Shown: piece by piece, positions 1-64,000 of the stretch
Numbering within the stretch: the stretch's first letter is position 1
Layout: each line of letters opens with the position of its first letter
Assembly (NCBI GenBank): GCA_012839115.1
Contig: DUNX01000023.1
Coordinates: 1-64,000 of the forward strand
Reading direction: 5' to 3'
Length of the DNA: 64,000 bases
Source of the DNA: Bacillota bacterium
GTDB lineage: Bacteria > Bacillota > UBA4882 > UBA10575
Translations under genes and position numbers: made by a program
The notes under the pieces: model-generated
What the model saw: the letters and a program-made list of their open reading frames with translations, nothing else
What the model was told of the DNA's origin: nothing
The model's database searches: none

Positions 1-2
1 GA

Positions 3-1076
3 GAAGTGCTCTTCTGGCGGAGCTTATCCCATTGGCTGGGCGGAATGGGGATTATCCTGCTTTCGCTGGCGATCTTTCCAATTTTGCCGACGGGGATTTC
101 GCTTTTCCAGGCCGAGGTCCCGGGCCTGGCGCCGGAGCGGGTTCTGCCCCGGTTGAAGCAGACTGCCGTGGTGATGTGGCTGATTTACGCTACCCTTTCC
201 CTACTACAGATGGTCCTTCTTACCCTGGCCGGCCTTTCTTTCTTTGAAAGTACCATCCATACCTTCGGCACCATCTCCACCGGTGGTTTTTCCTCCCGGA
301 ATTTAAGCGTTCAGGCCTTTGCCAATGGAACGGTGGAATGGGTTGTGGCGGTCTTTATGTTTCTGTCAGGGGTTAATTTCACCCTGTATTACCGCTTTCT
401 CCGGAGAAAAAGCCTGCAGCGGTCCTTCGCCGCCACGGAGTTTAAATGGTATGGTATAATTATTTTTTCCGCTGCGGCGCTCATCGCTTACTCCCTTATA
501 ACCGGTATGGACTTTTCCCCGGCCGTCGCTGTCAGGTATGGTCTTTTCCAGGCGGTCTCTGTCTGTACCACCACCGGTTTCGCCGTTGCCAATTTTGACG
601 CCTGGCCGTCCCTGGCCAAGGGGGCCCTCTTCCTCTTGATGTTTGTCGGCGGTTGTACCGGTTCCACCGCCGGTTCGCTAAAGGTAGCCCGGGTGGTTTT
701 GCTCTTCAAATATGCCCTCCGCCGGATTCAGCAGACCGCCCGCCCCCGCCTGGTGATCCAGACCAAATTCGGGAATACAGCCGTCTCTGACCGGGTTCTC
801 CATGAAGCCCTCAGTTTCTTTTTTTTGTATATCGCCCTCTTTCTGGGCGGATTTTTAATCGTGATGGGAACCGGTGAGGAGATGATGACCTCCGTTAGCG
901 CAGCCGTAGCTGCCATCGGCAATGCAGGCCCGGCGTTCGCCGGCGTCGGACCGGCGGGCAACTATGCACACCTGCACCCGGTGGCCAAGTGGGTCCTGAG
1001 CTTTCTTATGCTGGCGGGACGGTTGGAGATTTTGACAGTCCTGATCCTGTTCACCCCGGGCTTTTGGCGGAAATAA
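3..1076 (+). CDS. trkH: TrkH/KtrB-type potassium uptake membrane subunit (5'-truncated)
   Basis: This is the K+-translocating membrane subunit of a Trk/Ktr uptake system. The reading frame is open to the window edge, so the N-terminus and first membrane segments are missing. The visible part starts with the family motif WRSLSHWLGGMG. It contains three later pore-loop signatures: STGGFSS, TTTGFAV and GCTGSTAGS, with a last one around NAGPAFAGVGP. Strongly hydrophobic segments lie between them. The C-terminus ends normally with LEILTVLILFTPGFW. A TrkA/KtrA-type cytoplasmic gating partner would be expected upstream, outside the window. Family assignment is secure; whether it is TrkH or KtrB cannot be settled here. 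An 18-bp alternating purine-pyrimidine tract starts directly after the stop codon. Confidence 0.93.
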   Translation, partial: EVLFWRSLSHWLGGMGIILLSLAIFPILPTGISLFQAEVPGLAPERVLPRLKQTAVVMWLIYATLSLLQMVLLTLAGLSFFESTIHTFGTISTGGFSSRNLSVQAFANGTVEWVVAVFMFLSGVNFTLYYRFLRRKSLQRSFAATEFKWYGIIIFSAAALIAYSLITGMDFSPAVAVRYGLFQAVSVCTTTGFAVANFDAWPSLAKGALFLLMFVGGCTGSTAGSLKVARVVLLFKYALRRIQQTARPRLVIQTKFGNTAVSDRVLHEALSFFFLYIALFLGGFLIVMGTGEEMMTSVSAAVAAIGNAGPAFAGVGPAGNYAHLHPVAKWVLSFLMLAGRLEILTVLILFTPGFWRK

Positions 1077-1077
1077 C

Positions 1078-1095
1078 CGCGCGCGTATGCGCATG
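1078..1095. repeat. 18-bp alternating purine-pyrimidine tract after trkH
   Basis: Perfect purine-pyrimidine alternation made of CG, TA and CA/TG steps, beginning two bases after the trkH stop codon. It is one of a family of such tracts in this window. Confidence 0.7.
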
Positions 1096-1151
1096 ATTTA
1101 TCTGGTTTTTGGTGAAGAAAAATAACCTGTTTCCCGGGGAGCGGAAATAAT

Positions 1152-1745
1152 TCATTTCCTGGTGAAAGGAACAAAGCGAACCAAACCATGGTTTTCTGCA
1201 ACAAACTCCTCCCCCTGTTTGGTATATTTCCATAAAGTTTGCACCCCCTGGGGAGGGCCGAGTGGGATCACCAGCCTCCCTCCATCAGCCAACTGCTCCC
1301 AAAGTGGAGGCGGGACTTCTTCCGGGGCGGCGGTGACAATAATTGCCGCAAAGGGGCTCTCTTCTTGCCAGCCGAAAAAACCGTCGCCGGTTTTAAATTT
1401 TACGTTTTCATAACCCAAAACCCGCAGGGTTTTTTCGGCTTTTGCTGCTAATTCCTCGATGATCTCAACTGTGTAAACGTTTTTGGCCAATTCCGCCAGG
1501 ATAGCGGCTTGATAACCGGAGCCGGCGCCAATCTCCAGGACCCGGTCGCTTTTCTTCAATTCCAGCAGTTCGGTCATGAGCGCGACAATATACGGTTGGG
1601 AAATGGTCTGACCGTGACCGATGGGTAAAGGACGGTCCTCATAGGCTGCAAAAAGATGTTCTTCGGGCACAAATTCGTGCCTGGGGACTTTCTCCATGGC
1701 TGCCAGAACCTTTTTGTCCCTGATCCCGCTGAGCTTTAACCGCAT
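1152..1745 (-). CDS. pcm: Protein-L-isoaspartate O-methyltransferase
   Basis: This cytoplasmic repair enzyme methylates L-isoaspartyl residues in aged proteins using S-adenosylmethionine. The family substrate loop GQTISQP is at residues 45-51, followed by the SAM-binding motif VLEIGAGSGYQ at about 69-79. A second family motif, around GDGFFGWQEESPF, precedes the usual VTAAPEEVPPPL segment. At 197 residues it is slightly shorter than many bacterial homologues, and the N-terminus looks clipped. The start at the ATG coding MRLKLSGI is preceded by a purine-rich stretch (AGGGAGGAACC), which acts as a good ribosome-binding site. It is convergent with trkH and divergent from trxA. Confidence 0.95.
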   Translation of the reverse strand: MRLKLSGIRDKKVLAAMEKVPRHEFVPEEHLFAAYEDRPLPIGHGQTISQPYIVALMTELLELKKSDRVLEIGAGSGYQAAILAELAKNVYTVEIIEELAAKAEKTLRVLGYENVKFKTGDGFFGWQEESPFAAIIVTAAPEEVPPPLWEQLADGGRLVIPLGPPQGVQTLWKYTKQGEEFVAENHGLVRFVPFTRK

Positions 1746-2001
1746 GGCCGGTTCCTCCCTTCTCCGGGTTTTAGTATTTCCAGGTTTTTGCGCCCATAGG
1801 CCGTATGCATAATGTGAAAGCCTTGCTCCATGATAATGAATGACCCCCCGGTTAGGGAGGTCGAGGTGCTTAAGGGTTTTTTTCGCTTGGGAGAAGGAAA
1901 ACTCCTTCCTCTTGTGAAAGAAATATTAAAAGTTGTCCGGTTGGTTTCTGGAGTACTCCCGATATGTTAGAATATTGGCTACAAGCAAAGGAGGGGTTCT
2001 C

Positions 2002-2328
2002 ATGTCGCAGGTTTTGGTCTTAAACAACGACAACTTCCAGGAAGAGATCTTGACCTATCAGGGCACGGCGCTGGTGGATTTTTGGGCGCCGTGGTGCGGG
2101 CCTTGCCGGATGATGGCGCCGATCCTCGAAGAGGTGGCAGCGGAGTATCAAGGCCGCTTGAAGGTGGGAAAGGTCAATACCGATGAGAATTTAGTGCTTT
2201 CCGGAGAATTCCAGATTATGTCTATTCCCACCCTGATCCTGTTTAAAGACGGTCAGGCTGTAGAGAGAATCATCGGCGTGCAGCCAAAAGAGAAACTCCG
2301 GGCGTATCTGGAGAAATGGCTGGCTTGA
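2002..2328 (+). CDS. trxA: Thioredoxin
   Basis: Small cytoplasmic thiol-disulfide oxidoreductase that keeps protein thiols reduced, normally together with thioredoxin reductase. The protein is 108 residues, the usual length. The active site WCGPC is at residues 31-35 and the conserved cis-proline lies in IMSIPTL. I chose the ATG at 2002 because AAAGGAGGGG sits at the right distance upstream and because homologues start at this point. Its last 76 bp are complementary to the 3' end of the convergent carboxypeptidase gene. Confidence 0.97.
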   Translation: MSQVLVLNNDNFQEEILTYQGTALVDFWAPWCGPCRMMAPILEEVAAEYQGRLKVGKVNTDENLVLSGEFQIMSIPTLILFKDGQAVERIIGVQPKEKLRAYLEKWLA

Positions 2329-3776
2329 CCCACGATCGGGACCTGGGTCAAGGTTGGTCTGACTTTGTCCAGCTCCCGGTCTGCGCTTCCATGCGCTCCG
2401 GCGACAGTTGCCGGTAAGCGCAGGAGGGCTTCCCCGCCTTTCTCCCGTGGAAAGAGCCTTTGCCACAGGTTGGCGAAGAAAACCCGGATCTTCCGGAACG
2501 CCCGTGTGAACCAACTGGCTTTGGCCACGGATTCTGTGGTCAGGACCGGTACCCGTTCCCGGTCCCGTCCTTCGGCGGTCAGATATTCATACGCACGGGC
2601 GTTCCCTCTCTCTTGCGCGCGACCTTTTTTGACCGCAGGGACAAGGTAGCCAACGACTTCCCCTTTGGCTAAGGGCGCTTTTAAGCCCCGGTTTTTCGGT
2701 AGTTGCAGGGCAGGCTGGAAAACTGCTTCAAAGTCCTCTTTTTCCCCGGTTTTGAGTAAAGCCCGCAATGTTTCTGCTGGAGTAACCGTAACGGTCGCCC
2801 TTTTTCCATTTTGGACCGGCAGGGTCATTTGACCGTTTTCATCAAAACCCGCCGGGACTAATGGGACCTCTTCAAAACGGTTGAAACCATAATCCAACAG
2901 TTTCCGAGTTTCGGCAAACCGGGTCTGATAGGAATTAGTTTTGACGATCACGGAGATCAGGCGGCGCCCGTCCCGTTTTGCGGTTGCTGTAAAACAATAG
3001 CCGGCCTGACGTGTATAGCCGGTTTTTAACCCGTCCATACCTTCGTAGGCATAAACAAGCCCCGGCAGCATCCAATTCCAGTTGTCCATCCGTACGGCGT
3101 CGGGCGTACCTTCACGGAAGATTTTTCGCGGAATACTGGAGACCGTAAGGACTTCCGGGTGATCGCGGAGAAGACAAAAGGCCAGGAGAGCCAGGTCTTT
3201 GGCGGACATGAGAGTTGTCGCCTCCGGGTCTGTACCGGCGGGATGCATCCCCATGAGGTCGACGTTATCCAATCCGGAACTATTAACAATGGTAGTGTTT
3301 TTTAACCCCAATTCTTTGGCCTTGTCATTGGCCAGCCGGACAAAATCCCCCTCCGAACCGGCCAAGAGTTCTGCCAGGGCGATACAGGCGCCATTTGCCG
3401 AGTAGATGGCGGTTGCTTCGTATAGCTCTTTTACTGTATACGGCGTATTCTTCCGGAGCGGGACATTGGAAAGGCGAAGATTCTGTGAGATCTGCCAGGC
3501 ATAATCCGAGATTGTGGTGGTTGCTTCCCACTCCAGTTTTTCGCTTTTAATTGCTTCAAGGAGCAGGTATTCGGTGATCATTTTCGCCATACTGCCGACA
3601 GCCAAGACTGCTTCCGGGTTTTTTTCATAGAGGATCTTCCCGGTCTCCCCTTCGACAAGGATGGCCGAAGCGGCCTGAAGTTGCAAGGGGTCTTCTGCAG
3701 TCGGCAGGGCGGGCGCGGCAAACGTGACAAAGAAGAAAATGGCGGCGAGAAAAAGGCCTATTATTTTTTGGTGCAA
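2253..3776 (-). CDS. dacF: D-alanyl-D-alanine carboxypeptidase, DacF-like (S11 family)
   Basis: Penicillin-binding carboxypeptidase that trims the terminal D-Ala of peptidoglycan pentapeptides on the outer face of the cytoplasmic membrane. It has a signal peptide (hydrophobic residues 5-24). All three catalytic motifs are present: SMAK with Ser62 and Lys65, SAN at 126-128, and KTG at 251-253. A PBP5-like C-terminal domain and an amphipathic anchor-like stretch (WFTRAFRKIRVFFANLW) follow. The protein then runs on for about 60 further residues, past the point where family members usually stop, into sequence antisense to trxA. At 507 residues it is longer than the typical 380-430. DacF-type enzymes in spore-formers help set cortex cross-linking; that role is inferred, not shown here. 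Confidence 0.93.
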   Translation of the reverse strand: MHQKIIGLFLAAIFFFVTFAAPALPTAEDPLQLQAASAILVEGETGKILYEKNPEAVLAVGSMAKMITEYLLLEAIKSEKLEWEATTTISDYAWQISQNLRLSNVPLRKNTPYTVKELYEATAIYSANGACIALAELLAGSEGDFVRLANDKAKELGLKNTTIVNSSGLDNVDLMGMHPAGTDPEATTLMSAKDLALLAFCLLRDHPEVLTVSSIPRKIFREGTPDAVRMDNWNWMLPGLVYAYEGMDGLKTGYTRQAGYCFTATAKRDGRRLISVIVKTNSYQTRFAETRKLLDYGFNRFEEVPLVPAGFDENGQMTLPVQNGKRATVTVTPAETLRALLKTGEKEDFEAVFQPALQLPKNRGLKAPLAKGEVVGYLVPAVKKGRAQERGNARAYEYLTAEGRDRERVPVLTTESVAKASWFTRAFRKIRVFFANLWQRLFPREKGGEALLRLPATVAGAHGSADRELDKVRPTLTQVPIVGQASHFSRYARSFSFGCTPMILSTA

Positions 3777-3834
3777 ATTTATCCCCCCAGCAAATTTTCT
3801 GCATCAAATACTATTCTACCATATTTTCTGCCGG

Positions 3835-5046
3835 TTATTTAGCCATGGCGGCGGGGAGGATTTTTTTGGGGTCAACCAAAAAGGCGGTCAGGAGAAGAAC
3901 CGTAAGGAGTAAAGTGGAGATGCTCCAGAATAAGGCTTCCGGCGGAATTTCCAAGCCAAAAACCGGCGGGCCGCTGGCGACCCCGAAAAAGCGGACGGTA
4001 CCATAAAGACAGGTAATCAACCCCCGTTCGCTGCCGGGGACAGAAGAAGTGACCAGTGTATTCAGGGCCGGCAGGACTAATCCGGTCCCCAGCCCCAGCA
4101 GGGTCGTGGCGGTTATTTTCAGGAAGAGCCCGGAAAGAACCGGGAAAAAAAAGATCCCGGCGGCAATCAAAAAAAGCCCACCCAGGATCGACCATTTAAG
4201 GGTTCCAGCCGGGGTCCGTTTCAGGGTTATCCCCCAAAGATAGGAAGTGACTGCCATGATCAGGACGGGCACGGCAATAACCAGACCGCGGCGGAAGACT
4301 TGATAATGATAGGTTTTTTCCAACAAGTCGGAAACCAGGCTCAAGAGGCCGAAGAGGGCAAAGAGCACTACCATTCCGGCGAGAAAAAGGACAACCAGGT
4401 TAAGTCCTTTGGCCTGGAAAATCCCCTGCAGGCTTTTAATGTAAGCTTTGGCCGAGGGCGCCTGGCGCCGCCCTGCCGGTTCCTTGGCCACAAGAAAGAC
4501 GGCAAGTGCCACGGGGAAGGCCAGGATACCATAGACAAAAAACGGGGCATACCAGGAAAGGAGAGCAACGGCGGCCCCGGCCAAGGGACTGACCACTTTA
4601 CCCAAGCCGTTCCCGGCTTCCAGCAAGCCCAGAACTTGTATTCTCTCTTTCCCCTGAATTAGGTCGCCGGCCAAGGCCATGGCCAATTGGTAGGTCCCTC
4701 CCGCCCCGATCCCCTGGATGATCCTGGCGCCCAAAAGCCAGGGGTAGGCTGCCTCTTTGCCGAGAATGGCGGCCAGGCCGGCCAGTAACCCGCCGGTCCC
4801 GTAGACAATTAGGGCGGGGACCATGATTTTTTTTCTCCCCCAATGATCGGAGAGGGTTCCGGCAAAGGGGATGACGATCCCTGCCGGAATGGAAAAAGCC
4901 GTAATCAGCAGACCGGTTTGGCAGAGGCTGAGCCGGAGGTTTTCACGGATGGCAGGAAGAACCGGTATTAACATGGAATTACCAAGAACCATAATAAACG
5001 GTACGGTGGCGAGAATTCCGATCGTTGGCTTGAGGCCTTTTTCCAT
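3835..5046 (-). CDS. Major facilitator superfamily transporter
   Basis: Twelve-helix secondary transporter of 403 residues in the cytoplasmic membrane. The loop after the second helix carries the MFS motif, seen as GTLSDHWGRKKIM. Repeated glycine-rich helices follow, such as GLLAGLAAILG and IIQGIGAGGTYQLAMALAGDLI. The latter resembles the motif C region of drug:H+ antiporters, so multidrug export is the likeliest role, but the substrate cannot be read from the sequence. Only 58 bp separate it from dacF downstream. It is divergent from the DOMON-like protein gene. Confidence 0.88.
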   Translation of the reverse strand: MEKGLKPTIGILATVPFIMVLGNSMLIPVLPAIRENLRLSLCQTGLLITAFSIPAGIVIPFAGTLSDHWGRKKIMVPALIVYGTGGLLAGLAAILGKEAAYPWLLGARIIQGIGAGGTYQLAMALAGDLIQGKERIQVLGLLEAGNGLGKVVSPLAGAAVALLSWYAPFFVYGILAFPVALAVFLVAKEPAGRRQAPSAKAYIKSLQGIFQAKGLNLVVLFLAGMVVLFALFGLLSLVSDLLEKTYHYQVFRRGLVIAVPVLIMAVTSYLWGITLKRTPAGTLKWSILGGLFLIAAGIFFFPVLSGLFLKITATTLLGLGTGLVLPALNTLVTSSVPGSERGLITCLYGTVRFFGVASGPPVFGLEIPPEALFWSISTLLLTVLLLTAFLVDPKKILPAAMAK

Positions 5047-5178
5047 CGTTACACTCTGCCTTGTTTGGTCTTTCTTTTGCTGCAGCCTCTTTAGTCTGCC
5101 AAAAGTCCGGGGAAATTAACCCTAACGCATACTTCCTTTCTTCCCGGCGTAGATTTGGAAAAGAAGGAGGGGAGGAGG

Positions 5179-6117
5179 ATGCGTTTCCTGCGCGCATGGG
5201 GGTTATATACCTTATTCTTATGGCTGGTGCTGGCTTTTAACTCGATCCCCGGTGACGGGATGAGTCCGGCCGGTGCGATAGCCGCCGGTACCGAAGGAAT
5301 AGCCGTCCATTTTTATGCCGAGGACCCGGAGGGTGACGATTACGGCCCGGGAAGCTATGTTTACCCCGGTGATCCGGCGTTCACTCCTTACGAAGGCCTC
5401 TTCGACCTTTTGGCCTTCCGGGTTTGGAGTGACCGCCAGGGGGAAGAGGTTTATTTTGATGTGAAGATCAAAAACGTCACCAACCCCTGGGTGGCTCCGG
5501 AGGGTTTTATTCACCCGGTGATCCATATCTATATTGTCACCGGGAAGGGCGCCAACAGCGAACCGGTCAACGAAGGACCGCGGGTGGTTTTTTCCCCCCG
5601 GCACCGGTGGGAGTTTGCCCTTACCGGGATTGGCTGGGAAAACAGCGCTCTCTATCACTCGGCTGCGGCCGGAGGGCTACAAGAGACAGCAATTACCGCC
5701 GCCTATCTCCAGGAGGAGGACCTGATCCGGTTGGCGGTACCAAAAGGGATTATTGGGACCCCCAAAGCCAACTGGCAGTATTACGTTTTTACCGGATCAT
5801 ATGACGGGTTTGGCCCGGGTTTTTTCCGGGAGATCAAGGACGAGGCGGACGAGTGGTTTTTTGGCGGCGGTTCCGGGGGGGAGAACACCCCGCGTATCCT
5901 TGATTTGCTGGCCCCGATCAGTGGAAGGTACACCCAGGAAAAGCAGTTACAGGTATTACCTGGCGGCCAAATGGCATGTTTGTACCCGGTAGGAGCGGGG
6001 AGAAAGGGGGGCTTCTGGTGGCTCTGGTACTTATTACCCCTTGGGGTGGTTCTTTGGTTCCTTCTCCGTAAACCACCGGTATTCAGTATTTTCTGGTACA
6101 GAAAGAAAAGAAATTAA
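5179..6117 (+). CDS. Secreted, membrane-anchored protein with glucodextranase C-terminal/DOMON-like domain
   Basis: A 312-residue exported protein. It has an N-terminal signal peptide (MRFLRAWGLYTLFLWLVLAF) and a C-terminal membrane segment (WWLWYLLPLGVVLWFLL) followed by a basic tail. The body resembles the beta-sandwich domain found at the C-terminus of glucodextranases: it has the family-like stretch DDYGPGSYVYPGDPAF and then a region rich in beta-strand pattern (VYFDVKIKNVTNPW). Such domains bind carbohydrate or act as surface modules. No catalytic residues are evident. Start chosen at 5179 because AAGGAGG lies 8 bases upstream. Ligand and role are unknown. Confidence 0.8.
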   Translation: MRFLRAWGLYTLFLWLVLAFNSIPGDGMSPAGAIAAGTEGIAVHFYAEDPEGDDYGPGSYVYPGDPAFTPYEGLFDLLAFRVWSDRQGEEVYFDVKIKNVTNPWVAPEGFIHPVIHIYIVTGKGANSEPVNEGPRVVFSPRHRWEFALTGIGWENSALYHSAAAGGLQETAITAAYLQEEDLIRLAVPKGIIGTPKANWQYYVFTGSYDGFGPGFFREIKDEADEWFFGGGSGGENTPRILDLLAPISGRYTQEKQLQVLPGGQMACLYPVGAGRKGGFWWLWYLLPLGVVLWFLLRKPPVFSIFWYRKKRN

Positions 6118-6133
6118 AAAGGTATAGATTTTA

Positions 6134-6163
6134 CCTCCCGGGAGCAATAATAAATCCGGGAGG
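6134..6163 (+). promoter_or_regulatory. Inverted repeat that would sequester the yaaL ribosome-binding site
   Basis: CCTCCCGG and CCGGGAGG form a perfect 8-bp stem with a 14-base loop. The 3' arm is the Shine-Dalgarno sequence of the next gene (ATG at 6171). In the mRNA the stem would hide the ribosome-binding site. No T-run follows, so it is not a standard terminator. Confidence 0.6.
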
Positions 6164-6170
6164 GAAAAGA

Positions 6171-6455
6171 ATGCCTTTTGCCCAAATTGTGACATGGATA
6201 ACAGATCAACTCAATGGTGACCGTACGCAGAAGCCAAGACCGGCTAATTTTCTCCCAAAAAAACAGTTTAGCTTAATTGAGGAAGCCAAGCGGGATTGGC
6301 TCGCGGCAAGGAATTATTTTAATGCTGTTACAGATCCGGACCTGATTGACCACGCGATTTATACGATGGAAGCAGCGGAAAAAAGGTATGCCTATCTTCT
6401 GAGGAGAGCCCGGGAGGACGGACTTTTCCAAGAAAAGTTTTTATCTGATGTTTGA
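6171..6455 (+). CDS. yaaL: YaaL family protein (DUF2508)
   Basis: A 94-residue cytoplasmic protein of the YaaL/DUF2508 family. The signature is the helical segment LIEEAKRDWLAARNYFNAV followed by DPDLIDHAIYTMEAAEKRY. Function is unknown in the family, but the gene is conserved near recR and csfB in spore-forming Firmicutes, as here. The ribosome-binding site GGGAGGG lies in the 3' arm of a strong hairpin, suggesting translational control. Confidence 0.82.
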   Translation: MPFAQIVTWITDQLNGDRTQKPRPANFLPKKQFSLIEEAKRDWLAARNYFNAVTDPDLIDHAIYTMEAAEKRYAYLLRRAREDGLFQEKFLSDV

Positions 6456-6493
6456 ATTTTTATGGAGCAGCCAATTATTTTATATCCAATTGC

Positions 6494-6547
6494 TCGCGCG
6501 CGCTTCAACCTCACGGGCAGGTTGAGCAGTTCGCGCGCGCTTTAACC
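6494..6547. repeat. 17-bp direct repeat pair with CG cores, between yaaL and gin
   Basis: Two copies (6494-6510 and 6531-6547) differ at one base. Each begins TCGCGCGCGCTT and ends AACC, and they are 37 bp apart. The first copy's AACC also starts a small inverted repeat (AACCT/AGGTT, 6507-6523) that fills the gap between copies. Purpose unknown. Confidence 0.7.
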
Positions 6548-6570
6548 CGGAGAGGCGCCCGATAACCTAA

Positions 6571-6590
6571 CCGGGAATAGAATATCCCGG
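6571..6590 (+). promoter_or_regulatory. Hairpin just upstream of the gin ribosome-binding site
   Basis: CCGGGA and TCCCGG form a 6-bp stem with an 8-base loop, ending one base before the gin Shine-Dalgarno GAGGTG. It may affect translation or mRNA stability. Confidence 0.4.
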
Positions 6591-6605
6591 CGAGGTGTTG
6601 TCAGA

Positions 6606-6818
6606 GTGACTGAGAAACCATACTGTACTTGCTGTGGAAGGTTCATCACCGGTGGTGGCTTGCGTGTGTATGCCACTTTGATTTGCCGCTCGTGTGAAGC
6701 CCGGATTGCCCGCCTGAAAGTGGATGATCCCGATTATACTTATTGGTTGAGGGTAATTCATTCCCTTTGGGACCGTTGGGAGCAGAAGATAAACGAGCCT
6801 CCGCAGCCCACGACCTGA
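6606..6818 (+). CDS. gin: Anti-sigma-G factor Gin (CsfB)
   Basis: A 70-residue zinc-ribbon-like protein. In B. subtilis, Gin/CsfB binds and inhibits sigma-G (and sigma-E), holding back late sporulation genes. Two CxxC pairs are visible: CTCC near residue 7 and CRSC near 28. The typical C-terminal part follows (DDPDYTYWLRVIHSLWDRW). The start is GTG, with GAGGTG 8 bases upstream. The position upstream of the decarboxylase-tmk-darA genes matches the csfB locus of B. subtilis, although here the SppA-like gene intervenes. The 18-bp alternating tract and a strong terminator follow. Confidence 0.85.
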   Translation: MTEKPYCTCCGRFITGGGLRVYATLICRSCEARIARLKVDDPDYTYWLRVIHSLWDRWEQKINEPPQPTT

Positions 6819-6837
6819 ACCTCCGGTGCCTGCGCGG

Positions 6838-6855
6838 GCACGTGCGTACGCATGC
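6838..6855. repeat. 18-bp alternating purine-pyrimidine tract after gin
   Basis: Perfect alternation composed of CA, CG, TG and TA steps, between the gin stop codon and its terminator. A second, 9-bp tract follows at 6863-6871. Confidence 0.7.
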
Positions 6856-6876
6856 CCGGTATCGTGCGCGCCCCTA

Positions 6877-6909
6877 CCCCTGTTCCTCTACGAGCAGGGG
6901 TTTTGTTTT
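6877..6909 (+). terminator. Rho-independent terminator after gin
   Basis: CCCCTG and CAGGGG pair across a 12-base loop and are followed directly by TTTTGTTTTG. Confidence 0.85.
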
Positions 6910-6921
6910 GCTTTTTTTAAA

Positions 6922-6950
6922 TTGACAAAAATGGTGGTTTTTGTTATGCT
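6922..6950 (+). promoter_or_regulatory. Sigma-A-type promoter of the SppA-like gene
   Basis: TTGACA at 6922-6927, a 17-bp spacer and TATGCT at 6945-6950. It lies just after the gin terminator and 70 bp before the coding start, so the SppA-like gene is an independent transcription unit. Confidence 0.8.
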
Positions 6951-7019
6951 CAACACAATTAACTATAGAGACAAACCGCCTTTATACGTCCTGTTTTTAT
7001 AAGAAAAGGAGGAGACCTC

Positions 7020-9443
7020 GTGGAAAAAGGAGTAAAAGGTATTCTCAGGGTATTTTTTGTTTTGGCTTTCTTGTTGATGCCCGCCGCTGTTCAGGCAGGC
7101 CTTCCTCTGCACCATGATCTGTCGCCCGTACCTGCGGGCGTTTATAAGTACGGGTTATATGGCTATGATAACCCGGCGACCCTCACCTATCTGCACCAGC
7201 CTGATCTCTATTTTACCTGGCTCAACCAGGAAAATGGCGCCAAACTTCAGAAATGGGGCCTTTTTGGGGCTATTCCCCACCTTGGTTTTGGAATGGTTAA
7301 CCAAAAAACACCTGCCGGGTCGGTTATTGATTACCGGCTGTCCATGGCTATCGGAGACAGGTCTCTTGCCGTAGGATTGGGTTATGGCTGGTCCCGGGGG
7401 GATACTGAAATTTTCGACCGTGACCGCTTATTGACAGTGGGTTTTTTGGCCCGCCCCACCCGGTGGCTGTCGGTCGGCGCCACGGGATATCATGGTATAT
7501 ACCAGGGGGAGCAACAACTCTCCGTGGACTTGGGCTGGCGCCCAAAGGGTAATGAGATGTTAACAATTTTTACCGGTTTACGGGTGGATAAAGGTGAAAA
7601 ATTCGCCGAGGGTCGCTGGGCGGTGGGCTTTATTTATGAGGGCCTTACGGGTCTACGTATTACCGGGCAGGTTCTGGAAAACCAGTTGATGTTTGGGGCT
7701 TCCGTGAGCCTGGGCCGTTTTGGTTACACGAGATACGACAGATCCGACCGAGAGAATCGAGAGATCGTCACCACTACTACGCATGGAATCCGGTTCGGGG
7801 CTTACGACCGGACGTTTAGAGACCGTTACATGAACCGGGGCAAAAACTACCTCTACCTGGATTTACGGGGCAACCTGGGGTACCGCCGGTACCGCTATTT
7901 CGATTCCTCCAACACGCTGCAGGGTATTTTGCAGTCGATTGCCGAGGCGGAGCGTGACCCAACCATTGCCGGAATTGCCCTGAACCTTTCGGGGATGAAT
8001 GCCTCACCGGCGATGAGATGGGAGATCCGGGAACGGCTCCGCCAATTTCAAAAGACCGGCAAACGTGTGGTGGTTTATATCGACCGGGGCGGGATCACCG
8101 ATTACCATCTGGCTTCCGTTGCCGATTATATTGTCATCGATCCGCTGGGGCGTTTGTCACTGACCGGATTTACCACCGGCCAGGTATACTGGAAGGGGAC
8201 CCTTGAGAAGCTCGGTATCGGGGTGGAAGAATTGCGTTTCAACACTTACAAATCGGCCATGGAGTCATGGACACAAGAAGAGATGAGCGCAGCCGACCGT
8301 GAACAGTCCCAGCGGTTGGTTGATGTCTTTTACGAGCTTGTCCGTGCGGACGTCACTGCTGCGCGGGGAATCTCCGAAAGCGAATACGAGCGGTTGGTAA
8401 ATGAAGTCGCCTTTTTCAGCCCGGAGGAGGCTGTTGCCAACGGCCTGGCCGATGCGGTCGGGCGCTGGGACAAAATTTATGAACATCTCGAACAGATTGA
8501 GGGAAAGAAACCGAATCTGATCAACCCTTCGGCCATGCCCGCCCATAACGAACCCTTCGATGACTACTGGGGCGAGCCGCCGCAGATCGCCGTCATCTAC
8601 GCCCTTGGCGTCTGTGATTTGGATGCGGGGATTGGCGCCCGCCACCTTTCCCACGTGATCCGGCAGGCCGGGCAGAACCGGAGGGTAAAAGCCATTGTCT
8701 TCCGGGTGGATTCGCCCGGCGGCGATGCGCTGGCTTCCGATCTTGTCGCCGAGGCCCTGCGCGAAGCAGGCCAGGAAAAACCGGTCATTGTCAGCCAGGG
8801 GACGGTCGCCGCTTCCGGCGGGTACTGGATCTCTATGTATGGGGATACCATTCTTGCCGCCCCGAACACCATTACCGGTTCGATTGGGGTTATCAACGGG
8901 TGGTTCTATGATAAGGGTTTCAAAGAAAAGATCGGATTAAGTACAGACCTGGTCAAACGGGGGAACTTTGCCGATTTAGGCTTTGGCATCTTGTTGCCCT
9001 TGGTAAATATCCGCCTGGCGGACAGGAATCTGACGGAAGAGGAATTTGAAATAATGAAAGCCCAAGGCATGGCTATATACGAAGATTTTCTGGCGAAAGC
9101 AGCGGAAGGAAGAGGGATGGACTGCGAAGAAATGGAAGCCTATGCCCAGGGCCGGATATGGTCGGGTCTTGATGGCGTTGCGATTGGGCTCGTCGATGAA
9201 ATTGGCGGTCTTGCCGATGCCATACGGATGGCCAGGGAAAAAGCAGGCCTTCCTCCTGGAGAAAAGGTGAGAATAGTTGAATTTCCGGCGATGGGCGGGT
9301 TTACTTCAACTGCGGGCGCGATCATGACCCGGTTATTCGGGGTTGAAAAAGAGACCGACCCGTTACTTGAAGAAGTTAAATTCCGTACCCGGCATAATGG
9401 GGAGCCCCTCCCGGTGCTCCCATTGGAATTCACCATGCCTTGA
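7020..9443 (+). CDS. Outer-membrane-like beta-barrel fused to S49 signal peptide peptidase (SppA-like)
   Basis: An 807-residue exported protein in three parts. Residues 1-26 form a signal peptide ending AAVQA. Residues about 27-275 show alternating hydrophobic and polar residues with aromatic strand ends (for example DRLLTVGFLARPTRWLSVGATG), which is typical of a beta-barrel. From about 280 there are two S49 repeats. The first carries the presumed general-base Lys411 (NTYKSAMESW) and the second the nucleophile Ser599 (VAASGGYWISMYG), matching the Lys/Ser dyad of E. coli SppA. S49 enzymes cleave membrane-embedded signal peptides. The barrel suggests location in an outer membrane; that is inference from pattern. 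The start is GTG after AAAGGAGGAG. It is much longer than the short SppA usual in Firmicutes. Confidence 0.85.
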   Translation: MEKGVKGILRVFFVLAFLLMPAAVQAGLPLHHDLSPVPAGVYKYGLYGYDNPATLTYLHQPDLYFTWLNQENGAKLQKWGLFGAIPHLGFGMVNQKTPAGSVIDYRLSMAIGDRSLAVGLGYGWSRGDTEIFDRDRLLTVGFLARPTRWLSVGATGYHGIYQGEQQLSVDLGWRPKGNEMLTIFTGLRVDKGEKFAEGRWAVGFIYEGLTGLRITGQVLENQLMFGASVSLGRFGYTRYDRSDRENREIVTTTTHGIRFGAYDRTFRDRYMNRGKNYLYLDLRGNLGYRRYRYFDSSNTLQGILQSIAEAERDPTIAGIALNLSGMNASPAMRWEIRERLRQFQKTGKRVVVYIDRGGITDYHLASVADYIVIDPLGRLSLTGFTTGQVYWKGTLEKLGIGVEELRFNTYKSAMESWTQEEMSAADREQSQRLVDVFYELVRADVTAARGISESEYERLVNEVAFFSPEEAVANGLADAVGRWDKIYEHLEQIEGKKPNLINPSAMPAHNEPFDDYWGEPPQIAVIYALGVCDLDAGIGARHLSHVIRQAGQNRRVKAIVFRVDSPGGDALASDLVAEALREAGQEKPVIVSQGTVAASGGYWISMYGDTILAAPNTITGSIGVINGWFYDKGFKEKIGLSTDLVKRGNFADLGFGILLPLVNIRLADRNLTEEEFEIMKAQGMAIYEDFLAKAAEGRGMDCEEMEAYAQGRIWSGLDGVAIGLVDEIGGLADAIRMAREKAGLPPGEKVRIVEFPAMGGFTSTAGAIMTRLFGVEKETDPLLEEVKFRTRHNGEPLPVLPLEFTMP

Positions 9444-9501
9444 CCAACTGAATATTTCCTATAAAAAAGGAAGAGAAAAAGAACTGTCGAAATTTCTTTT
9501 T

Positions 9502-10995
9502 ATGCAGAACCAGCCACCGTTCACAGCATGTGTACCGTACGCAGATCTGTTTAGCCAAAAAGACGCACCGTTACTGGATGCCCTTTTGGCATACGCGAAA
9601 AGGCGCATGCTTCCTTTTCACATGCCCGGACACAGGGGGGGAGGCTTTGCTGAGGGGGTCTGGCGCAGGAGGGGGAAAGACCTTTTTTCGCTGGATTTGA
9701 CCGAAATAAGCGAGGTGGTCTCCGGCCGGGACTTGGATTTCTTTTGGCGGGCCGCGGAAGAATTGGCCGCCCGGGCCTTCGGCGCCCGCCGCAGCTATTT
9801 CTTGGTTAACGGCGCCAGCAGTGGAATTCTTGCCGCCCTCTTGTCCGTAGGCTGCCCGGGCGCAAAGATTTTGATCGCCCGGAATTGTCATCTTTCTGTT
9901 ATCAACGGCTTGATTCTTTCCGGATTATTACCGGTTTTTATCCCTCCACGGTGGATTGACGGCCACCCCGCGTTACCGCCCCGCACAGTCGTGGAAGAAG
10001 CACTCCGGCGCCACCCGGATGCGGTTGCCCTCTTGGTCACCAACCCGGGTTATCAGGGGATCTGTGGACCTTTGGCCGGGGTGGCGGCCGCCGCTGAATC
10101 CGCCGGTATTCCCCTGCTGGTGGATGAGGCCCACGGAGGACACCTGTGTTACCTGGACCGGGAAGTTGAGGCCTCCGCCGCCGGTGCGGATCTTTGGGTT
10201 TGGGGTACGCATAAGCTTATGGGTTCGTTGACACAAACCGGCCTGCTACACCTGGGTTCGGAGAAAATTCCCGCCGACCGGGTTGAGCAGGCCCTTTCCT
10301 TGATTAGTTCCACCAGCCCCTCCTATATTCTCCTGGCTTCACTGGATTCCACCCGTCGCCACCTTTATCTAAACGGGCGGGAACTGTTTGCCCGTGCCGC
10401 GGTCTACGGCGAAAAAATTAGAAAAGAATTGTCGAATCTGCCGGGGGTCAAAGTGCTGACCGGAGAAGAACTACCCCCGGGGTATGGCTTGGACCCGCTC
10501 AAGGTGGTATTTTCCCTGGCGCCGGCGGGGTGGCCGGGTTATGCCGCGGAAAAGGTCCTGCGGGAGAAATACCGGGTTCAGGTGGAATATGCCGACTCCC
10601 GCAATGTTTATTTAATTATTTCCCCGGCGCAAAAACCCGGAGAAATAAGGGGTCTCCTCAAAGCCTGCCGGGCCTTGGCGGAGAGCCGCGGCCCGGGGCT
10701 GGATGAAAAAACAACACCACCGCCCTTTTCCGGCGGGGAATTGTTCTTACCTCCCAGGGAGGCTGTTGCTGCCGTTTCCACCCGGGTACCTTTACGGGCG
10801 GCTGCGGGGAGGGTGGCCGCCGGTTGGGTGGCGGCCTACCCGCCGGGGATTCCCCTCTGGATCCCAGGGGAAAGAATAACCGGGGCCATGGTGGAGTGGG
10901 CATTGGCTTTCCAGGCGGCCGGCGGCTGCCTGCGCGGGGTGCAAGGGGATCTGACCCCGGTAGTGGCAGGTGGCGCGCGCGCAGGAAAGAGTTAA
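9502..10995 (+). CDS. Orn/Lys/Arg decarboxylase family protein (SpeA/YaaO-like)
   Basis: PLP-dependent fold-type I decarboxylase, about 497 residues. The substrate is probably arginine, lysine or ornithine, giving a polyamine or precursor. The family entry motif PFHMPGHRGG is near residue 36. The Schiff-base lysine is Lys238 in WGTHKLMGS, preceded by VDEAHGGH. A C-terminal domain follows. The gene lies directly before tmk, as yaaO does in B. subtilis. The ATG at 9502 is chosen from homologue length; its ribosome-binding site is poor (AGGAAGAG lies about 30 bases upstream). An 11-bp CG tract is found near the 3' end (10973-10983). Substrate specificity is not determined. Confidence 0.9.
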   Translation: MQNQPPFTACVPYADLFSQKDAPLLDALLAYAKRRMLPFHMPGHRGGGFAEGVWRRRGKDLFSLDLTEISEVVSGRDLDFFWRAAEELAARAFGARRSYFLVNGASSGILAALLSVGCPGAKILIARNCHLSVINGLILSGLLPVFIPPRWIDGHPALPPRTVVEEALRRHPDAVALLVTNPGYQGICGPLAGVAAAAESAGIPLLVDEAHGGHLCYLDREVEASAAGADLWVWGTHKLMGSLTQTGLLHLGSEKIPADRVEQALSLISSTSPSYILLASLDSTRRHLYLNGRELFARAAVYGEKIRKELSNLPGVKVLTGEELPPGYGLDPLKVVFSLAPAGWPGYAAEKVLREKYRVQVEYADSRNVYLIISPAQKPGEIRGLLKACRALAESRGPGLDEKTTPPPFSGGELFLPPREAVAAVSTRVPLRAAAGRVAAGWVAAYPPGIPLWIPGERITGAMVEWALAFQAAGGCLRGVQGDLTPVVAGGARAGKS

Positions 10996-11109
10996 GAGAT
11001 GTAAAAGGCTCCTTCCGCAGCTTCTGAAAAGAGGAAATAGTAAAAGGATTGTCGAATTTCTGAAAGACGCGGAAGAGAGTGGAATAGAATATAACGAGGT
11101 AGTGATTGT

Positions 11110-11811
11110 TTGCACCAGGGCAAAAAAGGCTTTTTTATTACCTTGGAAGGTATTGACGGGACCGGAAAGACCACACAAGCGAAACTTTTGGCTGAAAACT
11201 TGAAGAAGCGGGGGTTTCCGGTCCTTTTGACCAGGGAGCCGGGGGGAACCCTCCTGGCCGAGAGGATCCGGACGATGCTTTTGGAGTTGGGAGAGGAGAA
11301 GCCCCTCCCCCTGGCCGAGCTTTTGTTATACGGGGCTGCCCGTGCCCAGCATGTGGCAAAGATCATCAGCCCGGCGCTGGCTGCAGGGACAGTCGTTATC
11401 TGCGAGCGGTTTTCCGATTCCACCTTGGCTTACCAGGGGTACGGGCTAGAGCTCGACCTGGAAATGATCACGGAGGTTAACCGGATTGCCACCGGCGGGC
11501 TGGCGCCCAACCTCACCTTCCTTTTCCATTTGGAAGCAGAAGAAGTGTGGAGGAGGATCCGGCAGCGGGCCCCGGAGGGAAGCGGGGACCGGATTGAAGC
11601 CAGGGGCTGTACTTTTCTGGAAAAGGTGCAACAAGGCTATCTGAAACTGGCGGAAGCGGCGCCGGAACGGATAAAAGTCCTCCCGTGCCAGGGGAAATCA
11701 GTCCAGGAGATTCAAGAGCTTTTATTGGCCGCATGCTTCGAGAAATTGGGAGAGGAGGCGGTAACGGGTGAAATTGATCATTGCCGTGGTTCAAGACCAG
11801 GATGCGAATAA
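11110..11811 (+). CDS. tmk: Thymidylate kinase
   Basis: Phosphorylates dTMP to dTDP with ATP, an essential step in dTTP synthesis. The P-loop GIDGTGKT is at about residues 14-21, the DR-containing motif is TREPGGT, and the lid region has QRAPEGSGDRIEA. The protein is 233 residues, slightly longer than usual because the 3' end overlaps darA by 44 bp. The start is a TTG with GAGGT 9 bases upstream, chosen because MHQGKKGFFITLEG aligns with family N-termini. The frame upstream holds no better start. Confidence 0.94.
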   Translation: MHQGKKGFFITLEGIDGTGKTTQAKLLAENLKKRGFPVLLTREPGGTLLAERIRTMLLELGEEKPLPLAELLLYGAARAQHVAKIISPALAAGTVVICERFSDSTLAYQGYGLELDLEMITEVNRIATGGLAPNLTFLFHLEAEEVWRRIRQRAPEGSGDRIEARGCTFLEKVQQGYLKLAEAAPERIKVLPCQGKSVQEIQELLLAACFEKLGEEAVTGEIDHCRGSRPGCE

Positions 11812-12097
11812 GCTGCTCAGTGCTTTGATGGAAAAAGGGTACGGCGCCACCAAACTGGCCAGTACCGGGGGTTTCCTGCGTCAGGGGAATACCACTTTAC
11901 TCATAGGGACAAAGGATGACGAACTCAGCGAAGTAACGGTGATCATCAAAGAAATTTGCCACACCAGGAAACAACTGGTGAGTCCGATGGCAACGGTTGA
12001 GCAGACAGTGAGCAGCTATATTCCCAGTCCGGTGGAGGTGGAAGTGGGGGGCGCCACCATCTTCGTGGTGCAGGTCGAGTCTTTTGAGAAGATCTGA
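11768..12097 (+). CDS. darA: PII-like cyclic-di-AMP receptor DarA (YaaQ family)
   Basis: A 109-residue PII-like trimeric protein. In B. subtilis and S. aureus the family (DarA/PstA/YaaQ) binds cyclic di-AMP and is thought to pass the signal on. The N-terminal strand MKLIIAVVQDQDANKL and the following LASTGGFLRQGNTTLLIG are diagnostic. The GTG start has AGGAGG 9 bases upstream and lies inside the tmk coding end, indicating translational coupling. It sits between tmk and yaaR as in B. subtilis. Confidence 0.94.
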   Translation: MKLIIAVVQDQDANKLLSALMEKGYGATKLASTGGFLRQGNTTLLIGTKDDELSEVTVIIKEICHTRKQLVSPMATVEQTVSSYIPSPVEVEVGGATIFVVQVESFEKI

Positions 12098-12129
12098 GCC
12101 CAGCCTTTTGTGACAAGGAGGCGCCAGCG

Positions 12130-12573
12130 ATGGAGATCAAGCGGGTGGGGAGAAAGGACTCCCCGGCAAAGAAGAAGAAGGCCGGAGCAAAAGTAAACCT
12201 GAAACATTCGGTTTTCTTTGCTACCCTCCAGGAATATGAAACGAAGAACGCGGAAGGAAGCTTGGAAGATTTTATCGCCGTGGTGGATGAAGCAGCCCAA
12301 AACCTGCTACAGGAGCGGACCCTTGCCAATCTCCGCCATTACCGGGAAGCGGTCCGGGAGTTCATGAAAAAGGTGGTGGCCGGGAGTTACCAGGTTAAGG
12401 GGTCACACCGCTGGGATGGACGGGGTAAGCGGAAGATGTTCTACTTGATTGAAAAGGTGAATTATTCTTTGGAAGGGCTGGCGGCGATGGTCTTGAAAAA
12501 GCAGACGGATACGATGAAGCTGATGGCTGCTTTGGATGAGATTAGAGGCCTGCTCCTGGATTTATACTATTAA
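12130..12573 (+). CDS. yaaR: YaaR family protein (DUF327)
   Basis: A 147-residue, highly charged and mostly helical cytoplasmic protein. It starts with a lysine-rich tail (KRVGRKDSPAKKKKAG) and ends with ALDEIRGLLLDLYY, the usual YaaR ending. The family has no established function; its place between darA and holB is strongly conserved in Firmicutes. A good ribosome-binding site (AAGGAGG) precedes the ATG. Confidence 0.9.
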   Translation: MEIKRVGRKDSPAKKKKAGAKVNLKHSVFFATLQEYETKNAEGSLEDFIAVVDEAAQNLLQERTLANLRHYREAVREFMKKVVAGSYQVKGSHRWDGRGKRKMFYLIEKVNYSLEGLAAMVLKKQTDTMKLMAALDEIRGLLLDLYY

Positions 12574-12599
12574 CAGGGTAATAACCGGAGGGAGAGGTA

Positions 12600-13457
12600 A
12601 TGGGGGAAAAAACGGCAGATAACAGCGGGACAGCTGCTTTGGAGAGGGTTTTTGCCGAAGGAAAGGCAAGCCATGCCTATCTTTTTTTGGGGTCCTCCCC
12701 GGCAAAGAAGGAAGAAACCGTCCGCCGTCTGGCCCAGCTCTTGCTCTGTACAGAGAAAAAAGGGAAGCCATGCTTAACCTGTCGTTCTTGCCGTTTGTTT
12801 TTGCGGGGCAACCACCCCGATTTTCATCTCATTGCTCCTGAACCGGATAAGATTAAGCTGGAACAGATCCGGGAGATCTGCAGGATTGCGGTTTACCACC
12901 CTTATCTCGCGGAAAACAAGGTTTTTTTCTTCACCGCCTTTGAGCGGATGACCGAGGTGGCGGCAAATGCCTTTTTGAAGACCTTGGAGGAGCCGCCTCC
13001 CTCCGTATATTTTTTGGCTTTGGCGGAGAATGAGGAGATGGTTTTGCCGACGGTTCTCTCGCGGATGCAAAGGGTTTATATCGCCCGCGCCCACGTGCGA
13101 CGGGACCCGGAAACGATGGCCACGGGGACAGATCCGCAGGCGGAGACGGTCCTGCCTGAAGAGGAACTGCTGGCCGCCGGTGACCTGTATTCCTTGTTGC
13201 GCTTGGCGGAAGCCAAGGAAAAACAGGAACGGGCGGTTGTCGATGAGTATTTATTGTCGCTGGCTGTTTTTTTCCACCGGCGTTTACGGGAACGCGTACG
13301 TGCGTGCGACTCCGGGGAGCGCAGGTATTTCCATTTTTTACAGGCAGTGGGCAGGGCTAGGGAAAACCTGGCGGCCAATGTTAACCTCCGGTTATTGCTA
13401 GAAGACCTGTATTTGTCATTCTATGAAACCGGCGGTATGGAAAGGACGAATATTTGA
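12600..13457 (+). CDS. holB: DNA polymerase III delta' subunit
   Basis: Clamp-loader subunit that helps open the beta clamp and load it onto DNA. It is a RecA-like AAA+ domain protein of 285 residues. The N-terminal segment SHAYLFLGSSPAKKEE takes the place of the P-loop, which is degenerate as expected for delta'. The zinc-binding cysteines are in CTEKKGKPCLTCRSC, and the sensor region is NAFLKTLEEPPPSVYFLAL. The stop codon overlaps the ricT start (TGATG). A 17-bp alternating tract lies within the coding sequence. Confidence 0.93.
   Translation: MGEKTADNSGTAALERVFAEGKASHAYLFLGSSPAKKEETVRRLAQLLLCTEKKGKPCLTCRSCRLFLRGNHPDFHLIAPEPDKIKLEQIREICRIAVYHPYLAENKVFFFTAFERMTEVAANAFLKTLEEPPPSVYFLALAENEEMVLPTVLSRMQRVYIARAHVRRDPETMATGTDPQAETVLPEEELLAAGDLYSLLRLAEAKEKQERAVVDEYLLSLAVFFHRRLRERVRACDSGERRYFHFLQAVGRARENLAANVNLRLLLEDLYLSFYETGGMERTNI
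13292..13308. repeat. 17-bp alternating purine-pyrimidine tract inside holB
   Basis: Perfect alternation of CG, TA, TG and GC steps within the holB C-terminal coding region. Confidence 0.65.
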
Positions 13458-14287
13458 TGAACGAGACGGGACAAGAACGTAAAACCTTCACCGTAGTTGG
13501 TGTCAGGTTTAAAAAAGCAGGGAAGATTTACTATTTTGAACCTGGAGAACTGAAATTGAAACCCGGGACGGAGGTCATTGTGGAGACAGTACGGGGATTG
13601 GAGTACGGTCATGTGATGGTGGGGCCTAAAGAAATTCCGGAAGAAGAGATTACACAACCATTAAAAAAAGTGCTCCGGGTCGCCACAGAGAAAGACCGGG
13701 AAAAGCTGTTAGAAAATAAAGAAAAAGAGAAGAAAGCATTTGAAATCGGGCTGGAGAAGATAAGCCAGCATAAATTGGCTATGAAATTGATTGATGTCGA
13801 ATACACCTTTGACCGGAATAAAATCATTTTCTATTTTACAGCCGACGGCCGGGTGGACTTCAGGGAACTGGTCCGGGATCTGGCAGCGGTTTTCCGGGTC
13901 CGGATTGAGCTGCGCCAAATCGGGGTGCGGGATGAGGCAAAAATGCTGGGAGGGTTGGGACCATGTGGCCGGCCCCTCTGCTGCAGTACTTTTCTGGGTG
14001 ATTTTGAGCCTGTCTCCATTAAAATGGCGAAGGAACAGAACCTTTCTTTGAACCCCACCAAGATTTCGGGGATCTGCGGCCGTCTTATGTGCTGTTTGAA
14101 ATTCGAGTGTGACCAGTACAAAACCGCGGGGGGGAAGGAATCTTCCGTGGGCGTTACCGTTACGTACCAAGGGCGACAGGGCGTGATCGTGGAGGAGAAC
14201 CCCGAAGAGGAAACGGTGATCTTGGAGTTTCCTGATAAAGAACGGGTGGAGACTCCTATTACAGAGATTGAGGATTATATGGAGTAA
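13457..14287 (+). CDS. ricT: PSP1 domain protein RicT (YaaT)
   Basis: In B. subtilis, RicT (YaaT) forms the Y-complex with RicA and RicF. The complex carries iron-sulfur clusters, promotes RNase Y-dependent mRNA maturation and supports sporulation and competence. This 276-residue protein has the PSP1 core and the conserved cysteine clusters CGRPLCC and CGRLMCCLKFECD. The ATG overlaps the holB stop (TGATGA), so the two are likely translationally coupled. The position after holB is the conserved one. Confidence 0.93.
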   Translation: MNETGQERKTFTVVGVRFKKAGKIYYFEPGELKLKPGTEVIVETVRGLEYGHVMVGPKEIPEEEITQPLKKVLRVATEKDREKLLENKEKEKKAFEIGLEKISQHKLAMKLIDVEYTFDRNKIIFYFTADGRVDFRELVRDLAAVFRVRIELRQIGVRDEAKMLGGLGPCGRPLCCSTFLGDFEPVSIKMAKEQNLSLNPTKISGICGRLMCCLKFECDQYKTAGGKESSVGVTVTYQGRQGVIVEENPEEETVILEFPDKERVETPITEIEDYME

Positions 14288-14382
14288 AGTTTTATGCCGG
14301 GGGAGGGTTTTCGGGAGGACTTTTCAAAATTATGGCAAAATATAAAGAACGTAGGCAGGCGAGAAAAAACAAGGAGTCGACG

Positions 14383-15234
14383 ATGAAAATTATTGGTCTT
14401 TTTCCCTATATTAAACGGGCACGGGTGGCCGACGTTACCCTGGAGCTGATCGCGATTCTGGAAAACGCCGGGTATGACGTGCTGTTGGAGGCGGAGAACT
14501 CAGCGGAACTGGGACGAAAGGATCTGGGTTTTCCTCTCCAGGAGATGCTGGACCGGATTGAAGTGGGTATCGCCCTTGGCGGTGACGGGACCCTCCTGCA
14601 AGCCGCACGGTTACTCCGGCGGAAACAGACGCCGGTCTTCGGCGTTAACTTGGGGCATATGGGCTTTTTAACGGAAATTGACGATCACGATATTGGGGAG
14701 GCGGTCCGCCGCTTGCAGGCCGGGGAGTTCTATTTGGAAGACCGGATTATGGTTGAAGCCAAGATACAGAGGGACGGAAAAGCCGGTGAAACGCTGGTCG
14801 GGCTGAATGATATCGTCATCGCGAAAGGCACTTCTCCCCGTATGTTGAGGATGGAGATCCGGATTGACGGGCACTTAACAGCCGGGTTTGCCGCCGATGG
14901 ACTGATCGTCACCACACCCACCGGTTCCACCGCCTATTCCCTATCCGCCGGCGGACCGGTCCTCGAACCCCGGCTCAATGTCCTGATGCTTACCCCGATT
15001 TGCGCCCATTCGATTTTTGCCCGTCCTCTGGTGGTTGGACGTGATGCGAAAATCGAGATCAGTTTTACTTCCCTCCCGGGGGGGGCGATGATGACCGCAG
15101 ACGGGCAGGAAGGAATCCGCCTGCAGGAAGGGGATGTAATCGGTTGTTACACCGCCCCCCAGCCCACCCGGTTGGTCAGGTTTCAGGAACGCAGTTTTTA
15201 TGATCTCCTGAAGGAGCGTTTTCGAGATATATAA
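14383..15234 (+). CDS. nadK: NAD kinase
   Basis: Phosphorylates NAD+ to NADP+ using ATP or polyphosphate in the cytoplasm. The GGDGT motif is at residues 66-70. It is followed by GVNLGHMGFLTE and, in the C-terminal domain, by VTTPTGSTAYSLSAGGP. The family NE/D motif reads GLNDIVI. The start is placed at ATG 14383 because AAGGAG precedes it and MKIIGLFP matches family N-termini; a 17-codon upstream extension in the same frame lacks a ribosome-binding site. The gene is followed closely by argR and recN, the order seen in many Clostridia. Confidence 0.95.
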   Translation: MKIIGLFPYIKRARVADVTLELIAILENAGYDVLLEAENSAELGRKDLGFPLQEMLDRIEVGIALGGDGTLLQAARLLRRKQTPVFGVNLGHMGFLTEIDDHDIGEAVRRLQAGEFYLEDRIMVEAKIQRDGKAGETLVGLNDIVIAKGTSPRMLRMEIRIDGHLTAGFAADGLIVTTPTGSTAYSLSAGGPVLEPRLNVLMLTPICAHSIFARPLVVGRDAKIEISFTSLPGGAMMTADGQEGIRLQEGDVIGCYTAPQPTRLVRFQERSFYDLLKERFRDI

Positions 15235-15251
15235 AAGGGAGAGTGGAACAG

Positions 15252-15704
15252 ATGAAAGCCCGGCGGCACGCTTTAATCCTGGCGGTAATTAAAGAACAAA
15301 CCGTCCGTACCCAGGAGGAGTTGAGCGACCTTCTCAAGAAGTGGGGTGTGGAAGTCACGCAGGCCACTCTCTCCCGGGATATCAAAGAGTTGGGGTTGAT
15401 CAAAATCCCCACCCCGGAAGGGTCTTATCGCTATGCCCTTTCCGGAGAGAAGGCCTTACCCGAGATCCTAAAACGGGCTGAGCGCATGTTCAGCGATACA
15501 GTGGTTGCCGTTGATTTCACGGAGAATTTGATCGTCATTAAAACCACCAGCGGCACTGCGCAGGGAGTGGCGGCAATCCTTGACGAATTGGATTGGAAGG
15601 AGATCGTTGGCACCATTGCCGGCGATGATTCGATTTTGGTGATCGTGAGAAACAAAGACCAGGTGGAGGGCGTTTTAAACCGGTTGCACAAATTAAGGAG
15701 GTAG
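15252..15704 (+). CDS. argR: Arginine repressor
   Basis: Hexameric transcription regulator that represses arginine synthesis and can activate catabolism when arginine is bound. The N-terminal winged helix includes TQATLSRDIKELGL, and the C-terminal arginine-binding domain includes GTIAGDDSILVIV. The protein is about 150 residues, the usual length. I prefer ATG 15252 over GTG 15243, because AAGGGAGAG is spaced correctly for the ATG and almost touches the GTG. ArgR commonly lies between nadK and recN in Firmicutes. Confidence 0.95.
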   Translation: MKARRHALILAVIKEQTVRTQEELSDLLKKWGVEVTQATLSRDIKELGLIKIPTPEGSYRYALSGEKALPEILKRAERMFSDTVVAVDFTENLIVIKTTSGTAQGVAAILDELDWKEIVGTIAGDDSILVIVRNKDQVEGVLNRLHKLRR

Positions 15705-15708
15705 AAGA

Positions 15709-17457
15709 ATGCTCCGCGAGCTTACCGTGGCGAATCTCGCCCTCATCGACCGCCTCCAACTCGAATTTGACCAAGGCTTGAATATCCTTACCGGGGAGAC
15801 CGGCGCCGGAAAATCCATTATTATTGATGCTGTCAACTTGATCCTGGGAGAACGCTTTTCCGCCGAAGCCCTCAGAAAAGGGGCAGAAACAGTGGAAGTG
15901 GAAGCCGTCTTTGAATTGGAAGAGGACCGGGGGCGCCCCGATCTGGCCCGGGCTTTGGAGGAATGGGGGATCCCCCTGGGCGAAGACGGCCTACTGGTGA
16001 TGGAGAGGGAAGCGCGGCCCGGCGGCCGTGGCCGCTGCCGGATTAACGGCCGGACTGTTCCGGTTTTTGCCCTGAGCCAGGTCGGCAGTGCTTTAATGGA
16101 TATCCATGGTCAGCATGTTCACCAGTCACTGCTCTCCCCCGGACGCCAACGGGAATTACTGGATGATTTTAGCGGACAAGCCCTTAAAGACAGGGCGGAG
16201 AAGGTGGCCGCCCTTTATGAGCGAAGAGAGGCGGTCCGGGAGGCTCTTTCCCAGGTGACATTGGGCGAAGAAGAGAAGGCCCGGAAGATTGAGTTTCTCA
16301 CCTTCCAGTTGCAAGAGATCGAAGCGGCCCGGCTTCGCCCGGGGGAAGAAGAAGAACTGATGAAGGAAAAAGAGCTTTTGAACAGTGCTGAAGAGCTTTT
16401 TTCCGCCGCCTCCGCCGCCTATAGCCTCCTCTATGGGGGTGATGAACCCGGCGCCGCTCTGGACCGGCTTTCGGAGAGCTGGCAACTACTGGAGAAGACG
16501 GTGGCCATTGATGCGCGGCTGCAACCGTTGGCGGAGATGCTGGGTGAGGCCGCGGCCCAGGTCGAGGAGGCCTCCAGGGAACTCCGCCTCTACCGGGAGA
16601 AGATTGAATTTGACCCGGAAAGATTAGCCCTGGTCGAAGAGCGGCTGGATGAGATCTATAAATTAAAGCGCAAGTACGGGAAGAGTATCGCCGAGATCCT
16701 GGAGTACGCGGAGAAGATCCGTAAAGAACTGGCAATGGTCGAGGGCGAAGAAGAGCGACTGGCCACTTTAAACCGGGAACTGGTAGAGATTGAAGAAGAA
16801 CTGGCCACAGTCGCCCTGGAACTCTCGGCCTTCCGGAAGGAGGCCGCCTCCGAACTGGAAAAGACCATCCTGACCCAATTGGTAGAGGTCAATATGGGTA
16901 AGACCGTTTTTAAAGTAGATTTCCGTCGGGAGGAAGATGAGGAGAACGGCCTGCCGGTGGCCGGGGAAAAACTGGCTGTGACCAGGCATGGCCTTGACCG
17001 GGTCGAGTTTCTGGTGGCGCCAAACCCTGGTGAAGGATTGCGGCCGCTGGCCAAGATTGTTTCCGGCGGGGAGCTCTCCCGGTTGATGCTCGTTCTCAAG
17101 GTGGTGCTGGCGGAGAAGGATAATATCCCCTCGATGGTTTTTGACGAAATCGATGCCGGCATCGGCGGGAGGACGGCCCAGGCGGTGGCGGAAAAGTTAC
17201 TCTTTCTCTCCCAAACCCACCAGGTGATCTGTGTCACGCACCTGCCACAGATCGCCAGTATGGCCCGGCGTCACTTCTACATTGAAAAGAAAACAGCAGT
17301 GGGAAGAACCCGGGTGGAAGTCCGAACCCTGGACCGGGAAGCCCGCATCGATGAATTAGCCAGAATGCTCGGTGGCGCGGAAGTCACCGCCACCACCAGG
17401 GAACATGCCCGGGAAATGCTTACCCTGGCTGCTTCCATTGGCCGGGGTAAATCATAG
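15709..17457 (+). CDS. recN: DNA repair protein RecN
   Basis: SMC-like ATPase that acts early in double-strand break repair. The Walker A GETGAGKS is at residues 29-36. A long coiled-coil middle region runs from about 150 to 370 (for example LEKTVAIDARLQPLAEML). The ABC signature IVSGGELSRLML and the Walker B MVFDEIDAGIGG follow. The 582-residue length is normal. The ribosome-binding site AAGGAGGT is directly upstream, 5 bp after argR, so the two are co-transcribed. Confidence 0.97.
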   Translation: MLRELTVANLALIDRLQLEFDQGLNILTGETGAGKSIIIDAVNLILGERFSAEALRKGAETVEVEAVFELEEDRGRPDLARALEEWGIPLGEDGLLVMEREARPGGRGRCRINGRTVPVFALSQVGSALMDIHGQHVHQSLLSPGRQRELLDDFSGQALKDRAEKVAALYERREAVREALSQVTLGEEEKARKIEFLTFQLQEIEAARLRPGEEEELMKEKELLNSAEELFSAASAAYSLLYGGDEPGAALDRLSESWQLLEKTVAIDARLQPLAEMLGEAAAQVEEASRELRLYREKIEFDPERLALVEERLDEIYKLKRKYGKSIAEILEYAEKIRKELAMVEGEEERLATLNRELVEIEEELATVALELSAFRKEAASELEKTILTQLVEVNMGKTVFKVDFRREEDEENGLPVAGEKLAVTRHGLDRVEFLVAPNPGEGLRPLAKIVSGGELSRLMLVLKVVLAEKDNIPSMVFDEIDAGIGGRTAQAVAEKLLFLSQTHQVICVTHLPQIASMARRHFYIEKKTAVGRTRVEVRTLDREARIDELARMLGGAEVTATTREHAREMLTLAASIGRGKS

Positions 17458-17486
17458 TTCTGCAACACCCTGCTTCCTTAGGAATT

Positions 17487-17504
17487 TGCGCGCGTGCGCG
17501 CGTG
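17487..17504. repeat. 18-bp alternating purine-pyrimidine tract between recN and comEA
   Basis: Perfect alternation of CG and TG steps, 12 bp before the comEA start codon and partly overlapping its weak ribosome-binding region. Confidence 0.7.
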
Positions 17505-17515
17505 GGGGGTTGGCT

Positions 17516-18196
17516 ATGGAAGACCTGTCCAAACGGCAGAAGCAGGTACTGGTCTTGCTCATGGCCGGGATCCTGCTTGGCACAGGTTCTTTAATTTATC
17601 AGCACTTACAACGCGGCCCGGTGGAGATCTTTACGGTCACCCCAGTGACAGAACCGTGGCCGGAGGGAGATCTCCGGGCTGAAGTGATTGTTCATGTGAG
17701 TGGCGCGGTTGTTGCGCCCGGAATTTACCACCTGCCGGTGGGTTCCAGGGTTTATCAGGCTTTGGAAGCAGCCGGCGGCGCCTTGCCCGGGGCGCGGGTC
17801 GATCTTTTGAATCTGGCTGCCTTACTTAGGGACGGCGAAAGAATCCGCGTCCCGGAAGGGTCCCTCGCTTCCGGTGAAGTGGCGCTTCCGGCCAAAACCG
17901 GCGGCGCGTCTGCGCCGGTAACGCCGGCGGCTACAGCACCCGCCGCGCAAGAACAGCCACGGACTGCGGGAGAAAGTACGGCCTTGCGTCCGGGTAGGTT
18001 GATCGATCCCAATACCGCTTCCAGCAGTGAATTGCAGACAATCCCGGGGATCGGGCCGGTACTGGCGGCACGGATCATCGAATACCGGGAAACCGTAGCC
18101 CCGTTTACCGGACCTGAAGATTTACTGAATGTTTCGGGGATCGGCGCGAAGACCCTGGAGAAAATCGAAAAATATCTGGAGTTCGGCGGGTTGTGA
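17516..18196 (+). CDS. comEA: ComEA, DNA receptor for transformation
   Basis: Membrane-anchored double-stranded DNA receptor of natural transformation. One membrane segment lies near the N-terminus (VLVLLMAGILLGTGSLIY). A SLBB-like domain follows (EVIVHVSGAVVAPGIYHL). Next comes an Ala/Pro-rich linker, then two helix-hairpin-helix motifs (LQTIPGIGPVLAARIIEY and LLNVSGIGAKTLEKIEKY). At 226 residues it is typical. The stop overlaps the comEC start (GTGA), so the pair is translationally coupled. The CG-rich alternating tract lies just before the start. Confidence 0.94.
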   Translation: MEDLSKRQKQVLVLLMAGILLGTGSLIYQHLQRGPVEIFTVTPVTEPWPEGDLRAEVIVHVSGAVVAPGIYHLPVGSRVYQALEAAGGALPGARVDLLNLAALLRDGERIRVPEGSLASGEVALPAKTGGASAPVTPAATAPAAQEQPRTAGESTALRPGRLIDPNTASSSELQTIPGIGPVLAARIIEYRETVAPFTGPEDLLNVSGIGAKTLEKIEKYLEFGGL

Positions 18197-20673
18197 GCAC
18201 GCGCGCGCTCCAGAGTCCACTGGTACCAGTTGCTTTTGTCCTGGGTGCGGGGATCCTTGTCGGGTGGTACGCTGGGCAACTCGCCGGTTTCCGGCTTTTC
18301 CTCGTATTTTTAGGGCTGGGCGCCGTTTTATTTTTCTTTATTCCCGCTGGGAAACGGTTTTACTGGTTTTTGCTCCTCTCCTTTTTCCTTTCCGGGCTGG
18401 CCCGGGGAGCCGGAGAACGCCGGGAGAACAACCGTTTTTTCGAGTACACCCAGGCTTTTACCGGAAAAACCGTTACCATTTTTGGGAGAATGGCGGATCT
18501 GCCGCTACCGTGGCGGGAGGGGCACCGGTTTCCCCTGGATGTTGAGATGGTCGGCGGGGAAGAAGCCCCCGTAGGCTTACGCTGGGAGGTTTTTTTGGCC
18601 GGTGGGGAACCGGCCCCGCAGGCCAGTGCGTTGGGGGAACCCCTCTTACTCCGGGGGCGGGTCTTCGGGGAAAGGCCCTCACCGGCCGGCGTGCGCATGC
18701 GCGCACGCGTTAACCGGTGGACCAGGGAGAAAATCAGCGGCGGGCTGATGGTTGGGACCGGCGGGTATCTTCTTGACTACGGGGCAGAGACGGACCTCCG
18801 TGGGGCGCCGGATTCAGCCATTACTCCGCTACCCCGGGACAGAAGAGGGCCGGGCCGGACAGGGATGGCGATTGTGGCCGCACGCCGGCGTCTGCTGGCG
18901 GTTGGGGAACGGACCCTTTCACCGGAAACCGCGGCTTTGCTCCATGGTATGTTATTGGGGGTGCGGGAAGGGTTGCCGGAAACGACGGCCGGGAATTTTC
19001 GCCGGGCCGGGGTCGCCCACCTCTTATCCGTCAGCGGGCTTCACCTTATGTTTTGGCTCGGCCTTTTTTGGGGCCTCGGCAGACTCCTGGGTCTTTCCGA
19101 ACGCTGGCTGGCTATGCTCTCCCTACCGGTAGTGCTATTCTTTTTGTTGTTGGCCGGCGCCGGAGCACCGGCGTTGCGGGCCGGGGTGATGTCCCTGGCC
19201 GGGATTTTTGGGCGCCGGTGGCAACGGCCGGTACGAAGGGAAAATCTTCTGGCTTTAGCCGCCTGTGTCATCCTGCTCTTGCGTCCTTTGGACCTTTTCT
19301 CCCTGGGGTTTTGGCTTTCCTTTACCGCCTGCGGCGGACTGCTTTTTCTCTTACCCGCCTGGGAAGAGGCTTTTGCGGATCAAATCGCACGCGCGCGCGC
19401 GAAGGGGAAATATAAGAGGTGGGGCTACGCGCATATGCGCCGGGCTTTTCTGGTTTCTTTGGCAGCTCAGGCCGGAACAGCCCCTTTATGCGCCAGATTT
19501 TTTGGGGGTGTAACGTTGCTGGCTCCTTTCGCCAACCTGGTTCTTGTTCCGCTGGGTTCTGCCTGTATCCAACTGGGGTTGCTGGCAGCCATGAGTGGTT
19601 TGGTCTTTTTCCCGGCCGCCCGGGTTTTGAACGCCGGTAATGAGGTGCTTTTGGGCTTTTTTAACCGGATATTGGGGTTTTTTGCCGAGTTTGGTGGTTA
19701 TATACGGGTTTCATTACCGTGGCCGGCCGTTGGCAGCTTATATACCCTGACAGCGGTTTTTACCTGGGGTCTGATTAAGAACCCCATAAACCGGCGGCGG
19801 CGGATCCCCCTCTTTTACCTTCTCCTTATCCTCCTCTCACTGGTCCTGGCGGGTCTGGGTTGGGCTTTGGCGCAGCAATTCGACCCCTCCTTTGAGATGG
19901 TTTTTTTTGACGTTGGCCAGGGTGACGCCATTCTCTTCGCCATTCCCGGGGGATATTACATGATGGTAGACGGGGGAACCGCCGCGGGTTATGACCGGGA
20001 TGTCCGCCCATACCTGCGGGAACATGGGATTGACCGGTTGGATCTGTTGGTTTTGACCCATCCCCATGATGATCACCTAGGCGGGCTGGTAAGAATGCTG
20101 GAGGAAGATCGGGTGCGGGTAACTCATATTTTAGACAGCGGTTATCCCCACACCACCAAGGGGTATAGCCGGTTTTTGGAAATTATTGCCGAACGGGGGT
20201 TGCCTTATTCCCTCGCCGTCCAGGGAAGCTCCTTCCGCTTGGGGAAAATGCGGGGGATCGTCCTGCACCCGCCTGCTTCCCACCTGAGCGGTACCCGCTC
20301 GGACGTGAATAACAATTCCCTGGTTCTTCTCTTGGATTATAAAGGTACCCGGATTTTGCTCACCGGCGATATTGAGAAAGAGGCGGAAGAAGAATTACTG
20401 GCCGACTATGGTAATTTTTTACGGGCGAATATTCTCAAAGTTGCCCACCATGGCGGCGCCACTTCCACCAGTTGGGAACTGGTGGCGGCGGCCCGTCCGG
20501 ATTTGGCTGTAATCTCAGTCGGGAAAAACAACCGTTTTGGTCACCCGTCCCCTGTTGTTCTGGAAAACCTGCAACGGGCAGGGGCTGCGATCCGGCGCAC
20601 CGACACCAACGGGCGGCTTGAGTTTTGTATCAGGAGTGGACGGGTCGAGTTGAAAGGGAGAGCAGAGAATTGA
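18193..20673 (+). CDS. comEC: ComEC/Rec2 DNA uptake channel
   Basis: Polytopic membrane protein through which single-stranded DNA enters during transformation. It has the N-terminal DUF4131-like region and a many-helix competence domain (for example RRAGVAHLLSVSGLHLMFWLGLF). A C-terminal metallo-beta-lactamase domain has the motif THPHDDH (His623, His625, Asp627, His628) and a full length of 826 residues. An intact comEA-comEC pair suggests that the strain may be transformable, although the pilus genes are not in view. The coding sequence contains several long alternating purine-pyrimidine tracts. The start is GTG overlapping the comEA stop. Confidence 0.95.
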   Translation: MSTRALQSPLVPVAFVLGAGILVGWYAGQLAGFRLFLVFLGLGAVLFFFIPAGKRFYWFLLLSFFLSGLARGAGERRENNRFFEYTQAFTGKTVTIFGRMADLPLPWREGHRFPLDVEMVGGEEAPVGLRWEVFLAGGEPAPQASALGEPLLLRGRVFGERPSPAGVRMRARVNRWTREKISGGLMVGTGGYLLDYGAETDLRGAPDSAITPLPRDRRGPGRTGMAIVAARRRLLAVGERTLSPETAALLHGMLLGVREGLPETTAGNFRRAGVAHLLSVSGLHLMFWLGLFWGLGRLLGLSERWLAMLSLPVVLFFLLLAGAGAPALRAGVMSLAGIFGRRWQRPVRRENLLALAACVILLLRPLDLFSLGFWLSFTACGGLLFLLPAWEEAFADQIARARAKGKYKRWGYAHMRRAFLVSLAAQAGTAPLCARFFGGVTLLAPFANLVLVPLGSACIQLGLLAAMSGLVFFPAARVLNAGNEVLLGFFNRILGFFAEFGGYIRVSLPWPAVGSLYTLTAVFTWGLIKNPINRRRRIPLFYLLLILLSLVLAGLGWALAQQFDPSFEMVFFDVGQGDAILFAIPGGYYMMVDGGTAAGYDRDVRPYLREHGIDRLDLLVLTHPHDDHLGGLVRMLEEDRVRVTHILDSGYPHTTKGYSRFLEIIAERGLPYSLAVQGSSFRLGKMRGIVLHPPASHLSGTRSDVNNNSLVLLLDYKGTRILLTGDIEKEAEEELLADYGNFLRANILKVAHHGGATSTSWELVAAARPDLAVISVGKNNRFGHPSPVVLENLQRAGAAIRRTDTNGRLEFCIRSGRVELKGRAEN
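18689..18710. repeat. 22-bp alternating purine-pyrimidine tract inside comEC
   Basis: The longest tract noticed in the window: uninterrupted alternation including the palindrome GCGCATGCGC, in the N-terminal coding part of comEC. Confidence 0.7.
19386..19401. repeat. 16-bp alternating CG/CA tract inside comEC
   Basis: Nearly pure CG repeats encoding Ala-Arg-Ala-Arg-Ala. A second 15-bp tract (TACGCGCATATGCGC) follows at 19426-19440, encoding the loop before the next membrane helix. Confidence 0.7.
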
Positions 20674-21683
20674 CGGGAGCAGAGTATATAAAGAGGCTGC
20701 AAAAGGGAGACCCGCCGTCGACCAGTTTTTTCTACGGGGAAGAAGACTATTGGATAAAAACCTGCCTTTATGCGCTGCGCAAGCGGTTGTTTCCCGGTGC
20801 GGAGGCCGGTTTTGATCAGGAAGATCTGAATGCCGGAGAAGTCTCCGTAGAGAGCCTCGCGAATCTCCTGCGGACGCCCCCGTTTTTTGGCTCCGCCCGC
20901 CTGGTGATCCTCAGGAGGATCGAGGAACTGGACACCGCCTGCGACGCTCTCTTTCTTACAGCCCTGGCTTCTCCAGTGGCCGGTGTTTTTCTGGTTGTGA
21001 CCGCAGAAAAACCAGACCGGCGGCGGAAAATATTTAAAGAATTGACGAAAAAAGCAGCAGTGGTCGAAGCCCAGCCCTTAAAGGGCTATGCAGTCAGAAG
21101 GTGGGTTATGGAAGAGGCGGGCCGGCTGGGGCTCCGGATCCCTTCCGAGATTGCCGGGTTGTTGGTGGAGTACCGCGGGACCTCTCTGACGGCGCTCATG
21201 AATGAACTGGAGAAGGCCGTCCTTTACGCGGGGGAAGACAAATCCGAACTGACCAGGGACGAGTGGCTGGTTTTGTTGGGGGAGGCAACAGAGACTAATC
21301 TCTTTGCCATGTTGGACCGGTTGACTGAGGGAAAAACAGGGGAAGCCTTGCGTCTCCTCGACCGGTTGCTGGCCGGGGGCGAGGCCGAGATGAAACTCTT
21401 TTATATGTTGAGCCGGCAGATCCGTCTCCTCCTGTTAACCATCATCTTACAGCAGAAGAAAGGCTCACCCCTTGGCAGCGGGGAACTGGCCAAGGAGTTG
21501 CACTGTCATCTTTACACAGCGGAAAAACTCGTTGCTCAGGTGCAAAACCTCTCCTTCGCCCGCCTGCGGGCTGCCCACCACCGTTTGGTCCGGGCGGATC
21601 TCCGGATCAAGACCGGGCAGAGCTGGCCACGGCTGGAACTGGAGATGCTTCTCTATGATCTAACCCGTCTCTTTAGAGCCTAA
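20670..21683 (+). CDS. holA: DNA polymerase III delta subunit
   Basis: Clamp-loader subunit that binds and opens the sliding clamp. The 337-residue protein has the family N-terminus (STSFFYGEEDYWIKTCLYAL), a AAA+-like core without a functional P-loop, and a helical C-terminus ending MLLYDLTRLFRA. The TTG start at 20670 overlaps the comEC stop and has AAAGGGAG 9 bases upstream. HolA follows comEC in many Firmicutes. Its last codons and stop lie within the first unit of a 39-bp tandem repeat. Confidence 0.93.
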   Translation: MTGAEYIKRLQKGDPPSTSFFYGEEDYWIKTCLYALRKRLFPGAEAGFDQEDLNAGEVSVESLANLLRTPPFFGSARLVILRRIEELDTACDALFLTALASPVAGVFLVVTAEKPDRRRKIFKELTKKAAVVEAQPLKGYAVRRWVMEEAGRLGLRIPSEIAGLLVEYRGTSLTALMNELEKAVLYAGEDKSELTRDEWLVLLGEATETNLFAMLDRLTEGKTGEALRLLDRLLAGGEAEMKLFYMLSRQIRLLLLTIILQQKKGSPLGSGELAKELHCHLYTAEKLVAQVQNLSFARLRAAHHRLVRADLRIKTGQSWPRLELEMLLYDLTRLFRA

Positions 21684-21777
21684 CCTGGTTTTTACGGGTT
21701 AACCCATCTCCTTAGAACCTAACCTGGTTTTTACGGGTTAACCCGTCTCCTTAGAACCTAACCTGGTTTTTACGGGT
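21661..21777. repeat. 39-bp tandem repeat, three units, beginning in the holA 3' end
   Basis: Units are 21661-21699, 21700-21738 and 21739-21777, with only a few substitutions. Unit 1 includes the last holA codons and the stop. The unit junctions form the palindrome GGGTTAACCC. The array looks like duplication of the gene end into the intergenic space. Confidence 0.85.
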
Positions 21778-21801
21778 ACACCCGGTAGAAACAGGAGAAA
21801 G

Positions 21802-21887
21802 ACCAGGTAAAAATGGGGAAAGTAAAAATAAAAACCAGGTAAAAATAAAAAAGCCGGGTAAAAAATGAGGAAGATCAGGTAAAAAAT
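21802..21887. repeat. Four imperfect copies of an AGGTAAAAAT-like motif
   Basis: Copies occur at 21802-21814, 21834-21846, 21853-21866 and 21874-21887. The motif is close to the reverse complement of the ACCTGGTTTTTAC core of the neighbouring 39-bp repeat, so the two families may be related by inversion. Confidence 0.55.
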
Positions 21888-21924
21888 AAGGAGGTAAAGC
21901 GCGCATGCGCCAACCTCCTTATTT
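21884..21924 (-). terminator. Terminator of rpsT
   Basis: On the reverse strand, AATAAGGAGGT pairs with ACCTCCTTATT and is followed by a T-run, right after the rpsT stop codon. The loop holds a 12-bp alternating palindromic tract (GCGCGCATGCGC, 21899-21910). Confidence 0.75.
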
Positions 21925-22202
21925 CATTCTCCCGCCTCCGCCTGATTGAGGGCGTTTATCTTCCGCATCAACCTGCTCTTCTTCCGGGCGGCGGTGTTTT
22001 TATGGATGACCCCTGCAGCCGCGGCCTGGTCCAGTTCTTTCATGGTGGCGGCCAATAGTTCTTCGGCTTTCTCTACCCCGGTGTCCAAGGATTTTTCAAA
22101 CTTTTTCACTGCTGTTCTCAGGGCCGAACGGCGGCTCCTGTTCCGCAGGCGTTGGAAGGCCGAGGTTTTCATGCGCTTTTCTGCAGATTTAATATTGGGC
22201 AT
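21924..22202 (-). CDS. rpsT: 30S ribosomal protein S20
   Basis: Small-subunit protein that binds 16S rRNA early in 30S assembly. The N-terminus MPNIKSAEKRMKTS and the basic helical body (RLRNRSRRSALRTAVKKFEKSL) are diagnostic. The start is the internal ATG coding MPNIKS, which has AAGGAGGTG just upstream; the frame extends ten codons further but without reason. It faces holA, as in many Firmicutes. Confidence 0.97.
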   Translation of the reverse strand: MPNIKSAEKRMKTSAFQRLRNRSRRSALRTAVKKFEKSLDTGVEKAEELLAATMKELDQAAAAGVIHKNTAARKKSRLMRKINALNQAEAGE

Positions 22203-22399
22203 TGCTTCACCTCCTTGTGGGGATAGGTGCATTATGATTATATAATCATTGTTCCGCCTTGCGCGTGATCCATATCTAGTTTACTCTTTTTGGCCGGTTA
22301 ATGCAAGCATCAGTTGAGAACTTTTCTTTTTTGCGGCATAAATTCTTTTCTCCGGGGGACCATAAATCTGTAATCTGCAAAGAAAAGGAGGTCGGGCCA

Positions 22400-22726
22400 A
22401 TGCTGGGAGCTATAATAAGGTTTGTGGTTTCCGCTTTGGTTTTGCTCTTTGTCAGCTTCTTGGTCCCCGGGTTTAAGGTCGGCGGTTTTCTTGGTGCGCT
22501 TTTATCTGCGGTGGTCATTGCCGTCCTCGGGTATGTTGTGGAAAGCCTTTTCGGGAAAAATGTCTCACCCCAGTCCCGGGGTGTGGTGGGCTTTCTCACA
22601 GCCGCGGCCGTAATCTACCTGGCCCAGTTTATTGTGCCGGCGTTGGAGGTTTCGGTCCTGGGAGCACTGCTGGCGGCGTTGGTTATCGGTATTGTTGACG
22701 CTTTCGTCCCTACCGAACTGAGGTGA
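22400..22726 (+). CDS. Phage holin family IV / YvlD-like membrane protein
   Basis: A 108-residue protein with four predicted membrane helices. The family features are IRFVVSALVLLFVSFLVPG and the later VLGALLAALVIGIVDAFV, typical of the YvlD/DUF360 group, which is related in sequence to phage holins but is usually a chromosomal membrane protein of unknown role. The start ATG 22400 has AAAGGAGGTC upstream. It lies divergent from rpsT and ahead of gpr; co-transcription with gpr is possible (gap 74 bp). Confidence 0.82.
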   Translation: MLGAIIRFVVSALVLLFVSFLVPGFKVGGFLGALLSAVVIAVLGYVVESLFGKNVSPQSRGVVGFLTAAAVIYLAQFIVPALEVSVLGALLAALVIGIVDAFVPTELR

Positions 22727-22800
22727 TCAGTCAGGTGCCTGTTGATTTCGGAGATCCAGGCAGCCTAAAGAGAACAGCAGGAAAGGGCGGAGTTTAGAGG

Positions 22801-23745
22801 ATGGAAGCAGACTGGGGAGAGATCAGAACCGACCTGGCCATGGAAGCCCATGAGCTGGCGACACAAAGAAGAGGAGGGATGATCCCGGGGGTAACCAGTG
22901 AAGATGAGGAGAAGGGACCCGCGCGAATCAGCAGGGTTACTATACAAACGGAAGAAGCCGGCCGGGCTTTGGGAAAACAGCCCGGCTATTATGTGACAGT
23001 GGAAGCACCCGCCCTGCGCGGACGGGATAAGGATGAACTCGAAGAGGTCGGCAAGATCCTCGCGGAGGAAATCCAGAACTATCTGCGGAAGATGCAGATT
23101 GCCGAGGCCGATTCCGTGTTAGTGGTGGGATTGGGAAACTGGAATGCCACCCCGGACGCTTTGGGCCCGAAAGTGGTGGAGCTGGTCTTGGTCACCAGGC
23201 ACCTTTGGTCGATCTCCCCGCCGGAAAAACGCGGCGGCCTACGGCCGGTATGCGCCATTTCCCCGGGGGTGTTGGGTATTACCGGCCTGGAGACCGGCGA
23301 AATCGTGGCCGGAATCGTCCAAAAGATCCGCCCGGGTTTTCTCCTGGTTATCGACGCTCTGGCTTCACGCAATGTCGACAGGCTGGGGGCTGTGGTCCAA
23401 CTGGCGAATACCGGTATTAACCCCGGGTCGGGAATTGGCAACCAACGGTTGGGGATTACCGCCGCCACGCTGGGAGTACCTGTGATCGCCATGGGAGTCC
23501 CCACAGTGGTTGATGCCCGTACCATAATCCATGACGCTTTGGAGTTGACCGGAACCGGTATGGGCATGGAGAGAGACTTCCTGAATATCCAGGGAAAATT
23601 AAGCCCCTTCTTCCGGCAATTGATCGTCACTCCAAAGGAAATTGACGTCTTAATCCAGGATCTCTCCCGGGTGGTGGCCGGGGCGATCAATATCGCCCTC
23701 CACCCAGGGGTGACTCCGGAAGAAGTCTTCCGTTATTTGGACTAG
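22801..23745 (+). CDS. gpr: GPR endopeptidase (germination protease)
   Basis: Aspartic-type protease that degrades small acid-soluble spore proteins at germination. It is made as a zymogen. The N-terminal EIRTDLAMEAHE resembles the site it cuts in SASPs and marks its autoprocessing point. The core has VLVVGLGNWNATPDALGP and GVPTVVDARTIIHDALEL. At 314 residues it is slightly shorter than the 370-residue Bacillus enzymes. Presence of gpr is strong evidence for sporulation. In B. subtilis it is made in the forespore; no forespore-type promoter was identified with confidence here. Confidence 0.95.
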   Translation: MEADWGEIRTDLAMEAHELATQRRGGMIPGVTSEDEEKGPARISRVTIQTEEAGRALGKQPGYYVTVEAPALRGRDKDELEEVGKILAEEIQNYLRKMQIAEADSVLVVGLGNWNATPDALGPKVVELVLVTRHLWSISPPEKRGGLRPVCAISPGVLGITGLETGEIVAGIVQKIRPGFLLVIDALASRNVDRLGAVVQLANTGINPGSGIGNQRLGITAATLGVPVIAMGVPTVVDARTIIHDALELTGTGMGMERDFLNIQGKLSPFFRQLIVTPKEIDVLIQDLSRVVAGAINIALHPGVTPEEVFRYLD

Positions 23746-23746
23746 T

Positions 23747-23774
23747 CATCTCCCCGATTCGAGGCCGGGGAGAT
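23747..23774 (+). terminator. Strong hairpin after gpr without a T-run
   Basis: CATCTCCCCG and CGGGGAGATG form a perfect 10-bp stem two bases after the gpr stop. The following bases are GAAAAG, so it may stabilise the mRNA 3' end rather than terminate. Confidence 0.5.
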
Positions 23775-24044
23775 GGAAAAGTCTAGGGCATGAGATCTGC
23801 CGATCCGAGGTCTACCGGCATGAAATCGGCGATCGAAGATCTGATCTGAGGTCTACGGGCTGACTTCAGACCGGAGGCGGAGGCCTGGACTACAGACCTG
23901 AGTTAGATGACCTTGGTCTATGGACTAAGCCAGAGACCGGGTCAGAAGACCGGGGTCAAAACTAAAGCCAGATGATTGAAGTGGGGAACTTGCTCATAAA
24001 TCCGGCCTGCAGTTAATAATTTTATAGAGATTGGAGGCCGTGGC
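23775..24044. other. Non-coding stretch rich in GATC/GGTCT-like short repeats
   Basis: No coding frame was recognised. It contains repeated short words: GATCTG, GAGGTCTAC (twice), CAGACC/AGACCGG and GGTCTATGG. Similar segments such as GAGGTCTACCGGC and GAGGTCTACGGGC lie about 50 bp apart. It separates gpr from a small membrane-protein gene. Confidence 0.5.
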
Positions 24045-24302
24045 ATGAAAGAGAAAAACCGGGCGCCGGGAATTCCCCCGGCGGTGGCATGGAATTTTTT
24101 TGGCCTGAATCTTCTGCTTATCCTGGTTTTTTTCTTTGCTTTTTTGGGATGGAAATATTTTCATGGGCCAAAGGCGGTGACGGCGACAACGGCAACCGGT
24201 GCAAAGGCCTCCGGTTTATGGGAGATTTCTTCCCGTACCGCGAAAAACCTGTTGGATCAGGGACTGCCCTTACTGCGGTTTCGTCACCCATCCTCCAAGT
24301 AG
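24045..24302 (+). CDS. Small single-pass membrane protein of unknown function
   Basis: An 85-residue protein with one strong membrane segment (LNLLLILVFFFAFLGW), a Thr/Ala-rich linker and a basic C-terminus. TTGGAGG lies at a suitable distance before the ATG. I do not recognise the family. The place after gpr, often held by spoIIP in other spore-formers, is suggestive only; there is no spoIIP similarity. It may be a spore-related membrane protein. Confidence 0.55.
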   Translation: MKEKNRAPGIPPAVAWNFFGLNLLLILVFFFAFLGWKYFHGPKAVTATTATGAKASGLWEISSRTAKNLLDQGLPLLRFRHPSSK

Positions 24303-24461
24303 GCTTTTTGCACCTATAAAATACATGACCGCCGTATCTTTCCGGCGGCGGTTGCCATGTACACGCCGGAGTAATCCGTTGGGGAAGGATTTCTCCGCCC
24401 CGTGGTGAATAACCTTAATTTATACTTTTTATATAGATCTCATAGAGAAAGGAACATCTCG

Positions 24462-26048
24462 ATGCACGAGGTAGAAAACCAAACCCCCGGAGGGCTGGCA
24501 AAAACTGCAGGTATGGTCTCGGGGATGATCTTTATCAGCCGTCTCTTGGGACTGGTCAGGGAGATGATTGTCGGCCGGTTTTTTGACCGGGCGGAAACCG
24601 ACGCTTTTTTTGCCGCCTTTGTTATCCCCGATTTCATGTACTATCTGCTGGTGGGGGGCGCACTCTCTGCCGCCTTTATCCCCTTGTTCTCCGGTTATCT
24701 GGCAAGAGGCGAAGAAGAGGAAGGATGGCGGATGACCAGCACTTTTTTGAACATAACCGTTATTTTTTTATCCGTCTTTACCCTATTGGGGATGATCTTC
24801 GCCCGCCAACTTGCGCCCCTGGTCGCCTATGATTTCCGCGATGAGCAACTGCGGCTGTTGGTACAACTGATCCGGATGATGTTTCCGGCGGTCTTTTTTA
24901 CGGCTCTGGCAGGTTTAATGGGTGGTATCCTCCATTCGTACCGGCATTTTTTCATTCCCGCCCTGGGCCCGGTGATATATAATATCGGTATTATTTTGGG
25001 TGCTTTTTATCTTGGCCGGGGTCTCGGGATTAAAGGGATGGCCGTTGGCGTGGTTGTAGGCGCTATGGCCAATTTCTTTACCCAAGCCATTTATCTGGCC
25101 AAAATCACCGGCGGCGGTTACGACCCGTCTTATCTGAATACCCGGCATCCGGGGTTCAGAAAGATTTTGGTCTTGATGGTACCCGCTTTGATTGGCCTCT
25201 CCGCCACCCAACTAAACAATTGGGTTACGATTAATATGGCTTCGGGACTGGCGGAAGGAAGCATAACAGCACTCCGTTTTGGCCAAAGGTTGATCCTCCT
25301 CCCGTTAGGAATTTTCGCCATGGCGATTTCCACGGTATTTTTTCCCACCCTTGCCCGGTTTGCCGCGCGGAAAAGGTGGAAGGATTTCCAAGACAATCTG
25401 GCCTTGGCGGTCAGGGCGATCTTTTACATCACGGTCCCTGCGGCCGTGGGTTTTGTTATTCTCCGGTACAACATCATTCAACTGCTTTTTGAATATAACA
25501 AATTTACCGCCCGGGACACAGAGATGACCGCCTACGCCCTGCTCTTTTATAGCCTTGGTCTTTTTGCCCACGGAGCCATTCAGATTCTCCCGCGGGGGTT
25601 TTACGCCTTGAAAGATACTGTTACTCCGGTAAAGATAACCGGCGCCACCATGGGGTTGGGGATTGCTTTAAACTTTTTGTTTTTGAAGTACACTGGGTTG
25701 AAACACGGCGGCTTGGCTCTTTCCTTTTCGTTGATGGGGATCGTTAATATGGTTGCCTCTCTGTTGCTTCTTCGACGCAAAATCGGGAGCATCCGGGGGC
25801 GCTCGCTTCTGCACACCCTGGTCTTCTCACTGTTGGCCGCGGCCGGTATGGGCATAGTAATTAGCTTTCTTCAGAAGCCGTGGGGGAATCTCCTTGCCTT
25901 TCTTAACGTCAGCGGTTTTTGGCTAGTCTTTCTCCAAACCACCGGAATAATCGGCGCCGGTATCCTTGTTTACCTTATTTTAAGCAAGATTTTCCGGATG
26001 GAAGAATTGGAAATCCTGTGGAAGCTTATGCTGAGGAGAAAAGCCTGA
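24462..26048 (+). CDS. murJ: Lipid II flippase MurJ
   Basis: Polytopic membrane protein (528 residues, about 14 helices) that flips lipid II to the outer face of the membrane for peptidoglycan synthesis. The family N-terminus is SGMIFISRLLGLVREMIVGRFFDRAE, followed by TDAFFAAFVIPDFMYYLLVGGALSAAFIPLF. The start at 24462 is chosen because AGAAAGGAA is spaced 8 bases upstream. B. subtilis uses Amj and MurJ alternatives; only MurJ is visible here. Confidence 0.95.
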   Translation: MHEVENQTPGGLAKTAGMVSGMIFISRLLGLVREMIVGRFFDRAETDAFFAAFVIPDFMYYLLVGGALSAAFIPLFSGYLARGEEEEGWRMTSTFLNITVIFLSVFTLLGMIFARQLAPLVAYDFRDEQLRLLVQLIRMMFPAVFFTALAGLMGGILHSYRHFFIPALGPVIYNIGIILGAFYLGRGLGIKGMAVGVVVGAMANFFTQAIYLAKITGGGYDPSYLNTRHPGFRKILVLMVPALIGLSATQLNNWVTINMASGLAEGSITALRFGQRLILLPLGIFAMAISTVFFPTLARFAARKRWKDFQDNLALAVRAIFYITVPAAVGFVILRYNIIQLLFEYNKFTARDTEMTAYALLFYSLGLFAHGAIQILPRGFYALKDTVTPVKITGATMGLGIALNFLFLKYTGLKHGGLALSFSLMGIVNMVASLLLLRRKIGSIRGRSLLHTLVFSLLAAAGMGIVISFLQKPWGNLLAFLNVSGFWLVFLQTTGIIGAGILVYLILSKIFRMEELEILWKLMLRRKA

Positions 26049-26156
26049 AGAGAGTATTAAAGCAACCCGTATGGGTTATTAACCATGCGGTTAAACCGGG
26101 GATATCAGTTGCGTGCAGGTGGATTGTGCGGGCATGTTTTAAGGAGGCTGGACAGG

Positions 26157-26573
26157 TTGTATTGTTTGACCCATACTGTTGTGGGCGGGATGACCGCCGG
26201 AAGGCTAAGCAATCCTGTGGCCGCTTTTTTGGGAGGCGCAATTTCCCACGCCATCCTGGACGCTGTTCCGCATCATGATTATAAGGAGACTGTTTGGGGA
26301 ATTTTTGATCTTCTCTTGGCTTTGGGCATTCTTTTTCTTGCCCGGTGGCAGCCGGAGCTTTTTCCGCCCGCTTTTATCTGGGGGGGGCTGGGAGGTGCTT
26401 TACCCGATTTGGAATGGGTCCTCCGTCATTTGTCAGGGAAGGAGATTTCACCAATTTTCCCGAGCCACAACCGGCTGACGCCCCATAACCCTCTGGCCTG
26501 GCCGGCGGGTTTTTGGGTTCAGGTGGTAGTGATGATAGCGGCCTCGGGGCTTTGGTATTTCTATATTAGGTAG
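26157..26573 (+). CDS. YdjM/DUF457-like membrane-bound metal-dependent hydrolase
   Basis: A roughly 138-residue membrane protein. Conserved histidines and aspartates are visible in SHAILDAVPHHDY, GALPDLEWVLRHL and PSHNRLTPHN, the pattern of the YdjM/DUF457 family of putative membrane-bound metal-dependent hydrolases. The best start is the TTG at 26157, because AAGGAGG (26141-26147) is 9 bases upstream. The frame extends further upstream without a ribosome-binding site. No substrate is known for the family. Confidence 0.72.
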   Translation: MYCLTHTVVGGMTAGRLSNPVAAFLGGAISHAILDAVPHHDYKETVWGIFDLLLALGILFLARWQPELFPPAFIWGGLGGALPDLEWVLRHLSGKEISPIFPSHNRLTPHNPLAWPAGFWVQVVVMIAASGLWYFYIR

Positions 26574-26760
26574 GCCACGGCGCACCGGACAGCGGCGCGC
26601 TGCCATCCGGGAAAGAAGACCGGTGGCCGTGGCGGGTACGGACGGCTTGACACAGGGTAGTTTGGCAGGATTCGGCCTGCTGCCGGGCCACAGGCCGAGC
26701 CTATGGTCGGGCTGAAGCTCGGCTATATTGTAGGCTGGAGTAATAGGGTAGGTGATTTTT

Positions 26761-27414
26761 TTGAGTGGAATGAGGATCTTCTTTCTTGCCTGGGGGGTAG
26801 CTTTCTCCGGTGCGCTGATGCCCGGTCCGCTGCTGACGGTTAGTATCAAAGAATCGTATAAAAGGGGTTTCTGGGCCGGTCCCCAACTGATACTGGGACA
26901 TGCTATCCTGGAGGGGCTGCTCATTACCGGACTGGTCTTGGGTTTGGGAGGGCTGCTCAAGACTGAGCTTAGCCAGGGGATTATTAGCGTTTTCGGGGGC
27001 GCCTTCCTTTTCTGGATGGCTTGGGGAATGCTGCGTTATGAGGGGCAAGCAGAATTAAGCGCCGGGAAAGAAGAGATAACCACGGATACGCACGGTAGGA
27101 AATCCGGTTTGCCGCCGGTGGTAGCCGGGGCGGTGGTCTCCCTTTCTAATCCCTATTGGACCCTTTGGTGGGCCACTTTAGGCCTGGGGTTTTTGGCGCA
27201 AGCGGAAAAACTGGGCATAGCCGGGGTTTTACTTTTTTTCTCCGGCCATATCCTGGCGGATTTTCTGTGGTATGCCATTGTTTCTTTCGTGGTGTCCACC
27301 GGGAAAAAGTGGCTTACCCCCAAAATTTACCGGGGCATAATCATTTTCTGCGGTCTTTTCCTTATCTATCTTGCGCTAGATTTTTTCCGCCTGGGCCTTA
27401 AAACTTTCCTTTAA
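26761..27414 (+). CDS. LysE family amino-acid exporter
   Basis: A six-helix membrane transporter of about 217 residues. The family N-terminal motif is GVAFSGALMPGPLLTVSIKES, and the later VSLSNPYWTLWWATLGL corresponds to the conserved SNP motif. LysE/RhtB members export amino acids; the substrate is not readable. The start is placed at TTG 26761, with ATG 26770 as an alternative. Two inverted repeats lie upstream (GCCACGG/CCGTGGC at 26574-26633 and GCCGAGC/GCTCGGC at 26694-26723); neither is a recognised riboswitch. Confidence 0.85.
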   Translation: MSGMRIFFLAWGVAFSGALMPGPLLTVSIKESYKRGFWAGPQLILGHAILEGLLITGLVLGLGGLLKTELSQGIISVFGGAFLFWMAWGMLRYEGQAELSAGKEEITTDTHGRKSGLPPVVAGAVVSLSNPYWTLWWATLGLGFLAQAEKLGIAGVLLFFSGHILADFLWYAIVSFVVSTGKKWLTPKIYRGIIIFCGLFLIYLALDFFRLGLKTFL

Positions 27415-27526
27415 ATATGGGGCATACGTTTTTCCACTGCTACGTACGCTGTCAACCTGTACAGATAGAATTTGGAGATAATGGTTTTGACTCGAATAAA
27501 TCCATGGGCAGGAAGGAGAAGCTTGT

Positions 27527-29107
27527 ATGAAAAACGCAGCGTATAATGGACGTGCATGGTATGTACTCCTTTGGCGTGCAGGTATCCTCCTCTTGTTAGT
27601 CCTGGTCTGTTTTGTTTCTACCTTTCTTGAGCAGGTTCAAGTCTCCGGTTCCACGACGGTCGCTCTTCCTGAGGCTTCCCATCAAGCGCTCCCCCGCTGG
27701 CGGGGGTTTAACCTGCTCAATAAATTTTCTAAAGACTGGAGCAACAAACCTTTCCAGGAGGGTGATTTCGCCCGTATCGCCGGGCTGGGATTTAACTTTG
27801 TCCGCCTGCCCATGGATTACCGGGTATGGATCGTTGGCGGCGACCTGCGCCGTTTTGATGAAAAGGTGCTGAATGAGATCGATCAGGCTGTGGCGTGGGG
27901 AGAGAAATATAACATACATGTACAGTTAAATTTTCACCGGGCTCCCGGGTACTGCGTAAATGCGCCCAGGGAAGCCCTAAATCTGTGGACGGATGCCAAA
28001 GCCCAGGAAGCCTTTATCGAACACTGGGAGGTTTTTACCCGCCGTTATCAAGGGATTCCCGGCAAAAACCTTAGTTTTAACCTGCTCAATGAACCTTCCG
28101 GAGTTGAGGCCGGTGTTTATGCCAAACTTATGAAAAGAACGACTGAGGCGATTCACCGGATTGACCCGGAGCGGCTGGTCGTTGTCGACGGGCTGAATTA
28201 TGCCCGCGTTCCCGTTTGGGAGCTTGTCGGGGTTAAGGCCGCCCAGAGTTTTCATAATTACGAGCCTTTTGTATTGACCCACTACCGGGCCGAGTGGGTT
28301 GGTTCGTCCGGGTGGGCTGAACCCCGGTGGCCGCTGCCGCTTATCCCCGACAAGCTTTACGGCGGCATGAAACCGGAACTGCAAAGCCCCATGGTTTTTG
28401 AAGGCGATTTTGCTGTGGAAACAGAGCTGAGTCTACGGGTGCAGATTGTTTCCAATTACGCGCGGTTAGTGGTCAAGGCTGATGGACGCAGAATTTATAA
28501 TAAGATGTTACGCAGTGGTCCGGGCAAGGGGGAATGGAAGAAAGCAGTTTACCGGGATGAATGGGGAATTTATCAAAACATTTTTGACCGGGACTATACG
28601 GTGACGATCCCACCCGGTACAAGAAGAGTTGAGGTTATGGTGACCGATGGCGATTGGCTTTCCTTTAGCCGGGTCACGATTGCCCCCAAAGACAGGGAGA
28701 AGATGGTTATTACCTCTACTGTTTCAGACTGGGGTTTAAAACCCGCGGCATTTCAAATTGGTTTGGATGGCTCCTACCGGATAACCCGCGCGCATGGGAG
28801 TGACAATGCCTACCTGGATAAAGAGTGGCTCAGAAAAACAATCGGCCCCTGGCTTGACCTGAAAAAGCAGGGAGTTGGTGTCATGGTGGGAGAATGGGGA
28901 GTGTACAATAAAACCCCTCATGATGTCACACTGAGGTGGATGGAAGATTTACTGCACCTGTTTGCAGAGGCCGGCCTGGGTTGGGCGCTTTGGAATTTCG
29001 AGGGCGCCTTCGGCATTATTAACAGTAACCGTGCGGATGTTAAATATGCTCCTTTCCATGGCGACCGGTTGGACGAGTCTATGCTGGAGCTTCTTCAGAA
29101 ATACTAA
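27527..29107 (+). CDS. Exported glycoside hydrolase family 5 enzyme with an inserted beta domain
   Basis: A 526-residue exported endoglycanase-like protein. It has an N-terminal membrane segment (LLWRAGILLLLVLVCFVSTF). The family-5 TIM-barrel shows GFNFVRLPMDY near the start, the acid/base Glu189 in LLNEPSG, and the nucleophile Glu456 in VMVGEWGVYN. Between them, residues roughly 285-410 form a beta-rich insertion (ETELSLRVQIVSNYARLVV) that splits the catalytic barrel. The substrate may be beta-glucan, cellulose or mannan. No cleavage site is obvious after the membrane segment, so it may stay anchored. The gene stands alone, with its own terminator. Confidence 0.88.
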   Translation: MKNAAYNGRAWYVLLWRAGILLLLVLVCFVSTFLEQVQVSGSTTVALPEASHQALPRWRGFNLLNKFSKDWSNKPFQEGDFARIAGLGFNFVRLPMDYRVWIVGGDLRRFDEKVLNEIDQAVAWGEKYNIHVQLNFHRAPGYCVNAPREALNLWTDAKAQEAFIEHWEVFTRRYQGIPGKNLSFNLLNEPSGVEAGVYAKLMKRTTEAIHRIDPERLVVVDGLNYARVPVWELVGVKAAQSFHNYEPFVLTHYRAEWVGSSGWAEPRWPLPLIPDKLYGGMKPELQSPMVFEGDFAVETELSLRVQIVSNYARLVVKADGRRIYNKMLRSGPGKGEWKKAVYRDEWGIYQNIFDRDYTVTIPPGTRRVEVMVTDGDWLSFSRVTIAPKDREKMVITSTVSDWGLKPAAFQIGLDGSYRITRAHGSDNAYLDKEWLRKTIGPWLDLKKQGVGVMVGEWGVYNKTPHDVTLRWMEDLLHLFAEAGLGWALWNFEGAFGIINSNRADVKYAPFHGDRLDESMLELLQKY

Positions 29108-29156
29108 AATTCACTGCCTGGAAACATTGGGGCTTTATTAACCAGGGGCCGGAATA

Positions 29157-29188
29157 AGCGACCCGCCCGGCAGGTCGCTTTCTTCCTT
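29157..29188 (+). terminator. Rho-independent terminator after the GH5 gene
   Basis: AGCGACC pairs with GGTCGCT across a 9-base loop and is followed by the T-rich run TTCTTCCTTT. Confidence 0.8.
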
Positions 29189-29235
29189 TACTCCCATTCT
29201 TTTGCGGCAGATTATTTTCCACTGGCGGCCGACAG

Positions 29236-29508
29236 TTATTGACGGGCCTGGTTAGCCAAGAACTGGCTCATTTGGCCTTGCGCCTGTTCCAGTTCGCTCT
29301 GTTGGCCGCTTATTTGTTGTTGCTGGTTGCTTTGCTGTTGTTGACTGATCTGTTGTTGGTTGCTCTGCTGCTGCTGACCGCTGATGGTCCCGATCTCCAG
29401 GCCGATCAGATCCTGGGTGGCGAGAATTTGGCTGATTTTCCCGGGAGATTTGGCAACTTCTGTGCTGGCCGCAAAATTTTGTTGATCTGGATTTTGCTGG
29501 TAAGACAT
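29236..29508 (-). CDS. Small glutamine-rich protein of unknown function
   Basis: A 90-residue protein. The central part is a low-complexity tract of Gln with Ser, Asn and Ile, running over residues about 44-72 (QQQQSNQQQISQQQQ in part). Folded-looking flanks surround it: SPGKISQILATQDLIGLEIGT before, and QAQGQMSQFLANQ after. A very good Shine-Dalgarno (GGAGGTGAG) precedes the ATG, which supports a real gene. No signal peptide is seen. Gln-rich small proteins occur among spore-coat proteins, but there is no direct similarity to a named family. The DNA repeat (TTGCTGTTG-like) may change in length between strains. Confidence 0.65.
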   Translation of the reverse strand: MSYQQNPDQQNFAASTEVAKSPGKISQILATQDLIGLEIGTISGQQQQSNQQQISQQQQSNQQQQISGQQSELEQAQGQMSQFLANQARQ

Positions 29509-29592
29509 TTTCTCACCTCCTCCCGGATATTATGGGGCCAAGTTCAATAAAAGTATAGCCGTCAGTTCCTGAAAACCGGGTAAATCCCAGCC

Positions 29593-29630
29593 AAAAAAAA
29601 GACTGCCTAACGGGGCAGTCTTTTTAAGCA
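29593..29630 (-). terminator. Bidirectional terminator between the small reverse genes
   Basis: AGACTGCC pairs with GGGCAGTCT with A-runs on one side and T-runs on the other, so it can work on both strands. In context it ends the small gene at 29636-29812. Confidence 0.8.
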
Positions 29631-29635
29631 TTGGT

Positions 29636-29812
29636 TTATTCTTCACCGGCAAGTTTCTTGATTACACCAACCCAACGCTTGATCAACGACGGGCCTTGAA
29701 TCTCCCGGGTACAGCTGCTGGAAAGCACAGGATACTTGCAGGTTTTTCCAGTTTGGGGCATTTGCTGAATATTCCGGTTCTTATCAAGGATTTTTACAGA
29801 CAAAACGGGCAA
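29636..29812 (-). CDS. Small protein of unknown function (about 58 residues)
   Basis: A short reverse-strand frame. With a TTG start at 29812, the Shine-Dalgarno AAGGAAAGGAG is spaced normally; a GTG at 29821 would almost touch it. The product has two cysteines and a basic C-terminal half (IKRWVGVIKKLAGEE). It is followed by a strong terminator. The family is not recognised. Its own ribosome-binding site and terminator make it a plausible gene, but the short length leaves doubt. Confidence 0.5.
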   Translation of the reverse strand: MPVLSVKILDKNRNIQQMPQTGKTCKYPVLSSSCTREIQGPSLIKRWVGVIKKLAGEE

Positions 29813-30150
29813 AAGAATCACTCCTTTCCTTGACGGTTATTACACTATATGAAAGAAAAAATTACAGGGAATGAGCGGAAGTAATTCAGTACCGGGCAAA
29901 AACAATTTTTATCATGACCGCGGGTGTGCCTAAAGAAAACACCGGTCGCAGTCATATCATGCTTTTGATGTTGTTCTATCAATAATTTGCCATAAAAAAG
30001 CCACAAAAGCGCAGCTTTTTTTTGTTATAATTAAAATTGATTGCCATTATTCGCGCGCGCGCGGTACTATTCGTATGCTTCTTGCCTGGAAGCAACGATT
30101 ACCGGGCGGCTCGTCACGCGCGGGCGGGAAAGCAGAAAGGGGCCAGGCGT
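29813..30150. other. Divergent intergenic region with hairpins and a promoter
   Basis: 338 bp with no gene. It holds a long imperfect inverted repeat at 29914-29955, with ATGAC...GTCAT and GGTGT...ACACC arms. Next come a short hairpin (AAAAGC/GCTTTT) near 30006-30020, an extended -10 element at 30023-30031, and a 12-bp CG tract at 30052-30063 before the response regulator. Confidence 0.6.
30023..30031 (+). promoter_or_regulatory. Extended -10 promoter element for the two-component/efflux cluster
   Basis: TGTTATAAT matches the extended -10 consensus (TGn-TATAAT); no good -35 is present. It lies about 120 bp before the response-regulator start. Confidence 0.45.
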
Positions 30151-30855
30151 ATGCGAAAAGTGCTGGTAATCGAAGACGACCCGGCCATGCAAGAACTTTT
30201 GAAGTTATACCTTAGTCGAGAAGGTTATGAGGTACTGGCGGCTTTCGATGGAGAAACCGGGCTGGCGATGGCGGCCAGGGAAGACCCGGATCTGGTTATC
30301 CTTGACATCATGCTTCCCGGGGCCGACGGTTGGGAGGTATGCAAAAAAATCCGCCAGGTCAGTTACGTCCCGGTTATTATGGTGACTGCCAAAGGCGAGG
30401 AAATCGACAGAATCCTCGGACTGGAACTGGGCGCCGACGATTATGTCACAAAACCGTTCAGCCCCAGGGAGTTGGTGGCGAGGATCAAGGCAATGTTCCG
30501 CCGGATCGAAATCCTTACCGAGCTGCAGCGGGAGAAGGCAAACCAAAACCGCTTGAGCTTTGACGGTTTGAGGATTGAAGGGGATTTGCGCCGTGTCACC
30601 TTGCACGGGACCGAACTCTCGCTTACACCGAAAGAATTTGATCTTCTATGGTTTTTGGCGGAAAACCCCGGGCGGGTTTTTACCAGGGAACAACTGCTGG
30701 AACAGGTCTGGGGGTACTCATATTTGGGCGACGGGCGGACAGTAGATACATTGGTCAAACGTCTCCGCAAGAAACTGAAGCCGGGAGGAAAAGACCAGAT
30801 GATCGCTACTGTCTGGGGGGTTGGCTACAAGTTTCAACCGGGAGGTGAGAAGTGA
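30151..30855 (+). CDS. OmpR/PhoB family response regulator
   Basis: DNA-binding response regulator of 234 residues. The receiver domain has the acidic pair Asp9/Asp10, the phosphorylated Asp52 in ILDIMLPG, and Lys101 in VTKPF. The C-terminal winged helix (LSLTPKEFDLLWFLAENPGR) binds DNA. It overlaps the histidine kinase start (GTGA) and should be phosphorylated by it. The downstream TolC/MacAB genes are likely targets, from position only. Start ATG 30151 is chosen over a long upstream frame that lacks a ribosome-binding site. Confidence 0.95.
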   Translation: MRKVLVIEDDPAMQELLKLYLSREGYEVLAAFDGETGLAMAAREDPDLVILDIMLPGADGWEVCKKIRQVSYVPVIMVTAKGEEIDRILGLELGADDYVTKPFSPRELVARIKAMFRRIEILTELQREKANQNRLSFDGLRIEGDLRRVTLHGTELSLTPKEFDLLWFLAENPGRVFTREQLLEQVWGYSYLGDGRTVDTLVKRLRKKLKPGGKDQMIATVWGVGYKFQPGGEK

Positions 30856-32963
30856 TCCGCTCCAGCCTTTTTACAAAACTTCTTGTTACTTACCTCATTG
30901 TTATCCTGCTTTTTTTGTTGATTTTGACCGGCCTGACTTCTCTCTTTTACAACAGGTTTTTTACGGATTTCTATGCCCATTATTTATTGTCCCAAGCCGT
31001 CCAGCTGGCCGGAATTTTGGAGGCAGAGGGCATCATGGATGAGGAGGGTCCGGTCAGGGAGAGAATGATCAATGCCTATGCCGGCCTGATGGGTTCCCGT
31101 GTCTGGCTGCTGAATAAGGAAGGCGACCTGTTGGCGCGGTCCACGGCTCCGCCCTGGATCTTGACTTTAGATGATAAAGGGCTTCGCCTGCCGCGCATGA
31201 GGGTCCGATTCCGCAGGGAAAGGGCGCCGGAGTTCCGGCCTTCCCGGAACCTCCAGGCCGGGCGGGAGCTTTTGACCGGAGGGGAACCGGGAGTCAAGAT
31301 TGTGGAGAGAAAAGGGTTTCCCCCGGAGGACCTGATTGCCTGCGCCCCGGTCCGCCAGGGCGGGGAGATCACCGGCGGAGTGGTACTGCAATCCCCGTTT
31401 GCCCCGGTAAGGATGGCAATTCGCGGTAACCGGAGGTTTTTCGGGACCGCTGCCGGTATTGCCCTTATTGCTGCGGTACTCCTCAGTTATATACTATCCA
31501 ACAGAATCACGGGGCCGTTACGGAAAATGCGCCGGGCCGCCCTGGCCATGGCAGAGGGAGATTTCTCCACCCGGATCCCGGTGGGTTCCAGGGATGAAGT
31601 CGGAGAACTGGCGGGGAGCTTCAACCGTCTCGCCGGGGAACTTGAGAATAAAATATCCGAGCTTTCCCGGGAAAAGGAATGTATCACCACGATTATCACG
31701 AACATGTCCGAAGGGGTAATCGGGATTGACGGCGGGGGGAAAGTGGTTTTTGCCAACCCGCGGGCAGCGGAACTCCTGGAAAATGGCTTCAAGGGCAAGG
31801 AAGGGTATTCTTCCTTTTCCCGTCAGGAAGGGATTACTTTTCAAGAATTCCTCCCCCATTACGAACTCCAGGAACTTATCGATGAATCCTTGACCACAGG
31901 CCAACCCAGGGAAAAAGTCTTGACTATTGCCGCGGGTTCCCTCCGCCGGGGAGCGCCGGGCCGTGTTCTTTCGGTGCGGGCGGAACCAATCACTACCGGG
32001 ATCAGCGGGGTCAGTCCTCACCGAACCGGTATTCACCCCTTTGGTAACAGCCGGTCCGGTGAAAAAAAGGCCAGGGAGGTCAAAACCGGCGACGACCGGC
32101 CCGGCAAGCCATCACCCGGCGGGTGCCGGACCGGGGAAGCGGCGGGCTTAAGCTCCGGTTGTGTGGCGGTGCTTAAGGACATCACCGAGGAGTGGAAATA
32201 CCAGGAGATGCAGAAGGAGTTTGTGGCCAATGTCTCCCATGAATTGAAGACCCCGCTTGCCCTGATCCAGGGGTACCTGGAAGCAATTATGGACGGGCTG
32301 ACCGGTGAACCGGGAAGTGAAGAACGGTTTTTGAATATTATCCATCAGGAGACCGCCAGGTTAAAACGGATGGTCAATGATCTCCTGGCCCTGGCTGCGT
32401 TGGACCGGGGAGAAAGAAAGACCGAACCGGTCAACCTGGAAGAGGTGGCCCGGGATATGCTGGTCCTGGCGGAGAAGGAGGCGGCCAGGAAAAACCTCCA
32501 CTTGGTTCTGGAGGTTGCGCCGGAGGTTCAAGGCCGGGAGGATGGTCACCCCATAATTGTCGCGGCGGGTTATAACCACTTGGCCCAGGTGGTTTTGAAC
32601 CTGCTGGAGAATGCGGTGCGCTATTCGCCGCCTTCCGGGCGGGTTTATATGCGTTTGGGCTTAAGCAAGGTTTCCGGAAACGAAGACGTGAGCAACTTCT
32701 CCCCAGGAGAAGATGGGTATGCCTATTTAAGTGTGGAGGATGAAGGGTGCGGTATCCCAAAAAAGGAATTGCCTTTCATCTGGGATCGCTTTTACCGGGT
32801 TGATAAGGACCGGAGCCGGGAAAAAGGCGGAAGCGGGTTGGGGCTTGCCATTGTCAAGCGGATTGTCGAGTTTTACGGTGGACGGGTTTCTGTCCGGAGC
32901 GAAGAAAGGAAAGGTTCGGCCTTCCGTATTTTTCTGCCCCTGGCAAGAGAGGAGAAAGAATAA
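30852..32963 (+). CDS. Membrane sensor histidine kinase (HAMP-PAS-HisKA-HATPase)
   Basis: A 703-residue kinase. A first membrane helix (LVTYLIVILLFLLILTGLTSLFY) is followed by an outside sensor domain of about 150 residues, and a second helix near residue 200. A HAMP domain (NRITGPLRKMRRAALAMAEG) comes next. A PAS-like domain (GVIGIDGGGKVVFANPRAAEL) is interrupted near its end by a roughly 50-residue hydrophilic, Gly/Pro/Lys-rich insertion (about 383-434). The HisKA box has His463 in VSHELKTPLALI, and the ATPase domain has NLLENAVRYSPP and GSGLGLAIVKRI. The pairing with the adjacent regulator is clear. The signal is unknown, but an envelope or drug signal would fit the neighbours. Confidence 0.93.
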   Translation: MIRSSLFTKLLVTYLIVILLFLLILTGLTSLFYNRFFTDFYAHYLLSQAVQLAGILEAEGIMDEEGPVRERMINAYAGLMGSRVWLLNKEGDLLARSTAPPWILTLDDKGLRLPRMRVRFRRERAPEFRPSRNLQAGRELLTGGEPGVKIVERKGFPPEDLIACAPVRQGGEITGGVVLQSPFAPVRMAIRGNRRFFGTAAGIALIAAVLLSYILSNRITGPLRKMRRAALAMAEGDFSTRIPVGSRDEVGELAGSFNRLAGELENKISELSREKECITTIITNMSEGVIGIDGGGKVVFANPRAAELLENGFKGKEGYSSFSRQEGITFQEFLPHYELQELIDESLTTGQPREKVLTIAAGSLRRGAPGRVLSVRAEPITTGISGVSPHRTGIHPFGNSRSGEKKAREVKTGDDRPGKPSPGGCRTGEAAGLSSGCVAVLKDITEEWKYQEMQKEFVANVSHELKTPLALIQGYLEAIMDGLTGEPGSEERFLNIIHQETARLKRMVNDLLALAALDRGERKTEPVNLEEVARDMLVLAEKEAARKNLHLVLEVAPEVQGREDGHPIIVAAGYNHLAQVVLNLLENAVRYSPPSGRVYMRLGLSKVSGNEDVSNFSPGEDGYAYLSVEDEGCGIPKKELPFIWDRFYRVDKDRSREKGGSGLGLAIVKRIVEFYGGRVSVRSEERKGSAFRIFLPLAREEKE

Positions 32964-33086
32964 TCTCTCAATCTTCATCAATAGATATACGGTTGTATGG
33001 TCCAAAGTACAGGTGTGCGTTGCGCCGGGTACGGCGGCAATACTCCGTGACCAGGGCGTGACCGGGCAGGGAGGTGAGAAAAACCG

Positions 33087-34406
33087 GTGGAAAAAAACCG
33101 GAACATACCGTCGGCCGGGAGTTTATGCTTTTACCGGCGAATAACCGCCTGCCTGCTCCTGCTTTTTCTTGCGGGACCGGGGACCTCCCGGGCGGCGGAA
33201 GATCTTTGGGATATGGAAAAAGTGGTGACAACCGCCCTGCGTCAGAGTGAAATTGCGATCAGGGCGGCGGAGAACCTGTACCAAAAAGAGCTCGAACTGA
33301 AGATGGCCAGATCTTTCTCCCGCGGCCGGGCCGGTGTTGGCGCGGGTGTAACGGCCGTTCCGGCGACTGGCAGGGATTACACCGTCACCGGCCGGCCTGA
33401 GCTCAGCATTGAGCTTCCTGTTACCTCCCGGCTGAAACTGGGCGCAAAATGGAACCCGGATGAACAGACCACAGTGTCGCTGGATTATGAACTGCTGGCG
33501 GAGGATACAAAGACGGCCGGGGCACGGCGGGCTTTGGCCATGGCAAAGCTGGAATACGAAAAGATCATGGTCACCCTGGAACTACAGGTCCGGAAGGAAT
33601 ATATCGACCTTTTGTCGGCTTTCAAGAACCGGCGCCGGGCTGAAGAAGAACTGGCGGTGATTGCGGATTATCACAAAATTGTCCAGCGCCGTTTTGACCA
33701 GGGATTTCTCTCCGAGGCGGATTTACGCAGTAGTGAGGGAGAACTGCTCCGGGCCGGGCTGCAATTGAAGAGAAGCGAGCTTCAGGAAGAAAGGGCCCGG
33801 CTCAACCTTTCCCGGCTTTTGCAAAACGATCTTTCCCAGGTCCAATTTGCAGAGTTGCCGGAGTTTCCTGTAGTTGAGGCGGAAAAGGAAAAATTGCTGG
33901 CGGAAGCCCTGGCCAACAATGTTGATCTGCAGCAAGCCCGGATGCAATTGGCGGTTGCCCGTGAAGAATTGGCAAGGGTACACCGGAACCACCCGGTTAT
34001 TTCTCTGGGGGTAACCGCAGGGAAAGAGGAGCGACCTGCGGTCTCTGCCGGATTTTCCTGGACAATAGGTTTTGACCGGCGGCAACAGTTGGAGATTAAC
34101 CGGATCAATGTGGAACAGGGGGAACGGGCGGTCCAAAGCACCGTAACTGCTGTGGAGGACCGGGTGGCCGCTGCGCTTGCCGATTTTGAACTGGAACGGC
34201 AAGCCATGGCCTGGTTGGAACTGCAGTGGCAGGAGGCGGAACGGACCTACCGGGGGATGGAGATCCGGTTTGCCGCCGGCGAGTTACGTGCGGTGGAACT
34301 GGAAAAAGCGCGTTTAGCCCGGGACGAGGCTTTCCAGGATTATCTCGAGGGTTGGAACAGGACGTGGAAGGCTTGGTATACTCTGTTGGCGGTCATCGCC
34401 GCATAG
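33087..34406 (+). CDS. TolC family outer-membrane efflux protein
   Basis: A 439-residue exported protein whose signal peptide (ITACLLLLFLAGPGTSRA) precedes a body of long amphipathic helices. These include VEKEKLLAEALANNVDLQQAR-like stretches and a repeat of the same architecture, as in TolC/OEP-family trimeric channels. TolC forms the outer-membrane exit duct of tripartite pumps, so its presence implies an outer membrane. It lies immediately before MacA- and MacB-like genes. The GTG start has GGGAGGTGAG 9 bases upstream. Confidence 0.85.
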   Translation: MEKNRNIPSAGSLCFYRRITACLLLLFLAGPGTSRAAEDLWDMEKVVTTALRQSEIAIRAAENLYQKELELKMARSFSRGRAGVGAGVTAVPATGRDYTVTGRPELSIELPVTSRLKLGAKWNPDEQTTVSLDYELLAEDTKTAGARRALAMAKLEYEKIMVTLELQVRKEYIDLLSAFKNRRRAEEELAVIADYHKIVQRRFDQGFLSEADLRSSEGELLRAGLQLKRSELQEERARLNLSRLLQNDLSQVQFAELPEFPVVEAEKEKLLAEALANNVDLQQARMQLAVAREELARVHRNHPVISLGVTAGKEERPAVSAGFSWTIGFDRRQQLEINRINVEQGERAVQSTVTAVEDRVAAALADFELERQAMAWLELQWQEAERTYRGMEIRFAAGELRAVELEKARLARDEAFQDYLEGWNRTWKAWYTLLAVIAA

Positions 34407-34421
34407 AACGGGGGGAGGAGC

Positions 34422-35903
34422 GTGAGACGACCAGGGAAATTAATAATTCTACTGGTTGCCGCCGGGGTTTTGGCCGGGGGATGGCTAGTATGGGGGATAA
34501 TTGCCAGAAAGGCGGGAAGAACGCCCCAGTATGTGACCACCCGGGTAACCCGTGGTACAATCATGTCGGCAGTGGACGCCACGGGTGAACTCAAACACGG
34601 CCGGCAGGAATATATCTACTGGGAAGTGACAGGCACCGTAACCCAATTGCTGGTCGGCGCCGGCGATACGGTCCGTGAAGGACAACTGCTGGCCAGGTTG
34701 GAGTCGCAGGAGGCCCGGGACCGTTTGGCCGATGCCAAGGACAGCCTGGAAATCGCCAGGATTAAACTGTCCAAGGCGGAGGAGGCCTTTAAAACCGCCC
34801 GTCAGGATGCGGAGTTGCAATATGAAAGGGCCAAAGCAGATTTGGCCGCCGCCGTCCTGCGCCTGGAGGAAATAAAGGAAGGCGCCGGCGCTCCGGAACT
34901 GGAAACAGCCAGGAGTAATCTGCGGGCGGCCGAAAGGGCTTATCAGGCGGCGGAGAAGGAATTTGCCCTGAATGAACAGCTCTTTGCCGAAGGGCTGGTC
35001 GCCAAGAAAGAATATGACGATTCCTTACAGGCATTGGAGGCGGCCCGGGATCAGGTGACCACCGCCCGCCTCCGGTTGGAAGATCTGATGAAACCCCCAG
35101 ACGAGAAAGAACTTGCCGTGGCCGGGGCCGCGGTCAGGCAGGCGGAGATAAATCTGCTATTGGCCGAACGGCAGTTGGAAACAGTCGAAACCCACAGGTA
35201 TGAAGAGTTGACCGCAGCGCAACTGGAATACAGGAAACACCAACGAGTCCTGGCTGAAGCCGAGAAGCTGGTGGAGAGTTTGCATCTACGGGCGCCGTTT
35301 ACCGGGTTGGTTTTGACGATCAACGCCGCGGAGGGCGAAGAAGTGGTTGCCACTTCCCGCGGACAGGAGACCTTTTTGCCCTTTATGATCCTGGCTTCCC
35401 ATGACCGCTGGGAGGTCCAGGCCTATGTAAACGAAGAGGATGTGGTCAAAATCACCCTGGGAATGCCGGCTGAGATCGCTTTATTGGCCAAAGAAGACCG
35501 GGTTTTTGCCGGCCGGGTTTCTTCCGTCGGAGCGGAAGCCAGGGTTTCCAGTAACATCGTTACATATCCGGTCACCGTCCAGATGGAAGAGAGCGCAGAA
35601 TTTTTCCGCCCCGGGATGTCGGCGGATCTTCTTATTATTATTGAACAAAAAGAAGATGTCCTGATCCTGCCCCAGGCGGCGATTACAAAAAAGGGTGGCC
35701 GCAGCATGGCACAGGTCTTGCAGAACGGCAAAACCCAACTGGTCCCGGTGGAAACCGGGATCACCGGCAACGGTATGGTGGAGATCCGTTCCGGGCTGGA
35801 CGAAGGGGCGGAAGTGGTTACCGGGGTCAGAGAAGCCGCAGCTCCCGGGGGGCGGCCCCCGGCTGTCAGAGTGAATTTCCCCGGGATCCGGATCCGGAGG
35901 TGA
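34422..35903 (+). CDS. MacA-like periplasmic adaptor (HlyD/RND membrane fusion family)
   Basis: Membrane fusion protein of 493 residues that bridges the inner-membrane pump and the TolC channel. One N-terminal membrane segment (LIILLVAAGVLAGGWLVWGI) anchors it. A biotinyl-lipoyl-like half (VTQLLVGAGDTVREGQLLARL) pairs with its partner (HLRAPFTGLVLTINAAEGEE) on either side of a very long coiled-coil hairpin (residues about 100-280). This is longer than in E. coli MacA, in line with a deep span. A beta-barrel and C-terminal domain follow. It lies between tolC and macB-like genes, 15 bp after the former. Confidence 0.9.
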   Translation: MRRPGKLIILLVAAGVLAGGWLVWGIIARKAGRTPQYVTTRVTRGTIMSAVDATGELKHGRQEYIYWEVTGTVTQLLVGAGDTVREGQLLARLESQEARDRLADAKDSLEIARIKLSKAEEAFKTARQDAELQYERAKADLAAAVLRLEEIKEGAGAPELETARSNLRAAERAYQAAEKEFALNEQLFAEGLVAKKEYDDSLQALEAARDQVTTARLRLEDLMKPPDEKELAVAGAAVRQAEINLLLAERQLETVETHRYEELTAAQLEYRKHQRVLAEAEKLVESLHLRAPFTGLVLTINAAEGEEVVATSRGQETFLPFMILASHDRWEVQAYVNEEDVVKITLGMPAEIALLAKEDRVFAGRVSSVGAEARVSSNIVTYPVTVQMEESAEFFRPGMSADLLIIIEQKEDVLILPQAAITKKGGRSMAQVLQNGKTQLVPVETGITGNGMVEIRSGLDEGAEVVTGVREAAAPGGRPPAVRVNFPGIRIRR

Positions 35904-35907
35904 ACAG

Positions 35908-36660
35908 GTGATTAGTGTTACCGGTCTCTCAAAGATCTACCAAACCGGCCGGGTTCAGGTAACCGCCTTAACTGAGGTCACTTTCCCGATTAGAGCCGGC
36001 GAATTCGTTGCGATTATGGGGCCTTCCGGCTCCGGTAAATCCACGTTAATGAATATCCTCGGCTGCCTTGACCTTCCCACTGCCGGTTCCTACCGCCTGG
36101 CGGGGCGGGAGATTAGCGGGCTGTCCCCCGGGGAGCTGGCAGGAATCCGCAACCGGGAACTGGGGTTTATTTTTCAATCCTTCAACCTGCTCCCCCGGTT
36201 GAATGCCTGGCGTAACGTGGAGTTGCCCTTGATTTATGGGGGTATTTCTTCCCGGGAAAGGCGGGAACGGGCGTTGGCCCTCCTTGCTACAGTGGGTTTG
36301 GCGGACCGGGCCGAACACCGGCCGCAGGAGTTGTCCGGCGGGGAGCAGCAGAGGATTGCCATCGCGCGGGCTCTCGCCAACCGGCCGGCGGTTATCTTGG
36401 CTGACGAACCCACCGGCAACCTTGATACCAAAGCCAGCCGGGAGATTATGAAACTCTTTACCGCCTTGCATCAAGAGGGCAAGACGATTGTCATGATTAC
36501 CCATGACCCGGAGATTGCCGTTTTTGCCGGGCGTGTTCTCTATTTCCGCGACGGCCGTCTCCGCCGGGATTTATTGACTGTGGACCCGCAGACAGGCGAG
36601 GCTTTTACCGCCCGGGATTTAATCGACCGGTTGCACGGGGAGGAAGAGGGGATGCCATGA
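35908..36660 (+). CDS. MacB-like ABC transporter ATP-binding protein
   Basis: ATPase subunit of 250 residues in the MacB/LolD-type clade. Walker [10 protein letters not shown] is at residues 38-46, the signature LSGGEQQR at 142-149, and Walker [13 protein letters not shown] at 162-173. The GTG start has GGAGGT upstream. The stop overlaps the next gene's start (ATGA), so the permease is translationally coupled. In E. coli the ATPase and permease are fused in one MacB; here they are separate, as in many Firmicutes. Confidence 0.94.
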
Positions 36661-37886
36661 AAATTATGAAGATCCGGGATAACTTACAAATGTCCCTGGA
36701 AGGGCTGACCGGCAACCCCCTCCGCTCGATTCTTACCACTTTAGGGGTGATCATCGGTGTCACCGCGGTTATTGTCATGACAGCCCTGGGCGAAGGAGCT
36801 TCCCGGCAGGTAACCGCAGGTATTGAGGGCCTGGGCTCAAACCTCCTAATCATCACCCCGGGACGCACCGGCAGAAGGAGCCGGGAACTGGGGGCGGCTG
36901 GCAGCGCTACCACCGTCACCAGTGATCTCCTGCCGGTCCTGGAGAGGGAATTGGCTGGAGAGGGTGGGGAACTCTTCCGTGGCATGGCCCCCGAAGTCCG
37001 GCAGGCACTGCCGGTCCGGAATGCCGGCCTTAGTATCACCACGAATGTCTTGGGCGTTACCCCCGCTTACCCGGGTGTCAGGGGTTATGCCCTGGAGGAA
37101 GGGGCTTTTTTCACTGAAGACGATCTGGAGAGGCGGAACCGCCTGGCGGTACTGGGAAAAGCCACGGCGGAAGAGCTTTTTGGCGAAGAATTGCCGGTGG
37201 GACGGGTGATCCGGATCGCCAACAACCGTTTTACGGTTATTGGTGTTTTGGCCGAACGGGGTTACTCCGGCTTTTCCCATCTGGATGATTTGGTTTTAGT
37301 CCCCCTGACTACTGCCCAGCGCAGGCTCTTTGGGCATAACCGGCTGCACAGCATCTACCTGGAGGTGGTGGATTCCCGGTCCATGGAGACTGCCTATGCC
37401 CGGATCGACCGGATCTTACGCGGGTATTTCCAGGAGGAGACGGCCTATTCCTTAAGTAATCAGGTGCAGATGCTTGAGACCATTCAGAGTACAACCCGGA
37501 CCTTCACCCTCCTGCTGGCGGGGATCGCCAGTGTCTCCCTGTTGGTTGGAGGGATCGGGATCATGAATATCATGCTGGTTTCAGTGACCGAACGGATCCG
37601 GGAAATTGGGATTCGCAAAGCACTGGGCGCGCAAAGACGCGAAATCCTCCTGCAGTTTTTATTCGAAGCCATAGTATTAAGCCTGGCCGGCGGGGGGCTC
37701 GGGATCTTACTGGGCCTGGCCGGTTCCCGGCTGGCGGCGCTCTTCGGAGGCTGGCCGGCGGTTGTCTCCTTGAAAGCCGTCCTGCTCGCCTTCGGTTTTG
37801 CCTTGGCGGTCGGCCTTTTCTTTGGCGTTTATCCCGCGTATAAGGCCTCGTTGCTGCCGCCGGCGGAAGCCTTGCGCCATGAGTGA
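36657..37886 (+). CDS. MacB-like ABC transporter permease (FtsX family)
   Basis: Permease of 409 residues with four membrane helices and a large outside domain between helix 1 and helix 2. The family pattern is MSLEGLTGNPLRSILTTLGVIIG at the start, and MLVSVTERIREIGIRKALGA after helix 2. The C-terminal FtsX part has the usual GFALAVGLFFGVYPAYKA. MacB-type machines use mechanotransmission to drive export of peptides, siderophores or drugs through TolC; here the substrate is unknown. It is the last gene of the cluster. Confidence 0.94.
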   Translation: MKIMKIRDNLQMSLEGLTGNPLRSILTTLGVIIGVTAVIVMTALGEGASRQVTAGIEGLGSNLLIITPGRTGRRSRELGAAGSATTVTSDLLPVLERELAGEGGELFRGMAPEVRQALPVRNAGLSITTNVLGVTPAYPGVRGYALEEGAFFTEDDLERRNRLAVLGKATAEELFGEELPVGRVIRIANNRFTVIGVLAERGYSGFSHLDDLVLVPLTTAQRRLFGHNRLHSIYLEVVDSRSMETAYARIDRILRGYFQEETAYSLSNQVQMLETIQSTTRTFTLLLAGIASVSLLVGGIGIMNIMLVSVTERIREIGIRKALGAQRREILLQFLFEAIVLSLAGGGLGILLGLAGSRLAALFGGWPAVVSLKAVLLAFGFALAVGLFFGVYPAYKASLLPPAEALRHE

Positions 37887-37892
37887 GCCTGC

Positions 37893-37921
37893 TTGCGCCG
37901 GCTAAAGGAAAATGCTATAAT
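37893..37921 (+). promoter_or_regulatory. Probable promoter of lepA
   Basis: TTGCGC at 37893-37898, a 17-bp spacer and a perfect TATAAT at 37916-37921. It is just after the permease gene and about 160 bp before lepA. Confidence 0.5.
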
Positions 37922-38082
37922 CGTTACGTTGCCGTAGCGCGCTGGTGATTACGGATCATTTACCTGATTACGCATTCATTATCTGTTGCGTATCCTTTAT
38001 ATGAATCTAGGCAATGAATAATAGTCCCGCGTCTGCCGGGACGATCAGCAAAGTTATAGCCCTGGAAAGGAAGGACGTTTGC

Positions 38083-39885
38083 ATGGACCAGGCTCGGATC
38101 CGGAATTTCTGCATCATTGCCCATATTGATCACGGGAAATCGACTCTGGCCGACCGGTTATTGGAGTATACCGGTGCGGTCAGCGCCAGGAAAATGGTGG
38201 CCCAAGTCCTGGACTCCATGGATCTCGAGAGGGAACGGGGGATCACCATCAAAGCCCGGGCAGTCCGCCTTATTTACCGGGCGGAGGACGGCCGGGAATA
38301 CGTGTTGAACCTGATTGATACCCCGGGCCATGTTGACTTTTCTTATGAAGTTTCCCGGTCGTTGGCAGCCTGTGAAGGTGCATTACTGGTTGTCGATGCG
38401 GCCCAGGGAATTCAGGCCCAGACCATCGCCAACCTTTACCTGGCGCTCGAACATGATCTGGAGATCATCCCGGTCATCAATAAGATAGATCTACCCGGCG
38501 CCGAACCGGAAAGGGTTTTGAAAGAACTGGCGGATATCGGCGGGTTCACCAGGGAGGAGGTTTTGACCGCCAGCGCCAAAACGGGCCTTGGGACAAAAGA
38601 AGTTTTGGAAGCCATTGTCCGGCGGATTCCCCCGCCCCGGGGCAGTTTAGAATCCCCTGCACAAGCCCTGGTCTTTGATTCGCATTTCGATTCTTACCGG
38701 GGGGTCATTGCCTACCTGCGGATGGTCAACGGCCGGTTGCGAACAGGGGAAAAAATCAAGACCATGGCGACGGGGAAAGAATTTGAAGTCACGGAACTGG
38801 GGGTTTTTACCCCGGAGATGGAACCGGTGGAAGAATTGGGTCCGGGAGAGGTCGGGTATTTAATTGCCGGGATTAAAGACGTCCGCGACAGCCGCGTTGG
38901 CGACACCATAACCTCTGCGGAACGCCCGGCGGAAAAGCCGCTCCCTGGTTACAAACCGGTCCAGCCCATGGTTTTTTGCGGGTTTTACCCCGTGGAAAAC
39001 GATGGTTACGAAGACCTCCGGGAGGCCTTGGACCGCCTGCAGTTGAACGACGCGGCATTGGTCTTTGAGGCGGAGTCCTCCAATGCTTTGGGCTTCGGTT
39101 TCCGCTGCGGCTTCCTGGGTCTTTTGCATATGGAGATCGTCCAGGAACGGTTGGAGCGGGAATACGGCCTCAATATCATCGCCACCTCTCCCAGTGTGGT
39201 CTTCCGGGCTTACCTGAAGAAAAACGACGAAGTCCTTGAAATCCGTAACCCGTCGGAGCTCCCGCCGGCCGGAGAGATCGAGCGCCTGGAAGAGCCGTTT
39301 GTCAAGGCCAGTATTATTTTAGCCAGCGATTATGTGGGGACCATCATGGAGCTTTGCCAGGAGAAAAGAGGTGTCTACCAGAGTATGGAGTACCTTACTC
39401 CGGAACGGGTGTTGCTCCAATACCACCTGCCATTTGCCGAGATTTTATTGGACTTCTTCGATAAACTGAAATCACGGTCACGGGGTTACGCCTCGTTGGA
39501 TTATGAATTTATGGGTTATAGACCTTCCGACCTGGTCAAGCTGGATATCCTCCTAAACGGGAAACCGGTGGACGCCCTCTCCGCCATCATCCACCAGGAA
39601 AAAGCCTATCACCGGGGGAAGCAATTGGTCCAAAAACTAAAGGAGATCATCCCCAGGCAACTCTATGAAGTACCCATTCAGGCCGCCATCGGCAGCCGGG
39701 TGATTGCCCGGGAGACCGTAAAGGCGATCCGTAAAGATGTTTTGGCCAAGTGTTACGGCGGGGACGTGACGAGAAAGCGCAAGCTCTTGGAGAAACAGAA
39801 GGAAGGGAAAAAACGCCTGAAGCAACTGGGGACCGTGGAAGTACCCCAGGAGGCGTTTTTGGCCGTGCTCAAGATTGACGATTGA
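38083..39885 (+). CDS. lepA: Elongation factor 4 (back-translocating GTPase LepA)
   Basis: Translation GTPase of 600 residues. The G1 motif AHIDHGKST is at residues 13-21, followed by DTPGHVDF and the G4 NKIDLPGA. The C-terminal domain unique to LepA ([26 protein letters not shown]) is present. It acts on ribosomes under stress and in late assembly. The start at ATG 38083 is chosen because AGGAAGGA precedes it and [14 protein letters not shown] matches family N-termini. In many Firmicutes lepA is next to hemW and hrcA, as here. Confidence 0.97.
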
Positions 39886-39929
39886 CCGGCCTATATATGC
39901 CTGTATAACTATGGTATATACGGCCGGCG

Positions 39930-40451
39930 CTATTTCTTCTTGTCCTGTACGATGAAGCCCCCCTGTGTCCGGCGTGCGTCGAAGATGGTGACAAAGGCAC
40001 GGGGATCGGTCTCCTCCAGCAGCGCCAGTAAGCGGGGGATCTCTTTCCGGCGGGTGGTGATATTGAGAATGTAGCGGGGGCCGGATCTCCCCTGGCCTTC
40101 CAGGACAGTGACGCCGAAATTATTCTCGCGCAAAAGACTGATTAATTTCCCGGAATGGGTTTTCGGAATCACCTGTACCAGATTATACCCGACTGCCAGG
40201 CGCTCCTCCAGCCAGCCGCCGGCAATTGTTCCGCAGGAAAAGCCAAGGGCGTAAGCGATGATTTTCCAAGGCTCATTTAGATGCTGCACCACCCGGCCCA
40301 GGGCCAGGATATAGATACTGACCTCGAAAAAACCGGTGAACGCGGCGCGGACGCGTTCACCGCGCATGAGCATTAGCACACGGAAGGTAGCCAGACTGAC
40401 GTCAATAATGCGGGCGAAAAAAATAAACAGGGTATTCGCTAAGGCATCCAT
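39930..40451 (-). CDS. UPF0316 family membrane protein (DUF5698/DUF2179)
   Basis: A 173-residue protein with three N-terminal membrane helices (for example ANTLFIFFARIIDVSLATFRVLML) and a soluble C-terminal DUF2179-like domain (GRSGPRYILNITTRRKEIPRL). The family is widespread in Firmicutes and has no established role. The start is the internal ATG at 40451, with AAAAAAGGAG upstream. It is inserted in reverse between lepA and hemW, facing lepA over a 44-bp gap. That gap contains an inverted repeat with CCGGCC/GGCCGG ends. Confidence 0.85.
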   Translation of the reverse strand: MDALANTLFIFFARIIDVSLATFRVLMLMRGERVRAAFTGFFEVSIYILALGRVVQHLNEPWKIIAYALGFSCGTIAGGWLEERLAVGYNLVQVIPKTHSGKLISLLRENNFGVTVLEGQGRSGPRYILNITTRRKEIPRLLALLEETDPRAFVTIFDARRTQGGFIVQDKKK

Positions 40452-40585
40452 GACATGCACTCCTTTTTTGTTCAACCGAGCCGGTCTTCTCAAGTATTCA
40501 GCAATTATAAACAGGAGCTTATATCACAAATAATAACTTACAATTAATGTACCTTTAACAAATAAAACTGTCAAGGGGGAAAGAG

Positions 40586-41728
40586 ATGGTCAAGCCCCTC
40601 GCCGTTTATTTGCATATACCCTTTTGCCGGCAAAAATGCGGTTATTGCGATTTTCTTTCCTTTGCCGGGCGGGAAGATCTTGTTAAGCCATACCTGGCGG
40701 CTTTGGTCCAAGAAATCCAGCTGCTGGCCGGGGAAAGACCGCCGGTGGCCACGGTCTATATTGGCGGCGGCACGCCAACGCTATTACCAGGAGAAGAACT
40801 GGCCGCACTGGTGGAAGAAGTGAAAGCAGCAACCCGGCTGGATCCGGCGGCTGAGATCACAGTGGAAGCCAATCCGGGGACTGTTACCTTGGAGCAACTC
40901 CGTGCTTTACGGGCGGCGGGGGTCAATCGTCTCAGCCTCGGCGCCCAGGCCGGTCAGGAGAAGTTCCTGCGGCTATTGGGGCGAAGTCATACTGTGGCCC
41001 AGACCGGTGAAACGGTGGCTGCGGCCAAGGAGGCCGGTTTTACCAATCTCAACCTGGATTTGATTTACGGGCTGCCCGGACAGGCAGTGACCGATTGGAA
41101 AGAGAGCCTGGAATGGGCCGTTGCCTTAAAACCGGCGCATCTTTCCTGCTATTGCCTACAGCTGGCGCCCGAGGCGCCGCTGGCGAAAGATCTTGCTGCT
41201 GGCTACTACCGGCCGCCGGTTGAAGAAGAAGTAATAACCATGTACTATGCGACTTTGCAAATTCTGGCGCAGGCCGGGTATGAGCAGTATGAGATCGCCA
41301 ATTTTGCCCGGAAAGGATATGAGTGCCGTCATAACTTATGCTACTGGCAGTACCGGGATTACTTGGGTCTGGGCTTGGGAAGCCATTCTTTTATCTCCGG
41401 GGAACGCCGGGTTAACGAGGAGGATTTCTCCCTTTACTTTGCCAAGCTTGCTGCAGGGAAAAGCCCGGTTGCCACCGGGGAAAAGATCGACACCGACCGC
41501 GGGATGGTTGAAATGGCCATGCTCGGCCTCAGGTTGAATCGGGGACTAGCCGCCGATGATTTTTTCCATCGCTGGCAGAGGGATTTGCGGAGTTTCTTCT
41601 CTCCCCGGCTGGAAATTTTGGTTGAGAAAGGATTTTTACGTTGGGAGGGGGGTAACTGCCGGTTGACGGCCAAAGGGATGCTAGCCAGCAACCGGGTACT
41701 GGTTGAACTCTTGGGCGCATATTTGTAG
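40586..41728 (+). CDS. hemW: Heme chaperone HemW (radical SAM)
   Basis: Radical SAM protein of 380 residues, formerly annotated as an oxygen-independent coproporphyrinogen III oxidase; it is now regarded as a heme chaperone. The iron-sulfur cysteines are Cys14, Cys18 and Cys21 in PFCRQKCGYCDF. HemW lacks the extra features of true HemN, and this fits by its length and its place upstream of hrcA. GGCTP-type substrate motifs are seen as YIGGGTPTLL. The start is at ATG with GGGGGAAAGAG upstream. Confidence 0.93.
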   Translation: MVKPLAVYLHIPFCRQKCGYCDFLSFAGREDLVKPYLAALVQEIQLLAGERPPVATVYIGGGTPTLLPGEELAALVEEVKAATRLDPAAEITVEANPGTVTLEQLRALRAAGVNRLSLGAQAGQEKFLRLLGRSHTVAQTGETVAAAKEAGFTNLNLDLIYGLPGQAVTDWKESLEWAVALKPAHLSCYCLQLAPEAPLAKDLAAGYYRPPVEEEVITMYYATLQILAQAGYEQYEIANFARKGYECRHNLCYWQYRDYLGLGLGSHSFISGERRVNEEDFSLYFAKLAAGKSPVATGEKIDTDRGMVEMAMLGLRLNRGLAADDFFHRWQRDLRSFFSPRLEILVEKGFLRWEGGNCRLTAKGMLASNRVLVELLGAYL

Positions 41729-41746
41729 CAATCTTCATCCTTCCTC

Positions 41747-41775
41747 TTGACAAAGAGGGGAAGGGGTGGTATTTT
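41747..41775 (+). promoter_or_regulatory. Promoter of the hrcA-grpE-dnaK-dnaJ operon
   Basis: TTGACA at 41747-41752, a 17-bp spacer and TATTTT at 41770-41775. It lies just upstream of the CIRCE operator. Confidence 0.65.
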
Positions 41776-41788
41776 TAGAATAGATCAG

Positions 41789-41815
41789 TTAGCACTCATT
41801 GACTGAGAGTGCTAA
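41789..41815 (+). promoter_or_regulatory. CIRCE operator (HrcA binding site)
   Basis: A perfect match to the consensus: TTAGCACTC, 9 bp, GAGTGCTAA. HrcA binds it and represses the heat-shock operon until stress. It lies 18 bp before hrcA. Confidence 0.97.
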
Positions 41816-41833
41816 CAGGAGGGTGAAGTACAG

Positions 41834-42874
41834 ATGGGCAGAAGGGAGTTGGATCCTAGAAAGGAAAAGATTTTACAGGTGGTTACGGATGACTACATTG
41901 AGTCGGCCGAGCCTGTAGGATCGCGCACAATCGCCCGCAAACACAAACTGGGGCTTAGCCCGGCCACGATCAGGAATGAGATGGCGGACTTGGAAGAGTC
42001 AGGATATCTAAAACAGCCGCACACCTCGGCTGGAAGAATCCCGTCGCACCGGGGTTACCGGTATTATGTTAATACCTTGATGGAACAGAAGCAATTAACC
42101 GATGACGAACTGGCTTTTATAAAAGCGGAATTCGATCCGAAGCACAAACCGGCGGAATTTGATTCACTCCTGCAGCGTACGACAAAAATTTTAGCGGCGC
42201 TCACCAAATATCCCTCGTTAATTCTCACCCCCCGGCTGCAGGAGGCCCATTTTCGTCATATCCATTTAGTCTCGATGGATACCAATCATATCCTGGGATT
42301 AGTGGTCATGGATACGGGATTTGTCGAAAACATCCTCCTCGAGACGCCGGTGGCTTATACCCAGGATGACCTCAACAAGATTTCTACCTTTCTCAGCAGC
42401 AAACTCCAGGGGGTTTCCCTGATGGATTTCGGAACGGCTATTGTAAACCAGTTAAAAACAGAGGCTCAATTTGGGGAAGCCTTTGACGATACATTGCAAT
42501 TGCTCCTTACTGCTTTGGGGAAAAAGAAACAGGAGCGGATTTATGTTGATGGTACGATTAACATCCTGGAACAACCCGAGTTCAAGCAAGTAGAAAAGTT
42601 CAAATTGTTGATGGGTATTTTGGAGGAGGAGGGGAAGCTCCTCAACCTTATGAATCAGGCTTTGCAAAAACGCGGCCTTAATATTTGTATCGGTGAAGAG
42701 ATTAATGACGATGCCGTCGAAGACTGCAGTATGGTCACAGCCACGTATGAAGTGGACGGCAGGATTCTCGGGGCCGTCGGCGTTTTGGGCCCCACGCGGA
42801 TGGATTACGCCCATGTGGTAACAGTAGTCGATTTTGTCGCCAAGTGCCTGGGGGGCTTTTTGACGGAGAAATAG
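41834..42874 (+). CDS. hrcA: Heat-inducible transcription repressor HrcA
   Basis: Represses class I heat-shock genes by binding CIRCE; GroEL is needed for its activity in B. subtilis. The 346-residue protein has the winged-helix N-terminus (SPATIRNEMADLEESGYLKQPHTSAGRIPS) and the usual GAF-like domain with YVDGTINILEQPEF. It is directly after a perfect CIRCE site, so it represses itself and the genes downstream. Confidence 0.97.
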   Translation: MGRRELDPRKEKILQVVTDDYIESAEPVGSRTIARKHKLGLSPATIRNEMADLEESGYLKQPHTSAGRIPSHRGYRYYVNTLMEQKQLTDDELAFIKAEFDPKHKPAEFDSLLQRTTKILAALTKYPSLILTPRLQEAHFRHIHLVSMDTNHILGLVVMDTGFVENILLETPVAYTQDDLNKISTFLSSKLQGVSLMDFGTAIVNQLKTEAQFGEAFDDTLQLLLTALGKKKQERIYVDGTINILEQPEFKQVEKFKLLMGILEEEGKLLNLMNQALQKRGLNICIGEEINDDAVEDCSMVTATYEVDGRILGAVGVLGPTRMDYAHVVTVVDFVAKCLGGFLTEK

Positions 42875-43024
42875 CCTGCGGGCAATGTTGCAATGGGCGG
42901 CGCCTGAAGGAGCTAAGCCTGATAAGGCCAAGTCTGGATAGGCGTCGCTTGTATAGGCAGGCGATGAATACCCGTGGACAGGTGCCCGTAAATGATTAGC
43001 GAATAATGGTGCGGAGGTTTAACG

Positions 43025-43771
43025 ATGAAGCTGAAGGGGATGGATGAGAGAGGATCTGCGGATGCCCGCTTAGATTTGCAGGAGGGAGAAACCGCTGACA
43101 AAAGTCAAAATTCCGGGAAAACTGAATACGTTGAAAAAAGAATAAGAGGTGCAGCAGGAGAAGAACGGGGGCAAGCTGCGGTGGGAGAAATGAGAGGGGA
43201 AAATCAAGAAGAAGAACAGGAAGGACGAGATGAGGTAAGGGAAGACCCAACAGTCTACCTTGAAGAATTGAAAAGGGAGAAAGAGGAGCTTAGCCAGAGG
43301 TTGCTTCGTTTACGAGCAGATTTTGAGAATTACCGGCGGCGGAGTCGCGAGGAGTTGCAGCGAGCCCGCGGGCAGGCCTTGGAGGAGTTTATTTTAAAGA
43401 TCCTTCCTGTGGTTGACAATTTGGAACGCGCGGTAGCGACAAGCGCTAATGGTTCCGGAGACAAAGCAAACCTTCATACCGGGGTGGAGATGGTTTTCCG
43501 GCAGTTCATGGAGGTTTTGGAGAGAGAAGGGGTGACCCCCATCGCGGCGGTAGGGGAGATGTTTGACCCCGGAAGGCATGAGGCCTTTTGCCGTGAGGAG
43601 TCGGAAGAACCGGAAAATACCATCCTGGAGGAAATGCAAAGAGGGTATCTTTTTGGGGAGAAAACCATCCGGCCTAGCCTGGTAAAGGTAGCGGTCGCAA
43701 AAGAAAAAACGGCTGCCGGTGAAAGCAAAGAAGAAGGAACTCGAGAATGTGGAGAGGAAGTTGGAGGTTGA
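43025..43771 (+). CDS. grpE: Nucleotide exchange factor GrpE
   Basis: Nucleotide exchange factor for DnaK. Of 248 residues, the first 80 or so form a charged, low-complexity tail (many Glu, Gln and Lys). Then come the long dimer helix (ELSQRLLRLRADFENYRRRS) and the beta domain ending RRGYLFGEKTIRPSLVKVA-like. The N-terminal tail is longer than usual. Start ATG 43025 is supported by GCGGAGGTT upstream. It is third in the heat-shock operon. Confidence 0.95.
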   Translation: MKLKGMDERGSADARLDLQEGETADKSQNSGKTEYVEKRIRGAAGEERGQAAVGEMRGENQEEEQEGRDEVREDPTVYLEELKREKEELSQRLLRLRADFENYRRRSREELQRARGQALEEFILKILPVVDNLERAVATSANGSGDKANLHTGVEMVFRQFMEVLEREGVTPIAAVGEMFDPGRHEAFCREESEEPENTILEEMQRGYLFGEKTIRPSLVKVAVAKEKTAAGESKEEGTRECGEEVGG

Positions 43772-43777
43772 TGGAAA

Positions 43778-45625
43778 GTGGCAAAAGTACTTGGTATTGA
43801 CCTGGGAACGACAAATTCCTGTATGGCGGTGATGGAAGGCGGGGAGCCGGTGATTATTCCCAGCGCCGAAGGCGGACGGACCACCCCGTCGGTAGTCGGG
43901 TTCTCTAAGGGTGGCGAGCGCCTGGTCGGACAATTGGCAAAAAGACAGGTCGTTGCCAACCCCGACCGGTCGGTGACCTCCGCCAAGCGGCAAATGGGAA
44001 CAAACCATAAATATACGATCGAGGGTAAGGAATATACGCCGCCGGAAATCTCCGCCATGATTTTGCGGAAAATGAAAGCCGATGCCGAAGCCTACCTCGG
44101 TGAGAAGGTGGATAAGGCAGTAATCACCGTCCCGGCATATTTTACCGATGCCCAGCGGCAAGCGACAAAGGACGCCGGGGTCATCGCCGGCCTGGAGGTT
44201 CTGAGGATTATTAATGAACCAACGGCTGCCGCTTTGGCCTACGGATTGGAAAAGAGTGACGCCCAAACCGTACTCGTCTTCGATTTGGGCGGCGGGACCT
44301 TTGACGTTTCCATCCTGGAATTGGGGGACGGGGTTTTTGAAGTCAAAGCCACCAGCGGCAACAATCATCTCGGCGGTGATGATTTTGATGACCGGATTAC
44401 CAAATGGATGGTGGAGAATTTCCGGAAAGAACACGGTGTGGATTTGGGTAAGGACCGCATGGCCATGCAGCGTTTAAAAGAAGCGGCGGAAAAGGCCAAA
44501 ATTGAACTTTCGGGTATGGTCACCACCAACATCAACCTGCCTTTTATCACCGCCGTTGAGGGGCAGCCGTTGCATCTTGATATGACCCTGACCAGGGCCA
44601 AGTTTGAAGAGTTAACCACCGATCTGATCGAGGCCACCATGGGTCCGACCAAACGGGCTTTGAGCGACGCCGGTCTGGAAGCCGGTCAGGTTGACCGGGT
44701 GATCCTGGTCGGAGGATCAACACGTATTCCTGCCGTTCAGGAAGCGGTAAAAAAGATAACCGGGAAGGAACCTTATAAAGGGGTAAACCCCGATGAGGTG
44801 GTGGCGATTGGCGCCGCCATCCAGGGCGGGGTATTAATGGGGGAAGTCAAGGATATCGTCTTGCTCGATGTTACCCCGCTCTCCCTGGGGATTGAAACCT
44901 TGGGGGGCGTCTTCACGAAGATCATCGATCGGAACACGACCATCCCCACAGCCAAGAAGCAGATTTTTTCCACAGCCGCCGACAACCAGACTTCGGTGGA
45001 GATCCATGTTTTGCAGGGTGAACGGCCGATGGCTGCCGACAATGTGACCCTTGGCCGGTTTCATTTGGACGGGATCCCGCCGGCGCCGCGGGGTATACCC
45101 CAGATCGAAGTGACCTTTGACATTGACGCCAACGGGATTGTCAATGTTTCCGCCAAGGATTTGGGTACCGGCAAGGAGCAGAAGGTGACGATCACCTCTT
45201 CCAGCGGGCTTTCCAAAGAAGAGGTTGAACGCCTGATGAAAGAGGCGGAGACCCACGCGGAGGAAGACAAGAAACGCCATGAACAGGTGGAGTTGAGAAA
45301 CGAAGCCGACTCTCTGGTTTATACGGTGGATAAGACATTAAAGGATATCGGCGACAAGGCCGCAGCGGATCATGTAGAGAGGATAAAAAAGGCCAAAGAG
45401 GAACTTGCCAACGCGTTGGCGGGCGAGGATTATGACCTGATCCGGGAGAAAAAAGAAGCCCTCCAAAAAGCCCTGCACGAATTGTCGGCCACCATTTATC
45501 AGCAGGCCTCCGGCGGCGACGCCGCTACGGGCGCGGCGGGTTCCGGAACCGGCGGGCAACAGGCTGGCAGCGACGGTCCTACTGTTGATGCGGAATACAA
45601 GGTAAAAGAGGATGACGCGCAGTAG
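43778..45625 (+). CDS. dnaK: Chaperone DnaK (Hsp70)
   Basis: ATP-driven chaperone of 615 residues. The actin-like ATPase domain has [13 protein letters not shown] at the start, followed by [13 protein letters not shown] and [11 protein letters not shown]. The substrate domain follows, and the C-terminus ends with a Gly-rich, acidic tail. The GTG start lies 6 bp after grpE. It works with DnaJ and GrpE, both adjacent. Confidence 0.98.
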
Positions 45626-45681
45626 GTTTGGCTTCGCCAAGCTTCGCCCGGCTATTGACAGGAAAGAGAGTAGAATGAAAC

Positions 45682-46809
45682 ATGGCCAAAAGAGATTATT
45701 ATGAGGTTCTGGGTGTCTCCCGGGGCGCCGGCGAAGAAGAGATAAAAAAGGCCTACCGCCGGTTGGCCCGGAAGTATCATCCGGATGTGAATAAAGAAGA
45801 CCCCCAGGCGGGGGAGAAATTTAAAGAGATTAACGAGGCTTATCACGTTTTAAGTGACCCGCAGAAACGGGCCGCCTACGACCAGTTTGGCCATGCCGGT
45901 AGCGACGGTAGTTTTGCCGGCGGGACCGGTGGTTTTGGCGGTTTTGGGGATTTTGACTTTGATATTTTTGGCGATATTTTTGACCTCTTCAGAGGCGGTG
46001 GACGGCGGCGCCGGACCGGCCCGGAACGGGGCGCAGACCTCCGGATGAACCTGACCATCGATTTTAAGGAGGCGGTTTTTGGCACCACAACCACGGTTAC
46101 CGTACCCCGGATTGAGGTCTGCCCGGTATGCCATGGGAATAGGGCTAAACCGGGGACACCGATCAAGACCTGTCCGCGCTGTCAGGGAAGTGGAGAGGTC
46201 CACTATGTCCAGAATACTGCTTTTGGCCGGTTTAGCACCGTCCGTACCTGTGAACAGTGCGGCGGGGAAGGCAAGACCATCGAAACCCCGTGTCCGGAAT
46301 GTGCCGGCGAAGGACGGATCCGGCGCCGGCGGGAGATTGAGGTTAAGATTCCGGCGGGGGTGGATAACGGCTTCAGGGTGCGGGTACCGGGTGAAGGCGA
46401 GGCCGGCCTGCGGGGCGGTCCCGCCGGCGATCTCTTTGTCTATTTGACCGTCCGTCCCCATCCACTTTTTAAGCGCGAAGGCGATAATATTTTCCTTGAG
46501 CAACCCATCAGTTTCGTCCAGGCGGTTTTAGGAGGAGTCATTGAGGTCCCGACCTTGGAGGGGACTTCGGAATTGAAGATTCCCGAGGGAACGCAGACAA
46601 GTACCGTTTTCCGCCTGCGCGGCCAGGGGGTTCCCCGGCTGCACGGACACGGCCGGGGCGACCAATTGGTACGGGTTAAGGTCCAGATCCCGACCAGGCT
46701 CAACGCTGTCCAACGCGAGGCCGTTCACAGCCTGGCGGCGGCTTTTGGTGAAGAGATCCCGGAGGAGAAGGGTTTTTTCGGTAAAGTAAGGGATGCCTTT
46801 GGGAAATAG
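45682..46809 (+). CDS. dnaJ: Co-chaperone DnaJ (Hsp40)
   Basis: Stimulates DnaK ATPase activity and delivers substrates. The J domain has the HPD motif in [11 protein letters not shown] Gly/Phe-rich linker follows ([20 protein letters not shown]). Four zinc motifs are present: [24 protein letters not shown] and CPECAGEG. The first deviates from CxxCxGxG by having NR in place of the last two positions. The length of 375 residues is standard. Confidence 0.97.
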
Positions 46810-46838
46810 CCTTCTGGCAAACGCAAAAGATAGCAAAA

Positions 46839-46890
46839 GACAGGGAACCGTCCCCTGTTTCCTCGTAAGGACAGGGAACCGTCCCCTGTC
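46839..46890. repeat. Two copies of a 20-bp palindromic repeat between dnaJ and the amidohydrolase gene
   Basis: Copies at 46839-46858 and 46870-46889 share GACAGGGAACCGTCCCCTGT. Each can fold as a hairpin (ACAGGG/CCCTGT). It resembles repeated extragenic palindromes seen in other Firmicutes. The pair may also serve as the terminator of dnaJ on one side and the amidohydrolase gene on the other. Confidence 0.75.
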
Positions 46891-46898
46891 TTTATACT

Positions 46899-49487
46899 TT
46901 ACCGGAGTGTAAAATAGCTGCGGATCGGTTTTCCGGGGTTGACGCCACTCCTGAAACCATGCGGGTCTTTAACCACGACGCCGTTGACAATGACATAATA
47001 AATTCCCCGGGAATAACTGCCGGTCTTCTCTGCGGTGGCCGTATCGATGATTTCCCCATAATCAAAGAGAGTAATGTCCGCATCCATCCCCAGGCGTAAC
47101 CTTCCCTTTTTCTGTAAGGCCGGCGCCACATTATCCAGCCGGCGGGCCGGAAGAATCGTCATCATTTTTAAGGCTTTCATCAGCGGGATCACCCTTCTTT
47201 CCCTGGCATAGAGGCCGATCGTCCTGGAAAAGCAGCCGGCCCCGCGCGGGTGATTGTTCATATGCGGTTCAATAATGGTATCACTGCCGATCATGGCGTA
47301 GTCGGCCTGTAGGGCCAGGTCCACATCTTCATCGGGAATAGCGTAGGCAATCAGGAGGACCCGCTGTTTCCGGTATTTTGCAAAACTCTCTTCCGTTAGC
47401 CGTTCCGTGCTGTTCCCCACCTGCAGGTCTTCATAACTGATCTGGAAACGTTCCTGCCAACCCGGGTCAAACCGGGCGGAATTGGAATAGGTCGCCCAGG
47501 AGTTGTAGGGATAGAGATCAACCATAACATCCACGCCTTCCCGGCGTGCCTCTTCAATGATCTTCAGGCTTTCCGCCATGGAAAAGGTCCCGCCCGTACT
47601 GTTAATATGGACAATCTGTACGGAAGTGCCGAGTTCCCGGGCGTAACCGATCACTTCATTAATGGCGTCAATATTATTTCCCCCGGGTCCGTACATCGTA
47701 GCGTAACGGACATGGAAAAAGGAGGTCAAGTCGTATTTCTTGCCCACTTCCATGATGGCTCTAATCTCTTCGGTACTCATCCCCGGGTAGTATTCGGGGC
47801 TGAAGGAAATCCCGATGGCCCCGTCCAAAATGGCCTGTTCCGTCATTTTTTTCATCTCTTCAATCTGGGCGGGGGTCGGTGCCCTGTAATTGCCGATCCC
47901 GAGTTTATGCCTGAATCCTACCTGGAGGACGGCGCCGCCGTAATTCAGGATCATGGGCCTTTTGGCGTAATATCTGAACCAACCGGGGAAGTCGATGGTT
48001 GCCCCGTGCATGGCCAGATTGGTAGTAACCCCGTCCGCCACCTTGAACCTGTTCCCCACATCATTAGGGCTGTAGGAAAGGATATCAATGAAACCGGGGG
48101 TAACCAGCAGCCCGGTGGCGTCGATCTCTTCGGCGCCGCGGATTTCTTCCCGGCTGATCGCTGTGACCCGTTCCCCTTTTATCCCCACGTTATAGTTGAA
48201 TTTGATCGTTTCCGTCTCCGGATCGATCACCGTGCCGTTACGGATAACCAGGTCAAAGAGTTCGCTTGCATTACCTTGGGCCGCCTCTCCTTGCCGGTCC
48301 CTGTCTTCCTCCGGTGTTTCCTGAACTCCGGCAAGAGAGGGCAGGTATTCCTTTAAACCGGCATAATACAGGCCGGTCCTCCCGTTTTCGGAGGCAAGGA
48401 AATAGACACCTTCCGCAGTCGCATCCCAGAATAAGAGGGTGGCCGGTCTCCGGTCCAGTGTTAGTTCGATCTTTTCTCCACTGGGGAGTGCGGACAAAAG
48501 CAGTTTGGGTTCTCTCGTGTTCGCGGCCGCTACGGCCAGCAGGTCGCCCCGGGCGGAGAGGGCGGGAGGAGCGGCGGTCCCCGCCAGGGAGAAAAGGAGC
48601 TCCCTGCTGTTTTCTGCCACATTGTGCTTGCAGATTTGCACGGCGCCGCCCTCTTCAGAGGGGGCAAGAAAGAGAAACTCCTCATCCCCGGGGAGCACCT
48701 GCAACCAGGGGCGAAAACCGGCGGTAACGGAATTGGCGTCCGCCAAGGCAAAAAGCTCTATTGGCAGGTCCAGGGTATTCCGGTCGGTATGGGCAAAGAT
48801 CTTCCCGTCCTTCCCGGCGGCGGGGTAAAAGAGCCTCTTCTCCACCAGCGAAGAAAGGGTAATATTCCCCATTATTGTCCGGTCCGTAAAAGAAAAGGCT
48901 TGACCCTGTCTTTTTTCCAGATCAAAAAAGACCGCTTGGTTTTTTCCTTCGTTATTGAAAAGAGAGAGCCATAACCCGGATCCGTCCGGGGTGAGGTTCA
49001 TATGGATCTCTGCTCTTTCCATTGGTATTTCGAGCTCAGGCAGGTTTTGGGTAATAATTTCCGCAGGAGGTTGCGGGTGCGCGGGGGTACCGTTGGACGC
49101 ACCTCCGTGTGTTGTCAGCTTTTGTACAAGCAGTTCGAACCGATCGCAGGTATCTTCTTGGCCGGATACATCTTCTTCATTGCGTGCCTTTTCCCCATCG
49201 TGGGCGGCTTCTTGATGGCCTGCATTTTCTTGGCCGCGGCCGCCTTCCCGTTCGTTGCCAACCCTGACTATATATGCCATAAGCCCTTCCCGTCCTGTGG
49301 CCGTAAGAACAGTTCCAGTTTCTTCCCAGACCAGGAAAGAGCTTATCGTATCATTGTTTTTCTCTGCGGCCGGCAAAAACGATCCCCAAAGGATCCACAG
49401 AACCGCAAGGAACACAAGAGCCAAGCCCAGCAGGGTCAGGATTTTTTTCCAATGCCCGGAAAGTCTTTTGCCGGAAGGGAATTTCAT
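46899..49487 (-). CDS. Membrane-anchored N-acyl-D-amino-acid deacylase-like amidohydrolase, fused to a beta-rich N-terminal region
   Basis: An 862-residue protein. A membrane segment (ILTLLGLALVFLAVLWILWG) is near the N-terminus. A charged linker follows (about 75-130). A beta-strand-rich region, perhaps propeller-like, spans about 150-390. From about 410 the protein matches D-aminoacylase-type amidohydrolases (LFDLVIRNGTVIDP ... GLLVTPGFID). In this family HTH-type metal ligands follow GFID; here the sequence is ILSYSPND instead, and the usual Cys site reads NLAMHGA. His near 592 (FHVRY), His near 622 (VHINSTG) and Asp near 733 (IGSDT) are kept. Activity may be altered or use one metal. The active domain would lie outside the cell membrane. 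Confidence 0.8.
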   Translation of the reverse strand: MKFPSGKRLSGHWKKILTLLGLALVFLAVLWILWGSFLPAAEKNNDTISSFLVWEETGTVLTATGREGLMAYIVRVGNEREGGRGQENAGHQEAAHDGEKARNEEDVSGQEDTCDRFELLVQKLTTHGGASNGTPAHPQPPAEIITQNLPELEIPMERAEIHMNLTPDGSGLWLSLFNNEGKNQAVFFDLEKRQGQAFSFTDRTIMGNITLSSLVEKRLFYPAAGKDGKIFAHTDRNTLDLPIELFALADANSVTAGFRPWLQVLPGDEEFLFLAPSEEGGAVQICKHNVAENSRELLFSLAGTAAPPALSARGDLLAVAAANTREPKLLLSALPSGEKIELTLDRRPATLLFWDATAEGVYFLASENGRTGLYYAGLKEYLPSLAGVQETPEEDRDRQGEAAQGNASELFDLVIRNGTVIDPETETIKFNYNVGIKGERVTAISREEIRGAEEIDATGLLVTPGFIDILSYSPNDVGNRFKVADGVTTNLAMHGATIDFPGWFRYYAKRPMILNYGGAVLQVGFRHKLGIGNYRAPTPAQIEEMKKMTEQAILDGAIGISFSPEYYPGMSTEEIRAIMEVGKKYDLTSFFHVRYATMYGPGGNNIDAINEVIGYARELGTSVQIVHINSTGGTFSMAESLKIIEEARREGVDVMVDLYPYNSWATYSNSARFDPGWQERFQISYEDLQVGNSTERLTEESFAKYRKQRVLLIAYAIPDEDVDLALQADYAMIGSDTIIEPHMNNHPRGAGCFSRTIGLYARERRVIPLMKALKMMTILPARRLDNVAPALQKKGRLRLGMDADITLFDYGEIIDTATAEKTGSYSRGIYYVIVNGVVVKDPHGFRSGVNPGKPIRSYFTLR

Positions 49488-49613
49488 TACTAATCACTCC
49501 TTTCCTTTTCATGGGAAATTTGCCTCTATTCTTAATTCGGTATATAGGATGTAAAACTTTACAAGTACACATACCATTGCCGGAAAGGGCGCCTATCCGG
49601 GGCGGCTCGCCTA

Positions 49614-49642
49614 TTGACAGGCATTGCTCTCTGTGGTAAACT
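49614..49642 (+). promoter_or_regulatory. Sigma-A-type promoter of tyrS
   Basis: TTGACA at 49614-49619, a 17-bp spacer and TAAACT at 49637-49642, directly upstream of the T-box leader. Confidence 0.7.
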
Positions 49643-49649
49643 TGGTTAT

Positions 49650-49948
49650 ATCCATAAAAGCGCAAATTTGATCGGGCCGTAGGTCCGGCAAACTCAATGA
49701 ACGGGTGAAGTAGGAAAGAAAACGGGTAACAAGAGAACCGGTGAGTGGTGCAAACCGGTCCTGTCCTTTCCGAAGTTACCCCCGGGAGAGGAAACCTGAA
49801 ACCCATGGCGGGAATAGGGTTTTCCGGTCAGGAACCGTTATCTCCGTAAAGAGGCTGTAATTCCTCCGCGGCAGCGGAATAATTGCGGCAAACAGGGTGG
49901 TACCACGGGTGTTTTCCCCTCGTCCCTAACCGGATGAGGGGTTTTGTT
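49650..49948 (+). promoter_or_regulatory. T-box leader of tyrS (tyrosine tRNA-sensing)
   Basis: Untranslated leader that reads through when uncharged tRNA-Tyr binds. The antiterminator core AGGGTGGTACCACGG is at 49894-49908. Upstream AGAGA and GGTGC elements and the specifier context GAAGTTACC are visible, so TAC at 49777-49779 is the likely tyrosine specifier codon. The competing terminator follows. Type fits the downstream gene. Confidence 0.93.
49916..49948 (+). terminator. Attenuator terminator of the tyrS T-box
   Basis: CCCCTC pairs with GAGGGG and is followed by TTTTGTTT. It competes with the antiterminator. Confidence 0.9.
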
Positions 49949-50013
49949 TATATATAGAGTCTGATAAGGAAGGACTGCGTAGGCAAAAGACCTTGGTTTC
50001 AGGCAAATTAAAG

Positions 50014-50029
50014 ACGCACGTGCGCATGT
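50014..50029. repeat. 16-bp alternating purine-pyrimidine tract in the tyrS leader
   Basis: Perfect alternation of CG, CA and TG steps between the attenuator and the tyrS start. A second 9-bp CG tract follows at 50045-50053. Confidence 0.65.
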
Positions 50030-50072
50030 TATTGCCAGAACTGGGCGCGCGCAAAATACCGGGGGGATGACG

Positions 50073-51302
50073 ATGAGCAAGAATGTACTGGATGTTTTTG
50101 AAGAACGGGGTTTCCTGCAACAGGTAACATTCGAAGAGGAACTCCGGGAGTTGCTGGCCACCGAAAAGGTCACCGTATATTTGGGGATTGATCCTACGGC
50201 GGACAGCCTTCATGTCGGCCACCTGATGGGGATTATGGCCCTCGCCCACCTGCAAAGGGCCGGGCACCGGCCGTTGGCCCTCGTTGGGGGAGGAACGGCC
50301 ATGATCGGTGATCCCAGCGGGCGGACGGAATTACGGGAAATGCTGAGTAAAGAGAAGATCGAAGAGAATGTCCGGGGAATAAAAAAACAACTCGACAGGT
50401 ATTTGGATTTTACACACGACCGGGCTCTGTTGCTAAATAACGCCGACTGGCTGCTACACCTGAACTACGTGGAATTTTTACGGGAGATCGGCGTTCATTT
50501 TTCCGTCAACCGGATGCTGACCGCCGAATGCTTCCGTGCCCGGATGGAGCGGGGGTTGTCTTTTATTGAGTTCAACTACATGCTGCTCCAGGCTTACGAC
50601 TACCTGTTTTTGTATAGGAAATACGGGTGTAAGCTCCAGGTCGGCGGGGATGACCAGTGGTCCAATATTTTGGCCGGGGCCGATTTGATCCGACGTGTTG
50701 AAGGGGGAAAGGCCTATGTCTTAACATGGCCCCTCTTGACCACGGCTTCCGGGAAAAAGATGGGGAAGACCGAGGCCGGTTCCGTCTGGCTTGACCCCGT
50801 CAGGACCAGCCCCTTTGCTTTCTACCAGTACTGGCGGAACACCGACGACGCTGATGTGGAAAAGCTTCTGGCCTTGTATACCTTTTTGCCCATGGAGGAG
50901 GTCAAGCGGTTGGGCGCCTTGAAAGGTGAAGAGATTAACGAAGCCAAGAAAATACTGGCCTATGAGGTGACAAAACTAGCCCACGGGGAGGAAGCAGCGG
51001 ACGCGGCAAAAAAAGCGGCGGAAGCCCTTTTCAGCGGGGAAGCCACGGCCGGAAAAATGCCCACCACGCAAGTGGAGGCCACCCGGTATCCGGAAGGTCT
51101 TCCTCTTCTGGACCTGCTGGTGTTGACCGGTTTGGTTCCTTCAAAAAAAGAAGGCCGCCGTCTGATCGAGCAAAAAGGCATTGCCCTGAACCGGCAGGTT
51201 GTCTCCGACCAAGGGCTCATCATCTCCCTGGACGATTTCAGGGGCGACGGTTTCTTGCTGCGTAAAGGAAAGAAGACTTACCACCGGGTGGAAGTGGTTT
51301 GA
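50073..51302 (+). CDS. tyrS: Tyrosyl-tRNA synthetase
   Basis: Charges tRNA-Tyr. This is a class I synthetase of 409 residues. The HIGH-type motif is HVGH at 47-50. The KMSKS-type motif is KKMGKTE, near 228. The C-terminal S4-type RNA-binding domain reads [20 protein letters not shown]. The ATG at 50073 is preferred over the in-frame ATG six bases upstream, because the G-rich ribosome-binding site (GGGGGG, 50061-50066) is properly spaced for it. Expression is controlled by the T-box leader. Confidence 0.97.
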
Positions 51303-51429
51303 GCGGTAAAATTAAAGGTGGATCAGACTAAACCCCGGGTTTTTGCTTGTAAATAAAGGTATTTCTGCCTTTGGCAGGGATGCCGGGCAAAAGTGTGGAA
51401 TAATAGAACGGCTAGAAGGAGGGATGGTA

Positions 51430-53619
51430 ATGAACCGGTTTTGCCGGGTTTTTTCTCCAGGCGCCCGCGGAAGTCTTTTTATCCTGCTTTTCCTGACTTT
51501 TGTCTTTACTGCCGCTGGTTCCGGCAGTGCCACCGTGGGGGAACTTGGGGATTTTTTGCCTAGAGGCTCCAAAATAATACAGGTCATCTCCGACGCCCGG
51601 TTTGACCATGACGATGACCTGGAATACTTGGCCCTTTATTCCCTGCGGGGCAGATTTGGCTTGATTCTTTTGGACCGCGGGAATAACCAGAGATATTCTG
51701 TGATTTTCCAGAAAAATCTCGGTGACGGCAGTCCCAAAACCGAAGGCCGGGCCGGCTTCGGCGATACGGCATATACTTACCGGATTTTACAAAACGCCGA
51801 TCTGGACGGGGACGGAATTTTGGAGTTTTGGACCATCTTCCAGCCGGCGGATTCTTCTTCTGCGGAGATGACCATGTATAAATTCAGGAACCAGCATTAT
51901 TCCCAGATGTTTTCGGTCCGTGCCGGATATGACCTGCAGTTCATAGATTACCAGGGGAAATTGGTCATCCACGAAGTCAATGGGCCGGAGCAAGGAGAAG
52001 TGGCGATCCAGAGTAAAATATGGAATCCCCGCACCAATGTTTTGGAGGCTATAGATACCTCCTACCGGATGACGCAAAAAGATTACCTTACTTTTGCCCG
52101 GTCACGCCGGCGTCCGTGTCTCTTTTCTCCCACGGCCAATACCGGCGGTCAGATCCGGGATATTGAGTACTGCTGGGGCGAGAGTTTGAACAGCCTCCAG
52201 GAGATTCCCCAGGGAGAAAAGGCGATCAGCTCGTTGTTACCGGAGAACGCCTTTTTACTGGAGATCGTTTTGGATCCAGCCTTTAGCCCTTATGTTGAAA
52301 AAAGTTATGTCTTCACCTATCAGGTTCCTGACAAAACCAATTCCAAGCGGGTTTTACTCCTTGCCGCCCAGGCTACTTGGGATTTTGAAAACGCCCGTTA
52401 CCAATTGACACCCCTGCCTTTCCAGGCCTATGGGTTGGCCAGGGATCCTGAAGGCAACCTCTATAAATCATTATATATTTTACCGGGTAATGCCTTTAAC
52501 CATCTGGCCCTGTTGGGGAACGGGGAACGTTTATCCTCATTGAAACTGGCCATCCTCAATAATAACGGCTTGTTTTTTGAGGAAGCCGCTGTTTTTAACG
52601 GTGATTTTCATCTGCAATTTGTCGAGAGGTTCAATTTTACAGATTTCAGCTATCATTATGAGGTAATTACCGCCGACCGGGCGAAGAACAAGGTTAATGT
52701 TAAAAAATGGCGGGCGGTTCCGGAAGGGGTCTATGATGAGGTCGGCCGGTTTGAACTGGTGAAGGAAGAGTCTTACCAGAACACACGAGAGTATAAGAGT
52801 ATTTATTACCGGATCGAAGAGCCCGTTTGGCTGCGTGAAGGGTATGAAGAGTCAATTTTCCGCTCATTCAACCGCCCGCAGATTAATCCTTTTACCAGTG
52901 GGATTCCGGAACCGGATTTTAGCGGGCGTCTTGTTGAATATATCTTTAAGTATATGACGCCGCTCCGGATTCACCAGTGGGTTTATTGGGAAGACGGAAA
53001 AGGAAACGAAGAAGCCCTGCTTTTGCTAAGAACCGATCAAGCCTTTTGGCCGCCCGCGTATTCCCTGGGTTTTCTTTACCGGCATGAGGATGGCATTTCC
53101 CTGGATACCTTCGGCCCTTCCTCTTTGGTTATTGGCGACGGGAACCCGCTGTCCGGGGTTTATCTTGGGGATATAACCGGAGACGGCCGGTCCGAACTCT
53201 TAGTTTTGAGCAGGGAATACGATTTTGAAACCGGCAAGAATTGGCTACACCTGAATATCATGGAGAAACAGGGCCGGAAGTGGCGGCGGATTCACGACCG
53301 GGACATACAATATGACGACCTGAGGTTATATAAGACGGGCGATGAGATATGGTTATTCGGGTACCTGCAGGGAGAGGCGAAAGTTGTTAAAAATGCAGTT
53401 TATCCCTTTATTTGGGAAAACGGGCGCTTTAATTACCTGCAAAAAACGGTGGTCGAAAATTTCGCTCGTTACCTGGAAACGCTTCCGGGGGAGAAAACAG
53501 ACCTTCTTGATGAGGAGTTCCTACTTTTTCCAGGGCCTCCCGGCGGAAGAATACTTGAGGGCGGCACTTTTCCAGTTCTGGTAGGGCCGGAGGAAACTAC
53601 CGCCCTTTTTCCCCGGTAG
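51430..53619 (+). CDS. Large secreted protein of unknown function with FG-GAP/VCBS-like repeats
   Basis: A 729-residue exported protein. The signal peptide is MNRFCRVFSPGARGSLFILL and on. The mature part is beta-rich. It contains short Asp-rich, calcium-loop-like motifs: ADLDGDGILEFW near residue 130 and DITGDGRSELLVL near residue 580. These are typical of FG-GAP/VCBS-repeat proteins with propeller folds. Two conserved aspartate-rich loops far apart suggest a multi-blade surface protein. I do not recognise a specific family. ATG 51430 is chosen over ATG 51424 because AAGGAGGG almost touches the latter. It may be co-transcribed with the small membrane protein downstream (gap 31 bp). Confidence 0.7.
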   Translation: MNRFCRVFSPGARGSLFILLFLTFVFTAAGSGSATVGELGDFLPRGSKIIQVISDARFDHDDDLEYLALYSLRGRFGLILLDRGNNQRYSVIFQKNLGDGSPKTEGRAGFGDTAYTYRILQNADLDGDGILEFWTIFQPADSSSAEMTMYKFRNQHYSQMFSVRAGYDLQFIDYQGKLVIHEVNGPEQGEVAIQSKIWNPRTNVLEAIDTSYRMTQKDYLTFARSRRRPCLFSPTANTGGQIRDIEYCWGESLNSLQEIPQGEKAISSLLPENAFLLEIVLDPAFSPYVEKSYVFTYQVPDKTNSKRVLLLAAQATWDFENARYQLTPLPFQAYGLARDPEGNLYKSLYILPGNAFNHLALLGNGERLSSLKLAILNNNGLFFEEAAVFNGDFHLQFVERFNFTDFSYHYEVITADRAKNKVNVKKWRAVPEGVYDEVGRFELVKEESYQNTREYKSIYYRIEEPVWLREGYEESIFRSFNRPQINPFTSGIPEPDFSGRLVEYIFKYMTPLRIHQWVYWEDGKGNEEALLLLRTDQAFWPPAYSLGFLYRHEDGISLDTFGPSSLVIGDGNPLSGVYLGDITGDGRSELLVLSREYDFETGKNWLHLNIMEKQGRKWRRIHDRDIQYDDLRLYKTGDEIWLFGYLQGEAKVVKNAVYPFIWENGRFNYLQKTVVENFARYLETLPGEKTDLLDEEFLLFPGPPGGRILEGGTFPVLVGPEETTALFPR

Positions 53620-53650
53620 GAGAAATTTTTCTGGTTTTGGGTGACGATTT

Positions 53651-54082
53651 ATGGCGTATGCATTTACTGGATTGGTATTGTGGTTCGCCTTTTTTCTCCT
53701 GGTTCCCAAAGGGGAGTGGCGGAACTATTACAGTACTGTGATTTTTACCGCCCTTTTGGCAACCGTCTGTGATCTTTTGGGTGTGGTCTACCGGCAATGG
53801 GTATATATCGGTCCTACTGTTGGCGGCGTCAGCCTTTGGTCGGATTTGGGGATCGCTCCCCCCCAGGGCGGGCTGGCTGTCTATTTTCAACGAAAGTTCC
53901 CCGCCCGTGCCTGGGCCAACTGGCTTTTTTGGATCAGCGCCAATGCCTTGGGCGAGCGTCTCTTTGTCCAATGGGGGCTAATTTCCCACCTCAATTGGAA
54001 TTCTCTCAAAGCGACCATTTTTTATCTTCTTTTTTTCGGGATTATCTTTATTCAAGACCGTTTCTTCTCCCCTCTTTCTTGA
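53651..54082 (+). CDS. Multi-pass membrane protein, CBO0543-like
   Basis: A 143-residue protein with four predicted membrane helices (for example YAFTGLVLWFAFFLLVP and TIFYLLFFGIIFIQDRFF). The middle contains GPTVGGVSLWSDLGIAPPQG. It resembles the CBO0543 group of membrane proteins from spore-formers, which has no known role. The ribosome-binding site is weak. It lies just behind the large secreted protein and ahead of rsmI. Confidence 0.65.
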   Translation: MAYAFTGLVLWFAFFLLVPKGEWRNYYSTVIFTALLATVCDLLGVVYRQWVYIGPTVGGVSLWSDLGIAPPQGGLAVYFQRKFPARAWANWLFWISANALGERLFVQWGLISHLNWNSLKATIFYLLFFGIIFIQDRFFSPLS

Positions 54083-54253
54083 CAGCGGCAAGGGATCCGC
54101 CCGGCCCGCGCGCCGCGGGCGAACCAAAGCCCCGGCGTTCCAGAAAGCGGCTCCGGGCCCGGGTTCCGGAAGAAACCTCCGCCCCCGGATTCCAAAAGAA
54201 ATCTTTACGCCCGGATTTTGCAGTAAAGCGGGAAGAAGCAGGAGGTGATGGGG

Positions 54254-55144
54254 ATGAAAGAGAAAACCACGCGCGCGACCACTGCGGCTGCCGGTCAAGG
54301 CTGTTTGTACCTGGTAGCCACTCCGGTGGGGAATATGGAAGATATCACCCACCGGGCCTTGCGGATCCTGAAGGAAGCAGACCTGGTGGCGGCAGAGGAT
54401 ACCAGACACAGTAGAAAACTCCTGGCCTATTTTGCCGTTCACCAGCCGGTGATTAGTTATTACCGGGAAGAGGAGAAAAAGAAATCCCAAAAACTGCTGG
54501 CACTTTTAGCCGCAGGGAAAAAAATCGCCTTGATCAGTGACGCCGGGACGCCTGGAATATCGGATCCCGGTTTCTTACTGGTAAAAGCGGCGATCGAAAA
54601 CGGGATTCCGGTGGTCCCGGTGCCGGGAGCTTCAGCCCTTTTGCCGGCGGTTGTTGCTTCTGGGTTGCCGGCTGACCGTTTTGTTTTTGAGGGTTTTTTA
54701 CCGAGGAAGAATAAGGAACGGCGCGCCCGTTTATCTGCTTTACAGGATGAGGAGCGGACGATTGTCCTTTATGCTTCCCCCCACCGGTTACTGGCGGATC
54801 TCCAGGATTTACAGGAATACTTGGGCGAAGAACGAAGAATTGTCATTGCCCGGGAACTGACAAAGGTTTATGAAGAATTTTGGCGGGGCACTATCGCCCA
54901 AGCCCTCCGGGAATGGGAAGACCGGGAGATCCGCGGGGAGTTTACCCTGGTTGTCGCCGGGGCATTCCCGGCGCCCCCGGAAGACTTTACCGCGAAATAC
55001 AAGGAATTATATGAAGAAATCGTAGATAAAGAGAAAAAAGGAGAAAAATTCTCCAGAATTATTCAGGAAGTTGCCACCCGGGAGGGCATTTCCCGCCGGG
55101 GTCTATACCAGTATTGCCTGGAGAAGAAAAAAGGGGAGAGTTGA
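54254..55144 (+). CDS. rsmI: 16S rRNA (cytidine-1402-2'-O)-methyltransferase
   Basis: Methylates the 2'-OH of C1402 of 16S rRNA with SAM. The tetrapyrrole-methylase fold is clear: YLVATPVGNMEDITHRAL at the start, then EDTRHSRKLL, ISDAGTPGISDPGFLLV and the later VFEGFLPRK. The length of about 296 residues is typical. Of three in-frame starts, ATG 54254 is best spaced from AGGAGG. A 10-bp CG tract lies within the first codons. Confidence 0.95.
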   Translation: MKEKTTRATTAAAGQGCLYLVATPVGNMEDITHRALRILKEADLVAAEDTRHSRKLLAYFAVHQPVISYYREEEKKKSQKLLALLAAGKKIALISDAGTPGISDPGFLLVKAAIENGIPVVPVPGASALLPAVVASGLPADRFVFEGFLPRKNKERRARLSALQDEERTIVLYASPHRLLADLQDLQEYLGEERRIVIARELTKVYEEFWRGTIAQALREWEDREIRGEFTLVVAGAFPAPPEDFTAKYKELYEEIVDKEKKGEKFSRIIQEVATREGISRRGLYQYCLEKKKGES

Positions 55145-55198
55145 AACTCTCCCGTGGAAATTATGGATTTGGTCGGAATAAACAATGCAGGCAGGCGC

Positions 55199-55447
55199 TT
55201 AAGAAGCGTCTTTCATACTTTTCAAGCATTCCTGACAGATGTTTTTGTCTTTAAAAACCTTAATCCCCTCGGCATTTCCACAGAAAATACAGGCGGGTTC
55301 GTACTTTTTCAAGATAATCCGTTCCCCGTCCACATAAATCTCCAGGGCATCTTTCTCTTCAATCTGCAGCGTTCTCCGTAGTTCAATCGGAATAACCACA
55401 CGCCCTAGTTCGTCAACTTTACGGACAATGCCCGTGGACTTCATCAT
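55199..55447 (-). CDS. abrB: AbrB-type transition-state regulator with C-terminal cysteine motifs
   Basis: Represses post-exponential genes in B. subtilis; here it is probably a growth-phase or sporulation regulator. The N-terminal swapped-hairpin DNA-binding domain is nearly identical to AbrB (MKSTGIVRKVDELGRVVIPI). The C-terminal 35 residues differ: they have CIFC and CQEC pairs (about residues 53-56 and 74-77), a zinc-ribbon-like arrangement seen in clostridial homologues. A strong sigma-A-type promoter lies 49 bp upstream. Start ATG is just after AGGAGGAGG. Confidence 0.95.
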   Translation of the reverse strand: MMKSTGIVRKVDELGRVVIPIELRRTLQIEEKDALEIYVDGERIILKKYEPACIFCGNAEGIKVFKDKNICQECLKSMKDAS

Positions 55448-55495
55448 GCCTTTTCCTCCTCCTTTCGTTATGTTTCGACATAAAACTACAAGATA

Positions 55496-55524
55496 ATTAT
55501 ACCTGAATTTCCAAAGTAAGTCAA
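55496..55524 (-). promoter_or_regulatory. Promoter of abrB
   Basis: On the reverse strand, TTGACT, a 17-bp spacer and TATAAT. It is near-consensus and sits 49 bp before the abrB start. Confidence 0.85.
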
Positions 55525-55568
55525 CATTTTTATGGAAAATTTTATTGTAACAAGAAGATTAAAATCTC

Positions 55569-55597
55569 TTGACAAAAAGATCTTCTGCGGCTATAGT
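55569..55597 (+). promoter_or_regulatory. Promoter of metG
   Basis: TTGACA at 55569-55574, a 17-bp spacer and TATAGT at 55592-55597, upstream of the T-box. Confidence 0.85.
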
Positions 55598-55604
55598 TAA
55601 AAGA

Positions 55605-55995
55605 AAAGTCTAGCTTTTAAAGCAATGACAGGGGAGAGTAGGTGGTTTTTCGCCGGTTCAGCGAGCCGGGAGAGTGAAAGCCGGCCGGAGAAGACCATTG
55701 AAAATGACCCTGGAGCGCAGGGCTGAAAGCAGTCATGCGGGTGCGAGTAGGTCTTGACGGGGTGTCCGTTATCCACAAGCCGGATTGGAAATATCCGCGT
55801 AGAGTCCCTTGATTTGCAGGCGTTGTTCTTTGACCGGATTTACGTGGGTCTCGCACACGCGCGTGAATCTGCGCGACCTCGGCAGCTAAGGCGAAAAATA
55901 ACAACGGCGGCAAAAAAGGGAAAAATGGGGTGGTACCGCGGGAAGCTTCCTCTCGCCCCCAAAGAGCGTTTCTTTGGGCGAGAGGTTTTTTCTTT
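55605..55995 (+). promoter_or_regulatory. T-box leader of metG (methionine tRNA-sensing)
   Basis: The antiterminator core GGGGTGGTACCGCGGGA is at 55927-55943. The specifier context GAAAATGACCC places the likely methionine codon ATG at 55704-55706. Stem I elements AGTA and GAGAGTG lie upstream. A 14-bp alternating tract (55852-55865) lies in the variable middle part. The type agrees with the downstream gene. Confidence 0.93.
55949..55992 (+). terminator. Attenuator terminator of the metG T-box
   Basis: CCTCTCGCCC pairs with GGGCGAGAGG across a 17-base loop, followed by TTTTTTC. It competes with the antiterminator. Confidence 0.92.
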
Positions 55996-56234
55996 TTTGG
56001 CACAGATGCGCACGGGCGCAAGTATTCCAACGCCGGAGGCCGTTTAGATACCGTGCGCTAGAAACCCGGGTGGCGCCATCGGATAACGTACTCATGAAGG
56101 CCGTTGGGATACCGTGTGCGAAAAGACCAGTTAACGGTATTAGTCGCATATGTGCCCACGCATGCGAACACACGCTGTTCATGCAGACGGAAGGAAAGAG
56201 CAACAAGGAAGCAACAAGCAAGGGAGGAGAGGAA
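55993..56234 (+). other. Long leader between the T-box terminator and metG
   Basis: About 240 bases lie between the attenuator and the metG start. No start-stop frame with a good ribosome-binding site was found. The metG frame is open back to the terminator, but the protein family starts at 56235. Several short alternating tracts (56006-56014, 56145-56155, 56157-56166) lie here. Confidence 0.5.
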
Positions 56235-58217
56235 ATGGGGAAGTTTTATCTGACCACACCCATTTATTACCCCAGTGACAAACTGCATATCGGGCACGCC
56301 TACACTACGGTGATCGCTGATGCGCTGGCCCGTTATCACCGGCAGATTGGGGATGACACCTATTTCTTAACCGGCACCGACGAGCACGGGCAGAAGATTC
56401 AACGCCGGGCGGAAGAAGCCGGTAAGTCACCGCAGGAGTTCGTGGATGGGATCGTCAAGGGGATTAAATCCCTCTGGCAACTCTTAAAAATCACTAATGA
56501 CGATTTTATCAGGACCACCGAAGAACGGCACGTCAAAAGGGTCCAGGCGATCTTTAACCACCTTTATGAGCAGGGGGATATATACAAGAGCGAATACGAG
56601 GGCTGGTATTGCACTCCCTGTGAGACTTTCTGGCTGGAAAGGCAGTTGGTGGAGGGCAGGTGCCCCGATTGCGAGCGGGAAGTTGAGCTTGTTCATGAAG
56701 AGAGTTATTTTTTCCGCCTCTCCAAATATGCCGGCCGGCTCCTGGAACATATTGAAGCCCACCCCGAGTTCATTCAGCCGGTATCAAGAAGAAATGAGAT
56801 GATCAACAATTTTCTCCGCCCCGGTTTGGAGGATCTCTGTGTTTCCCGGACCACCTTTTCCTGGGGGATTCCCGTCCCCTTTGACAGTAAACATGTGGTC
56901 TACGTCTGGCTGGATGCGCTCACCAATTATATAACCGCCCTGGGTTATCCGGACGATCCGGAGCTATTTCAGAGGTACTGGCCGGCGGATGTGCATCTGA
57001 TGGCCAAAGAAATTGTGCGTTTTCACGCAATTATCTGGCCGATTATTCTGATGGCCCTGGACCTCCCCCTCCCCCGCCGGATTTTTGGCCACGGTTGGTT
57101 GGTCCTTGAGGGCGGGAAAATGTCGAAGTCCAAAGGAAATGTGATTGACCCTGTAGTCCTGGTGGGGAAATACGGGTTGGATGCGGTCAGGTATTATTTA
57201 TTGCGGGAGATGCCGTTCGGCGCCGACGGGGTCTATTCGGAAGACGCTTTAATTTTGCGGATCAATAATGACCTGGCCAATGATCTTGGCAACCTTCTCC
57301 ACCGGACAGTGGCGATGATCGAGAAATTCGCCGGCGGGACGGTTCCCGCACCCAATGGCTATGAGGCCCTTGACCGGGAAGTGATTGACCAGGCCGCAGC
57401 GGCCTTGCGGGAGAGGAAAGAATGCATAGAGAAACTGGAGATTTCCAACGCTTTGGCCGCCATCTTCCGGCTGGTGGAGAAGACCAATAAATATATTGAT
57501 TCCGCGGCGCCTTGGGCGTTGAATAAAGAGGGAAATCGGGAACGGTTGGCGACGGTCCTCTACACCATGGCCGAATCGCTCCGGGTGACCGCCCTTTTGT
57601 TAACCCCGTTTTTAGTGGAGACTCCGGGGAAGATTTGGGCCCAGTTGGGCTTGGACGGCGATCCGGCGGCGCTGAATCCGGAAAATGAAGCGGTCTGGGG
57701 GCGTTTCCCCGCCGGTACGCAAGTCAAAAAAGGCAACCCCCTCTTCCCCAGAATAGAGACGGAAAAAACGGGGTGCGATCAACCACCGGCGCCAGCAGGA
57801 GAAAAGGGAAGATCCCCGGCAGCGGAGGTACAGGCGAAAGTACAAGCGGGGGTAAAACCGCCGGCAAAACCGGCTGAGACTCCGGATGGCGCGGATCTCG
57901 TCACCATTGAGGAATTTGCCCGGGTGGATCTGCGGGTAGCCCGGGTCTTGGCTGCGGAAAGGGTCCCGGATACTAATAAACTGCTCAAACTTACTATCAA
58001 GTTGGGCGGGGAGGAACGCCAGTTGGTGGCCGGGATCGGGCAGCACTATGAACCCGCCTCCTTGATCGGCCGGGAGATTGTGGTGGTTGCCAACCTGAAA
58101 CCGGCGAAGATCCGCGGCCTACTTTCCCAAGGGATGCTCCTGGCGGCCACGAACGGCGATGAACTGGCGCTGGTGGTTCCGGAAAAACCCGTTGGCGGTG
58201 GTGCACGGGTGCGATGA
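56235..58217 (+). CDS. metG: Methionyl-tRNA synthetase
   Basis: Charges tRNA-Met for initiation and elongation. This is a class I enzyme of 660 residues. The HIGH motif is at 18-21 and KMSKS near 295-299. The zinc-binding cysteines are in WYCTPCETFW and GRCPDCERE. A C-terminal EMAPII-like tRNA-binding domain is attached by a Pro/Ala-rich linker (ARVDLRVARVLAAERVPDTN). Start ATG 56235 is preceded by GGGAGGAGAGG. Translation overlaps tatD (ATGA-type). Confidence 0.97.
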   Translation: MGKFYLTTPIYYPSDKLHIGHAYTTVIADALARYHRQIGDDTYFLTGTDEHGQKIQRRAEEAGKSPQEFVDGIVKGIKSLWQLLKITNDDFIRTTEERHVKRVQAIFNHLYEQGDIYKSEYEGWYCTPCETFWLERQLVEGRCPDCEREVELVHEESYFFRLSKYAGRLLEHIEAHPEFIQPVSRRNEMINNFLRPGLEDLCVSRTTFSWGIPVPFDSKHVVYVWLDALTNYITALGYPDDPELFQRYWPADVHLMAKEIVRFHAIIWPIILMALDLPLPRRIFGHGWLVLEGGKMSKSKGNVIDPVVLVGKYGLDAVRYYLLREMPFGADGVYSEDALILRINNDLANDLGNLLHRTVAMIEKFAGGTVPAPNGYEALDREVIDQAAAALRERKECIEKLEISNALAAIFRLVEKTNKYIDSAAPWALNKEGNRERLATVLYTMAESLRVTALLLTPFLVETPGKIWAQLGLDGDPAALNPENEAVWGRFPAGTQVKKGNPLFPRIETEKTGCDQPPAPAGEKGRSPAAEVQAKVQAGVKPPAKPAETPDGADLVTIEEFARVDLRVARVLAAERVPDTNKLLKLTIKLGGEERQLVAGIGQHYEPASLIGREIVVVANLKPAKIRGLLSQGMLLAATNGDELALVVPEKPVGGGARVR

Positions 58218-59005
58218 AGTTCTTTGATACCCACTGCCACTTGAATGACGGTGCTTACCGCGATGACCTGGAGGAGGTCATTGGCCGTGCCCGGCACGAG
58301 GGTGTGGGATATATCCTGGTGCCCGGTTATGACCTGCCTTCCTCGGTGCAGGCGGTGGAATTGGCCCGGCGGCACCAGGGGGTTTATGCTGCAGTCGGTG
58401 TGCACCCCCATGATGCGGTCACCTATGATGCGGCAGTGGAAAAAGAGCTCCAGCGGTTATTTGCCGAAGAAAAGGTGGTGGCCGTAGGTGAGATCGGCCT
58501 GGATTACCATTACAATCATTCACCCCGCCAACGCCAGCAGGAGGTTTTCCGGCGGCAACTGGCCCTGGCGAAGGCAGCGGATTTGCCGGTGATTATTCAC
58601 AACCGTGAGGCCCATAATGACCTTTTCCGCCTGTTGCAGGCGGCGGGGGAAAATCACCGGGGAGTACTTCATGCTTATTCAGGCAGCAAGGAGATGCTGG
58701 CCGGCTTTTTGGCGCTGGGGTTTTATATCTCTATCGGGGGTCCGGTCACTTTCCGTAACGCCAGAAAATTGCCGGAAGTAGTTGAGGCTGTTCCCCTCCG
58801 CCGGCTGCTTCTGGAGACAGACGCTCCTTATCTTACTCCTCATCCCTACCGGGGCAGGCGGAATGAACCGGCATATCTTCTCCATAGCGCCGGGCGGGTC
58901 GCGGAGATCAGAGGTATGAACCGGGAAGAGCTTGCCGTGGCCACCACAGAAAACGCCTTCCGGCTCTTCCCGCGGGCGGCAGCCGTCTTTCCGGCCAGAA
59001 ACTAG
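58214..59005 (+). CDS. tatD: TatD family metal-dependent DNase
   Basis: TIM-barrel metal-dependent hydrolase of 263 residues with 3'-5' DNase activity in characterised homologues. The metal-binding HxH is in FDTHCHLND. Glu in VGEIGLDYHYNHS, His in VIIHNREAHND and the final Asp in LLETDAPYLTPHPYRG follow. The start overlaps the metG stop, as is typical for Firmicute metG-tatD pairs. Confidence 0.95.
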   Translation: MKFFDTHCHLNDGAYRDDLEEVIGRARHEGVGYILVPGYDLPSSVQAVELARRHQGVYAAVGVHPHDAVTYDAAVEKELQRLFAEEKVVAVGEIGLDYHYNHSPRQRQQEVFRRQLALAKAADLPVIIHNREAHNDLFRLLQAAGENHRGVLHAYSGSKEMLAGFLALGFYISIGGPVTFRNARKLPEVVEAVPLRRLLLETDAPYLTPHPYRGRRNEPAYLLHSAGRVAEIRGMNREELAVATTENAFRLFPRAAAVFPARN

Positions 59006-59092
59006 AAAGATTGGTTATATATTAATCTGGACGGAAGGAATGACAACGGAAAAGTCGAATCACTTAGGGAGAGGGATGAGGGAGGGGATTGC

Positions 59093-60022
59093 ATGAACCT
59101 GGAGAGGGTTTTAATTGCTGAGTTTGACTCACACCTAACAGAGTTAATGGTGGTCCGCCTTTCCAATGCCGGGTATCAGGTGGCGGCCTGTACTAAAGGT
59201 GATGAGGTGCTGGAAAAAGCCTTGGAATTCGATGCCGGGATCATAATTGTCGACCAAAAACTGCCGGAAAAAGACGGGCTGGAGGTTTGTTACGAGTTAC
59301 GGCTGAACCCCAGAACCCGTCGGGTGGGGATCCTTCTCCTGACAGACCAGGCTGTTGATCTTAAGGATCTGGCCAAATTGGGTTTACGGGTTGATGACCA
59401 ATTGGTTAAACCCTTTAACCCCCGGGGAATATTGTTTAAGGTTCACCAGATAATGGCAGCCCTCCGGGCTTTGCAGTCCAGTTTCATTCCGGGTTTTTAT
59501 GGTTGGGAAGCCCTGCGCAAGGAGATCCACGATCGCTTGCAGGCTGAAGGGTCTTTTGCCCTTCTCTTTATCGATATCAAGGAGTTCCGGATTTATAATA
59601 AATATTATGGGTATTCCGCCGGGGATGAAGTGGTCCAATGGCTGGCCCGGATTATTCAAGAAATTACCGACGAACTAACTACTCCCGATATTTTCCTCAC
59701 CCATATCCAAGGGGATCATTTTGCGGTCATGCTACCACAGGACCTCGGAAGAGAGGTTGGGGAGAAGATTATTGAACGTTTCGACCGGGAAATTTCCGGT
59801 TATTACCGGGAAGAAGACCGGGAACGCGGCGGATTGGTGGTGGAAGACCGGGAAGGGCAGATGACCACCGGCGGTTTAATGTCTCTTGCTGTAGCATTGG
59901 TGGAAAGCGGGGAACGAAAATTCACTCATCCCCTGGAAATAAAAGAGGTGGGAGAGGAGATACTAGAATATATAAAGGTCAGGCCTGGAAGTCACTTAAT
60001 GCAGGAACGCAGGAAAGAGTAG
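59093..60022 (+). CDS. Response regulator with a degenerate GGDEF-like output domain
   Basis: A 309-residue protein. The N-terminal receiver has Asp54 in IIIVDQKLPE and Lys106 in LVKPFNP, so it can probably be phosphorylated. The C-terminal half resembles a GGDEF domain (FALLFIDIKEFRIYNKYYGYSAGDEVV), but the active site reads QGDHF at 206-210 instead of GGDEF. It is probably not a cyclase; it may bind c-di-GMP or act by protein contacts. No kinase is adjacent. The ribosome-binding site is GGGAGGGGATT. Confidence 0.82.
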   Translation: MNLERVLIAEFDSHLTELMVVRLSNAGYQVAACTKGDEVLEKALEFDAGIIIVDQKLPEKDGLEVCYELRLNPRTRRVGILLLTDQAVDLKDLAKLGLRVDDQLVKPFNPRGILFKVHQIMAALRALQSSFIPGFYGWEALRKEIHDRLQAEGSFALLFIDIKEFRIYNKYYGYSAGDEVVQWLARIIQEITDELTTPDIFLTHIQGDHFAVMLPQDLGREVGEKIIERFDREISGYYREEDRERGGLVVEDREGQMTTGGLMSLAVALVESGERKFTHPLEIKEVGEEILEYIKVRPGSHLMQERRKE

Positions 60023-60027
60023 ACCAC

Positions 60028-60903
60028 TTGTCTTCTTCCGGCAGCGAACTCAACCCGGCTTCCCCCCGGGTGCTTCAGGAGCTCTTGCGTAAATATGGGA
60101 TTAGGCCCCAAAAGAGACTAGGCCAGAACTTTTTGGTCGACCAAAATGTGCTGCGGAAGATAACAGCCGCAGCTGAGGTTACCCGGGCTGATTCCGTTTT
60201 GGAAGTGGGGGCAGGGATTGGGGCTTTGACCAAGATCTTGACGGAGCAGGCGGGAATGGTGACGGCGGTGGAAAAAGACCGGTTCCTCGCGCCGGTTCTC
60301 CGGGAAGTACTTGGGGAAAGAGAGAATCTCCGGTTGGTTTTTGCAGATATCCTCCGAGTAGACCTGCAGGCGCTCTTTGGTAATGGGCAGTCCGGGATGA
60401 ACCTTAAAGTAGTAGCGAATATCCCCTATTATATTACTTCCCCGCTGATCTTCCTTCTCCTTGAGTCCGGGATCAACTGGAACCTCCTGGTTTTTTTGGT
60501 CCAGAAAGAGGTGGCGGAGCGAATTGCCGCCGCGCCGGGGAGTAAAAAATACGGGGCGCTGACTGTGGGGGTCCGGTACCATGCCGGGGTAGAATTGTTG
60601 GGGACCGTACCACCCAGTGTATTTTTCCCCCGCCCGCAGGTGAGTTCGGCTATTCTGCGGCTTGTGCCAAAGAAAAAAGGCGGTTCCGTGACGACGGAAC
60701 GTCTCTTTAAATTATTGGTACGCACCGTCTTTAATTCACGCCGGAAGACCCTGGCCAACGCCTTGCGGAAAATAGCCCCGGAACTGGGGGGAGAAAAACG
60801 CCTGCAAAAAGCCTTTCAAGACTTGGGTCTCGACCCAGGAGGAAGAGGAGAGGATCTTTCGGTTGACGAGTTTTTATCGTTGGCGTCCTATTTAACAGAA
60901 TGA
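60028..60903 (+). CDS. rsmA: 16S rRNA (adenine-1518/1519-N6)-dimethyltransferase
   Basis: KsgA/RsmA dimethylates two adjacent adenines near the 3' end of 16S rRNA. The motif series is complete: KRLGQNFLVDQNVLRKI, VLEVGAGIGALTKILT and VVANIPYYITSPLIF. The protein is 291 residues. The start is a TTG with AGGAAAGAG upstream; homologues start here. The gene is near a ykuK-like gene and the GGDEF proteins; operon membership with the response regulator is likely (gap 5 bp). Confidence 0.95.
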   Translation: MSSSGSELNPASPRVLQELLRKYGIRPQKRLGQNFLVDQNVLRKITAAAEVTRADSVLEVGAGIGALTKILTEQAGMVTAVEKDRFLAPVLREVLGERENLRLVFADILRVDLQALFGNGQSGMNLKVVANIPYYITSPLIFLLLESGINWNLLVFLVQKEVAERIAAAPGSKKYGALTVGVRYHAGVELLGTVPPSVFFPRPQVSSAILRLVPKKKGGSVTTERLFKLLVRTVFNSRRKTLANALRKIAPELGGEKRLQKAFQDLGLDPGGRGEDLSVDEFLSLASYLTE

Positions 60904-60913
60904 GGAGAGGGTC

Positions 60914-61384
60914 ATGTATTATATAAGTCCCACTAAAGGACGGCTCACCTTTGAACAGATGTTCCGGGACATTATTGGTTTTACAAAAGAGGCGCCGGAA
61001 GAGAATTACAAGTTGATTGTCGGTACCGATTCGCAACTACGCGAAGATATATGTTATGTTACGGCAGTCATTATTCTCCGGGAGGGTAAAGGAGGAAGGT
61101 TTTATTACACCCGTGAGCGGGACAAGAAAAAACTTGGTTTAAAACAGAGGATTTTCATGGAAACCGCGCGGAGTTTGGGCGTAGCCTCACGCCTGACGGA
61201 AAGGTTGGCCACTGCGGGTTTGAAAGACCCAAATATTGAAATCCACTTGGATATTGGCAAACAAGGCCGCACAAAGGATATCATCCGTGAAGTAGTAGGA
61301 ATGGTAGTGGGCAGCGGCTTTGGGGCGCGGATTAAGCCCGAGTCTTATGGCGCATTTAAAGTAGCGGACCGGTATACCAAGTGA
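60914..61384 (+). CDS. YkuK family RNase H-like protein (DUF458)
   Basis: A 156-residue protein of the YkuK/DUF458 family, predicted to have an RNase H-like fold. The family segments LIVGTDSQLRED and IEIHLDIGKQGRTKDI are present, with acidic residues in the positions expected for metal binding. The function is unproven. It is 10 bp after rsmA and probably co-transcribed. The start has GAGGAGAGGG upstream. Confidence 0.85.
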   Translation: MYYISPTKGRLTFEQMFRDIIGFTKEAPEENYKLIVGTDSQLREDICYVTAVIILREGKGGRFYYTRERDKKKLGLKQRIFMETARSLGVASRLTERLATAGLKDPNIEIHLDIGKQGRTKDIIREVVGMVVGSGFGARIKPESYGAFKVADRYTK

Positions 61385-61524
61385 TAGTTGGGCGCTCATT
61401 TTTGTAAAGCCAGGCAGGAATTATGGAAGAAATGTCAAAATAATACAGAGACTTGCGGGCGTATCCGGCTCTTGTACAAAACCGGTGAACGGTCGCGTTG
61501 GCGGAAGGCCGGGAGGTACATAGG

Positions 61525-62616
61525 ATGTTAATGGGGAATTTCTTGCTTGATCCCCAGACTGGGCTGGGCAATTTTTTTGCGATGCTGAAAGCAGCCACCA
61601 GTGCGGCTTTTGGCACAAAAGGAACTATTGTCACCCTTGATCTCACAGAATTGATTAAGGATGAAACAAACGACAAAAAAACGATTGATTCCTGTATCCG
61701 GGCGTTAGCCGGCCTGCTGCGGGCGGAGATCGCCAGAGATGATTACCAGCGTATGGCAGCTTTTCGTATTGGCGACGGGGAGTTTGTTATTGTCCTGCCC
61801 GAAAAGACACAGGCGGAAGCAGAAAACCTGGCCACCGAGATTGATGTCCTTTTCCGGGAAAAAGCCTCCTGGCACTCGGCATCGGGTGCTGAAATATGCA
61901 TCAGCACAGTAACTTATGGTGAATACGGAAAGAACGGCGTATCCGTTTCCACCATCCTCAAAGCCGCCTATCTGGCCTTGGCCGACTGCAGGTATGCCGA
62001 GTTTCCCATGCATCTTCCCATCTGGGCCGAGAAACTCATTGACCATATGGTCGAAAGGGTTTATGAAACCTTGGGGTTGCTGGATGAGGCATTTACCCTT
62101 GCGCTTAATGATGAGATCTCCGGTTTACCCAATTACCGGGCGGCGGAGCTGTTTTTAGAGCAAATGCTTGAGGAATACCGGCGGTACGGAGAGCCTTGCA
62201 GCTTATTATTGATTGACGGTGATAATTTAAAACAATATAACCTCCTCGGTTACCAAGAAGGTAACCGGATGATCCGGCAACTTGCCACTTTGCTCAAGAA
62301 AACATTACGCCATAATGACCGGGTAGCCCGTTGGTTGTCCGGCGATGAATTCCTGGTTTTTTTGCAGAATGCCGACCGCCATTTTGCCGTGGAAGTAGGG
62401 GAGCGACTGCGGGCGGCAGTGGAAGAAGGAAGTAAGGATTGGCCTTATCCGGTAACGATTTCGATTGGGGTTGCCAGTTGCCCCGAGGATGGTGTAACCG
62501 GGGAGGAACTCCTAGCCAAAGCGGAAGAGGCCAATAACGCGGCAAAACAGGGAGGAAAAAACCAGGTTTGTGAGGCGAAAGGCTGTTACGGCGGGACCGT
62601 GCATGCACAGGAATGA
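61525..62616 (+). CDS. Tandem GGDEF protein, first domain degenerate
   Basis: A 363-residue cytoplasmic protein without membrane segments. Two GGDEF-like domains are arranged in tandem. The first (residues about 10-170) reads GDGEF at 83-87, a degenerate site. The second (about 200-350) has SGDEF at 272-276, a form found in active diguanylate cyclases, with the metal-binding DGDNLKQYN upstream. It may make c-di-GMP from GTP. The first domain may be a regulatory or nucleotide-binding unit. ATG 61525 is chosen over the frame's TTG because GGGAGG is 8 bases upstream. Confidence 0.85.
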   Translation: MLMGNFLLDPQTGLGNFFAMLKAATSAAFGTKGTIVTLDLTELIKDETNDKKTIDSCIRALAGLLRAEIARDDYQRMAAFRIGDGEFVIVLPEKTQAEAENLATEIDVLFREKASWHSASGAEICISTVTYGEYGKNGVSVSTILKAAYLALADCRYAEFPMHLPIWAEKLIDHMVERVYETLGLLDEAFTLALNDEISGLPNYRAAELFLEQMLEEYRRYGEPCSLLLIDGDNLKQYNLLGYQEGNRMIRQLATLLKKTLRHNDRVARWLSGDEFLVFLQNADRHFAVEVGERLRAAVEEGSKDWPYPVTISIGVASCPEDGVTGEELLAKAEEANNAAKQGGKNQVCEAKGCYGGTVHAQE

Positions 62617-62732
62617 ACAGCCAGCGCCCGCCCGCGCAAAAAAGCACGGCCGGTGGTTTTTTTGTGACGTTCTCTATTGCACCATGAAGAGAGCGGAAGG
62701 TATCTGACTGAAATTGGGAAAGGGTGGTATAA

Positions 62733-63809
62733 ATGGCGGCGGATGAAAAACAAAAGGCTTTGGACATGGCCATGCTGCAAATTGAAAAGCAGTTTGGCAA
62801 AGGTTCCATTATGAAATTGGGAGAAGCAGGCGCCAGGATGCAAGTGGATTTTATCCCTACCGGTGCAATTACTCTGGACTTGGCTTTAGGGATTGGGGGT
62901 GTTCCCCGGGGCAGGATCGTCGAAATCTACGGACCGGAGGCTTCTGGAAAAACCACAGTGGCTCTGCATATTGCGGCGGAGGCACAAAAACTAGGCGGGA
63001 TTGCCGCCTTTATCGATGCCGAGCATGCACTGGACCCTCTTTATGCCAGGAATTTAGGGGTGGATATTGATAATCTCTTGATTTCCCAGCCGGACACAGG
63101 AGAACAGGCCTTGGAGATTGCCGAGGCCTTGGTCCGCAGCGGCGCCGTGGACGTGGTTGTGGTTGATTCCGTGGCCGCCCTGACTCCCCGGGCGGAGCTG
63201 GAAGGAGAGATGGGCGATACCCATGTGGGCCTGCAGGCCCGGTTGATGTCCCAAGCCCTGCGGAAACTGACCGGCGCTATCAGCAAATCGCAGACAGTGG
63301 CGATCTTTATTAATCAGATCCGGGAAAAGGTCGGAGTGATCTTTGGCAACCCGGAAGTTACCCCCGGCGGCCGGGCATTGAAGTTCTATTCTTCAGTGCG
63401 CCTGGAAGTCCGGAAAACCGAAACACTGAAGCAGGGAAACGAATTGGTGGGGAACCGGATCCGGGTAAAAGTGGTTAAGAACAAGGTGGCGCCTCCTTTT
63501 CGAGAAGCGGAAGTGGATATCCTGTATGGTAAGGGCATTTCCAAAACCGGCTGTCTGCTGGATCTGGCCGTAACGCATGATATCATCAAAAAAAGTGGCG
63601 CCTGGTTTTCTTTTGGCGAGGTCCGGCTCGGTCAAGGACGGGAGAATTCCCGCGACTTTTTGGAGGCCCATCCGGAGCTTGTAGAGGAGATCGAAAAGGC
63701 CCTTTACCCCAAATTGGATTTAGCCAAGAAAGAAGAATCCCCAAGCGGGGAAAGGCGTAAAGAAGCAGCAGAGGAGAAAGATAAGGCCGCCAGAAAAACA
63801 GAAAAATGA
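62733..63809 (+). CDS. recA: Recombinase RecA
   Basis: Forms the strand-exchange filament in recombination and activates LexA cleavage. The 358-residue protein has Walker [10 protein letters not shown] at 67-75, Walker [16 protein letters not shown] and the L2 loop [17 protein letters not shown]. An acidic C-terminal tail carries several extra Glu/Lys residues. The stop overlaps the recX start (ATGA). No SOS box was recognised upstream. GGGAAAGGGTGG acts as the ribosome-binding site. Confidence 0.98.
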
Positions 63810-64000
63810 AGACCAAGCCAACCCCTATGGAACAAGCGCTGGCTTTTCTCAGCCGGAAGGATTATACCTGCCTGGGAATGACCGCTGCGTTGACAAAGAA
63901 GGGATATACGGAAACGGAGATCCGGGTGGTCGTAGAGAAGCTTACGGATTGGGGCTATCTGAATGACCGGGCATATGCAGCTGCAGAAATTGAAAGGCTT
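63806..64000 (+). CDS. recX: Regulatory protein RecX (3' end beyond the window)
   Basis: RecX modulates RecA filaments. Only the first 65 residues are present. The family pattern is visible: [18 protein letters not shown], then [11 protein letters not shown] and [20 protein letters not shown]. The ATG overlaps the recA stop, and recA-recX is a common pair. Confidence 0.9.

Follow-up and report, generated by a model that had tools for sequence, protein, structure and literature searches.

A predicted outer-membrane barrel joined to an SppA-type peptidase in a diderm genus of Bacillota

SppA is known for clearing signal peptides at the inner membrane, and proteolysis at the outer membrane is not known to be carried out by Lys-Ser peptidases. 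A gene at positions 7020–9443 of the window, the whole 64,000-nucleotide stretch of Bacillota DNA analyzed here, raises the question of whether such a peptidase may be held at an outer membrane by a barrel of its own, and how a gene of this kind came to lie in the genome of a spore-former. The probable answer is that the encoded protein is an outer-membrane-anchored, periplasm-facing serine peptidase of the SppA type, whose gene was gained by horizontal transfer. Computation supports the domain order, the intact catalytic dyad, the 14-strand barrel-like fold, the diderm host, and the insertion into a conserved locus.

The gene and the signals on its upstream side are as follows.

7020..9443, + strand: whole gene, barrel-SppA fusion, 807 amino acids, GTG start (kept in loci L015 and L016)
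7007..7012, + strand: ribosome binding site AGGAGG, 7 bases 5' of the start (sequence)
6922..6950, + strand: sigma-70-like promoter TTGACA-17-TATGCT, in which TG precedes the second hexamer (10 of 12, by consensus match only)
6876..6901, + strand: terminator-like hairpin 5' of the gene, 10 pairs with a T-rich tail (consensus match only)

The 807-codon reading frame opens with GTG at 7020 and closes with a stop codon at 9441–9443. It is taken as real because of the GTG start with its AGGAGG site and because the gene is conserved in two further species of the genus, where it is 75–76% identical and the gene order is unchanged. The initial annotation had given the gene its own strong promoter and a position set apart by terminators. 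Upstream this holds, with a promoter-like and a terminator-like site in place; downstream it does not, as only 58 bases separate the gene from yaaO (9502) and no terminator-like site was found within them. The fusion gene is thus isolated on the upstream side only. An Rfam search of 5000–12500 returned no RNA element, and a scan of viral contigs gave no relative.

Within the protein, the following parts can be told apart.

7020..7097, + strand: signal peptide, residues 1–26, with cleavage inferred after AQA (sequence; hydropathy)
7098..7202, + strand: hatch-like stretch before the barrel, residues 27–61 (AlphaFold2; analogy with FadL, PMC8407342)
7170..7178, + strand: Asn-Pro-Ala motif, residues 51–53 (N in 75, P in 76, and A in 64 of 76 homologues)
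7203..7799, + strand: 14 predicted antiparallel strands of an outer-membrane barrel, residues 62–260 (AlphaFold2, fold matches, strand alternation)
7800..7907, + strand: linker, residues 261–296 (low confidence in both AlphaFold2 runs)
7908..8504, + strand: first S49 repeat, about residues 297–495 (Pfam, NCBIfam, alignment with PDB 3bez)
8250..8252, + strand: codon AAA of catalytic Lys411, opposite E. coli SppA Lys209 (alignment; 76 of 76)
8580..9254, + strand: second S49 repeat, about residues 521–745 (Pfam, NCBIfam, alignment with PDB 3bez)
8814..8816, + strand: codon TCC of catalytic Ser599, opposite E. coli SppA Ser409 (alignment; 76 of 76)
9255..9440, + strand: C-terminal tail, residues 746–807, with the end motif GEPxPVLPLEF within the genus (comparison in the genus)

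The peptidase half is the more readily classified. Pfam S49 matches it in two stretches (5e-63), and the TIGR00706 domain model is passed with 195.3 bits against a cut-off of 155.45. The TIGR00705 model covers residues 296–744 with 297.9 bits, which is below its curated cut-off of 311.45, and because of this the protein is filed as an SppA variant rather than as a TIGR00705 SppA. The E. coli enzyme (PDB 3bez) aligns with residues 297–744, a span of 448 residues, and its catalytic Lys and Ser, Lys209 and Ser409, fall opposite Lys411 and Ser599. Both residues are invariant in all 76 homologues, and the full-length AlphaFold2 model matches the 3bez fold with an E-value of 1.4e-30. The two S49 repeats with a complete dyad, as first read from the sequence, are therefore borne out by profile matches and alignment alike.

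The N-terminal half is harder to place. No family emerged for this domain of about 270 residues from sequence searches of Pfam, NCBIfam, and the PDB, whether it was submitted alone or with 32 homologues, and hydropathy past residue 26 reveals no segment hydrophobic enough for a transmembrane helix. AlphaFold2 was run twice, first with the whole protein and then with only its mature N-terminal part, and both models contain exactly 14 antiparallel strands across residues 62–260. With an input alignment of only six sequences, mean pLDDT was 62 and 70 and pTM 0.55 and 0.68, respectively; the strands in the N-terminal run reach a pLDDT near 80. The modeled strands are short, at about 14 residues each with the turn included. 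Foldseek against the PDB places OmpG first (2F1C, E 6.5e-7, TM about 0.5, 7% identity), followed by other outer-membrane barrels, among them FadL, TodX, Omp33, KdgM, and Veillonella OmpM1, with TM-scores of about 0.4–0.55 and large rmsd. Viral structures yielded only weak, generic porin-like matches.

Strand patterning points the same way. Hydrophobic residues gather on one face of the strands, with a mean alternation over the 76 homologues of 0.42 against 0.178 ± 0.035 for shuffled sequences (6.8 SD higher, a value reached by none of 2000 shuffles), in a test that is not fully independent of the fold prediction, since the strand boundaries were taken from the AlphaFold2 model. The S49 strands, as a negative control, lie at −1.0 SD. 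The initial annotation had read barrel patterning behind the signal peptide and pointed to structure prediction, with 8–14 strands expected of a barrel; the patterning is confirmed, and the models give 14 strands with outer-membrane barrels as their best PDB matches. An NPA motif in an N-terminal hatch is a hallmark of FadL, where it is used for substrate-driven opening (PMC8407342). The 14-strand models, the fold matches, the alternation, and the conserved NPA motif together suggest that the N-terminal domain is, by prediction, a compact FadL-like barrel with a hatch.

A barrel of this kind calls for an outer membrane. The 2.35-Mb assembly to which the window belongs (G000) encodes LpxC and a BamA that has both POTRA and Omp85 domains, and the window itself carries a TolC-type efflux gene (33087–34406) together with a germination protease gene consistent with a spore-former. 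By gene content, the host is a diderm member of the Bacillota with an LPS outer membrane. Omp85 was found in 50 of 200 sampled genomes of the phylum, about three quarters being without it, and the carriers include the listed genomes of the same genus, family, order, and class. The host thus belongs to a diderm lineage such as PMC5007114 discusses for Firmicutes. In a diderm lineage, an outer-membrane protein is to be expected and is not paradoxical.

Several other observations were made in these genomes. The TolC-type gene opens a complete-looking tripartite efflux set (33087–37886, + strand) with an HlyD/MacA-like adaptor, an ABC ATPase, and a MacB-like permease. On the opposite strand, 46899–49487 encodes 862 amino acids with a long N-terminal part and a C-terminal amidohydrolase domain. 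A short, ordinary SppA occurs in addition to the fusion in the two sister species, G001 and G002; none was found in G000, where it has been lost or lies in an assembly gap.

The surroundings of the gene record how it arrived. Directly 5' of the fusion, a 70-residue reading frame (6606–6818, + strand) encodes Gin, the sigma-G inhibitor (Pfam PF10764). The order gin, yaaL, yaaO, tmk, yaaQ, yaaR, holB, yaaT is classical for Bacillota and is broken here by the inserted gene. Further upstream, 5155–6117 (+ strand) encodes a secreted protein that carries a glucodextranase C-terminal (SLH-like) module and has a membrane segment at its C terminus; its gene adjoins yaaL throughout the family. Five genomes from four sister genera lack the fusion but keep the gene order MFS, glucodextranase-C-like gene, yaaL, yaaO, tmk, yaaQ. 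In a tree of the 76 full-length homologues, with a midpoint root only, the three Bacillota copies group as a single clade (100). Their sister is a sequence from the BMS3Bbin03 phylum (99), and the clade is nested within other diderm phyla. The empty site in the sister genera and this nesting indicate that the ancestor of the genus acquired a single gene, placed between gin and yaaO, by horizontal transfer from another diderm phylum.

The same data could in principle reflect a contaminating diderm whose gene entered the bin or the assembly by error, as the closest relative outside the genus belongs to another phylum and the rest of the family lacks the gene. Against this, three separately assembled genomes hold the fusion between gin/yaaL and yaaO-tmk-yaaQ-yaaR-holB, with the same Bacillota flanks and at 75–76% identity, and its GC3 of 0.61 is like that of its neighbors (0.57–0.67). 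The shared flanks in three genomes and the empty sites in sister genera led to rejection of contamination, which is scarcely conceivable as an explanation.

Beyond the genus, the distribution was followed with a profile of the N-terminal domain alone. The barrel domain is present in 3 of 399 genomes of the host phylum, all three from the same genus; in 26 of 297 genomes of the Ignavibacteria-containing phylum, that of Ignavibacteriaceae locus L018; in 50 of 296 Spirochaetota; and in 36 of 82 genomes from the phylum of Bacterium BMS3Bbin03. No monoderm carrier was found among the genomes searched. Wherever the sequence of a fetched match allows, the S49 part is present; L052 has a frame break, its S49 motifs lying one frame over, whereas L065 and L068 appear to be cut short. 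Homologues with this domain order lie in diderm phyla, which favors the reading of the initial annotation, and among the sampled genomes of the host phylum in one genus only. Judged from sequence, the fusion is an established diderm architecture that is not unique to this organism. Its earlier description as the most unusual protein in the window stands only relative to the window, as certain other diderm phyla have the architecture in many of their genomes. Among the neighboring genes, named by eye, are an HtpX-like M48 membrane protease two genes 5' of the fusion in L018 (2947–3792, + strand) and a BamA-like surface-antigen reading frame 5' of it in L017 (1007–2269, + strand).

How the protein would work can be outlined from these parts, and it is the outer-membrane insertion, orientation, oligomeric state, and substrate that we infer. 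Sec would export the protein, and BAM would fold residues 62–260 into a small 14-strand outer-membrane barrel, with residues 27–61 serving as a hatch like that of FadL. A barrel with an even number of strands has its two ends on the periplasmic side, so that both S49 repeats would hang in the periplasm just beneath the outer membrane. There they would make up an active Lys-Ser peptidase that, like E. coli SppA, is probably an oligomer. The initial reading of a protease placed at an outer membrane is supported as a prediction, since the strand count and the distribution of homologues both came out in its favor. The most likely substrates would be hydrophobic or misfolded peptides and fragments of outer-membrane proteins near the inner leaflet. 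The idea of leftover signal peptides is weaker than that of general peptide clearance, since it is at the inner membrane that signal peptides are set free. Sister species have kept a short, ordinary SppA, a hint that the fusion has another task.

Whether the predicted barrel merely anchors the peptidase or also admits its substrates is the main point on which readings differ. As a FadL- or OmpG-like channel, it would pass incoming or outgoing peptides to the S49 chamber, and the whole would be a device for peptide uptake or clearance. Such a proteolytic pore is favored by the hatch, whose conserved NPA motif serves substrate-driven opening in FadL, and by the 14-strand fold like those of OmpG and FadL, as well as by the retention of the fusion in all phyla where the barrel domain was found, suggesting that the halves act jointly. 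The strands and loops are short, however, and divergence is faster in the barrel half than in the peptidase half (43% versus 60% identity with L080), as would be the case for a mere anchor. On this comparison of sequences the balance leans toward an anchor rather than a channel, and we regard the pore as a minority prospect. Less probable still is that the N-terminal part forms a soluble or peripheral beta domain of the periplasm, engaged for example in substrate binding or oligomer assembly, and that the protein is not inserted into the outer membrane. The short strands, the low depth of the AlphaFold2 models, and the lack of a sequence match to known outer-membrane families would fit such a domain, but the strong hydrophobic alternation on a single face, best fold matches that are transmembrane barrels, and the restriction to diderm genomes all oppose it.

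An outer-membrane-anchored peptidase thus remains the preferred reading. A search of open-licence papers found no description of a barrel-bearing SppA. Surface proteomics of Leptospira lists an SppA among abundant surface-exposed proteins, in lists that include cytoplasmic proteins too (PMC8659334); as a possible barrel form, this is only a lead. The SppA knocked out in Flavobacterium columnare (PMC13236525) was considered and set aside, as its 589-residue form leaves no room for a barrel. Both halves of the fusion are of known kinds and their combination is common in some phyla, and on the sequence evidence it is filed as a putative new SppA variant. More speculatively, and with rather low confidence, it may represent a widespread, undescribed class of outer-membrane peptidases in less-studied diderms, in which a minimal FadL-like barrel with its own hatch feeds peptides into an SppA chamber as a proteolytic pore. 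If several diderm phyla share a conserved, barrel-borne SppA, proteolysis of the SppA type takes place at the outer membrane as well. The transfer into a diderm Bacillota genus clearly exemplifies the passage of an outer-membrane protein from one phylum to another, and it bears on how the outer membranes of Firmicutes are furnished.

Among peptidases, one of the closest known systems is E. coli SppA, or protease IV (67K type, TIGR00705, MEROPS S49, PDB 3BEZ), with the same two S49 repeats, the Lys in the first and the Ser in the second. The E. coli enzyme is anchored in the inner membrane by an N-terminal helix, with its bowl facing that membrane. In place of the helix anchor, the fusion has a signal peptide and the predicted 14-strand barrel domain. 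The short-type SppA of Bacillus subtilis (PDB 3RST) has the S49 catalytic fold and aligns with the second repeat of the fusion, but it consists of a single S49 domain without a barrel; the additional SppA of G001 and G002 is of this short type.

Among barrels, the FadL and TodX transporters share with the fusion the predicted 14 strands, the N-terminal hatch-like stretch with an NPA motif, and the fold match. They differ in that the barrel of the fusion is about half as long, lacks long loops, and is joined to a peptidase. The Pfam model for FadL and toluene transporters matches none of 32 members at E ≤ 1; the N-terminal domain may function as FadL does, but it is not assigned to that family. 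The monomeric porin OmpG (PDB 2F1C), the best PDB fold match, has 14 strands without a hatch or an enzyme domain.

The PlpD-type patatin-barrel proteins (type Vd autotransporters) likewise join a hydrolase to an outer-membrane barrel. PlpD carries its barrel, one of the Omp85 type, at the C-terminal end and exports its hydrolase. PlpD is named in PMC4104836. The predicted barrel of the fusion differs in being N-terminal and not of the Omp85 type, and its enzyme should remain in the periplasm.
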